From NCBI GenBank assembly GCA_018969705.1, contig JAGWXV010000001.1, forward strand, positions 1 through 41,127: a DNA stretch of 41,127 bases. The letters are read 5' to 3'. Each line of letters begins with the position of its first letter. Within the stretch, counting starts at the first letter, position 1. Below are positions 1 through 41,127 of this stretch, piece after piece. The DNA comes from Betaproteobacteria bacterium. GTDB taxonomy: Bacteria > Pseudomonadota > Gammaproteobacteria > Burkholderiales > Burkholderiaceae_A. The translations under genes were made by a program, and so were the position numbers. The notes beneath the pieces are model-generated. The model had not been told where the DNA came from. It saw only the letters and a program-made list of their open reading frames with translations, and did not search any database.

Positions 1-329
1 GGCCTGCCGCCTAGAATATGGAGGTGCAGATGATACACCTCCTGTCCACCCGCGGGACCCGTATTAATCAGCGTTTTAAAGCCCTCGGAGGCCCCATTTT
101 CCGCGGCCAACTTGGGCGCAAGCACTAGCATTTTCCCCAAGAGCTCCTGGTGCGAGGCATCCACATGCTGCAACGATTCAATATGGAGTTTTGGAATCAC
201 CAGCAGGTGAATTGGCGCCCGGGGGTTGATGTCATGAAAGGCGATGAAATCGCCGTCTTCATAGATTTTCTTTGAGGGAATCTGGCCTTGAGCGATTTTG
301 CAGAAAATACAGTCGGCTGAGGTCGTCAT
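1..329 (-). CDS. hinT: HIT-family nucleotide hydrolase, partial (3' end outside window)
   Basis: This is a histidine triad purine-nucleoside phosphoramidase of the HinT branch. The translation starts MTTSADCIFCKIAQGQIPSK and runs off the left edge after about 109 residues. The N-terminal CIFCKI segment is typical of the family, and the His-x-His-x-His motif appears as HLHIHILGG at the end of the visible part. Only the last few residues should be missing. It begins 12 bases after the hisE stop and is the last visible gene of the minus-strand his cluster, a position hinT often has in betaproteobacteria. It is probably cotranscribed with hisE. The product is cytosolic; its physiological substrate is not clear from sequence. 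Confidence 0.93.
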   Translation of the reverse strand, partial: MTTSADCIFCKIAQGQIPSKKIYEDGDFIAFHDINPRAPIHLLVIPKLHIESLQHVDASHQELLGKMLVLAPKLAAENGASEGFKTLINTGPAGGQEVYHLHLHILGGR

Positions 330-341
330 AAGTGTCGGGCT

Positions 342-728
342 TTAGGTTTTTTGTTCGGCACGGCGTGCCGCCTTTTCATCTAGGCCAGAGATGCCCTCGC
401 GGCGGGCCAGCTCCACCAAAACCTGCTCAGGCCTCAGGCCCGACTGCTCTAGCACGACAAGGCAGTGAAACCAGAGATCGGCCATCTCACTTAAGGTCCG
501 CAGCGCAACGCCGTCTTTTGCGGCCATGATCACCTCGGCGGCCTCTTCGCCCACCTTTTTCAAGGCTGCATCTGGGGCGCCGGCCAGCAGGCGTGCAACA
601 TAGGAACTCTGGGGATCGAGGCCTCGGCGGCTGGCGATGACATCGGCTAAACGCGACAACACGGCCGCTGGGTCACGGATATCGGTATCCGGTGACAGCA
701 TTTTTGGATCGGGCAAGGATGTGGTCAT
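342..728 (-). CDS. hisE: Phosphoribosyl-ATP pyrophosphatase
   Basis: HisE hydrolyses phosphoribosyl-ATP to phosphoribosyl-AMP and pyrophosphate, the second step of histidine synthesis. The 128-residue protein is a MazG-like all-alpha enzyme. The core [16 protein letters not shown] (about residues 58-73), followed by an [13 protein letters not shown] helix, carries the acidic Mg-binding residues. HisE and HisI are separate proteins here, unlike the fused HisIE of E. coli. The ATG at 728 lies 23 bases after the hisI stop, so it should be translated from the same message as hisI. Confidence 0.96.
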
Positions 729-751
729 AACAAATTGATTTTGACCAAAGT

Positions 752-1219
752 CTACGCCGAACCGCCTTCGTGTGGATCCTTGGCCGGCAAAGCGTAAAGC
801 GTTTTCGGGTCTTTCAGCACCGGGTCAACCGCCTGCCACCTTAACGAAAGCGCTGCGGCGCCGCCCTGTGATGCCTTGGCGTTGTCATCGGACTGAAGCT
901 GTAAATACATGCAAGACTCTCGGCCTGTGTGGCAGGCAATGCCGCCGACCTGCTCGACCAAGAGCAGGATCACATCCGCATCGCAGTCCAGCCGAATTTC
1001 TTGAATCCGCTGAAGATGGCCTGACTCCTCGCCCTTGCGCCATAAACGCTGACGAGAACGTGAAAAATAAACCGCGCGTCGGGTGGTTGCGGTCTCCAAC
1101 AGGGCCTCACGATTCATCCATGCCACCATCAACACACGCTTAGTGAGCGCATCCTGCGCTACCGCTGTGACAAGGCCGTTGGCATCCCACTTCACTGAGT
1201 CAAGCCAATCTTGGTTCAT
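752..1219 (-). CDS. hisI: Phosphoribosyl-AMP cyclohydrolase
   Basis: HisI opens the purine ring of phosphoribosyl-AMP, the third step of histidine synthesis. The 155-residue protein starts [17 protein letters not shown]. It shows the family blocks [28 protein letters not shown], the acidic Mg site [10 protein letters not shown] (about residues 76-85), and the zinc cysteines in [12 protein letters not shown] (about 92-103). The C-terminal tail of about 45 residues is longer than the catalytic core needs and carries no recognisable domain. The ATG overlaps the hisF stop (ATGA), which implies translational coupling to hisF. Confidence 0.96.
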
Positions 1220-1998
1220 CGCGCAGCCTTACTGGGTGATGCGGTGCTGCGCACACAAACACCGCGGCCTGAGAGATAGGCTTTCGCCTCACCAATCGTG
1301 TGCTCACCGAAATGAAATATCGAGGCAGCCAGCACAGCATCGGCTGCGCCTTGGGTGACACCCTCATAGAGATGCTCAAGGCATCCCACGCCACCACTGG
1401 CAATCACTGGAATTGATACCGACTCAGAAACGGCACGCGTCAGCTCGAGATCAAAGCCTTGGCCGGTACCATCACGATCCATACTGGTGAGCAAAATCTC
1501 GCCCGCGCCCAAGCCCATCACGCGGCTGGCCCACTGGACCGCATCTAGGCCCGTGGCATTGCGGCCGCCATGGGTGAAGACTTCCCAGTGGTCACCGACA
1601 CGCTTGGCATCAATGGCCACGACGATGCACTGGGCACCAAACTTACCTGAGCAGTCGCGAATCAGACCCGGCTGCTGAATCGCAGCGGTATTGATACTGA
1701 TTTTGTCGGCGCCTGCATTTAAAAGCCTGCGGACATCCTCGACGGTGCGGACGCCACCGCCCACCGTCAGCGGAATGAACACCTGATCAGCCACCGCCTC
1801 GATCATCGGCAGAATAAGATCACGATCATCGCTAGAAGCGGTGATATCGAGAAAGGTGACTTCATCGGCACCTTGCTGATCATAGCGGCGGGCGATTTCA
1901 ACGGGATCTCCGGCATCACGTAGCGACACAAAGTTCACGCCTTTAACAACCCGGCCTGCGTTGACATCCAGGCAGGGAATGATGCGCTTAGCGAGCAT
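1216..1998 (-). CDS. hisF: Imidazole glycerol phosphate synthase cyclase subunit
   Basis: HisF is the cyclase half of IGP synthase. It uses ammonia delivered by HisH to turn PRFAR into imidazole glycerol phosphate and AICAR. The 260-residue protein is a (beta/alpha)8 barrel with half-barrel repeats. The two catalytic aspartates are visible: Asp11 in [15 protein letters not shown] and the one in IVVAIDAKR (about residue 130). Phosphate-binding loops GGGVRT and ASGGVG are intact. The start is six bases beyond the hisA stop. The C-terminal tail of about 10 residues after GVCVR is unremarkable. Confidence 0.97.
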
Positions 1999-2003
1999 TC
2001 GAT

Positions 2004-2747
2004 TTATTTTTTAGCGAAATTATCGGCGCGCTTTTGCGCCTTTTTGAAATCGATATGGCCTTCGTAGAGTGACCGGCCGAGGATCGCCGCAGTGATGCCC
2101 TCTGGCTCAAGCTTACATAGTGCATCAATGTCTTTCATGCTTGCGATTCCGCCACTGGCAATAATCGGCACGCTCACGCTCTCGGCAAGCTTAAGCGTTG
2201 CCTCGATATTGACGCCGGTGAGCATGCCATCGCGGCCGATATCCGTGTACAGAATCGATTCAACGCCGTAGTCCTCGAATTTCTTGGCCAGATCGATGAC
2301 CTCGTGGCCTGAGAGCTTGCTCCAGCCATCGGTAGCGACTTTGCCATCTTTGGCATCAATCGACACAATGATGTGACCAGGAAATGCAACACAGGCATCC
2401 TGCAGCAGGCCCGGATTTTTCACGGCGGCCGTGCCAATCACCATATAAGACGCGCCATCATCGAGAAAGCGCTCGATGGTATCGAGATCACGAATGCCGC
2501 CACCAATCTGAACCGGAATCTCTCTACCCAAGGCCTTCATGATGGCCTTAAAGGCTGGCTCATTTTTCGGCCGGCCCGCGACTGCGCCGTTGAGGTCCAC
2601 CACATGCAGGCGGCGGGCACCCTGATTTTTCCAGTGCGTGGCCATTTCGCCAGGCTGATCCGAAAATACTGTCGCCGCCTTCAGGTCGCCTTGCTTGAGG
2701 CGGACGCACTGACCATCTTTTAAATCAATCGCGGGAATTAACAGCAT
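2004..2747 (-). CDS. hisA: ProFAR isomerase (HisA)
   Basis: HisA performs the Amadori rearrangement of ProFAR to PRFAR. The 247-residue (beta/alpha)8 barrel starts [20 protein letters not shown]. Catalytic Asp8 is in AIDLKDG and the second aspartate is in [11 protein letters not shown] (about residue 130). Phosphate loops VQIGGGIRD and IIASGGIAS are intact. It sits between hisH and hisF as in most proteobacterial his clusters, nine bases after the hisH stop. The paralogous PriA function of actinobacteria is not expected, because betaproteobacteria normally have a separate trpF. Confidence 0.97.
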
Positions 2748-2756
2748 GGCTAAGGT

Positions 2757-3392
2757 CTAAGGATTCCAGGTCACAAAATTCGACAGCAGTTTCAGGCCAG
2801 AGTTCGCGCTTTTTTCGGGGTGAAATTGAGTAGCAATGATGTTATCCCTGGCCACCGCACAGGTAAAGCGCGTTCCGTAATCGCTTTGGCCCAGCACCAG
2901 TGGCGCCTCTTTTGGCTCGGCATGAAAGCTATGGACAAAATAAAACCAGCTGCCGGTCTGAACGCCGCTTAAAACCGGATGCTCAGCACACCATTGGACC
3001 TGATTCCAGCCCATATGCGGCACCTTCAGGGGCCGGCCTGTGTGATCCCGTGCACCGCGATCGGCCGAAAATAAGACCACCTCGCCCGGTAAGACCCCGA
3101 GGCCGTCGGTGTTGCCCTCTTCGCTGCGATCAAACAGCATCTGTTCGCCCACGCAGATGCCAAAAAAGGGCTTGGTTCGGCAGGCCGCAAGAACTGCATC
3201 CCGCAGGCCCGAATGGCGCAGGCTTGCCATGCAATCGTGCATCGCGCCTTGCCCAGGAAAAACCACCCGCTCCGCCCGATCAATCTGCGAAGCCGAATCA
3301 ACAATCTGCACATCGGCCTGAGGCGCAACCGCGCGAAACGCCCGAAGCACGCTGCGCAGATTTCCTGATCCGTAATCAACAATGGCAATCAA
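2757..3392 (-). CDS. hisH: Imidazole glycerol phosphate synthase glutaminase subunit (TTG start)
   Basis: HisH is the class I glutamine amidotransferase that feeds ammonia to HisF. The 211-residue protein has the expected N-terminus MIAIVDYGSGNLRS, nucleophile Cys80 in FFGICVGEQMLF, and the His/Glu pair in ATQFHPEKS near residue 193. The oxyanion-strand region around PGQGAM is also present. The codon at the homology-supported start is TTG; no in-frame ATG or GTG lies just upstream. A GATCGGC/GCCGATC stem-loop lies in the 48-base gap after hisB. Weak initiation could keep HisH from exceeding HisF, but that is inference. Confidence 0.96.
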   Translation of the reverse strand: MIAIVDYGSGNLRSVLRAFRAVAPQADVQIVDSASQIDRAERVVFPGQGAMHDCMASLRHSGLRDAVLAACRTKPFFGICVGEQMLFDRSEEGNTDGLGVLPGEVVLFSADRGARDHTGRPLKVPHMGWNQVQWCAEHPVLSGVQTGSWFYFVHSFHAEPKEAPLVLGQSDYGTRFTCAVARDNIIATQFHPEKSANSGLKLLSNFVTWNP

Positions 3393-3414
3393 CTGATCAC
3401 GTCTTTGCTTATGA

Positions 3415-3434
3415 GATCGGCCGCTTCGCCGATC
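3415..3434 (-). other. Stem-loop in hisB-hisH intergenic gap
   Basis: A perfect 7-bp inverted repeat (GATCGGC, 3415-3421, and GCCGATC, 3428-3434) closes a 6-base loop in the 48 bases between hisB and hisH. On the minus-strand message it lies about 22 bases before the TTG start of hisH. No T-run follows it, so it is not an intrinsic terminator. It might be an mRNA processing or stabilising structure, or chance. Confidence 0.4.
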
Positions 3435-3440
3435 GGTTGC

Positions 3441-4031
3441 TTAAAGGCTTCCCTTGGTCGACGGAATGACATCCTGCGACAGGCGAGGATCCGCTGTCAC
3501 CGCCACACGCAACGCCCGGGCGAAGGCCTTAAAAATCGTTTCGCACTGATGGTGGGCGTTCTCGCCTTTCAAGTTATCAATATGCAGGGTGATCTGGGCG
3601 TGATTCACAAAGCCCTGGAAAAACTCATGAATGAGGTCCAAGTCGAATTGGCCCACCATGCTGCGCTTCCATTTCACACCAAACTCAAGCCCGGGCCGGC
3701 CCGACAGATCCACGACCACGCGCGATAACGCCTCATCGAGCGGCACATAGGCATGGCCGTAGCGGCAAATGCCGCGCTTATCGCCTACGGCCTTTGCAAA
3801 TGCTTGGCCCAAGGTAATGCCAATATCTTCCACAGTATGGTGAGCATCAATTTGCAGGTCGCCTTTCGCATGGATCACCAGATCAATGAGCCCGTGCCGC
3901 GCAATTTGATCCAGCATATGGTCCAGAAATGGCAGGCCTGAATCCAGGCTGCGCTGGCCCGAGCCATCAAGATTCAGGCTGACCTGAATCTGTGTCTCAG
4001 CGGTGTCGCGACGGACTTCGGCAACTCTCAT
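3441..4031 (-). CDS. hisB: Imidazoleglycerol-phosphate dehydratase
   Basis: This is monofunctional HisB, which dehydrates imidazole glycerol phosphate to imidazole acetol phosphate. The start at 4031 gives 196 residues beginning [16 protein letters not shown]. It is chosen over an upstream ATG at 4088 because it matches the family N-terminus and has AGGAG seven bases before the ATG. The two Mn-binding histidine signatures are visible: HHTVEDIGI (about residue 62) and [10 protein letters not shown] (about 160), along with [12 protein letters not shown]. There is no histidinol-phosphatase domain. It is divergent from hisC with only 35 bases between the starts, so the hisB-to-hinT genes need a promoter inside that gap or inside hisC. 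Confidence 0.96.
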
Positions 4032-4066
4032 AACAGCTCCTTTGGTGCAATGATACATTTCTGCGC

Positions 4067-5164
4067 ATGAGTAAATTTTGGAGTTCATTGGTACGGGAGT
4101 TATCGCCCTACACCCCAGGGGAGCAGCCGAATATTCCTGGGCTGGTCAAGTTAAACACCAATGAGAACCCCTATCCGCCTTCCTCTAAGGCCTTGGCGGC
4201 GATTCGGGCGGCGGCAGACGAACGCCTGCGGCTTTACCCCGACCCCGAGTCGGGCGCCTTGCGGCAGGCGATTGGGCAGGCCTGCGGCGTTCCCGCAGAC
4301 CATGTGTTTGTCGGCAATGGCTCAGACGAAGTTTTAGCATTTGTGTTTCAGGGACTGCTGGATGGCAAGGGCAAAGGTCCGGGTGAAACACCGCCGCTGG
4401 TGTTTCCCGAAATCACGTACAGCTTTTATCCCACCTACTGCCGGCTCTATGGGATTCACTACGAATGCCTGCGCCTCGAGGATGATTTTTCTTTAGATCT
4501 TCAGAAAATTCCGGCTAAGGCCCATGCAGTCATTTTTCCCAACCCCAATGCACCAACAGGGCGGGCCCTCGCACGGCGCGACATTGAGGCCCTTACCACC
4601 GAGCGGCCTGATCGGCTTGTCGTGGTGGATGAGGCATATGTTGATTTTGGTGCCGAATCCTGCGTACCGCTGACGCTGCAGCACCCGAATCTGCTGGTGA
4701 CACAATCGTTGTCGAAATCTCGGGCGCTCGCTGGACTGAGGGTGGGCTTTGCAATCGGACAGCCCGCATTACTGGATGCGCTGAATCGAATCAAGAACAG
4801 CTTTAACTCCTACCCAATGGATCGGCTCGCCGCAGCAGGTGCGGCAGCGGCCATTCTGGATACGGTTTGGTTTGAAGAAAATCGTGCGCGAATCGTGCGG
4901 TCGCGGCAGACCATGGCTAAGGGCCTATCGGACTTAGGCTTTGAGGTGATTCCATCGCATGCGAATTTTGTCTTCACCCGCCACCCCCGCTTTGCGGGTG
5001 CAGTGCTCGCCAAGGCCCTGCGTGATCAACATATTCTGGTGCGGCACTTTGCAATGCCAAAAATCGATCACTATCTGCGAATTACCGTTGGGACTGAAGA
5101 TGAAATTCGCCGGCTCTTAGATGCCCTTACCGGGATTATTTCCTCAGTGAATCCGTCAGCCTGA
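4067..5164 (+). CDS. hisC: Histidinol-phosphate aminotransferase, inverted within the his cluster
   Basis: HisC is a PLP-dependent fold-type I aminotransferase that converts imidazole acetol phosphate to histidinol phosphate. The 365-residue protein starts [20 protein letters not shown], typical of betaproteobacterial HisC. The substrate loop [11 protein letters not shown], the [11 protein letters not shown] strand, and the PLP lysine Lys217 in [15 protein letters not shown] are all present. It is the only gene on the plus strand within a minus-strand his cluster. It diverges from hisB after 35 bases, and its last 29 bases overlap the 3' end of hisD tail to tail. No clear Shine-Dalgarno sequence precedes the ATG. 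The sequence shows no damage, so the inverted gene is presumably functional. Confidence 0.96.
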
Positions 5165-6455
5165 GTTCGGCAGCCCGGGCATGGGCAAGCAGCTGCTCTC
5201 CGACGGCCAGCGTTGCAGCGATCATTCCGAGCTGTTGTGCGCCTTCGGCGCTGATTTCCACCATGCTGGTGCGTTTTTGAAAGTCATACACACCGAGCGG
5301 AGAAGAAAACCGGGCCGTGCGCATCGTGGGCAATACGTGATTCGGGCCTGCGCAATAGTCTCCCAGAGACTCCGACGCATAGCGTCCGAGAAATATCGCG
5401 CCCGCATGGCGAATCTTTTCTGCCCAATGCTCAGGCTGATCAGTAGAAATCTCCAAATGCTCGGCTGCAATCGATGAGGCGATTGTGCAGGCCTCTTCGA
5501 GGTCCTGCACCTGGATAAGTGCGCCCCGGCCCTCCATGGATTTTCGAATGACTGCCTGGCGCGGCATCTCGACAATTAGCCGATCGATCGAGGACTGGAC
5601 TGCATCTAAAAAACCGGCATCGGGTGCCAAGAGAATCGACTGCGCAAGCTCATCGTGCTCCGCCTGTGAAAAGAGATCCATCGCAATCCAGTCGGGATCG
5701 GTCTTGCCATCGCAGATCACCAAAATCTCTGAGGGGCCTGCAATCATGTCGATACCGACCTGGCCAAAGACCTGCCGCTTGGCCTCCGCAACATAAGCAT
5801 TGCCGGGGCCAACAATCTTGTCGACCGCCGGAATCGTTGATGTGCCGTAGGCCAGTGCGGCCACCGCCTGGGCACCACCGATCGTGAAGACCCGATCAAC
5901 GCCTGCAATCCAGGCGGCTGCGAGCACCAGTGGATTGCGTGCGCCTTGCGGCGTAGGCACCACCATGATGAGCTCCCCAACCCCGGCGACTTTCGCGGGA
6001 ATCGCATTCATCAGCACCGAGGACGGGTAGGCTGCCTTACCGCCAGGCACATACAGGCCAGCACGATCGAGCGCGGAAATTCGCTGGCCGAGACGGTTCC
6101 CGAGGCTATCGGTGTGGCTCCAGGACGATTGCCGTTGCAATTCATGAAACGCTTTGATGCGGGCAGCGGCCTCCGTTAGGGCGGCACGCTGCGCATCGGG
6201 AAGGTCTTCGAAGGCCTGACGAAGTGCTTGCGGTGAGATCTCCAACGCCGCGACTGATGTAGCATTCAGCTGATCGAATCGGGCAGTGATCTCCAAAAGT
6301 GCCATATCTCCACGGGTACGGATCTCGCGAATGATCGCTTTTACAGTGTCGGCGATGGCCTGATCCTGGGCCGCATCAAAGCGCAATAACGCGGCAAGCC
6401 TCGACTGAAAGTCAGGCGCGTGCGTGGTGAGCCGGGCGATGTTGACTAACGCCAT
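5136..6455 (-). CDS. hisD: Histidinol dehydrogenase
   Basis: HisD oxidises L-histidinol to L-histidine in two NAD-dependent steps, the end of the pathway. The preferred start at 6455 ([12 protein letters not shown]) gives 439 residues, close to the family norm; an in-frame start at 6491 would run into hisG. Visible signatures are the [18 protein letters not shown] glycine-rich segment, the [10 protein letters not shown] block, GPSEILVI, the catalytic Glu-His pair in [10 protein letters not shown], and the zinc-ligand region [13 protein letters not shown]. The start is four bases after the hisG stop, and the 3' end overlaps that of the convergent hisC by 29 bases. Confidence 0.96.
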
Positions 6456-6459
6456 GCCA

Positions 6460-7101
6460 TCAGCCCCGTGATGTCGCCTGGGCAAGGGCATTCATCAGCG
6501 GCCTGAGCTGCTCGGGCCGAGTCTTTAATGCCGCCTGATTCACGATGAGCCGCGCCGAGACATCGGAAATCTTTTCGACCTCTTTTAGGCCATTGGCTTT
6601 CAGTGTGCCACCGGTCGAAACCAGATCGACAATGACATCGGCGAGTCCGACTAAGGGCGCGAGCTCCATCGAGCCATATAACTTGATGAGATCTACATGC
6701 ATGCCCTTAGCTGCGAAATGGGTCTTGGCAATTTGTACATATTTGCTGGCCACCCGAATGCGGGCCCCGCGCTGGACCATGGCCTGATAATCCAGGCCAT
6801 CCGGCACTGCCACCGACATGCGGCACCTGGCAATTCCCAGGTCCACCGGCTGCACCAGGCCCTCACTGCCCTGCTCGGCCAAGACATCCGATCCGGCAAT
6901 CCCAAGATCGGCAGCGCCATATTGCACATAGGTTGGCACATCGCTTGCGCGCACAATCAAAAGCCTTAGATCGGCACGCTGTGTTTCAAGAATCAGACGC
7001 CGTGACGACTCCGGCGACTCCTGCGGCAGCAGGCCGGCCAACTTAAGAAGCGGCAGGGCTTCATCAAATATCCGGCCCTTCGAAAGGGCAAACGTCATCA
7101 T
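6460..7101 (-). CDS. hisG: ATP phosphoribosyltransferase, short form
   Basis: HisG joins ATP and PRPP, the first and committed step of histidine synthesis. At 213 residues this is the short catalytic form without the C-terminal histidine-binding regulatory domain. Short HisG works in an octamer with HisZ, a paralogue of histidyl-tRNA synthetase that senses histidine. No hisZ is in this window; in related bacteria it usually sits elsewhere. Visible motifs are [10 protein letters not shown] at the start, [15 protein letters not shown], and the PRPP loop in [18 protein letters not shown]. It starts three bases after the murA stop, so the two are almost certainly cotranscribed. Confidence 0.96.
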
Positions 7102-7104
7102 GGC

Positions 7105-8382
7105 TTAGGCTTTCTCGGTCAATCGCAGCACTCGGGCACCTATTGCGCCAAGTTTTTGCTCCATACGGTCATAGCCGCGATCCAAATGATAAATGCGATC
7201 GATCTCGGTTTCGCCCTTCGCGACCAAGGCGGCGATCACAAGTCCCGCAGAGGCGCGGAGATCCGTTGCCATGACCCGCGCGCCCGACAGGTCCGCCACC
7301 CCCTTCACGACTGCGGTGTGGCCATCGACCTCAATCTCAGCGCCAAGCCGGCGTAGCTCCTGGACATGCATGAAACGATTCTCGAAAATCGTCTCGGTGA
7401 TGATGCTTGTGCCCTGGGCAATCGATGAGACGGTCATCAGCTGGGCCTGCATGTCGGTTGCAAGGCCCGGGAAAGGAGCGGTTCGAAAATTGATCGGCTT
7501 TGGCCGCGACTCTGCAATCACCCGAATCCCTTGCTCAGACTCCTGTAGGCGTACACCCGCCTCACGCAGCTTTTCGATGGTCGCGCCCATCATGTCCGAT
7601 TGCGCATGCTGCACAAGAACATCTCCGCCGGCTGCAGCAACTGCACACAAAAATGTACCGGCCTCGATTCGATCCGCCATGATGGCGTGTTGCGTACCAC
7701 CGAGTCGATCCACGCCGTGAATCACGACGCGATCTGTGCCTGCACCCTCGATGCGAGCACCCATTCGGATCAGGCAATTGGCAAGATCCACGACTTCTGG
7801 CTCACGGGCGGCGTTGTCAATGACGGTGGTGCCCTCCGCAAGGACTGCGGCCATCATCAGATTCTCGGTGCCCGTGACCGTCACCATATCTGTGACGATT
7901 CGTGCCCCGCGCAGACGTTTCGCCTGCGCCTTAATGTAGCCGTGCTCGATTTGTATCTCCGCACCCATCGCAGTCAGGCCCTTAATGTGCTGATCAACGG
8001 GCCGTTGGCCAATCGCACAGCCTCCAGGAAGGCTGACTAAGGCCTCGCCGAAGCGGGCCAGCATCGGGCCCAGCACCAATACAGAGGCCCGCATGGTTTT
8101 TACCAGTTCATAGGGCGCCTGAAGGTGCGTCATGGCATCTGAGGTCAGACAGAGTTGCTCTTGGCCATCAGCCTGCTGGCACACCGTCTCAATTCGGGTG
8201 CCCATCTGCATCAGAAGCTTTTTCATCGTGCCAACATCACGCAGACGCGGCACATTCGAGAGCACCAGTGGCTCTGCGCTGAGTAACGATGCACAGAGAA
8301 TCGGCAGGGCCGCATTTTTTGCGCCCGACACGGAAATCTCTCCCTGAAGGGGTCTGCCGCCGTGAATTTGGAATCGGTCCAT
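7105..8382 (-). CDS. murA: UDP-N-acetylglucosamine 1-carboxyvinyltransferase
   Basis: MurA transfers enolpyruvate from PEP to UDP-GlcNAc, the first committed step of peptidoglycan synthesis in the cytoplasm. The 425-residue protein shows the inside-out alpha/beta barrel repeats. Lys22-Asn23 are in the opening [11 protein letters not shown] motif, and the catalytic Cys122 is in [16 protein letters not shown]. Because a cysteine rather than aspartate is present, the enzyme should be fosfomycin-sensitive by family knowledge. The murA-hisG junction is only three bases and the upstream neighbour is bolA, the common betaproteobacterial order. No terminator is visible between murA and the his genes. 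Confidence 0.97.
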
Positions 8383-8437
8383 ATGATGAATGCGCTCTAG
8401 GCAACTCGCCCTGCGAATGCCCGTGACGCTGTAATAA

Positions 8438-8680
8438 TCAGCGGCGTGAAGCCGCCCACTCGGCGGGCGTTAGCGTGCGCATTGATAGGGCGTGAATTTC
8501 CGCTTTCATGCGATCGCCCAAAACCGCATACACCATCTGATGGCGGGCGATAGGCCGCTTACCCTCAAAGGCCGCGCTCACAATCACGGCCTCGAAGTGA
8601 TGGCCGTCGCCCTCCACCGAGAGGTGCTCGCAGCTTAAGCCTTCAGCAATGTCGGATTGGATACTTTCTGGTGTCACCAT
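8438..8680 (-). CDS. ibaG: BolA-family protein, IbaG/YrbA type
   Basis: A small 80-residue protein with the BolA fold, closest in size and context to E. coli IbaG (YrbA), which lies beside murA there too. Visible family features are the [17 protein letters not shown] strand pair and the histidine in [17 protein letters not shown], which in related proteins helps bind an Fe-S cluster together with a monothiol glutaredoxin. Its role is probably in Fe-S handling or acid/envelope stress; the exact role is unknown. A 5-bp hairpin (GCGGC/GCCGC, 8681-8697) abuts the ATG and no clear Shine-Dalgarno is visible. It begins 29 bases after the ABC ATPase gene. Confidence 0.9.
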
Positions 8681-8709
8681 GCGGCGATTGTAGCCGCCCT
8701 GCCGCCTAC

Positions 8710-9474
8710 TTACGCCGAGGATGTGGCAGTGGGATGCTCCCTGAGCATGCGCAAAAAGACCGTCTCCAGGCTGTCATCGGGATGCTGCAGGAGCGCTTTG
8801 GTCGGCTGATCGGCCAACACACTGCCCGACTTCAGCAAAATGACCCGGCTGCAGAGAGACTCCGCCTCTTCAAGGTAGTGCGTGGTCAGCATGACCGTAT
8901 GGCCCTGTTCATTGAGCCGACGGATAAAGGCCCAAAGGCTCTGGCGAAGTTCAACATCAACGCCTGCGGTTGGCTCATCCAGAACGATCACCGGGGGCCG
9001 ATGCACCAGGGCCTGCGCGACCAAGACCCTTCGCTTCATGCCGCCCGACAGCGCCCGCATATTGGCATCGGCCTTATCCTGAAGCCCCAGATGCATCAAC
9101 AGCTCGTCGATCCAGGCGTCGTTGCCGGATAGGCCGAAAAAGCCCGACTGAATTTTCAGAGTTTCTCGTACCGTAAAAAAAGGATCGAACACCAGCTCTT
9201 GGGGCACCACGCCAAGGGCACGTCGGGCCATGAACGGATCCTGCTGTACATCATGGCCGAGGATTGCGACTCGGCCCGTGCTCGGACGGACCAGGCCTGA
9301 CAGAATTTGAATCAGCGTTGTTTTGCCGGCGCCATTCGGGCCTAGAAGGCCAACAAATTCGCCCTGCTGAATTTTTAGGCTGACATCGGAGAGCGCCTGA
9401 ACTGAGCCTCTCTTTCCAACGTACTGCTTTGAAACCTGCTGAATATCAACCGCAGAAATTGATGTGGCGCTCAT
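8710..9474 (-). CDS. ABC-2 type transporter ATP-binding protein, permease absent
   Basis: This 254-residue ATPase belongs to the drug/polysaccharide-export branch resembling YadG. Walker A is [10 protein letters not shown] (about residues 45-54), the signature motif is LSGGMKRRVLVAQAL, and Walker B is VIVLDEPTAGVD, followed by the H-loop LTTHYLEEAE. In related betaproteobacteria the gene is normally followed by an ABC-2 membrane permease before bolA; here only 29 bases separate its stop from the bolA start, so the partner is missing at this locus. The ATG overlaps the mlaB stop (ATGA). Its partner may be encoded elsewhere. It is not MlaF, which is at 12463-13338. Confidence 0.9.
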   Translation of the reverse strand: MSATSISAVDIQQVSKQYVGKRGSVQALSDVSLKIQQGEFVGLLGPNGAGKTTLIQILSGLVRPSTGRVAILGHDVQQDPFMARRALGVVPQELVFDPFFTVRETLKIQSGFFGLSGNDAWIDELLMHLGLQDKADANMRALSGGMKRRVLVAQALVHRPPVIVLDEPTAGVDVELRQSLWAFIRRLNEQGHTVMLTTHYLEEAESLCSRVILLKSGSVLADQPTKALLQHPDDSLETVFLRMLREHPTATSSA

Positions 9475-9782
9475 GCCTGCCAGGTCATCAGACGATCCAC
9501 CGATGTCAGTTCAGCCAGGGCGCGTAACTGCTGTGGCGCAGACGCAATAACCAAGGACTTTCCAAAACGTCGGCGCGTTTCACGATCCAGCTGAAGCAGA
9601 ACTGCCAGCGCGGCGGTATCGACCTCGCGCAAGCCGCTAAGATCCGCAACGATCGATTCAGGTGCGTGTGTCGGCTGCGATTGTTGGCCAGATGCCTCCA
9701 GCGATCGCTGATGTGCGCCAAGCTCCGACATCGCATTTTGCAAATCCAGGCGCTCAGAAAACGTGAGTCGAATCGGGCTCAT
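9471..9782 (-). CDS. mlaB: STAS-domain protein, MlaB-like
   Basis: A small single STAS-domain protein, the likely cytoplasmic partner of the MlaF ATPase in the inner-membrane MlaFEDB complex. The ATG at 9782 gives 103 residues starting MSPIRLTFSERLDLQN. A GTG at 9821 would add 13 residues and overlap mlaC by 20 bases; the ATG is preferred because it agrees with domain onset. The STAS core is visible in SIVADLSGLREVDTAALAVLLQLDRE, where the Asp-Thr pair corresponds to the family's functional site. The sequence is poorly conserved, so the mlaB name rests partly on position after mlaC. Confidence 0.85.
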   Translation of the reverse strand: MSPIRLTFSERLDLQNAMSELGAHQRSLEASGQQSQPTHAPESIVADLSGLREVDTAALAVLLQLDRETRRRFGKSLVIASAPQQLRALAELTSVDRLMTWQA

Positions 9783-9801
9783 CGCGAAAGACTGGCACCC
9801 A

Positions 9802-10434
9802 CTATCGCGCGTTGCCGCCACTCATGGCGAGGGTCTGATTTTTTTCTCTCAACGACTGAATCAACCCATCAATACCCGAGGCGCCAACGACCTGGGCAAA
9901 CTGATTGCGGTAATGCTCCACCAGCCAGAGCCCCATGATATTCAAATCAAAAATCTTCCAGCTGCTGCCCGATTTCTGCATCCGATAGTCAATCAGAATC
10001 GGTTCGCGTCCGGGCCGTACGACTTGCGTGCGGACAATAATTTCATCGTCATCGGGCTTACCGCGTGTCGGCCGGACCTGAAAAGTAACATCGTTCACTT
10101 GGCGCACCGCGCCGGAATAGGTGAGCAGAAGTAAGCGGCGAAACTCCTGCATCAAAGCCCGCTGCTGCTCCGGCGTTGCGGCCCGCCAGTTGCGGCCCAC
10201 TGAGAGGGCGGTCATGCGTTGAAAATCAACATACGGCATCACTTTTCGCTCAACCAACACGTTGAGTCTTTCAATATCGCCGGACTGCAGGCTGCGATCT
10301 GCCTTTAGATCATCCAGTACGCTTTGAGAGATTGTTCGAATGAACTCATCGGGGCTGTTTTGGGCCTGAAGTCCAGAAGATAGGCCTGCCATCAGCAGCA
10401 TCACGGCGACAACATGACGGAAGGGACGATTCAT
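9802..10434 (-). CDS. mlaC: Periplasmic phospholipid-binding protein MlaC
   Basis: MlaC shuttles phospholipids across the periplasm between the outer-membrane MlaA complex and the inner-membrane MlaFEDB complex. The 210-residue precursor has a signal peptide (MNRPFRHVVAVMLLMAGLSS, cleavage probably after LQAQ). The mature part shows the Tol-Tol/MlaC pattern: VMPYVDFQRMTALSVGRNWR, then an LLLTYSGAV helix and strands ending in WKIFDLNIMGLWLVEHYRNQF, a strongly conserved C-terminal block. It lies 23 bases after mlaA in the operon. Confidence 0.95.
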   Translation of the reverse strand: MNRPFRHVVAVMLLMAGLSSGLQAQNSPDEFIRTISQSVLDDLKADRSLQSGDIERLNVLVERKVMPYVDFQRMTALSVGRNWRAATPEQQRALMQEFRRLLLLTYSGAVRQVNDVTFQVRPTRGKPDDDEIIVRTQVVRPGREPILIDYRMQKSGSSWKIFDLNIMGLWLVEHYRNQFAQVVGASGIDGLIQSLREKNQTLAMSGGNAR

Positions 10435-10457
10435 CGGGGAGCTTTCTTTTTTCTTTC

Positions 10458-11177
10458 TCAGTCTTCTTTGAATTTTTCAGGCGGCGGATCACCGTCATAA
10501 ACCAAGCTGCGGCGGCGGGCTAGCCAGGCATCTCGTACTCCCGAATAACGGTCAAACGATAACGCCTCAATCGTATCCTGCGCATCCAAAAGATCTTTTC
10601 TGCGATCAATGGCGATCAATCCATACGCGATCGTTCGGCCTGTGCCTTGCTCAAAGACTGAGCCGACCGGGTCAAAGCTGAAATCAGCAACGGTGCCCAC
10701 TGCGTCTCGGACCGTGCTCGGGCCCAGCAGCGGCAGCACGAAGTAGGGACCCGGCCCCACACCCCAGCGGCCGAAGGTCTGGCCGAAGTCTTCATTGGTC
10801 TTCGTAAGCCCCATCGAGGATGCTGGATCTCCCAGCCCCAACACACCCACCGTTGTGTTGATGAGGACCCGGCCTCCTGCGGTGGCCGCCGCCTCTGGCT
10901 TTGCCTGCAGTAACTGATGGATCGCAATGATGACGTCACGAAGATTGCTGAAAAAATTTCGTAGTCCCTTTTGGGCAATATCCGGAACATAGTCGCGGTA
11001 GGCCTGCGCCAGGGGCTTCACCACCGCTCGATCAACACCATCATTAAAGTCAAAAACAGCCCGGTTATAGCGCTCCCAGGGATCACGGGGGTCATTAATA
11101 TTGCCCGCGGGCAGGCTTGCACATCCCGCGGATGCCGCAAGGCCAATCACCATCACGAGTCGAAGTATGGGTTTCAT
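10458..11177 (-). CDS. mlaA: Outer-membrane lipoprotein MlaA (VacJ)
   Basis: MlaA removes misplaced phospholipids from the outer leaflet and passes them to MlaC. The 239-residue precursor has a lipoprotein signal: hydrophobic LRLVMVIGLAASAGC with lipidation at about Cys19. The mature protein begins with the hallmark DPRDPWERYNRAVFDFND and continues with VRDYVPDIAQKGLRNFFSNL-like segments (here YRDYVPDIAQKGLRNFFSN), a GLGDPASSMGL loop, and FGQTFGRWGVGPGPYFVLPLL. All are standard for VacJ proteins. Placing mlaA inside the mlaFEDCB cluster, between mlaD and mlaC, is usual in betaproteobacteria; in E. coli mlaA is separate. Confidence 0.96.
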   Translation of the reverse strand: MKPILRLVMVIGLAASAGCASLPAGNINDPRDPWERYNRAVFDFNDGVDRAVVKPLAQAYRDYVPDIAQKGLRNFFSNLRDVIIAIHQLLQAKPEAAATAGGRVLINTTVGVLGLGDPASSMGLTKTNEDFGQTFGRWGVGPGPYFVLPLLGPSTVRDAVGTVADFSFDPVGSVFEQGTGRTIAYGLIAIDRRKDLLDAQDTIEALSFDRYSGVRDAWLARRRSLVYDGDPPPEKFKED

Positions 11178-11186
11178 CGCCAGCGT

Positions 11187-11672
11187 TTATTTGCGCGATC
11201 CGCCGCCCGGTGCCGAAGGCTCTGTGGCTTTGTTGTAAAGGAATTGTGAGATTAGATTTTCCAAGACCACCGCAGACTGGGTCATCCGAATGCGGTCCGC
11301 CGCCTTCAGCATCTCGGCGTCTCCACCCGGCTCAAGGCCGACATAGTTATCACCCAGCAATCCTGAGGTCAGAATCTTTGCTGAGGTGTCTTTCGGAAAC
11401 TGATAGCGGGCGTCCATATCAAGAAGTACGAGGGCCTGATACTGCTGATCATCAAACTGAATCTGGCGGACCCGGCCAACGACCACTCCCGCGCTGCGGA
11501 CCGCAGCCCGAGGCTTTAGCCCGCCGATATTGTCGAAATACGCTTTCAATTCGTAGGTGTTGGATGCGCTTCTCGCGCCGAGATTGCTGACCTGAAGGGC
11601 CATAAATAGCAGCGCCAGTAGGCCCAGCAGCACAAAGGCCCCGACAGCAAGATTTAGGTTTCGCGCCTGCAT
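11187..11672 (-). CDS. mlaD: MCE-domain protein MlaD
   Basis: MlaD is the inner-membrane-anchored MCE protein whose hexamer forms the periplasmic lipid channel of MlaFEDB. The ATG at 11672 gives 161 residues; a TTG at 11678 would add two. One N-terminal transmembrane helix (LAVGAFVLLGLLALLFMAL) is followed by one MCE domain: YELKAYFDNIGGLKPRAAVR, VVVGRVRQIQFDD, and the LTSGLLGDNYVGLEPGGD block. A C-terminal helix (SAVVLENLISQFLY) supplies the hydrophobic central plug in the family. GGAG lies 10 bases before the ATG, and the mlaE stop lies two bases upstream. Confidence 0.96.
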   Translation of the reverse strand: MQARNLNLAVGAFVLLGLLALLFMALQVSNLGARSASNTYELKAYFDNIGGLKPRAAVRSAGVVVGRVRQIQFDDQQYQALVLLDMDARYQFPKDTSAKILTSGLLGDNYVGLEPGGDAEMLKAADRIRMTQSAVVLENLISQFLYNKATEPSAPGGGSRK

Positions 11673-11674
11673 TT

Positions 11675-12463
11675 TCAAAGCTCTCCAAACATGAGTGCGG
11701 TCAGCACAAAATCAAGTCCTAAAACGGCGAGTGATCCCACCACGACTGTTAACGTCGTTGCCCGAGCCACGCCTTCCGGGGTGGGCTGGGCGCCATAGCC
11801 CTGCATCAAGGCAATCTGGGTGACCGCAATTCCAAATACAACACTCTTAATTACACCATTGACCACGTCATCCCAGAAATCGACGCCTCCCGACATCTGG
11901 GACCAGAAGGCCCCAGGATCCACGCCGATCAGGACCACCCCAACCAGCCAGCCCCCGAGAATGCCCACCGCGGAAAAGAGCGTTGCCAGCAGCGGGACCG
12001 CGATGAGTCCGCCATAAAAACGCGGGCCTAAAACACGGGCAACCGGATCCACGGCCATGGTCTCCAAGGCAGCGAGCTGCTCGCCCGCCTTCATCAGCCC
12101 AATCTCTGCAGTCAGTGAGGTGCCCGCACGGCCCGCAAACAAAAGGGCTGCAATGACCGGGCCCAGCTCCCGAACCAATGCCAACGCGACCAGGAGGCCC
12201 AGGGCCTGCTCAGACCCATAACGCCGCAGTGTGTAATAGCCCTGAAGGCCGAGCACCAGGCCGACAAAAAGCCCCGCCACCAAAATGATGGCAAGGGAAT
12301 GATTGCCTAAAAAATGCACCTGGGCCCCAATCAGCCGCGGCCGTCTCCAGATGGTCCCGGTACGCAGCAGAATCTTGGCCAGAAGAATTGCAAAATTGCC
12401 AAGCCCAAGCACGAAGCGAATGCAGGCCTGGCCGAGCGATGCGATTGAATCGACGATCGCCAT
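11675..12463 (-). CDS. mlaE: Phospholipid ABC transporter permease MlaE
   Basis: MlaE is the integral-membrane permease that forms the lipid pocket of the MlaFEDB complex. The ATG at 12463 gives 262 residues and shares one base with the mlaF stop (TGATG). About five to six hydrophobic segments are visible, including IILVAGLFVGLVLGLQGYY. The hallmark of the family is ELGPVIAALLFAGRAGTSLTAEIG, followed by MKAGEQLAALETMAVDPV, which contacts MlaF. The C-terminal helix is LAVLGLDFVLTALMFG. Its position between mlaF and mlaD is standard. Confidence 0.97.
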   Translation of the reverse strand: MAIVDSIASLGQACIRFVLGLGNFAILLAKILLRTGTIWRRPRLIGAQVHFLGNHSLAIILVAGLFVGLVLGLQGYYTLRRYGSEQALGLLVALALVRELGPVIAALLFAGRAGTSLTAEIGLMKAGEQLAALETMAVDPVARVLGPRFYGGLIAVPLLATLFSAVGILGGWLVGVVLIGVDPGAFWSQMSGGVDFWDDVVNGVIKSVVFGIAVTQIALMQGYGAQPTPEGVARATTLTVVVGSLAVLGLDFVLTALMFGEL

Positions 12464-13338
12464 CACGGGCCTCCGAGTCCGAATGCCTGGCCGATCGGAG
12501 GGGCCGGATAGTGAAATCGGACCGGACCATCCATTCGGCCATCCAGGAACTGCCGCACAAACGGATCCTCGCTCATTCGAAGCTCCTCAGGTGTGCCTTG
12601 GGCGGCCAGCTTTGCTCCCGTTGGTGAAGGCGCAAATACAAAAATCCGATCCGCAATTGCGAATGTCTCGGCAACATCGTGCGTCACGACAACTGAAGTG
12701 GCGCCCAATGCATTATTGAGTCCGCGAATAAGATTGGCAGTGACACCGAGCGATATGGGATCAAGGCCGGCAAAGGGCTCATCGTAAAGAATGAGTTCGG
12801 GATCCAAGGCGATCGCACGGGCAAGCGCGACTCTTCGGGCCATGCCGCCCGAAATCTCAGAGGGCTTTAACTCGGCGGCACCCCGCAGCCCAACACACTC
12901 AAGCTTGAGCAACACGAGGTCACGAATCATCGATTCCGATAAGTTGGTGTGCTCGCGGATTGGAAATGCCACATTCTCAAAGCACGTCAAATCGGTAAAC
13001 AGGGCGCCAAACTGAAACAGCAGGCCCATACGGCGGCGGGCCTCATACAGCCGAGTCTGTTGTGTGCTGTCGAGCGGCTTTCCAAAGACCTCAACGGTGC
13101 CCTGCTGGGGCGCGACCAGGCCGCTGATGAGCCGCAGCAGCGTTGTCTTTCCTACGCCGGAGCCGCCCATGAGGGCCACCACCTGGCCCGACCGAATCTC
13201 AAAACTCACGCCATCAATGATTTGCCGCTCGCCATAGCCAAAGCTCAGGCGGCGAAACGTCACTACAGGAGATGATTCCGGGGCGCCGGGGGCAACTGCA
13301 GCTTTCTGCTGAACAGAGACAAAGTCATCAGAGGGCAA
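12463..13338 (-). CDS. mlaF: Phospholipid ABC transporter ATPase MlaF (TTG start)
   Basis: MlaF supplies ATP hydrolysis for MlaFEDB lipid transport. The 291-residue protein has Walker A GGSGVGKTTLLR (about residues 58-69), signature SGGMARRVALARAIALDP, Walker B ELILYDEPFAGLDPI and H-loop VVVTHDVAET. A non-conserved N-terminal leader of about 25 residues precedes the domain. The start at 13338 is TTG, with AGGA eight bases upstream; a GTG about 25 codons downstream at the onset of homology is an alternative. It opens the mla cluster, 44 bases after the kefC stop. No strong promoter is evident in that gap. Confidence 0.95.
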   Translation of the reverse strand: MPSDDFVSVQQKAAVAPGAPESSPVVTFRRLSFGYGERQIIDGVSFEIRSGQVVALMGGSGVGKTTLLRLISGLVAPQQGTVEVFGKPLDSTQQTRLYEARRRMGLLFQFGALFTDLTCFENVAFPIREHTNLSESMIRDLVLLKLECVGLRGAAELKPSEISGGMARRVALARAIALDPELILYDEPFAGLDPISLGVTANLIRGLNNALGATSVVVTHDVAETFAIADRIFVFAPSPTGAKLAAQGTPEELRMSEDPFVRQFLDGRMDGPVRFHYPAPPIGQAFGLGGP

Positions 13339-13382
13339 AGGGAGTCCTAATCAGATGCGAAAAAGAGAGGAGCGACCCTATT

Positions 13383-15374
13383 TTAGGCGCGATCGCCGCT
13401 TAAGAGTTCCTCAGCAAGGGCAAGGGCCTCAGATGCGCCCCGCATCACCATGACATCGTGGGCCTGGATCACAAGACCAGCATCAATGCTGGGGCGCTCC
13501 TTACCGCGACGCAGGCTTGTCATCTCCACGCCGATCTCATCGAGCCGCAGAGATCCGAGTGTCGCTCCGACCGATGGCGATGTCTCCGACACACTGAACG
13601 ATCGCAACAAAATCTCTGCGCTGCGTTCACTGACGTCATCCATCGACCCATGAAAATAGCCGCGCAGCAGGGCATATCGGCTATCTCTGACTTCGCGAAC
13701 ACGACGCAACACGCGGTGCAGGGGAACACCGGCCAGCGCAAGGGCATGCGAGGCCAGCATCAGACTGCCTTCGACCACCTCAGGGACCACCTCGGTCGCG
13801 CCTGCTGCACGTAGACTCGAGAGGTCATTGTCATCACGCGATCGCACGATGATGGGTAAGGCCGGCGCGAGCTGGCGGGCCGCATGAATTACATGCACCG
13901 CAGAGGCCCGATCCGCGTAGGTGATCACAAGAATCGATGCCCGATGCACGCCGGCCGCAAGCAGCGTTTCACGTCGGGCGGCATCACCAAAAACCACTGA
14001 ACTGCCGGCAGCAGCAGCCTCTCGGGTCCGCTGCGGATCGAGGTCAAGCGCCACATAAGGAATTTTTTCCGAATCCAACATCTGCGCAAGATTCTGGCCG
14101 CATCGGCCAAAACCACAGACGATCACGTGCTGCTCCGAACCGAGGGTCTGGGTAGCAATCCGATGAATCTGCAAGGAGCGCAAAAACCACTCATTGCGCA
14201 CGAGCCGCAGAATCCATCGATCGCTTTGCTCGATGATGAATGGCGCAATCAACATCGAAATCACCATCGCCGCCTGAACGGGCTGCAAAACAGACTGCGG
14301 AATCAGCCCATTTAGACCCGCCGGATCCAGCAGCACGAAGCCAAACTCGCCCGCTTGACACAGCCAAAGGCCCGTCTTTAGCGAAGCCCCCGTGCCAATT
14401 CCGAAAAATCTGGCCAATGCCGCAATGACGACAAACTTAAACACCATGGGGCAGATCACCAGCAACAACACCATCGCCCAATGCGATGCGATCACTGAGA
14501 AATCCAACAGCATTCCGACAGAAATAAAAAATAGGCCCATGAGCACATCGCGGTAGGGTTTGACATCGGCCTCCACCTGATAGCGATACTCGGTCTCAGA
14601 AATCAGCATGCCCGCCAAAAAAGCGCCCAGCGCCAGTGATAAGCCGGCATGCTCGGTCAGCAGTGCCAGGCCTAAGGTCATGAGCAACACATTCAGTGTG
14701 AACAGCTCTTGCGACTTGCGTCGCGCCACCAAGGTCAGCCAGGGCCGAACCAGCCGCTGGCCGATCAGCAGCGCCAGGCCGAGCACCAGCAGGGATTTGG
14801 CCATGGCCATGGCCAGTGCCCAGCCAAGGCCCTGATCCGATTGGCCAGTTAATCCAGAGAGTGCGGGAATGAGCACCAGCAGTGGCACAACGGCGAGGTC
14901 TTGAAACAAAAGCACCCCCACGACCGGCTTGCCGTGGGCCGACTCTAATTCGCCACGATCACCGGCAAGCCGCATCACCATCGCCGTTGACGACATCGCC
15001 AGTGCGCCCCCCAGGGCAACGCCGGCCTGCCAAGGCATTGCATGCCAGGCCTGCGTTAGGCCAATCAGCGTGGCCACCAGAACCAGCGTTAAGCCCACCT
15101 GTATTCCGCCAAGGCCAAACACCAGGCTGCGCATTGCCCGAAGCTTCGGCAGGCTGAATTCAAGGCCGATGGAAAACATCAAAAAAACCACGCCGATTTC
15201 CGCAAGCCACCGGGTGACATCCGTGTCCGGCGCCAGGCCCAGGGCGTTGGGCCCCAGCAGAACCCCAACCGACAAATAACCGACTAAGGGCGGCAGCTTC
15301 AGGGCGCGTGCCGCAGTCACCGCCCCAACCGAGACGGCCAGCAACACCACGATGACCCCAAGAAGCGAATCCAT
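13383..15374 (-). CDS. KefB/KefC-type monovalent cation/proton antiporter (CPA2) with RCK domain
   Basis: This 663-residue inner-membrane protein has three parts. Residues about 1-385 are a Na+/H+ exchanger domain of roughly 12 hydrophobic helices, with the family motif LLFQDLAVVPLL at 156-167 and LTEHAGLSLALGAFLAGMLI at 239-258. Residues about 416-530 are a TrkA-N (RCK) domain starting HVIVCGFGRCGQNLA. The last 80 residues resemble a TrkA-C domain. The likely activity is K+ or Na+ efflux in exchange for protons, gated by nucleotide; glutathione gating as in KefC cannot be judged from sequence. It is divergent from kdsD, with an inverted repeat in the gap, and upstream of the mla genes. Confidence 0.9.
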   Translation of the reverse strand: MDSLLGVIVVLLAVSVGAVTAARALKLPPLVGYLSVGVLLGPNALGLAPDTDVTRWLAEIGVVFLMFSIGLEFSLPKLRAMRSLVFGLGGIQVGLTLVLVATLIGLTQAWHAMPWQAGVALGGALAMSSTAMVMRLAGDRGELESAHGKPVVGVLLFQDLAVVPLLVLIPALSGLTGQSDQGLGWALAMAMAKSLLVLGLALLIGQRLVRPWLTLVARRKSQELFTLNVLLMTLGLALLTEHAGLSLALGAFLAGMLISETEYRYQVEADVKPYRDVLMGLFFISVGMLLDFSVIASHWAMVLLLVICPMVFKFVVIAALARFFGIGTGASLKTGLWLCQAGEFGFVLLDPAGLNGLIPQSVLQPVQAAMVISMLIAPFIIEQSDRWILRLVRNEWFLRSLQIHRIATQTLGSEQHVIVCGFGRCGQNLAQMLDSEKIPYVALDLDPQRTREAAAAGSSVVFGDAARRETLLAAGVHRASILVITYADRASAVHVIHAARQLAPALPIIVRSRDDNDLSSLRAAGATEVVPEVVEGSLMLASHALALAGVPLHRVLRRVREVRDSRYALLRGYFHGSMDDVSERSAEILLRSFSVSETSPSVGATLGSLRLDEIGVEMTSLRRGKERPSIDAGLVIQAHDVMVMRGASEALALAEELLSGDRA

Positions 15375-15401
15375 AGCTGGTATGAAGTTTGCTAGCGCCC
15401 T

Positions 15402-15438
15402 TTGTTACACTGCTTTCCCATGGGGTCAAGTGTAACAA
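15402..15438. promoter_or_regulatory. Inverted repeat between kefC-like gene and kdsD; possible face-to-face promoters or operator
   Basis: Two perfect 10-base arms, TTGTTACACT at 15402-15411 and AGTGTAACAA at 15429-15438, flank a 17-base spacer containing CCCATGGG. Each arm reads as an extended -10 motif (TGTTACACT), on opposite strands, pointing towards each other. The plus-strand copy would serve kdsD (ATG 15456) and the minus-strand copy the antiporter gene (ATG 15374), giving overlapping promoters. No good -35 is present for either. It could instead be a repressor operator. Promoter activity is inference; the repeat itself is plain in the sequence. Confidence 0.55.
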
Positions 15439-15455
15439 CGCACTCTGCCAGCACC

Positions 15456-16472
15456 ATGGAAAATCACAGCAAAGATCCACACCGCAACGCGCCGCTTCAG
15501 CCCAATGCCGACCAGGTATTTCAGCGGGCCCGTGAGGTGATCCGAATTGAGGCCGACGCAGTTTTAGGCCTTCTTGATCAACTCGATCAGCAGCTGGTCC
15601 AGGCAGCCGAAAGAATTCTGAATTGCACCGGCCGCGTGGTGGTCTCAGGCATCGGCAAGTCGGGCCATGTGGCCAGTAAGATCGCAGCAACGCTCGCCTC
15701 AACGGGCACGCCCGCCTACTTTGTGCACCCCGCCGAAGCGCAGCATGGTGATCTCGGCATGATCCAGGCCAACGATGTCGTGCTGGCATTTTCAAACTCC
15801 GGTGAGACGGAAGAGCTCGCGCTGATTGCGCCGCATATCAAGCGCTTGGGCGCTGTCTTAATTGCAATCACAGGAAATCCTGAATCTAGCCTAGCGAAAG
15901 CCGCTGATATTCATCTCAATGCGGCTGTGCAGACCGAGGCCTGCCCTTTGAATCTGGCGCCGACCGCCAGCACGACCGCGGCATTGGCGCTCGGTGATGC
16001 GCTGGCCTTGGTGCTGTTGGATCTTCGCGGATTTAGCGCCGAGGATTTCGCCCGATCACATCCCGGGGGCAGTCTGGGTCGCCGGCTGCTGATCCGGGTT
16101 GAAGATGTCATGCGCACCGCGGCGCAGCTGCCCTCGGTACCGCTGGGGACTTCGGTCACAGATGCATTTGCGGAGATCAGTGCCAAACGCATGGGCATGA
16201 CTGCCGTTTTGGATCAAGACCGCCGCGTGATGGGCATTTTTACGGACGGCGACTTACGTCGCGTGCTGTCGCAAGGCATCGATATTCGAAACGTCAAGAT
16301 TGACGACGTGATGAGCCGGCAGCCGAAAACCATTGATCGGCATCGGCTTGCCAGTGAAGTTGCGCATCTCATGGAATCCACGCGCATTAATCATCTCTTG
16401 GTTGTTGATGACCAGGGCCGACTTGAGGGTGCTGTTGGCATTCATGACCTCTTTGAGTCCAAGATTCTTTAG
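15456..16472 (+). CDS. kdsD: D-arabinose-5-phosphate isomerase
   Basis: KdsD interconverts ribulose-5-phosphate and arabinose-5-phosphate, the first step of Kdo synthesis for LPS. The preferred ATG at 15456 gives 338 residues (MENHSKDPHRNAPLQ); ATG 15420 and TTG 15402 are also in frame but lie inside the inverted repeat. The SIS domain shows VVVSGIGKSGHVASKIAATLASTGTP, the catalytic histidine region EAQHGDLGM, SNSGETEEL and the sugar loop LAPTASTTAALALGDALA, then RSHPGGSLGRRLL. Two CBS domains follow (from about residue 215), with FTDGDLRRVL. It heads the kds-lpt-rpoN gene string. Confidence 0.95.
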   Translation: MENHSKDPHRNAPLQPNADQVFQRAREVIRIEADAVLGLLDQLDQQLVQAAERILNCTGRVVVSGIGKSGHVASKIAATLASTGTPAYFVHPAEAQHGDLGMIQANDVVLAFSNSGETEELALIAPHIKRLGAVLIAITGNPESSLAKAADIHLNAAVQTEACPLNLAPTASTTAALALGDALALVLLDLRGFSAEDFARSHPGGSLGRRLLIRVEDVMRTAAQLPSVPLGTSVTDAFAEISAKRMGMTAVLDQDRRVMGIFTDGDLRRVLSQGIDIRNVKIDDVMSRQPKTIDRHRLASEVAHLMESTRINHLLVVDDQGRLEGAVGIHDLFESKIL

Positions 16473-16480
16473 TGCCGATC

Positions 16481-17011
16481 ATGGAGCCGTCAGCACAGAT
16501 GATGCCCGCCCGCTTTGATCTCCGCGAGGCTGCCCAAAGGGCCAAGGGCCTTCGATGGATGTTTTTCGATGTCGATGGCGTGATGACTGACGGTGGACTC
16601 TACTATGGCGCCAACGGTGAATCCATGAAGCGATTCGCTGTCTTGGATGGCCACGGCTTAAAGGCCCTGAAGCAGGCGGGCATTCGTATCGGGATCCTGA
16701 GTGGGCGATCGCATCCAGCCACTGAGGTTCGCGCCCGCGAGCTGGGATTCGATGTCGTGATCCAGGGCGCCGAACACAAAGGCTCAGCCTTCGATCAGTG
16801 CATGGCCGAATTCGGCATTGCCCCTGCCGACTGTGGGCATATGGGTGACGACCTGCCCGATCTGGAAATTTTTTCGCGCGTTCATTTTGCGGCCACAGTT
16901 CCGGATGCCACGCAGGCCGTGCTGGCAGCCGCCCACTGGGTTTCTCATCGGGCCGGCGGGGCCGGTGCGGTGCGCGACTGCTGCGACTTCATTCTTCGGG
17001 CGCGGCAATGA
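16481..17011 (+). CDS. kdsC: Kdo-8-phosphate phosphatase
   Basis: KdsC is a HAD-family phosphatase that removes phosphate from Kdo-8-phosphate. The ATG at 16481 gives 176 residues; a GTG at 16472 overlapping the kdsD stop, or ATGs at 16499/16502, are possible. HAD motif I is MFFDVDGVMTDGGLYY, motif II is in GILSGRS, the lysine is in AEHKGSAF, and motif IV is HMGDDLPDLEIF. It is a cap-less C0 HAD enzyme, consistent with tetrameric KdsC. No Shine-Dalgarno is evident, fitting translational coupling to kdsD. The gene pair is usual in proteobacteria before the lpt genes. Confidence 0.95.
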   Translation: MEPSAQMMPARFDLREAAQRAKGLRWMFFDVDGVMTDGGLYYGANGESMKRFAVLDGHGLKALKQAGIRIGILSGRSHPATEVRARELGFDVVIQGAEHKGSAFDQCMAEFGIAPADCGHMGDDLPDLEIFSRVHFAATVPDATQAVLAAAHWVSHRAGGAGAVRDCCDFILRARQ

Positions 17012-17592
17012 GACAGCCTGAGTGGCTCGGCAGCACCATCTCCGTCGGCCTTTTTGCGCTGCTGGCGGCAGCTTCCTGGGGCCTAAACGAATTTCTCCGT
17101 CGCAGCCAGCTGGAATCGGTCGTGGTCAATAAAGAGGGGCCTAACGCGATCATTGAAAATCCTCGCGTGACGCGAAGCGATGCGCAAGGCCGTGCACAGT
17201 ATCGGCTGGATGCGAAAAGAGTCCTTTTTGAAGAACAGGCCGATCGCAGCCTGGTGGAGCAGCCGGTGATGGTCTCGCTCGCACCCGATCGGCCAAAGAC
17301 AGTGATGCAGGCAGAGCGGGCCATTACGACCCAGCAGCAAAATCAAGTTGATCTGGAAGGCAATGTCAGAATTGAACGCAGTGCGTTTGATGGGCAGCCC
17401 GCAGCCCGGGTGAACACCAGCAAGGCGACTGTGCTGATTCGCGAAGAGCGCGCAATGACCGATGCGCCGGTCATCATTGAGCGCGGGGCCGCAACGCTGC
17501 AAGGCAATGGAATGCGGCTTGACCAAAAAACCGGGCAGCTGGAAATCACTTCAGATTCTCGAATGGTCGTGCCGAAGAAAGGCCAGCCATGA
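17008..17592 (+). CDS. lptC: LPS export protein LptC
   Basis: LptC is the bitopic inner-membrane protein that receives LPS from LptB2FG and passes it to LptA. The 194-residue protein has one N-terminal membrane helix (STISVGLFALLAAASWGLNE) and a periplasmic beta-jellyroll. The family region is visible as the repeating IENPRVTRSDAQGRAQYRLDAKRV and the later VDLEGNVRIERS strand. Sequence conservation in this family is weak, so neighbours help: the ATG overlaps the kdsC stop (ATGA) and the stop overlaps the lptA ATG. LptF and LptG are not in the window. Confidence 0.93.
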   Translation: MRQPEWLGSTISVGLFALLAAASWGLNEFLRRSQLESVVVNKEGPNAIIENPRVTRSDAQGRAQYRLDAKRVLFEEQADRSLVEQPVMVSLAPDRPKTVMQAERAITTQQQNQVDLEGNVRIERSAFDGQPAARVNTSKATVLIREERAMTDAPVIIERGAATLQGNGMRLDQKTGQLEITSDSRMVVPKKGQP

Positions 17593-18116
17593 ATCGCATT
17601 CAGAACTGCCGTTGGGCTCAGCTGTTATTCGTTTTAACACTACTTTTTCTCAGCGTCGGAGCCGCTGAGGCAGAAAAAGCGGATCGCGAAAAACCGACAA
17701 CGATTGACGCGGATCGACTCAGCCATGATGACCAGAAACAAATCACGACGTTTACTGGAAATGTTGTGCTGACGAAAGGCACTCTGATTATACGCGGTGA
17801 ACGCATGGAGCTTTGGCAAGACAGTGCCGGCAACACATTCGGCACGATGATCGGAAAGCCAGCACGCTTTCGTCAGAAACGAGATGGCGTGAATGAATTT
17901 ATGGAAGGTGAGTCAGGACGGCTTGATTACAACGGCAAGGATGAAATTGTGACCCTGAGCCAAAACGCGCTGCTACGACGGCTCGAGGGTGACCTTTTGA
18001 AAGATCAAGTGGCGGGCGATACCCTGACCTATAACAACATCACCGAGCAGTATCAGGTGGAATCGAATCAGGGCCAGCCCCGCTCGCGGATGACGCTCAT
18101 GCCAGGCAAACGTTGA
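17589..18116 (+). CDS. lptA: LPS transport periplasmic protein LptA
   Basis: LptA forms the periplasmic bridge that carries LPS to the outer membrane. The 175-residue precursor has a clear signal peptide ([17 protein letters not shown]). The OstA-like domain begins with the conserved [13 protein letters not shown], then [24 protein letters not shown], and [19 protein letters not shown]. These repeating beta-strand pairs form the open jellyroll. The start overlaps the lptC stop by four bases (ATGA) and the stop shares a base with the lptB ATG, so lptC, lptA and lptB form one coupled unit. Confidence 0.95.
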
Positions 18117-18871
18117 TGGGGGGTAATGCGATCAATACCCTGGATGTGCGGGGACTTCGCAAGGCTTACAAGGGCCGTGATGTCGTTAAAGATGTCACCC
18201 TGCATATTGAGAGCGGCGAAGTGATCGGACTGCTCGGTCCAAATGGCGCGGGAAAGACCACCAGCTTTTACATGATTGTTGGCTTAGTGAAATCCGATGC
18301 CGGCGAAATTCTAATGGACGGACAAAACCTGGCCCGCCTGCCGATCCACCGCCGTGCTCGGCTCGGCCTTTCGTATCTGCCACAGGAGGCCTCGGTCTTT
18401 CGCAGGCTATCTGTTGCCGACAATATCCGGGCCGTGCTGCAGCTTCAACACAACGCCCGCGGTGAGCCCCTGGATTCTCCGCAGATTGAAGCCCGCTTAC
18501 AGCGGCTGCTGGAAGACTTACAAATTACGCATCTGCGCCAAAACATGGCCAATGTGCTATCTGGCGGTGAGCGCAGGCGGGTCGAGATCGCCCGGGCGCT
18601 GGCCACATCGCCACGATTTATTCTTTTAGACGAGCCCTTCGCCGGCGTGGATCCGATCGCGGTAATTGAGATTCAGCGGATCGTGCGATTTCTAAAAGAG
18701 CGTGGTATCGGTGTGCTCATCACTGACCACAATGTACGAGAAACACTCGGCATCTGTGATCGGGCCTACATCATCAGCGAAGGATCTGTGCTTGCCAGTG
18801 GTGTGCCCCAAGACATCATTGCTGATGCAAATGTCCGCAAGGTTTACCTTGGGGAACACTTCAGAATGTAA
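18116..18871 (+). CDS. lptB: LPS export ABC transporter ATPase LptB
   Basis: LptB powers LPS extraction from the inner membrane as part of LptB2FGC. The ATG at 18116 gives 251 residues; a TTG three bases upstream is less likely. Walker A is [13 protein letters not shown] (about residues 40-52), the Q-loop region is [16 protein letters not shown], the signature is [15 protein letters not shown], and Walker B is [16 protein letters not shown] with H-loop ITDHNVRET. The pattern [11 protein letters not shown] is diagnostic for LptB among ABC ATPases. It is followed five bases later by rpoN, as in many proteobacteria. Confidence 0.97.
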
Positions 18872-18876
18872 CGTGC

Positions 18877-20343
18877 ATGGCCGCAATTAAACCCTCCCTC
18901 GGCCTTCGCACCTCTCAACAACTTGCGCTTACGCCACAGCTGCAGCAATCCATTCGACTGCTGCAGATGTCGACCGCCGAACTTGAGCAGGAGGTCGACC
19001 GCTTCCTCACCGAAAATCCGCTGCTGGAGATGGCTGAGCCCAACACAAGTAGCACCACAGACACGCCGGAGGGCCAAGGTTCGGAGGCCACAACAGCCGA
19101 CGCGAGGGATGAGGGGCTGGCGGGATCGGCCGAAAGCTGGTCTTCCAGCGGTTCACGGGCCAATCATGATGATGATGGCTGGTGGGAATCTCAGCGCATT
19201 CAGCCCATTGGCCTTCGGGAGCACTTGCGCGAGCAGGCCCACAGCTTAAAACTCTCGGATCGTGATCGGGCCTGGCTTGATACTCTGATCGAATCGCTGG
19301 ACGACGATGGATATTTACGCGAAAGCCTCGAGGAGCTCGAGGAAAGCGTTGCTGATTTTTTTTCTGAACATTTTGGCGAGCGACTCGATGCCGATGAACG
19401 CACGCTCGGCCTGAAGCTCTTACAAAGCCTCGACCCCAGAGGAATCGGGGCCCGAAACCTACAGGAATGTCTGTTGCTGCAGCTCGAGGGCTGGACAGCC
19501 GCCGCGCCGAGTGCGGCCGAGTCACCTGCAATCAATGCCTGCCTTGAACTCTCAAAGAAAATCATTGGTGATCTGGCCCATTTAAATGCACTGGGCGCCA
19601 AAGACTTCAATGGGCTCTGCCAGGCGCTACGCTGCGATAAAAAGTCCTTAAAGCAGGCGATGCTCTTGATTCAACGGCTTAATCCGAAACCCGGCGCTGA
19701 ATTTTTAGAAGATGCCGCCGAGTCGATTGTTCCAGATGTAATTGCCTATCGGACGGGCACACGCAAATCCAACAAATGGCAGGTCCGATTAAATGAATCG
19801 GCAGTTCCACGGCTCTCCATCAACCCCTTGTATGCGGAGTTGATTCGCCAGGAGCGGGCCAGCAGCATGACGGCCCAGCTGCAGGAAGCCCGATGGGTGA
19901 TTAAAAATATCCAGCAGCGCTTTGATACGATTTTGCGTGTCTCGCAGGCCATCGCCATTGAGCAGCAAGAATTTTTTGAGCAGGGTGAAATCGCCATGCG
20001 GCCCTTGGTGCTGCGCGAGATCGCCGAACGCTGCGAACTCCACGAGTCGACCGTCTCCCGGGTCACCACCAACAAATACATGCTGACTCCCCGGGGAACC
20101 TTCGAGCTGAAATACTTTTTTACCAGTCACGTGCGAACCGAGGGTGGCGGGGTGGCCTCCTCGACCGCCCTGCAGGCCAAGATCCGACAATGGGTCGCCG
20201 AGGAAGATCCGCGCCGGCCCCTGTCCGATCAACAGATTTCTGACCGTTTCGCCAGCGAGGGTATTCAAGTTGCGCGGCGCACGATTGCAAAGTACCGAGA
20301 AGCGCTCAAAATTGAGCCTGTCAGCCAACGCAAAAAACTCTAA
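18877..20343 (+). CDS. rpoN: RNA polymerase sigma-54 factor
   Basis: RpoN directs RNA polymerase to -24/-12 promoters that need an AAA+ activator. The 488-residue protein shows region I (LGLRTSQQLALTPQLQQSIRLLQM near the start, split here: LGLRTSQQLALTPQLQQS then IRLLQM), an acidic region II (about residues 50-110, rich in Ser, Asp and Glu), the core-binding domain with LDPRGIGARNLQECL, and the DNA-binding domain with a helix-turn-helix (ERCELHESTVSRVTTNKYM). The RpoN box ARRTIAKYREAL sits near residue 470. It follows lptB by five bases and precedes hpf by 16. Confidence 0.97.
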   Translation: MAAIKPSLGLRTSQQLALTPQLQQSIRLLQMSTAELEQEVDRFLTENPLLEMAEPNTSSTTDTPEGQGSEATTADARDEGLAGSAESWSSSGSRANHDDDGWWESQRIQPIGLREHLREQAHSLKLSDRDRAWLDTLIESLDDDGYLRESLEELEESVADFFSEHFGERLDADERTLGLKLLQSLDPRGIGARNLQECLLLQLEGWTAAAPSAAESPAINACLELSKKIIGDLAHLNALGAKDFNGLCQALRCDKKSLKQAMLLIQRLNPKPGAEFLEDAAESIVPDVIAYRTGTRKSNKWQVRLNESAVPRLSINPLYAELIRQERASSMTAQLQEARWVIKNIQQRFDTILRVSQAIAIEQQEFFEQGEIAMRPLVLREIAERCELHESTVSRVTTNKYMLTPRGTFELKYFFTSHVRTEGGGVASSTALQAKIRQWVAEEDPRRPLSDQQISDRFASEGIQVARRTIAKYREALKIEPVSQRKKL

Positions 20344-20359
20344 AACAGGAGGCAGGACC

Positions 20360-20686
20360 ATGCACATGACCGTCAAGGGGCATCACATCGAGATTACCGA
20401 CTCCATCCGCAGCTATGTGGACCAGAAGTTCGGCAGGCCCTGGCGGCACTTTGATCATGTCAACGAGGTCCATGTCGTGCTCAGCGTCCAAAAGCTGCAT
20501 CAAGTGGCCGAGGTCACCGTTCACCTGCCGGGCAAAGATGTCCACTGCGAGGCGAGCCACGCCGACCTATACGCGGCCATCGATCTGTTGGCCAACAAGC
20601 TGGATCGGCAGGTCGTCCGGTACAAGGAAACCCACCGGCCGGGGGTCCACAGGGGCCAGGGGGCTGATCCGCGGATGGCTACCTGA
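20360..20686 (+). CDS. hpf: Ribosome hibernation promoting factor, short form
   Basis: HPF binds the 30S decoding centre and promotes ribosome hibernation in stationary phase. The ATG at 20360 is set by a strong AGGAGG eight bases upstream and by the family N-terminus MHMTVKGHHIEITDSIRSYV. At 108 residues it is a short form without the C-terminal dimerisation domain of long HPF. The basic and acidic strands KLHQVAEVTVHLPGKDVHCE and the ASHADLYAAIDLLANKLDRQVVRYK helix are visible (given here in parts: ASHADLYAAIDLLANKLDRQ and VVRYK). Its position between rpoN and ptsN is typical. Confidence 0.94.
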   Translation: MHMTVKGHHIEITDSIRSYVDQKFGRPWRHFDHVNEVHVVLSVQKLHQVAEVTVHLPGKDVHCEASHADLYAAIDLLANKLDRQVVRYKETHRPGVHRGQGADPRMAT

Positions 20687-20691
20687 TCGGT

Positions 20692-20720
20692 TTAACGCAG
20701 CGCAGCAAAAGATCTATAAT
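20692..20720 (+). promoter_or_regulatory. Predicted sigma-70 promoter for ptsN-hprK-rapZ
   Basis: A perfect -10 hexamer TATAAT lies at 20715-20720 and a -35-like TTAACG at 20692-20697 (four of six), separated by exactly 17 bases. Transcription would start near 20727, leaving a leader of about 23 bases before the ptsN ATG at 20750, with GGCGGAG just before it. This suggests ptsN can be expressed independently of rpoN-hpf. Confidence 0.65.
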
Positions 20721-20749
20721 CCGGCCTCTCGATTCGACGAGGCGGAGCA

Positions 20750-21214
20750 ATGAACCGCATTAGCCAGCTTTTACCCCTGGCCAACATTGCCGTTGGCCAA
20801 GAAGCCAGCAGTAAAAAGCGCGCCTTTGAGCAGGCAGGGCTTCTTTTTGAAAACAATCAGGGTATCGCGCGGGTCAAAGTGTTTGATTCGCTGTTTGCCC
20901 GAGAACGGCTGGGGTCTACCGGCTTGGGTGAGGGCATTGCCATCCCCCACGGCAGGATCAAGGGCCTCAAAGAAGCGGTGGCCGCACTGATCCGGCTATC
21001 CGAGCCCGTGGCCTTCGATGCGCCCGATGGAAAACCGGTTGGGCTGCTGCTTTTCCTGCTTGTTCCCGAGCAGGCGACACAGCAGCATCTCGAGATCCTT
21101 TCAGAGGTAGCCGAAATGCTCTCCGACCGACACATGCGCGATTTGCTAAGCAGCGAGACCGATCCGCAGGCCCTGCACCGGGCTTTAGAGAGCTGGCAAC
21201 CGGCCCGTGCTTGA
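20750..21214 (+). CDS. ptsN: Nitrogen-regulatory phosphotransferase EIIA(Ntr)
   Basis: PtsN is the terminal phosphoacceptor of the PTS-Ntr system and a regulator of potassium transport and nitrogen or carbon balance. The 154-residue PTS EIIA type-2 domain carries the phosphorylated histidine His67 in [14 protein letters not shown], followed by [19 protein letters not shown] and the [12 protein letters not shown] helix. A strong -10 element lies upstream. The next gene, hprK, starts within its 3' end (GTG at 21207). PtsI-Ntr and NPr are not in the window. The neighbouring potassium-type antiporter at 13383 is a conceivable but unproven target. Confidence 0.96.
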
Positions 21215-22145
21215 CGTCAAGGCCCTCTTTGACGAACACGCGGAGACGCTCAAGCTCAGCTTTTTAACGGGACAAGTCGGTGCAGGCCGCAAAATCGGCG
21301 GCCAATCGACCGAGAGTGCCGATCTCATCGGCCACTTAAACCTAATTCATCCAAATCGTATCCAGATTATGGGCACGCCTGAGGTCGCCTATTACAACCG
21401 CCTGGATCCGCAGCGAAAAAACTATCTCACCGCAGAGTTGGTTGCAGGTCGGCCGCCAGCGATCATCATCGCCGATGACGAGATCCCCCCAGCCGAATTG
21501 TTCACGGCCTGCGAACGTGAGGGCCTGCCACTGCTACGAACCACCGTGTCAGCAGGCCAGGTGATTGAAATTCTTCGGACACAGCTGGCCCGCACGCTCG
21601 CCCCACAGACCCAGATGCATGGCGTGTTTATGGATGTGCTGGGCATGGGCGTGCTGATTGCCGGTGAGTCAGGCCTTGGAAAAAGTGAACTGGGGCTCGA
21701 ATTGATCACCCGTGGCCACGGCCTGATTGCCGATGATGTGGTCGATTTCACTCGGATTGCACCGGATGCAGTCGAGGGCCGCTGTCCGCCGCTACTACAG
21801 AATCTTCTTGAAGTCCGCGGGCTGGGACTGCTGGATATTCGCGCAATTTTTGGTGAGACCGCCGTACGCAGAAAAATGCGGCTAAAGCTCATCGTTCAGC
21901 TGATTCGCCGTAGCGTGATGAATGAGTTTGAACGGCTCCCTCTGGAGGCCATGAATCAAGATGTAATGGGCCTACCGATTCGCAAGGTGGTCATTCCGGT
22001 TGCGGCCGGGCGAAACCTTGCGGTACTGGTCGAGGCAGCGGTCCGAAACTCTGTGCTGAGTCTGCGCGGCATTGACACGATGCAGGAATTCGTTGATCGC
22101 CAGCAGGCTGCGATGCAGCAGCCTGGCCCGGATTCGGGCCGATGA
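21207..22145 (+). CDS. hprK: HPr kinase/phosphorylase
   Basis: HprK phosphorylates and dephosphorylates a serine on HPr-like proteins. In betaproteobacteria without sugar PTS it probably acts on NPr-type HPr. The 312-residue protein has a variable N-terminal domain, then Walker A GESGLGKS at 153-160, the catalytic [12 protein letters not shown], and the HprK signature [17 protein letters not shown], followed by the C-terminal [18 protein letters not shown]. The start is GTG at 21207 and overlaps ptsN by eight bases. Its 3' end overlaps rapZ (ATGA). Confidence 0.96.
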
Positions 22146-23026
22146 AAATCGTGCTGGTCACCGGCTTGTCGGGCTCCGGCAAATCGGTGGCGCTCAATGT
22201 GCTGGAAGATTCCGGATATTTCTGCATCGATAATCTTCCCGTTGCCTTTCTTGATCAGGCCCTTACTCGACTGATGGCCGAAGGGCTCTCGCAGCTTGCG
22301 GTTGCCGTTGATGCCCGCACAGCAGGATCGCTTGGCCACTTATCAAAAAATCTCGAACAAATTCGAGAGGCTGGCCACGATGTCCGAGTCATCTTTCTCA
22401 ATGCCCGTGACGAGACGCTCGTGCAGCGCTACTCGGAAACCCGGCGCCGGCATCCGCTCAGCCAGTTGCTGGCAGCGCAAAGCATTTTTGGTGAAGGCTC
22501 CGTTCAAACTCTGATCGACTGCATCGCCCGCGAGCGGGAATTGCTAGCAGATATTGAGCACCTTGGAATTCCGCTGGATACAAGTGACTTACAGCCCCAA
22601 GTGCTAAGACGGTGGGTGAAAGAAATTCTTGGTCTCGAAAATTCGCCATTGATGGTGCTCTTTCAGTCCTTCGCTTTTAAAGACGGCATTCCCCTGGATG
22701 CTGATCTTGTTTTCGATGTCCGCTGTCTGCCCAACCCCCATTATGACCCCGAACTCAAAGCACTCAATGGACGAGATACTCCAGTGATGCGCTATTTAGA
22801 ATCTTTCGACTCGGTGCGCGAAATGATTCAAGATATTGGGGCCTATCTACAAAAATGGCTGCCGCGACACGCTGAGGAACATCGCAGCTATCTGACGGTT
22901 GCCATTGGCTGCACAGGTGGCCAGCATCGATCAGTCTATTGCGCGGATGCCCTGTATGAGCAGTTTAAGAGCGCCTACTCTTGCGCGGTTCGCCATCGGT
23001 CGTTATCGCAGCGGGGCAAAGCCTAG
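22142..23026 (+). CDS. rapZ: RNase adapter protein RapZ
   Basis: RapZ is an ATP/GTP-binding protein; in E. coli it guides RNase E to the small RNA GlmZ and so tunes GlcN6P synthesis for the envelope. Whether a GlmZ-like target exists here is unknown. The 294-residue protein has Walker A in [19 protein letters not shown] (residues about 5-23) and the conserved C-terminal block [17 protein letters not shown], which in E. coli binds RNA and metabolite. [16 protein letters not shown] is also diagnostic. It ends 62 bases inside the convergent mutY gene. Confidence 0.96.
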
Positions 23027-24062
23027 ACAATAGCCGGGCAACCGGGGTGGGCAGGGGAAGGCGCAACGCTTCTTTCCAGACAAATCGCTGCAACCCCTTA
23101 GGCGCCCCAATGGGCGGCGTATTGCGATTAAGCCGCACCATCGCAGCAGAAATCAAAAGACGATAGTGCGTAAAGCAATGTCGTACTTCAACGACCTCTT
23201 GCAGTCCCTGAATGGTTGACTTCCAGCCGCGAGGGAGCGCATCCGGATTAATGGCCCATGGCAGCCAAAGACTTGGCCAGATTCCTGAGCTTAGCTGCTG
23301 CATAAGCCAGATGCCGTCTGCATCAAAACACAATGCCCAGTAAGCCTTGCGTAGCGGCAGACTGCGCCGAACGCGCGCCACCGGATAGCGGTCGACCTGG
23401 CCCCGCTGAAAGGCCTGACAATACTGGGCCACAGGACAGCGTCCGCACTGCGGATTTTTTGGTCGACAAATTAAGGCACCGAGATCCATGATGGCCTGTG
23501 TATAGATTGGCATCTGATCTGACTGCTCGGGGAGCCGCTTGACAGCCTCAGCCCAGAGTGTCCGCTCGAGTGCTGGACTGCCCCACGGCGGAGCCGCGCA
23601 TGTCAGCCGGGCAAACACACGCTTGACGTTGCCATCCAAGATCGCAGCCCGCTCTCCAAAGACGGTTGAAGCAATGGCTGCAGCAGTTGAAGGGCCGATA
23701 CCCGGAAGCAGTGCGAGTTGCTGCGCTGACTCAGGAAAGCGGCCATCATGCTGTGCAGTGAGCGTTTTTGCACAGGCAAGTAAATTGCGGGCCCGCTGGT
23801 AGTAACCCAGGCCCGACCAGAGCGATAAGACTTCCTGCTCGCTTGCGCAGGCCAGGGCATGAAGCGTCGGAAAGCGTGCAACAAAGCGCTCAAAATATTC
23901 GATAACCGTTGTGACTTGGGTCTGCTGCAGCATGATCTCGGAAAGCCAGACCCGATAAGGATCGACGGGCTTGATCTGCCATGGCAAATCATGGCGGCCA
24001 TGCATGCGCTGCCAGGCCATGAGTTGATGCGCGAACACAGGCCGCTTAGCGTTGACAGCCAT
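22965..24062 (-). CDS. mutY: Adenine DNA glycosylase MutY
   Basis: MutY removes adenine mispaired with 8-oxoguanine. The 365-residue protein has the catalytic glutamate in WLSEIMLQQTQVTTV, the helix-hairpin-helix LLPGIGPSTAAAIASTVFG, and the catalytic aspartate in AAILDGNVKRVFAR. The [4Fe-4S] ligands follow the family pattern C-x6-C-x2-C-x5-C in CRPKNPQCGRCPVAQYC. A C-terminal NUDIX-like domain contacts 8-oxoG. Its 3' end overlaps rapZ tail to tail by 62 bases, and its start overlaps the mutM 3' end by 17 bases, so the two repair genes are coexpressed. Confidence 0.96.
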   Translation of the reverse strand: MAVNAKRPVFAHQLMAWQRMHGRHDLPWQIKPVDPYRVWLSEIMLQQTQVTTVIEYFERFVARFPTLHALACASEQEVLSLWSGLGYYQRARNLLACAKTLTAQHDGRFPESAQQLALLPGIGPSTAAAIASTVFGERAAILDGNVKRVFARLTCAAPPWGSPALERTLWAEAVKRLPEQSDQMPIYTQAIMDLGALICRPKNPQCGRCPVAQYCQAFQRGQVDRYPVARVRRSLPLRKAYWALCFDADGIWLMQQLSSGIWPSLWLPWAINPDALPRGWKSTIQGLQEVVEVRHCFTHYRLLISAAMVRLNRNTPPIGAPKGLQRFVWKEALRLPLPTPVARLLSRLCPAAITTDGEPRKSRRS

Positions 24063-24894
24063 GGCAAAAAAATGTGCTGCGTTGGCCGATCACCAGCCGG
24101 CGTATCGGTCGGCTGCACCGCAGGCAGGGCTGGCCCTCGCGGCCATAAACACAGTGCATCTGTCCGTAGCGTCCCGCCTCGCCATTAAGCCCAACGAAAT
24201 TCTGAATTGTGCTTCCGCCACTATCGATTGCCGCCTGCAGAATCCGCTTAACCGCTTGGGCAAGACGGTCATATCGCGTGCGCGAAATGGCCGATGCTTT
24301 GCGTAGGGGATGAATCCCAGATTCAAACAAGGCCTCGCAGGCGTAAATATTTCCCACACCTACCACGGCGCTGCCCGACATCAGCCATTGTTTGATTCCA
24401 GTCCGTCGGCCCCTGGCGGACTCGGCCATCCACTGTCCATTAAAACGAGGATCAAAAGGCTCAATCCCACTGGATGCGTCGCCCAGCAGGGCGCCCAACT
24501 CCAAGGTCTGAGTCTGGGAGCGATCGATCCACTGCCACGAGCCAAAGCGCCGAGGATCGTTAAATACGAGTGCCCGTGGCACGCCCGCTGGCGACCCAAA
24601 CTGAAGCAGCACATGATCATGCAGGCCAAGCGCTTGGCTCGCGACTGTGGCCTGCTCAATCGAGCCCGACATCCCAAGATGGATGGCAACCCACCCTGGC
24701 TCAAATTCCAATAAAACATATTTAGCGCGCCGTGAAATCGACAACACCGGCATGCAAATTAGCCGCGAGAGGGCCGCCCGAGGGAAGGCATGGCGAAGCC
24801 GTTTCCCGGAGTGGCGAAAGCCCTGAAATACGCAGCCCGATATGGCCTGGCGCAGGGCGCGGGCAGTCACTTCAACTTCAGGCAATTCGGGCAT
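24046..24894 (-). CDS. mutM: Formamidopyrimidine-DNA glycosylase
   Basis: MutM (Fpg) excises 8-oxoguanine opposite cytosine and cuts the abasic strand. The 282-residue protein starts MPELPEVEVTARAL, with Pro1 (after Met removal) and Glu2 as catalytic residues. The lysine loop AKYVLLEFE, the H2TH region VGVGNIYACEALFESGI, and the C-terminal zinc finger (two CxxC pairs: CLRC and CHGC) are intact. With mutY it forms a GO repair pair. Its start is 35 bases from the divergent TPR gene; AT-rich -10-like segments in that gap are weak. Confidence 0.97.
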   Translation of the reverse strand: MPELPEVEVTARALRQAISGCVFQGFRHSGKRLRHAFPRAALSRLICMPVLSISRRAKYVLLEFEPGWVAIHLGMSGSIEQATVASQALGLHDHVLLQFGSPAGVPRALVFNDPRRFGSWQWIDRSQTQTLELGALLGDASSGIEPFDPRFNGQWMAESARGRRTGIKQWLMSGSAVVGVGNIYACEALFESGIHPLRKASAISRTRYDRLAQAVKRILQAAIDSGGSTIQNFVGLNGEAGRYGQMHCVYGREGQPCLRCSRPIRRLVIGQRSTFFCHGCQR

Positions 24895-24929
24895 GATAGG
24901 GACCAGGAAAACTCAGATAGTGTAGAGGC

Positions 24930-25937
24930 ATGACAACGCTTCGATCCCGCTCCCTCTTTTTGCTCCTCAGCCTCATCCTGATGCTAGGTGCTGCAGAGTC
25001 GGCCTGGTCAGCAGCCAGCAGAAACATCGACCGTGGCCGTGAGCAGGCGGGCTTGATTTTTCAAATCCTAGCCAGTGAGCTGGCCCTAGCCCAAGGCGAC
25101 ATTGGGGCTGCTGCGGCAACTTATCTCAGTGTGGCCCGCCAGACCCAGGATCCTGGCGCGGCCCGCCGTGCAACTGAGCTTGCCATTGAGGCCCGATCAC
25201 CGCAGCGGGCCCAAGAGGCGGCCGCAATCTGGCAAAACGCCGCCCCGAATGATCCCGAGGCCCAGAGCACCCTGGATCTCTTAAATGTCGTGCTGGGTGA
25301 AAACGAAAAAGTTATTCGCTCGTTGAGCGCGCGCCGTGATCGGGCAATTCGAGAGCAGCAGCTCGATGGCTTTTACGATTACCTCGCTGGCCTTGCGAGC
25401 CGCGCACCGAATAAGGCCGATGGCCTGAGAATTTTTGATACGGTCAGTAAGCCTGACCAAGAAAAATCCAGTGTGGCCTACACCCTGGCCATGATGTATG
25501 AGAAGGCCGGTCAACATCAGGAGATGGAAAAAATCTTACGGGCCTTAATCTCCCGCGACTCCCAGCACGCACATGCATATAACGCTCTCGGCTATCACTT
25601 CGCAGATCGAAATGAGCGGCTTGATGAAGCAAAGCGCCTTATTGAGCGGGCCTTGGCCCTAGCGCCCAATGATGCGCACATCATCGATAGCATGGGATGG
25701 GTCTACTTTCGGCTAGGCAATCTTGAGCTCGCGGAAAAATATCTTCGGCAGGCCCAACGTCTGCAGCCGGATGCAGAGATCTCCACCCATCTTGCCGAGG
25801 TGCTCTGGAGCCGCGGGCGAAAAGACGAGGCCGAGTCCGTGTTCAAGGCGGCCTTTAGTGCAGACCCGCGTAACGAAGTTTTGCTCAATACCTTAAAGCG
25901 TCTTGGCATCTCCCCGGCACGCGTCCATCCCCGTTGA
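24930..25937 (+). CDS. TPR-repeat exported protein
   Basis: A 335-residue tetratricopeptide-repeat protein with an N-terminal signal (SLFLLLSLILMLGAAESAWS, cleavage after ALS/WSA-like residues near 31). Helical repeats span most of the protein. The clearest TPR units are in the last 130 residues: HAYNALGYHFADRNERLDEA, IDSMGWVYFRLGNLELAEKY and AEVLWSRGRKDEAESVFKAA. The gene regularly precedes lolB-ispE in betaproteobacteria, which suggests a role in the envelope, perhaps as a scaffold for lipoprotein or protein-complex assembly. The exact function is unknown. It overlaps the downstream lolB gene by four bases. Confidence 0.9.
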   Translation: MTTLRSRSLFLLLSLILMLGAAESAWSAASRNIDRGREQAGLIFQILASELALAQGDIGAAAATYLSVARQTQDPGAARRATELAIEARSPQRAQEAAAIWQNAAPNDPEAQSTLDLLNVVLGENEKVIRSLSARRDRAIREQQLDGFYDYLAGLASRAPNKADGLRIFDTVSKPDQEKSSVAYTLAMMYEKAGQHQEMEKILRALISRDSQHAHAYNALGYHFADRNERLDEAKRLIERALALAPNDAHIIDSMGWVYFRLGNLELAEKYLRQAQRLQPDAEISTHLAEVLWSRGRKDEAESVFKAAFSADPRNEVLLNTLKRLGISPARVHPR

Positions 25938-26563
25938 ATCAGGCTCCAGCTCTTTTACAGCAACTGACAAAGCTCCTCTGTGGCCTGGCCATCGCCGCCC
26001 TTGCGGGCTGCGCCATCAAGTCTCCGCCACGGCTTGCAGCACCCGAACGCTTTAGTCTGGAAAGGCCAGATGAGCAATTAATAATCTCGCGATCTGGACG
26101 ATTCATCCTTTCTGCTCGGCTCCAGGCCTCTGAGCAGACGCGTGGTGGACAGGGCCGCTTTGAATGGCTGCAGCTGGTTTCACCGACTGGGCCCACTGCT
26201 GACCGCAGCGAGCGGCAAGTCCTCATCTGGCTGGGTCCTCTCGGCCAGACCTTAGGCAGTATCGAGCGAAGGCTCGTAGAGCGGCAGGCAGGCCTGCTGC
26301 TTAAAGAGAAAAAAATTGATGAAAGCCTCCATGCTTTCGATGCGGACGGCAGGCTGCTCGGAGCTCGGCAGCAATCCAGTCTTGCGCATGCGCTGCTTGG
26401 CGAATCAGCCTCAGTGATGGGTGATGCTGAAATTCAGGCCTTGATGCGATCCCTCATGCTCTCAATTGAAAGCATCGCCAACACCTCTCCAGGCTCGCGG
26501 GAATTTCAATTTCGTGTACAGCAGCTCGACATCATGCTTCGTGCTGTACTGGATCCGATCTAA
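25934..26563 (+). CDS. lolB: Outer-membrane lipoprotein insertion protein LolB-like (TTG start)
   Basis: LolB is the outer-membrane lipoprotein that accepts lipoproteins from LolA and inserts them. The 209-residue product has a lipoprotein signal with lipobox ALAGC (Cys at about residue 26) and a single LolB-like beta domain: SGRFILSARLQASEQTRGGQ, GRFEWLQLVSP, VLIWLGPLGQTLGSIER. The family is very divergent, so identity rests on lipobox, length and the position before ispE. The start is TTG at 25934 within TTGA, overlapping the TPR stop; no ATG occurs in the first 100 codons. Confidence 0.85.
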   Translation: MNQAPALLQQLTKLLCGLAIAALAGCAIKSPPRLAAPERFSLERPDEQLIISRSGRFILSARLQASEQTRGGQGRFEWLQLVSPTGPTADRSERQVLIWLGPLGQTLGSIERRLVERQAGLLLKEKKIDESLHAFDADGRLLGARQQSSLAHALLGESASVMGDAEIQALMRSLMLSIESIANTSPGSREFQFRVQQLDIMLRAVLDPI

Positions 26564-26590
26564 GCCCAGGATCCCGCCAGAGATTCATAG

Positions 26591-27508
26591 ATGCTCGCCC
26601 AAGGCCTGACATTCGTCGCACCGGCAAAGATCAACTTGTTCTTGCACATTGTTGGCCGTCGTGACGATGGATATCACCTGCTGGAGAGCGCCTTTGAGCT
26701 GATTGACTGGTCAGACCTGATCCTGATGTCGCCGCGCGCCGACGGCCAAATTGAGCGATGCGGCGACATGCTAGGCCCATCCCATCTTGATCTGGCGGTT
26801 CGGGCAGCGCGGGCCTTACAAAACACCCCCCAGTGGCAGGCCGCTGGCCAGCCAGGGGCACGTATTCAGATCACTAAAAATATCCCCGCCGGCGCTGGGC
26901 TGGGTGGGGGCAGCTCAGATGCGGCAAGCACCCTCATGGGCTTAAACCAGCTCTGGGGCCTGAAGATCGGCAGCCAGCAGTTAAGCGAGATCGGCCTTGA
27001 ACTGGGGGCGGATGTCCCATTTTTTCTTTTCGGGAAATCTGCCTTTGCTCAGGGGGTCGGCGAGCGGCTCCAGGCCTTCGACAGCGCCCCGCGTTGGCTG
27101 GCCATCGCTGTGCCTGCCTGCCACGTTGCGACCGCCGAAATCTTCTCTGCCCCTGAATTGACACGAAATTCCAAAACTTCCAAAATTGCGGGCTTCGCCC
27201 AAGCAGCCCGACAGCCCGTATGGGAATTCGGCCACAACGACCTACAGCCGGTAACCGCAGCCCGGTTCCCGCAGGTTCGGCAGGCCCTGCAGTGGCTTGA
27301 AACGGCTGCCGCCAGCGAAGGAATAGCCCCGGCTGCAGTGCGAATGTCAGGCTCTGGGGGTGCGGTGTTTTGTACCGCCCCAGATGCTCAGACGGCCCAA
27401 CGGCTCGTCGACCGCGTTAGCGCCCTTCAGAACACTTCGGTGGGTCAGTCACCGCTGAGGCTGAAGGTCTGCCAGACCCTCATGCGACATCCGGGCAGCG
27501 TTTTGTAA
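26591..27508 (+). CDS. ispE: 4-diphosphocytidyl-2-C-methyl-D-erythritol kinase
   Basis: IspE phosphorylates CDP-methylerythritol in the MEP isoprenoid pathway. The 305-residue GHMP kinase starts MLAQGLTFVAPAKINLFLHI, with the substrate motif PAKINLFLHIVGRRDDGYH. The ATP loop is PAGAGLGGGSSDAASTLMGL (about residues 97-116), the catalytic Asp is in ELGADVPFFLFG, and the third GHMP motif is VRMSGSGGAVF. It is followed within five bases by tRNA-Gln. The ispE-tRNA-prs arrangement is conserved across proteobacteria. Confidence 0.96.
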   Translation: MLAQGLTFVAPAKINLFLHIVGRRDDGYHLLESAFELIDWSDLILMSPRADGQIERCGDMLGPSHLDLAVRAARALQNTPQWQAAGQPGARIQITKNIPAGAGLGGGSSDAASTLMGLNQLWGLKIGSQQLSEIGLELGADVPFFLFGKSAFAQGVGERLQAFDSAPRWLAIAVPACHVATAEIFSAPELTRNSKTSKIAGFAQAARQPVWEFGHNDLQPVTAARFPQVRQALQWLETAAASEGIAPAAVRMSGSGGAVFCTAPDAQTAQRLVDRVSALQNTSVGQSPLRLKVCQTLMRHPGSVL

Positions 27509-27513
27509 ACCGT

Positions 27514-27590
27514 TGGGGAGTCGCCAAGTTGGTTAAGGCACCGGATTTTGATTCCGGCATTCGAGGGTTCGAATCCTTCCTCCCCAGCCA
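27514..27590 (+). tRNA. tRNA-Gln (anticodon TTG)
   Basis: A 77-base tRNA folds as a cloverleaf with encoded CCA. The acceptor stem TGGGGAG pairs with CTCCCCA, the D arm contains GTTGGTTAAGGC, the anticodon stem CCGGA/TCCGG closes the loop TTTTGAT with anticodon TTG, and the T arm holds GGTTCGAATCC. Discriminator base G and a T at position 1 are typical of tRNA-Gln. It starts five bases after ispE and ends 27 bases before prs. Confidence 0.97.
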
Positions 27591-27617
27591 AAATTTCTTT
27601 GCCCCGAATACTGAAAG

Positions 27618-28598
27618 ATGGTCGACCGCATATTAAATAAAGAAGGCGGTGCCCCCGAGGGGCTCATGATCTTCACCGGCAATGCCAACCCAAAACTGGC
27701 ATCCGATGTTGCACGCCATCTCGGCACGCGACTTGGGCGGGCAACAGTCGCGCAATTTAGTGACGGCGAATCAACGGTCGAAATTCTTGAGCATGTGCGC
27801 GGCAAGCATGCGGTCGTCTTGCAATCCACCTGTGCACCGGCCAATGACCATCTGATGGAGGTCATGCTGATGTGCGATGCGCTGCGTCGGGCGTCGGCCG
27901 AGCGGATCACTGTCGCGATTCCCTATTTTGGCTATGCACGGCAGGATCGCCGCGTGCGCTCCTCGCGTGTGCCGATTAGTGCCAAGGTCGTTGCCAATAT
28001 GTTTCAAAGCGTGGGGGTTAATCGCGTACTGACCATGGACCTGCACTCCGATCAGATCCAGGGGTTTTTTGATATTCCGGTCGATAACGTCTACGCGGCG
28101 CCGATTATTCTGGCTGATGTATGGCAGCAGACTTATCAGAACTTATTGGTGGTCTCACCCGATGTCGGGGGCGTGGTCCGGGCACGGGCCTTTGCCAAGC
28201 AAATGGATTGCGAGCTGGCGATTATCGATAAGCGCCGGCCGAAGGCCAATGTCTCAGAGGTCATGAACATCATCGGAGATGTCTCTGGCCGAACCTGCAT
28301 GATCATGGATGACATGGTCGATACCGCAGGCACCCTGACCAAAGCCGCCCAGGCACTCAAAGATCATGGTGCAGAGCGTGTGGTCGCCTACTGCACGCAT
28401 GCGGTGCTCTCTGGCGGTGCGGCGGATCGCATTGCCCACTCCGCTTTGGATGAACTTGTGGTGACCGATTCGATTCCATTATCAAAAGAATCTCAGGCCA
28501 CGGGCAGAATTCGGGTTCTGTCCTGCGCCGGATTGTTGGCCGAAACCATTTTAAGAATCGTGAAATCCGACTCGGTCAGTTCTTTATTTGTTGAATAG
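27618..28598 (+). CDS. prs: Ribose-phosphate pyrophosphokinase
   Basis: Prs makes PRPP from ribose-5-phosphate and ATP, feeding purines, pyrimidines, NAD and histidine (including HisG in this window). The 326-residue protein starts [20 protein letters not shown]. The ATP loop [20 protein letters not shown], catalytic region [14 protein letters not shown], the [17 protein letters not shown] loop, and the PRPP-binding [12 protein letters not shown] are intact. An internal ATG at 27666 preceded by GAGGGG also fits the family start; the longer form is preferred because related enzymes carry a short leader. Confidence 0.97.
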
Positions 28599-28612
28599 TT
28601 TTCGTGCCTTTT

Positions 28613-28698
28613 CTTTTCTGTGGATTGCTGGTCGCGGCAGCCACGGAAGTGAAAAGGGTTTTTGACCGGCGGCCCAAGGGCCGCCAAATTTGAAGGAG
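28613..28698 (+). promoter_or_regulatory. Structured leader upstream of rplY
   Basis: The 106 bases between prs and rplY hold two inverted repeats. The first is an interrupted stem pairing CTTTTC (28613-28618) with GAAAAG (28651-28656), plus TGTGG (28619-28623) with CCACG (28641-28645, one G-U). The second is a perfect 8-bp repeat GGCGGCCC (28668-28675) and GGGCCGCC (28678-28685). The ribosome-binding site AAGGAG follows at 28693-28698. The second hairpin ends seven bases before it and has no U-tract, so it is not an intrinsic terminator. A role in regulating L25 is inference. Confidence 0.5.
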
Positions 28699-28704
28699 TA
28701 GTTC

Positions 28705-29349
28705 ATGAAAGTTGTCGCCAATTCCCGCACGGTGCAAGGATCGGGTGCGAGCCGCCGTCTTCGCCGTGACGGTAAAGTGCCCGGCATTATTTATGGTGCA
28801 AAAAAATCTCCGATCAATATCGAGATAGATCACAACCCCCTGCTGCTCGCACTCAAGGTCGAGTCGTTTCACTCTTCGATTCTGGATCTCGAGCTCGATG
28901 GCAAGTCTGAGCAAGTGCTGCTGCGGGATTACCAAATGCACCCCTATAAGCCTGTGGTGCTGCACGTTGATTTCCAGCGTATTGATGTCAACCAGAAGCT
29001 GCAGACCAAGGTGCCCCTGCACTTTAAGAATCAAGAAATCTCACCTGCCGTCAAGCTCTCTGGCGGTATCGTTAGTCACGTACTGACCGATGTACTGATT
29101 TCTTGCTTGCCGAAGGATCTGCCCGAGTTTATCGAGGTCGATCTGGCGACGCTGTCCGTCGGCCACTCACTGCACGTCCGTGATCTGGTGATGCCCGCTG
29201 GCGTCACTCTGGTGCTGCACACGGGCGAGAATCCCACGGTGGTGACTGCATCCGTTCCGGGTGGAAGCGCTGAGGAGGAAGCCCCGGCCGCCGAGGCTGC
29301 TCCCGCTGCCGAAGCCAAACCCGCAGAGAAGTCTGACAAGAAAGACTGA
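28705..29349 (+). CDS. rplY: 50S ribosomal protein L25 (CTC form)
   Basis: L25 binds 5S rRNA in the central protuberance of the 50S subunit. The 214-residue protein is the long CTC form: an N-terminal L25 domain ([19 protein letters not shown], then [20 protein letters not shown]) and a C-terminal TL5-like beta domain ([47 protein letters not shown]). The tail is a low-complexity Ala/Glu/Pro/Lys run typical of this form. The strong AAGGAG and ATG at 28705 fix the start. A structured leader precedes it. Confidence 0.96.
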
Positions 29350-29374
29350 TGATGATTCAGGCCAGAGGGTCTGA

Positions 29375-29941
29375 ATGAAACTCATCGTTGGCCTTGGAAA
29401 CCCAGGATCCCAGTATGCCGGCCATCGGCATAACGTGGGCTTCTGGGTGGTCGACCGGCTCGTTGGCGCAGGCTGGTCCCGCGAATCTAAATTCAAAGCT
29501 GAAATCGCGAAGGCCCGGATAGCGGGTGCTGACCGATGGCTCTGTAAGCCGCAGACCTACATGAATGCCTCTGGTGAGGCCGTGGGTCCGTTTGCACGAT
29601 TCCACCGGCTAGAGCCGCAAGACATTCTGGTCATCCACGATGAGCTGGATCTTCCTCCGGGTGCTGTGCGCCTAAAACAAGGGGGCGGCCATGGCGGCCA
29701 CAACGGTGTTCGGGATATCGAACTGCACCTTGGCTCAGCAGATTTCTGGCGGCTGCGCATCGGCATCGGCCACCCACGCACACTCAATCTCAATCAAGAT
29801 GTGGCAGATTTTGTGCTGCATGAGCCCCGTTCTGAGGAGAGGCTTGCGATCAATCGGGCCTTAGATGCCGTTATTGAGGAGCTTCCGATGATTCTTGAAG
29901 GAAAAATTCCGGCCGCCCAGCGGCGGCTTCACGGACTGTAA
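29375..29941 (+). CDS. pth: Peptidyl-tRNA hydrolase
   Basis: Pth frees tRNA from peptidyl-tRNAs that drop off the ribosome. The 188-residue protein starts MKLIVGLGNPGSQYAGHRHN, with the catalytic histidine at residue 19 in HNVGF. KPQTYMNASGEAV, the aspartate in VIHDELDLPPG and KQGGGHGGHNGVRDI are also intact. It follows rplY by 25 bases, the usual pairing. The 3' end faces ychF across 37 bases that contain a 16-bp AT-rich palindrome. Confidence 0.97.
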   Translation: MKLIVGLGNPGSQYAGHRHNVGFWVVDRLVGAGWSRESKFKAEIAKARIAGADRWLCKPQTYMNASGEAVGPFARFHRLEPQDILVIHDELDLPPGAVRLKQGGGHGGHNGVRDIELHLGSADFWRLRIGIGHPRTLNLNQDVADFVLHEPRSEERLAINRALDAVIEELPMILEGKIPAAQRRLHGL

Positions 29942-29954
29942 GGCGACTTAGCCC

Positions 29955-29970
29955 GTCTTTTTAAAAAGAC
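29955..29970. repeat. 16-bp perfect palindrome between convergent pth and ychF
   Basis: GTCTTTTTAAAAAGAC is perfectly self-complementary (8-bp arms, no loop) and lies in the 37-base gap between two convergent genes. The position suits a bidirectional transcription end, but the stem is nearly all A-T, so it is not a standard intrinsic terminator on either strand. Protein binding or chance are alternatives. Confidence 0.45.
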
Positions 29971-29978
29971 TTCAGCCG

Positions 29979-31073
29979 TTAAACATTGAATCGGAAATGC
30001 ATAACATCTCCGTCTTTCACGGTGTAGTCCTTGCCCTCAAGCCGCATCTTGCCTGCTTCCTTGGCACCCTGCTCGCCGTTTAGCGCGACATAGTCATGAA
30101 ATGCAATGACCTCGGCGCGTATAAAGCCGCGTTCAAAATCCGTATGGATCACGCCAGCGGCCTGGGGGGCGGTTGCACCCACCCGAACGGTCCAGGCCCG
30201 GACTTCCTTGGGTCCCGCCGTGAAATATGTCTGCAGGCCGAGAAGGCTAAATCCCGCCCGAATCAATCGATTTAGCCCGGGCTCCTGCATACCCATATCG
30301 CTTAAAAATACCGCCTTATCTTCATCGGGCATATCCGCGATCTCGGCCTCAATCGCAGCACAAATCGCAACCACCGGGGCCTTCTGGCTTGCCGCATAAG
30401 CCTGTAGCTTTTCTAGATAAGGATTGCCAGTGAACCCACTCTCGCTGACATTGGCCGCAAACATCGCGGGCTTTGCAGTGATAAAACAGAAGGGCCGAAT
30501 CAACTCTTTTTCTTCTTCGTAGAGATCCATGCCACGAATTGGCTTGGCCTGATCCAGCTGGGCCTGGCACTTTTCGAGTACGGTCAGCAGGCGCTGGGCC
30601 TCCTTATCGCCGCCGGATTTTGCGAGCTTGGCAACCTTAGCAATCTGCTTTTCAACATTGGAAAGGTCAGCAAGCGCCAGCTCGGTCTCAATGGTCTCAA
30701 TATCTGCCAACGGATCAATTCGGCCACTGACATGTACAACGTTGTCGTCCTCAAAGCAGCGTACGACATGCAAGATGGCATCGGTCTCACGGATATTAGC
30801 CAGAAACTGATTGCCTAATCCCTCGCCTTTGCTGGCTCCAGCAACCAGTCCAGCGATGTCAACAAACTCGACAGTGGCCGCCAAGATGCGCTCGGGATGC
30901 ACAATCTCGGCCAGCTGAGCAAGCCGCGTATCAGGCAATTCGACAATGCCCACATTGGGCTCAATGGTGCAGAACGGATAGTTCTCAGCAGCAATTCCTG
31001 CCTTAGTGAGCGCATTAAACAGCGTAGATTTGCCCACATTGGGCAGGCCAACGATGCCGCATTGAAGTGCCAT
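29979..31073 (-). CDS. ychF: Ribosome-binding ATPase YchF
   Basis: YchF is a TRAFAC-class P-loop protein of the Obg family that binds 70S ribosomes and hydrolyses ATP rather than GTP. In the 364-residue protein G1 is [14 protein letters not shown] (residues 8-21), G3 is DIAGLV, and the G4 motif is replaced by NVSESGF (NxxE rather than NKxD), as expected for ATP specificity. A coiled-coil insertion and a C-terminal TGS domain (about residues 280-364) follow, ending in the conserved [11 protein letters not shown]. It pairs convergently with pth, as in many proteobacteria. Confidence 0.97.
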
Positions 31074-31081
31074 AGCATTCC

Positions 31082-31369
<288 letters not shown>

Positions 31370-31861
31370 CTATTGATCTGCATTTTTCTTAAGCCGCTCG
31401 CGAAGCCACTTTTCCACCGAGGGAAAAACAAACTTACTCACATCCCCACCTAAAAGAGCGATCTCCCGCACAATCGTGCCAGAAATAAATTGATACTGAT
31501 CCGAGGGTGTGAGAAATAAAGTCTCAACATCTGGCAGCAGATATCGATTCATACCTGCCATCTGAAACTCATACTCGAAGTCAGACACTGCCCGCAGGCC
31601 CCGAACAATAATCTTGGCGTTGTGTTCACGAACAAAATCTTTCAAGAGGCCCGAGAAGCTGGCGACCTTCACATTGGGATAGTGGCCCAAGACCTCGGTA
31701 GCGATATCCAGGCGCTCTTGCAGAGAAAAAAACGGGCGCTTTGCGCGGCTGTCGGCAACACCGACTACCAGCTGCTCCACCAGCTTACTGGCCCGGCGGA
31801 CAAGATCCTCATGGCCGCGGGTCAGAGGATCAAATGTGCCCGGATAGACTCCGATTAGCAT
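31370..31861 (-). CDS. coaD: Phosphopantetheine adenylyltransferase
   Basis: CoaD adenylates 4'-phosphopantetheine to dephospho-CoA. The start at 31861 gives 163 residues beginning [20 protein letters not shown], the family N-terminus; 43 extra in-frame upstream codons lie inside rsmD. The nucleotidyltransferase motif is TRGH (GxFDPxTxGH pattern), with [20 protein letters not shown] and the ISGTIVREI motif near residue 130. Its first 32 bases overlap the rsmD 3' end, a pairing often seen in bacteria. Confidence 0.96.
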
Positions 31862-32429
31862 CTTGCGCTCCCTGTGATGCACTGAATTGGAGCAGATGAT
31901 AATGAACCGCGCCCGCCTTGTCTGCGCGAAATTCCGACAGACCATGGGCTGCCATCTCATCGGCGTCCAGCGGGACCTCAGACTCGACATACATCAGGCC
32001 AGTGGGCGCCAGCAGCCGAGCGGCCAGCGGGATCATGGGCCCGACCATTCCCACACCAAACGGCGGATCCATAAAAATCAAATCAAAGCTCCCAGGGGCC
32101 GCGGTCAGGCACCAGTCCTGGGCCCTCGCTCTAACGATTTGGCATTCCGGGGCATCGCCAACACGGTCAATCCACTGTGCGATTGCTTGGGCCGCGAGCG
32201 CATCGGATTCCACAAAGATGACCCGGCCTGCACCCCGTGAGGCAGCCTCCAGGCCGAGCGCGCCTGAGCCCGCGAACAGATCCAGACAGCGCCAGCCATC
32301 CAGCCGCTGGCCCAACCAATTAAATAAGGTCTCCCGAACACGATCGGGCGTTGGGCGCAGGCCCTTAAGGTCTTGAACTGGAATTGGGCGACGCTTCCAC
32401 TTGCCCGCAATAATTCGCAGCTGGCCCAT
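31830..32429 (-). CDS. rsmD: 16S rRNA (guanine966-N2)-methyltransferase
   Basis: RsmD methylates G966 of 16S rRNA in the assembled 30S subunit. The 199-residue SAM-dependent enzyme starts [18 protein letters not shown], has the conserved [19 protein letters not shown] loop [20 protein letters not shown], and the amino-methyltransferase motif DPPF in [12 protein letters not shown]. The tail is longer than the conserved domain and overlaps coaD. It starts eight bases after the M16 gene, so the M16 pair, rsmD, coaD, ferredoxin and ychF are probably one unit. Confidence 0.96.
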
Positions 32430-32437
32430 ACAGTGGG

Positions 32438-33802
32438 CTAAGGCGTAAAGCCCTCAGGCCCAGCAACCACAATGACTGACATCTGCTCTGGTGTGATCAC
32501 ACGGCCCATCGCACGACGAATATCTTCCCGCGTCACACGCGAGACTTTCGATGTCCAGGTATCCAGGTAATCAAGCGGCATGTCGTAGAAATTAATCTGA
32601 GCTAAGTTATCCAAAAGCTTACGGTTTGTATCAAGCCTTAAAGCAAAGCCTCCGATCAAGTTCTGCTTGGCGGCCTTCAGCTCCTTCTCAGTTGGGCCTT
32701 CTTGGAGAAAACGCTTCAGGGTTTTTTCCATCACCTCAAGGGCCTCAGGCGCTTTTGCCTTCTGAGTCTGTAGACTCATCATAAATGGGCCAGGCTGGGC
32801 GAGCGGCTGAAAGGCGCTAAAGACGCTATATGAGAGGCCCCGTTTTTCGCGAATCTCTTCGGTAAGCCGCGATACGAATCCGCCCCCGCCAAGAATGTAA
32901 TTGCCAACCGTCAAGGCAAAAAAATCTGGATCATCGCGGGCAATGCCGGGAAGCCCCAGCCAGAGGTGGCTCTGGCTGGCCGGGTGTGCAATGGACTGAC
33001 GCACCGCCGCGGGCCGAAGATTTAAAGCAGCAGGATGCTGGCGTGAGGGTATATGCGTCTGCGTACCTGCGGCTTTATTTGTCGGGGCTGCGGAAAAGAG
33101 CTGCTCAACAAATGCTCGGGCCTGGGCCTCTGTCAATGCGCCCACAATCGTGACCCGCATGCGATTGGCCTGCCAATGCTGCTGATGAAATCGGACGAGA
33201 TCATCGACAGCAATTGCATCAATAGTCTCGGGAGCTGCCTGCTGGCCATAGGGGTGGGCAGGATAAAGCGCGCGCCAGAGTGCTTTGGTCGCAATGGATT
33301 GGGGCTGAGTCATCGACTCACGCAGGCCCGCCGCAGTTCTTGATTTTTCCCGCTGCAAAATTGCCTGATCAAAAGAAGGCTCAAATATCATTCGAGACAA
33401 AAGCCGGGCAGCCCGCTCACGAACATCTGCATCCGATAAGGTTCTGAGTGTGATGCTGGCCCGATCCAGCGTGACGCTGCCGCCGCGCTGAACGGCAAGC
33501 TCGGCAAGCGCCTCGCTGATTTGCGTTTCAGTCATTGCAGGCAGTGGCCCGTTGGCCCGAATCCCGCGCGACAGCATTGCTCCCACCATCGCGGCAAGGC
33601 CCGCTCGCGCCGGGGGCTCCCAGCGGCTGCCCGCATCCACATCAATCGCGAGATCAACCATGGGAATTTCAGGTGCAGAGAGAAAAAGTACGCGTACACC
33701 AGCAGGGGTAGTCCACTGCCGAAGATCCTGGCTGCGGGCATACAGGTCCGGGGCTTGAACAAAAGCAGCCGCAGCGATCAATGCCAGAAGAATTCGTTTC
33801 AT
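32438..33802 (-). CDS. M16 peptidase-family protein, catalytically inactive partner
   Basis: A 454-residue M16B insulinase-like protein with a signal peptide (MKRILLALIAAAAFVQAPDL). The start at 33802 is chosen for that signal; 33 upstream codons lie in the neighbour. The zinc motif HxxEH is replaced by AMVGA at residues 71-75, in the same framework as the neighbour (GLAxxxxxM), so it cannot bind catalytic zinc. The C-terminal half keeps the glycine-rich loop LGGGGFVSRLTEEIREKRGL and the R/Y motif SYSVFS, which bind substrate in the beta subunits of this family. It probably forms a heterodimer with the product at 33813-35219 in the periplasm. Confidence 0.92.
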   Translation of the reverse strand: MKRILLALIAAAAFVQAPDLYARSQDLRQWTTPAGVRVLFLSAPEIPMVDLAIDVDAGSRWEPPARAGLAAMVGAMLSRGIRANGPLPAMTETQISEALAELAVQRGGSVTLDRASITLRTLSDADVRERAARLLSRMIFEPSFDQAILQREKSRTAAGLRESMTQPQSIATKALWRALYPAHPYGQQAAPETIDAIAVDDLVRFHQQHWQANRMRVTIVGALTEAQARAFVEQLFSAAPTNKAAGTQTHIPSRQHPAALNLRPAAVRQSIAHPASQSHLWLGLPGIARDDPDFFALTVGNYILGGGGFVSRLTEEIREKRGLSYSVFSAFQPLAQPGPFMMSLQTQKAKAPEALEVMEKTLKRFLQEGPTEKELKAAKQNLIGGFALRLDTNRKLLDNLAQINFYDMPLDYLDTWTSKVSRVTREDIRRAMGRVITPEQMSVIVVAGPEGFTP

Positions 33803-33812
33803 CACTTTGCGC

Positions 33813-35219
33813 TTAGTGCCGAGTTCCAGACGTAGGCCGAGGCTTTGACGCTGCATTCGATAGCGGCAGCGGCTCAAACTCAAGGACTGTGAGCTGATCA
33901 TCAGAAAAATATTGCTGAGCCACCCGCTGAATATCTTCCGACCGAATATCGTCTAAGACCTGCAACCAGCGCTCCGCATCTGCAAGGTCACGGCCCGCCA
34001 ATAAGAGCCGGGCCGCCTCCATGGCAATGGAGAACATTGAGTCCTGACGAAACACTTGGCTTGCCTTCGCCTGCCGCTTGAGCCGGGTGAGCTCTTCGTC
34101 TCGGACGCCCTCTTTAGCAATCAGTGCGATCTCATCTTTTATTTTTTGCTCAAGCATTGAAAGCGATGATCCTGGCGTAGCGACCGCCTCCATGAAAAAT
34201 AAGCCCGGGCCGCGCGCAATACCGTCAGTACCGGAATTAAACGAGAGTGCGCTCCTGTCCTGTCGGACCAGTCGTTGCACGAGCCGTCCGGTGCCCGGGT
34301 CGTCCAGAAGTGCTGAAAGCACATCGAGCGCAACAAGGTCTCGTGCGGGGCGGGCGGAGACAGAGATGGGTCCGAGCGCCTCACGAAATGTTGGAGCTTT
34401 GTAGGCCATCATCAGAAACGGGTTCTCGGCCGGCGCTTTCAGTCGAGCGCGCCGCAATCCATTTTGAATCGGCTCTTCTTGCGGCTTACGTGCAGGCAAG
34501 GCCCGCGATCTCAGAGGACCATAGAATTCTTGGGCCCATTGCAGTACTTGATTTGCCTTCACATCGCCCGCAACGACCAGAATCATGTTGTTTGGCGCAT
34601 ACCAATCGCGATACCACTGCTGAACATCCGACAGAGTAAGGTTCTGAAGGTCATTCATCCAGCCAATGATGGGATTGCGAACGGGACTGGCCTGAAACGC
34701 AACTGAGGCGAGGGTTTCGAAGGCAAGGCTTGACGGGTTGTCGTCCGTACGAAGACGGCGCTCCTCCATGACGACTTGGATCTCTTTTTTGAACTCCTGA
34801 TCGCTAAGCTTCAAAAATCGCTGGCGGTCGGCCTCCAGACGCATTACTTCGCGTAGAGAATCTTTATGAACTTGTTGAAAATAACCCGTGTAGTCTTTCG
34901 AGGTAAATGCATTTTCCCGACCGCCAAGCGCGGCAACGCGCCGGCTAAACTCCCCAGGGCCTAAATTCTGCGTGCCCTTAAACATCATGTGCTCCAGCAC
35001 ATGGGCAAGGCCCGATCGGCCGCTCACTTCATCGATGGAGCCAGCCTTCACCCAGACCATGTGAAGGGCGGTTGGTGCGCGTGGATTCTCATACACCAAT
35101 ACCCGCATTCCATTGGCCAGAGTGCGGTCAAGGCTCGGTTTTAAAGGCTGGCCGTTGGCGGCCATGGCCGCGAGGCCCAGCACACAAAAGGCTATGGAAA
35201 AAATTGATCTGATTAGCAT
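33813..35219 (-). CDS. M16 zinc metallopeptidase, catalytic subunit
   Basis: A 468-residue M16B peptidase, probably periplasmic. The start at 35219 gives a signal peptide (LIRSIFSIAFCVLGLAAMAA); upstream codons run into the ftsY region. The catalytic motif HVLEH is at residues 73-77 in RSGLAHVLEHMMFKGT, and the third zinc ligand glutamate lies in VVMEERRLRTDDNPS (Glu153, 75 residues on). The substrate is unknown; family members clear small peptides. It is ten bases upstream of the inactive paralogue and divergent from ftsY with 55 bases between. A TATAGT sequence at 35232-35237 (minus strand) is a possible -10. Confidence 0.94.
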   Translation of the reverse strand: MLIRSIFSIAFCVLGLAAMAANGQPLKPSLDRTLANGMRVLVYENPRAPTALHMVWVKAGSIDEVSGRSGLAHVLEHMMFKGTQNLGPGEFSRRVAALGGRENAFTSKDYTGYFQQVHKDSLREVMRLEADRQRFLKLSDQEFKKEIQVVMEERRLRTDDNPSSLAFETLASVAFQASPVRNPIIGWMNDLQNLTLSDVQQWYRDWYAPNNMILVVAGDVKANQVLQWAQEFYGPLRSRALPARKPQEEPIQNGLRRARLKAPAENPFLMMAYKAPTFREALGPISVSARPARDLVALDVLSALLDDPGTGRLVQRLVRQDRSALSFNSGTDGIARGPGLFFMEAVATPGSSLSMLEQKIKDEIALIAKEGVRDEELTRLKRQAKASQVFRQDSMFSIAMEAARLLLAGRDLADAERWLQVLDDIRSEDIQRVAQQYFSDDQLTVLEFEPLPLSNAASKPRPTSGTRH

Positions 35220-35274
35220 CTCGAGCCTCAGACTATAGAATCTTTTCTCAAATAAAGCGCAGACCATAAATAAG

Positions 35275-36228
35275 ATGATAGGTTTCCTCGGACTCGGCCG
35301 GGCCCTCGATCGGCTGAAACTCAACCGGCTCAAAGACGGGCTGGCCAAGACCCGTGATCAGCTGGGGGCGATCTTTACAGGCCGCCGACTTGATGAGTCA
35401 TGGTTCGACGATGTTGAGACTGCGCTACTCACCGCCGATGTGGGCAGCCAGGCCAGCGCTGAATTGATTCGTGATGTCCGACAGGAAGTAAAGGCCCGCG
35501 GCCTAAACGATGACAGCCCGCCACAGGCGCTGCGTCAGGCAGTGGCCGACTGCATCGAACGGGCCCTTTCCCCTCTGGCGACAGATGGCTTTACTGGCGC
35601 AACGCTGACCGCAGTCCCGAATGTCGTGATGGTAGCCGGGGTGAATGGAGCAGGAAAAACCACATCCATTGGCAAGCTGGCCCATGCCTGGAAAAGTGCC
35701 GGAAAAACAGTGTTGCTCGGGGCGGGGGATACGTTTCGGGCCGCAGCCTGTGAGCAGCTCATGGTCTGGGGCCAGCGCAATCAGGTGGATGTAATTTCAC
35801 AGGCCCAGGGCGACCCCTCTGCGGTCGCATACGATGCGGTCAGTGCCGGAGTTGCGCGCCGCGTCGATATCGTAATTGTCGATACTGCCGGCCGATTGCC
35901 CACGCAGCTGCACCTGATGGAGGAGCTCAAGAAGGTTAAGCGCGTTATGGCGAAGGCACTGCCTGATGCGCCCCATGAGGTCTGGCTTGTGATCGATGGC
36001 GGCACAGGCCAAAACGCGATTGCCCAGGTGAAGGCCTTTGATGATGCCTTAGGCTTAAGTGGGCTGGTCGTGACAAAACTCGATGGCACAGCCAAAGGCG
36101 GAGTGCTGCTGGCGATTGCAAAGGCCCGGCCAATACCCGTGCGCTATATCGGCGTCGGCGAAGGCATTGAGGACCTGCAGCCGTTTGATGCAAAGGCATT
36201 TGCGGCGGCGCTGGTCGGCAATCTTTGA
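35275..36228 (+). CDS. ftsY: Signal recognition particle receptor FtsY
   Basis: FtsY is the SRP receptor GTPase that docks ribosomes making membrane proteins. At 317 residues it comprises only the N and G domains; the long acidic A domain of E. coli FtsY is absent. The N domain starts with an amphipathic region (LGRALDRLKLNRLKDGLAKT). G1 is [15 protein letters not shown], followed by the GDTFRAAACEQL I-box segment, G3 DTAGRLP, G4 TKLDGTAKGG and the closing GVGEGIEDLQPFDAKAF. It is divergent from the M16 genes and converges on the decarboxylase across 16 bases. Confidence 0.97.
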   Translation: MIGFLGLGRALDRLKLNRLKDGLAKTRDQLGAIFTGRRLDESWFDDVETALLTADVGSQASAELIRDVRQEVKARGLNDDSPPQALRQAVADCIERALSPLATDGFTGATLTAVPNVVMVAGVNGAGKTTSIGKLAHAWKSAGKTVLLGAGDTFRAAACEQLMVWGQRNQVDVISQAQGDPSAVAYDAVSAGVARRVDIVIVDTAGRLPTQLHLMEELKKVKRVMAKALPDAPHEVWLVIDGGTGQNAIAQVKAFDDALGLSGLVVTKLDGTAKGGVLLAIAKARPIPVRYIGVGEGIEDLQPFDAKAFAAALVGNL

Positions 36229-36244
36229 ATGTTCGGCTTGTGAA

Positions 36245-38518
36245 TTAGGCTGGCACGCAATCCACGAAATACTCGAGCTTGCCATCCACATTTTGCTCAA
36301 CGAGCCCATGGATGTCGGCCTCAAAACCCGGGAATTCAGCATTAAAGCGACGTGCGAACTGCAGATACTGAATGATGGTTTTATTAAACCGCTCGCCAGG
36401 GATAAGCAGCGGAATGCCCGGCGGATAAGGAGTCAGTAGGCTGGTCGTAATTCGGCCCTCAAGCTGATCGATGGGCACGCGCTGGGTTTTACGGTGGGCT
36501 AAATAGCCAAAGGCCTCGGCTGGCTTCATTGCAGGATTCATATTCGAGAGATACATCTCGGTGGTCAGCCGGGCAATATCGTTGGCCTTGTACATATCGT
36601 GCAGCTGCTGGCAGAGATCTGCTAGGCCCACACGTTCATATTGTGGCTGCTTGGCACAGAACTCTGGCAGCACGCGCCACATGGGCTGATTTTTATCGTA
36701 GTCGTCTTTGAATTGCTGCAAGGCGGTGAGTAAAGTATTCCAGCGTCCCTTGGTGATACCGATCGTAAACATAATGAAAAACGAATACAGGCCGGTCTTC
36801 TCAACAATCACACCATGCTCGGCTAAATATTTGGTCACAATCGAAGCTGGAATACCGCGCGCGTCGAACTCGCCTTTTATATTCAGCCCTGGGGTAATCA
36901 CCGTGGATTTGATGGGATCGAGCATATTGAATCCCGGCACCAGGCCATCAAAGCCATGCCAGTCATCATTGGGGTCGAGCTCCCACTCGGAGCGATTGGC
37001 CATGCCCCAGCTATCTGAGGTGACATCCTCTGGGCCCCAGACCTTGAACCACCAATCCAGGCCAAACTCTTCATCCACTTTACGCATGGCGCGGCGGAAG
37101 TCCAAAGCCTCAACAATCGATTCCTCGACCAAAGCGGTTCCGCCGGGTGGCTCCATCATGGCGGCCGCTACATCGAGCGAGGCGATGATGGCGTATTGCG
37201 GGCTGGTCGAGGTGTGCATTAGATAGGCTTCGTTAAAGAGATCCCGATCGAGTTTACGGGTCTCACTTTCCTGCACCAGCACCTGCGAAGCCTGTGATAG
37301 GCCCGCTAAAAGCTTGTGGGTCGATTGTGTCGAAAACACCAAAGGATCTTTAGGTCTTGGGCGGTCCTTTCCGATGGCATGCATGTCTTTATAGAAGTCA
37401 TGAAAACAGGCATGCGGAATCCAGGCCTCGTCGAAATGCAGGGTATCAATGGTGCTGCCGATTACCTCTTTGATCATCTCCACGTTGTACAACACGCCGT
37501 CATAAGTGCTTTGCGTAATCGTCAGAATCCGGGGATGGACACTGCCATTTCCGCTTTTTAGCGCCTCACGTGCGAAGGGATTAGCTTCAATTTTTTTCCG
37601 AATATTTTCTGGCTTGAATTCCTCAAGCGGAATTGGGCCAATAATGCCGAGATGATTACGGGTCGGCATTAAGAACACGGGGATCGCTCCGGTCATCGTA
37701 ATCGCATGCAGCACACTCTTGTGACAGTTGCGATCCACTACAACAATGTCGCCGGGCGCAACCGAGGCATGCCAGACAATTTTGTTCGAAGTTGAAGTGC
37801 CGTTGGTAACAAAAAAACAGTGGTCCGCATTAAAGATACGGGCAGCGTTGCGCTCTGAGGCGGCTACCGGACCAGTGTGATCCAAGAGTTGCCCCAGTTC
37901 ATCGACCGCATTACAGACATCTGCCCGGAGCATGTTCTCGCCAAAAAATTGGTGAAACATCTGCCCCACGGGTGACTTCAAAAATGCCACACCGCCCGAG
38001 TGGCCCGGGCAATGCCATGAATAAGATCCATCCTGGGCATATTCCAATAAGGCCCGAAAAAATGGCGGCGCCAGAGAATCCATATAGGACTTCACCTCGC
38101 GCAAGATATGTCGAGCAACAAACTCCGGCGTATCTTCAAACATATGAATAAAACCATGGAGCTCACGCAACACATCATTAGGAATATGGCGCGAAGTCCG
38201 AGTCTCTCCATAGATGTAGATCGGGATTTCGGCATTGCGAAAACGAATTTCGCTCACAAACGCCCGAATATTTTTCAGCGCAGCATCAGTTTCTTCCGGG
38301 GAGCCGGCGCCAAACTCTTCATCGTCGATCGACAAAATAAAGGCGGAGGCGCGGCTTTGCTGCTGGGCGAACTGCGAAAGGTCGCCGTAACTGGTCACAC
38401 CCAAGACCTCGACACCCTCTTTTTCCAAGGCATCTGCAAGCGCTCGGATCCCCAGGCCGGAGGCATTTTCCGAGCGGAAGTCTTCGTCAATGATTACGAC
38501 CGGAAATCGAAACTTCAT
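36245..38518 (-). CDS. Orn/Lys/Arg decarboxylase, fold-type I (specificity unassigned)
   Basis: A 757-residue PLP-dependent decarboxylase of the group with an N-terminal receiver-like wing domain (residues about 1-130), a large aminotransferase-fold core, and a C-terminal domain. The PLP lysine is Lys402 in STQSTHKLLAGLSQAS, the ring-stacking histidine region is DRNCHKSV, and the aspartate is in LHFDEAWIPHA. Other family marks are WHCPGHSGGVAFLKSP and LLTPYPPGIPLLIPGE. Substrate (arginine, lysine or ornithine) cannot be decided by eye. It would yield agmatine, cadaverine or putrescine. It is divergent from rpoH across 188 bases containing CIRCE, which lies nearer rpoH. Confidence 0.92.
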   Translation of the reverse strand: MKFRFPVVIIDEDFRSENASGLGIRALADALEKEGVEVLGVTSYGDLSQFAQQQSRASAFILSIDDEEFGAGSPEETDAALKNIRAFVSEIRFRNAEIPIYIYGETRTSRHIPNDVLRELHGFIHMFEDTPEFVARHILREVKSYMDSLAPPFFRALLEYAQDGSYSWHCPGHSGGVAFLKSPVGQMFHQFFGENMLRADVCNAVDELGQLLDHTGPVAASERNAARIFNADHCFFVTNGTSTSNKIVWHASVAPGDIVVVDRNCHKSVLHAITMTGAIPVFLMPTRNHLGIIGPIPLEEFKPENIRKKIEANPFAREALKSGNGSVHPRILTITQSTYDGVLYNVEMIKEVIGSTIDTLHFDEAWIPHACFHDFYKDMHAIGKDRPRPKDPLVFSTQSTHKLLAGLSQASQVLVQESETRKLDRDLFNEAYLMHTSTSPQYAIIASLDVAAAMMEPPGGTALVEESIVEALDFRRAMRKVDEEFGLDWWFKVWGPEDVTSDSWGMANRSEWELDPNDDWHGFDGLVPGFNMLDPIKSTVITPGLNIKGEFDARGIPASIVTKYLAEHGVIVEKTGLYSFFIMFTIGITKGRWNTLLTALQQFKDDYDKNQPMWRVLPEFCAKQPQYERVGLADLCQQLHDMYKANDIARLTTEMYLSNMNPAMKPAEAFGYLAHRKTQRVPIDQLEGRITTSLLTPYPPGIPLLIPGERFNKTIIQYLQFARRFNAEFPGFEADIHGLVEQNVDGKLEYFVDCVPA

Positions 38519-38635
38519 GGCCCAGACCCCCGTGACCGGAAATTGAAGAGACGGGATAGTAGGTCAAAACCCGTCGCGCAGGAGGACTTTGCCCGACAGG
38601 CTCCGCAGAGCGTCGCAGGAATGCAACTGGGGGGT

Positions 38636-38662
38636 TTAGCACTCGGGAACCTCGAGTGCTAA
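38636..38662. promoter_or_regulatory. CIRCE operator (HrcA binding site) upstream of rpoH
   Basis: A perfect match to the CIRCE consensus: TTAGCACTC (38636-38644), a 9-base spacer, and GAGTGCTAA (38654-38662). CIRCE is the target of the heat-shock repressor HrcA. A sigma-70-like promoter can be read inside it (TTAGCA at 38636-38641, 18-base spacer, TAAAAT at 38660-38665), so HrcA binding would block rpoH transcription. The rpoH ATG is 44 bases downstream. The divergent decarboxylase starts 117 bases away on the other side and is less likely to be controlled by it. Confidence 0.93.
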
Positions 38663-38706
38663 AATTCGGGCTTATTAATCAGTAATCGCTTTCGGAGGCT
38701 TTCCCA

Positions 38707-39591
38707 ATGAGCGCCCAGGCTCTCTCGGCGGACCATGCCCTGACCGCCCTCTCTTTATCGCCAGCAGGCAACCTGGATGCCTATGTTCGGGCTGTCCAGC
38801 AGTTCCCCTTGCTCTCCGCAGAGCGGGAAGAGGAGCTCGCCCTCAGGTTTCGGGTATCGAACGACCTTGATGCGGCGAGAGAGTTAGTGTTAACTCACTT
38901 AAGGCTCGTGGTCTCGATTTCCCGGCAGTTCAAAGGCTATGGCCTTCCTCAGGCTGACCTTATCCAAGAGGGGAACATCGGCCTGATGAAGGCCGTAAAG
39001 CGCTTTGATCCTACCCGCGGCGTGCGGCTCGTATCGTTTGCATTGCTGTGGATCAAGGCGGAAATCCACGAATACATCTTGCGAAATTGGCAGCTCGTTA
39101 AGGTTGCGACGACCAAGGCCCAGCGCAAGCTGTTCTTCAACCTGAGGTCAATGAAGAAGACCCTCGGTGTTCAAGAAGGCGTCTCTCTGGATCAGGCGAA
39201 GCAGATCGCCCGAGAACTCAATGTTGCGCCAAGCGACGTGCTGGAGATGGACCAGCGTCTTTCAGGCGGGGATATCGCAATCGAAGCCAATAACGATGCT
39301 GCCGAGGATACATTTGCCCCGATTGCCTATCTCGCAGCCCCGGATGCCGATCCGGCGCAGGTGGTTGAGGCCGAGCAGTCCGCGGCACTGCAATCCCAGG
39401 GACTACTGCAGGCACTGCATCAGCTCGATGAGCGTAGCCGAGAGATTGTGATCGCACGCTGGCTTAAAGAAGATGACGACGGCGGGGCCGCCACGCTTCA
39501 TGAACTCGCTGCACGCTTTGGAATCTCTGCAGAGCGGGTTCGACAAATTGAGGCGGCAGCGCTGAAAAAACTTCGCGCAACGCTCTCTTAA
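38707..39591 (+). CDS. rpoH: RNA polymerase heat-shock sigma factor sigma-32
   Basis: RpoH directs transcription of heat-shock genes. The 294-residue sigma-70 family protein has region 1.2-2 (ELVLTHLRLVVSISRQFKGY, GLPQADLIQEGNIGLMKAVK, RFDPTRGVRLVSFALLWIKA), the diagnostic RpoH box QRKLFFNLR at residues 139-147, and region 4 with the helix-turn-helix LHELAARFGISAERVRQIEA. GGAGG lies eight bases before the ATG. A perfect CIRCE element covers the apparent promoter, so HrcA control of sigma-32 is likely. No sigma-32 type promoter was recognised upstream. Confidence 0.97.
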   Translation: MSAQALSADHALTALSLSPAGNLDAYVRAVQQFPLLSAEREEELALRFRVSNDLDAARELVLTHLRLVVSISRQFKGYGLPQADLIQEGNIGLMKAVKRFDPTRGVRLVSFALLWIKAEIHEYILRNWQLVKVATTKAQRKLFFNLRSMKKTLGVQEGVSLDQAKQIARELNVAPSDVLEMDQRLSGGDIAIEANNDAAEDTFAPIAYLAAPDADPAQVVEAEQSAALQSQGLLQALHQLDERSREIVIARWLKEDDDGGAATLHELAARFGISAERVRQIEAAALKKLRATLS

Positions 39592-39624
39592 TTTTTAGTG
39601 TTTCATTTATAGCCGGCCATCGTA

Positions 39625-40395
39625 ATGTCAGCGCGGCGCTCAAACCAACTGCTTTGGGCGCTGATCGCTCTGCCAATTTATTTGTCTGCTGGTCTTTCCG
39701 CGCATGAAAAGGCTCAAGCACAAAACGCAATCGGTGCAACTGCAACCGTGCATGGACTGCAGTGGGACCTTCACGAGATGACGATTGGTCAAGTCAAGCA
39801 AATGGCGCAGGCCACTGGATTTATTAGCCGTGCCGAGCGCGAGGGCGGGGGCGAAGTCTACGAGGCGGGCTGGACAAAGAAATCAGGCTGGACCTGGCGG
39901 ACACCGTTCGGGGTTCCTGCGCTTGACCGGGAGCCTGCCGTTCATCTTACGTTCGATGAGGCCCAAACGATCTGTAAGTATTTTGGAAAGCGACTTCCCA
40001 GTGATCGTGAGTGGACACAGGCCGCCTATCTCGAACAGCGGCCAGCTCCCCCTGCTGGTTTTATCTCGGGGCAACGCTACCCCTATCCAAACGGCAATTC
40101 AGCATCGACAAGCCACTGCTTAACCGGCTGTGGCAATTATCGGGGCGCCGCTCCTGCGGGCAGTCTTACACGCGGCGTTGGCCATGTGGCAGTAATGACA
40201 ACACCCGCGGGTGTCAACGGGCTTTATGAGATGGGCGGCAATGTCTGGGAATGGATTGATACGGGTTCAGGCAACGAACGCATTACACGCAGCAGTTCCT
40301 GGTGGTATGGCCCAGAGCGTCAACGCGAATCAGATGTCGCAACAAAGCCAAGAGACACGCGCGTGGTGTATATCGGATTTCGTTGCGTTCGATGA
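39625..40395 (+). CDS. SUMF/FGE-fold exported protein lacking the FGE catalytic cysteines
   Basis: A 256-residue protein with a signal peptide (LLWALIALPIYLSAGLSA). The rest is a formylglycine-generating-enzyme-like (C-type-lectin-related) domain: EMTIGQVKQMAQATGF, AVHLTFDEAQTICKYFGKRL, PSDREWTQAAY, GLYEMGGNVWEWID and the terminal YIGFRCVR. In true FGE a Cys-x4-Cys pair follows the GGS motif; here the matching segment is RSSSWWYGPERQ, putting Tyr228 and Gln233 at those places. Sulfatase activation is therefore unlikely. A separate Cys-x3-Cys (SHCLTGCGN) remains. It starts 33 bases after rpoH without a terminator between, so it may be cotranscribed. Function unknown. Confidence 0.88.
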   Translation: MSARRSNQLLWALIALPIYLSAGLSAHEKAQAQNAIGATATVHGLQWDLHEMTIGQVKQMAQATGFISRAEREGGGEVYEAGWTKKSGWTWRTPFGVPALDREPAVHLTFDEAQTICKYFGKRLPSDREWTQAAYLEQRPAPPAGFISGQRYPYPNGNSASTSHCLTGCGNYRGAAPAGSLTRGVGHVAVMTTPAGVNGLYEMGGNVWEWIDTGSGNERITRSSSWWYGPERQRESDVATKPRDTRVVYIGFRCVR

Positions 40396-40433
40396 ACAAT
40401 GCAGCGCTGTAATTTCAAAGCTGCCTTAGGCGA

Positions 40434-41127
40434 CTACAGCCAGTAGTGGTCCAGTAACAGGGCAGCGAACAGCAGCGCCAAATAGTTGATCGAATATTTG
40501 AAGGTTTTGCGGGCAAGCGGCTCGGAGTATTGCTGATAAAGCTTCCAAGCCAGCCAGAGAAAATAAGCGCCCAGCAGCAAGGCCGAGCAGAGATAAATCA
40601 GACCGCTCATGCCGATCAATGTCGGCAGTGCTGTCGTCGCCACCAGCAGCAGCGTGTACAGGAGAATGTGAAGCTGTGTGAATCGGGCTCCATGGGTTAC
40701 CGGCAGCATCGGCAGGCCTGAACGTGCATAGTCATCTGTGCGATATAAAGCGAGCGCCCAGAAATGCGGTGGTGTCCAGACAAAAATAATGAGAAACAAG
40801 ACCCAGGCCTCAATAGGCGCCTGGCCCGTTACCGCAGCCCAGCCTAACACCGGCGGCATCGCGCCCGATGCGCCCCCGATCACAATGTTTTGTGGAGTAA
40901 GCGGCTTAAGAATGACTGTATAAATAATCGCGTAGCCTACAAAAGTAGCGAGCGTCAGCCAGGTGGTCAGCGGATTGACAAAGGCATACAGTAAAAAAGT
41001 GCCAATGCCGCCAAGGATTCCAGAGAACACAAGCGTCTGAAAAGGTGTCAGCGTGCCCGATGGCAGTGGGCGCCAGGCGGTACGGGCCATCTTGGCATCA
41101 ATATGCTGCTCAACTAAACAATTAATT
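40434..41127 (-). CDS. cyoE: Protoheme IX farnesyltransferase, partial (5' end outside window)
   Basis: CyoE/CtaB attaches a farnesyl group to heme B, making heme O for terminal oxidases. The reading frame continues to the right edge: residues [20 protein letters not shown] correspond to the prenyltransferase motif N-x3-(D/E)-x3-D followed by MxRTxxRPL, so the ATG at 41090 is internal. About six or seven membrane helices follow. The second acidic site appears as [20 protein letters not shown], with TPPHFWALA before it. About the first 80-90 residues lie beyond the edge. It converges on the SUMF-like gene with 38 bases between. Confidence 0.95.

Follow-up and report, generated by a model that had tools for sequence, protein, structure and literature searches.

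A conserved CIRCE element before rpoH of a betaproteobacterium as a predicted HrcA operator overlapping the rpoH promoter

The window, a stretch of 41,127 nucleotides in contig 57 of a betaproteobacterial assembly (1.45 Mb, 214 contigs, 79% complete), carries rpoH, the gene for sigma-32, and a decarboxylase-like gene transcribed in the opposite direction (Table 1). The rpoH product scores 380.2 bits against the equivalog model TIGR02392, the cut-off of which is 323.1. The gap between the two divergent genes is 188 bp long, and it contains a CIRCE element. The decarboxylase-like gene, which sits between ftsY and rpoH, begins 117 bases from the element on the side away from rpoH. On the other side, the rpoH ATG follows after a spacing of 44 bases, as given in the preliminary description of this DNA.

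Table 1. Features at the rpoH locus in window coordinates (feature, position, strand, basis or remark)
Divergent decarboxylase-like gene, 757 aa	36245-38518	-	best models lysine/arginine/ornithine decarboxylase, all below cut-offs
CIRCE (HrcA operator)	38636-38662	.	arms 38636-38644 and 38654-38662, spacer 38645-38653
TTAGCA, weak -35 match	38636-38641	+	entirely in left arm; spacing of 18 fixed by CIRCE geometry
GGAACCT, sigma-E-type -35-like word	38646-38652	+	in CIRCE spacer; sequence and genus alignment
Extended -10 TGCTAAAAT, right CIRCE arm plus AAT	38657-38665	+	sequence; AT conserved in relatives
GGAGG, likely ribosome-binding site	38694-38698	+	sequence; 8 nt before rpoH ATG
rpoH (sigma-32)	38707-39591	+	TIGR02392 and NF005143 above cut-off

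The element at 38636-38662 reads TTAGCACTC-GGGAACCTC-GAGTGCTAA, and a pattern scan of the window found 0 mismatches to TTAGCACTC-N9-GAGTGCTAA, which bears out the earlier claim of a perfect CIRCE overlapping the rpoH promoter. It is the only match in the window at ≤3 mismatches, a threshold that shuffled windows passed 0.02 times on average (100 shuffles). Similarly, it is the single CIRCE in the host assembly, and a search for other sites at ≤3 mismatches returned none in the 79% of the genome that the assembly is estimated to cover. The assignment to the CIRCE family is based on the match to the consensus, the presence of hrcA in the same genome, the location in the promoter region of a heat-shock gene (rpoH), and the position, which is kept in relatives.

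The preliminary description had left hrcA to be searched for. The gene is present and intact in the host assembly (PF01628, E 3.5e-64; TIGR00331, 311.2 bits against a cut-off of 197.2), and the N-terminal part of its product can be aligned with Thermotoga HrcA 1stz (E 3.7e-18). Its divergent neighbour resembles nadK, and the genes behind it resemble hemH and grpE (start only), all three named by inspection. Across the 3.65 kb that hold hrcA and the beginning of the grpE-like gene, including the region upstream of hrcA, no CIRCE was found; the best candidate there has 8 mismatches, and HrcA autoregulation in the host genome was rejected on this basis. Ahead of the grpE-like gene stands CTTGAAA-N14-CCCAAT, by eye a sigma-32-type promoter without CIRCE (contig 146; about 230-260 of locus L002, minus strand).

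The sole GroEL-family gene found in the host (contig 116; L032, 1438-3057) passes the GroEL model, and its 3.1-kb locus holds no CIRCE, the best candidate having 7 mismatches. By eye, its neighbour is a PhoH-like reading frame, and no adjoining groES was noticed. Canonical groESL was not found in the 79% complete assembly. Since the host protein is only 46-54% identical to the products of the groEL genes that lie behind CIRCE in relatives, canonical groESL is probably located in the missing part of the genome, and the L032 gene possibly encodes a second, divergent GroEL. Two CIRCE sites occur in 6/6 sister genomes, the second being situated before groEL in five and at a contig end (L019) in G004.

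Conservation was assessed in an order sample of 61 genomes, comprising the host, 6 further members of its genus, 19 more of its family, and 35 more of its order. CIRCE at ≤2 mismatches precedes rpoH in 55/61 genomes, including 26/26 of the family; the rpoH sites include that of G057, in which the exact rpoH start relative to CIRCE is unclear. Upstream regions of rpoH in related genomes, a comparison that the preliminary description had proposed, thus keep the element in most cases. Among the 111 CIRCE loci read in this survey, 55 lie before rpoH, 51 before groEL, 3 before neither, and 2 at contig ends. The three (L121, L126, L141) hold neither gene within their 3-kb loci, and their CIRCE elements carry 2-3 mismatches; the two at contig ends, without gene assignment, are L019 and L022. 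The rpoH sites of G034 and G050 have 4 mismatches, G043 has neither an rpoH CIRCE nor hrcA, and no rpoH was recognised in G054 or in G031 (68% complete). In G058, which is 99% complete and has no hrcA, the rpoH site is a relic with 5 mismatches in which TGATAAAAT and GGAACTT-N16-TCATA are kept. In this single case, the promoter words have outlived the operator.

A further set consisted of 80 named rpoH loci. They were the top scorers among more than 580 candidates, which biases the set to close relatives, and two of the loci (L142, L143) are also in the survey. CIRCE at ≤2 mismatches was found in 79/80 (44 exact, 29 with one mismatch, 6 with two), and the 80th has only 45 bases upstream. The titles of these loci are mostly betaproteobacterial (Burkholderia, Paraburkholderia, Cupriavidus, Herbaspirillum, Janthinobacterium, Variovorax, Thiobacillus, Methylotenera, Accumulibacter, and others); a few give Proteobacteria only, one gives Gammaproteobacteria, and one gives Chitinophaga, which is surely mislabelled.

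A class sample was made up of one genome per GTDB family (114 genomes; rpoH was present in 103, the host among them). Leaving the host aside, 72/102 genomes have CIRCE at ≤3 mismatches before rpoH (exact in 40, one mismatch in 23, two in 5, three in 4); G167, which is among these 102, belongs to the order of the window. When a 600-base stretch from each genome was shuffled with its composition kept, ≤3 mismatches were reached in 1/2040. The element tracks hrcA: it is present in 64/69 genomes with hrcA vs 8/33 without (Fisher 2.7e-12, a generous value, as the genomes are related and kinship is ignored). Five of the eight genomes with CIRCE and no hrcA hit are incomplete (62-86%), and three (G154, G135, G076) are 97-99% complete. 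These three, together with five genomes that have hrcA and no CIRCE at rpoH, stand against a strict rule joining hrcA and CIRCE. Another repressor may use the CIRCE or near-CIRCE sites of G154, G135, and G076, or hrcA may lie in a gap.

Within the order survey, hrcA is present in 58/61 genomes. The genomes without it are G043 and G058 (99-100% complete), which have no CIRCE at ≤3 mismatches, and G018 (70% complete), which has the site; G054 (96% complete) has hrcA and CIRCE at ≤3 mismatches nowhere in the genome. Collectively, the presence of hrcA in the host, the conservation of CIRCE at rpoH in order and class, and the co-occurrence with hrcA, exceptions included, lend comparative support to the earlier proposal that HrcA would control rpoH.

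The statistics of promoter words rest on 131 distinct sites before rpoH in the order set (54 from the survey, 77 named). L153, with its 45 upstream bases, L142 and L143, which are identical to survey loci, and the rpoH site of G060, which is counted in the genome total of 55/61, were left out. The arms are nearly invariant in these sites, partly by selection, as the sites were chosen for ≤3 arm mismatches, and the spacer is variable. At rpoH of G070 (L302), GAGTGCTAAAAT ends 2 bases upstream of a perfect CIRCE; it could stem from duplication of the right half or be a second CIRCE. The rpoH CIRCE spacer of another order member, G055 (L003; a single contig of 1.7 Mb), contains TTGACA, and no RpoE hit was obtained in this genome.

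The preliminary description had read a promoter, TTAGCA-N18-TAAAAT, into the element. The letters are present at 38636-38665, with 9/12 matching the consensus and TG ahead of the -10. As independent evidence the match in the window alone does not hold, because the whole -35, its distance from the -10, and the initial half of the -10 come from the CIRCE arms. The independent part is the AAT behind the right arm, the AT of which is conserved across relatives. A at +28 and T at +29, after the right arm, are found together in 111/131 rpoH sites vs 3/51 groESL sites of the order set (p 4e-24), and in the class sample AT is present in 52/72 rpoH sites and T at +29 in 67/72. In the order-set rpoH sites, the right arm and the conserved AT form TGCTAANNT, an element of the extended -10 type. 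The constraint at +28 and +29, seen at rpoH but not at groESL, fits a promoter that overlaps the operator. Transcription is predicted to start at about 38671-38673, and an additional start upstream is possible.

A second, sigma-E-type promoter laid over CIRCE in many relatives had been missed in the preliminary description. GGAACYT with TC 16-17 nt behind it is the geometry of a sigma-E (RpoE) promoter. GAACY starts 15 or 16 bases ahead of CIRCE in 45/131 rpoH sites and 0/51 groESL sites of the order set. At this offset, the TC close to where the left arm ends falls 16-17 nt after GGAACYT. Where GAACY occurs elsewhere, TCnnA peaks at a distance of 16 nt (21/68 words), the next value being 6, at 17. 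Taken together, GAACY with TC at 15-17 nt is present in 77/131 order-set rpoH sites, 62/131 having TCnnA, and in 0/51 groESL sites; shuffled flanks gave a mean of 5.1 and a maximum of 11. This pattern was first spotted by eye in the order set, where the test was not blind, and the class sample serves as an independent check: GAACY with TCnnA occurs in 54/72 rpoH sites (shuffle mean 0.7, maximum 4). Among rpoH upstream regions without CIRCE, the TCnnA motif was found in 4/31 (shuffle mean 0.9, maximum 4); it may reflect lineage, not linkage, and counts against a tight reading.

In the genus of the window, the alignment shows GAACC within the CIRCE spacer in 7/7 members. TC lies 16 nt behind it in L046, L017, L015, and L020 and 17 nt behind it in L044 (5/7), and TCnnA is found in L044 and L046. 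The two members in which TC is missing at that spacing are L047 and the window, where no TC occurs 15-17 nt behind GGAACCT. RpoE was not found in the host assembly (79% complete). It is present in the genome of L047 (G004), and loss of rpoE therefore cannot explain the missing TC in both. A sigma-E promoter in the window itself was rejected, only the -35-like word being present. Because the -10 is missing in the window, and L047 lacks TC though its genome has RpoE, our claim for the window is limited to the operator and the extended -10.

Based on these comparisons, we consider it very probable that 38636-38662 is an HrcA operator overlapping the rpoH core promoter and holding rpoH transcription down until heat. 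At normal temperature, HrcA on CIRCE would cover the core promoter and block RNA polymerase, keeping rpoH low. Upon heat, HrcA would leave, rpoH mRNA and sigma-32 would rise, and sigma-32 would switch on the chaperone genes. The release could occur through GroEL shortage or through HrcA itself sensing heat. HrcA of Bacillus is GroEL-dependent; if the same held here, negative feedback through GroEL would complete the loop. For Campylobacter, the title of a published paper states that HrcA senses heat itself (PMC8533110).

The same operator occurs at groESL, groEL being the other target in the survey (51/111 CIRCE loci), in different surroundings. CTTGAA, a sigma-32-type word, precedes CIRCE at groESL at -29 in 29/51 sites and between -34 and -29 in 39/51, whereas it is found in 3/131 rpoH sites, at three different places; sigma-32 autoregulation of rpoH was rejected on these counts. 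Conversely, groESL sites lack the sigma-E-type pair (0/51) and carry AT behind the right arm in just 3/51. In relatives, HrcA would thus repress both groESL and its activator, sigma-32, forming a coherent feed-forward loop. Because the HrcA operator lies directly behind a sigma-32-type promoter at groESL in relatives, groESL would be switched on only once sigma-32 has risen and HrcA has been released. Such an arrangement would account for the differing surroundings of the two kinds of site.

Other explanations of the element were weighed against this one. As CIRCE lies in the 188-bp region of two divergent genes, it could serve the decarboxylase-like gene, its nearness to rpoH being incidental. 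The decarboxylase-like gene, however, adjoins rpoH in 26/54 survey sites and 0/77 named sites; the neighbours change while CIRCE stays with rpoH, and this gene was rejected as the main target on that ground. The AT behind the right arm also points towards rpoH. We regard this explanation as extremely unlikely. An operator that has become a fossil, once bound by HrcA and no longer controlling rpoH in this lineage, would match the incomplete assembly, in which neither canonical groESL nor a second CIRCE was found. It is very unlikely in view of the 18/18 intact arm bases, the intact hrcA, and the site at ≤2 mismatches in 26/26 family genomes.

Alternatively, the inverted repeat could form an RNA hairpin in the rpoH leader, acting in stability or as a thermosensor, and not an operator. 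As RNA, the repeat folds into a stable hairpin, mildly more so than shuffles (z -1.91; 9/200 shuffles equally or more stable). Against this, transcription is predicted to start beyond the element, which would then be absent from transcripts of that promoter. Moreover, the element tracks the presence of hrcA, and identical letters are kept at the groESL and rpoH sites, as expected for a protein site. We therefore find a leader hairpin quite improbable, and an operator for HrcA remains our reading of the repeat.

For many beta- and gammaproteobacteria, we propose, with only a little more confidence than doubt, a compact three-input rpoH switch in which HrcA would gate a sigma-E-type and a housekeeping promoter, both interlocked with CIRCE, and through them the supply of sigma-32 under envelope stress as well as its basal supply. 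The left arm would commonly end in the sigma-E-type -10, and the right arm would hold the housekeeping extended -10. The switch would be ancestral to the class, and its HrcA half would have been lost in E. coli-like lineages; in the genus of the window, the sigma-E half would have slid 26 bases into the spacer and decayed in the species of the window. If HrcA does gate rpoH in many of these bacteria, two classical heat-shock circuits would be joined in series, and transcriptional repression would be added to the translation and stability levels of sigma-32 control. The arrangement is directly testable in culturable relatives.

The standard account of sigma-32 control derives from E. coli and stresses the translation and stability of sigma-32. 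The E. coli control genome gave no HrcA hit, unlike the host of the window. On sequence grounds, the pairing of CIRCE with rpoH appears to be an ancient and widespread control that is missing from the E. coli textbook model. The sigma-E-type half has experimental counterparts: in many relatives, GAACY is followed by TC 15-17 nt on, as in E. coli rpoH P3 and the Bordetella bronchiseptica rpoH (fam) promoter, the latter of which is described as transcribed in vitro by Bordetella SigE (PMC3490749). The text of that paper does not mention HrcA. Additionally, a review places a heat-inducible rpoH promoter of B. pseudomallei under RpoE control (PMC5994319).

The preliminary description could not say how widely a link from HrcA to rpoH had been described. 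In the part of the open-access literature that was covered, outside which most subscription papers lie, no paper was found to describe a CIRCE before rpoH for beta- or gammaproteobacteria. The question is answered in part by Geobacter sulfurreducens, for which a perfect CIRCE upstream of rpoH, at position -51, was printed in 2004, with hrcA in the genome (PMC545781, Table 8). That study used profiles by Permina and Gelfand (2003) for beta-, gamma-, and epsilonproteobacteria. Geobacter belongs to a different class from the organism of the window. The work of Permina and Gelfand of 2003, a likely place for a description in beta- and gammaproteobacteria, or the RegPrecise database may list rpoH among HrcA targets. 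The two organisms share a perfect CIRCE before rpoH and hrcA in the genome; the hrcA-grpE-dnaK-dnaJ operon of Geobacter sulfurreducens also carries CIRCE according to that source (PMC545781), whereas the window's genome has none around hrcA and the grpE start. Collectively, CIRCE at rpoH is already known in kind from Geobacter, and its breadth and its interlock with a sigma-E-type promoter are what may be new to specialists.
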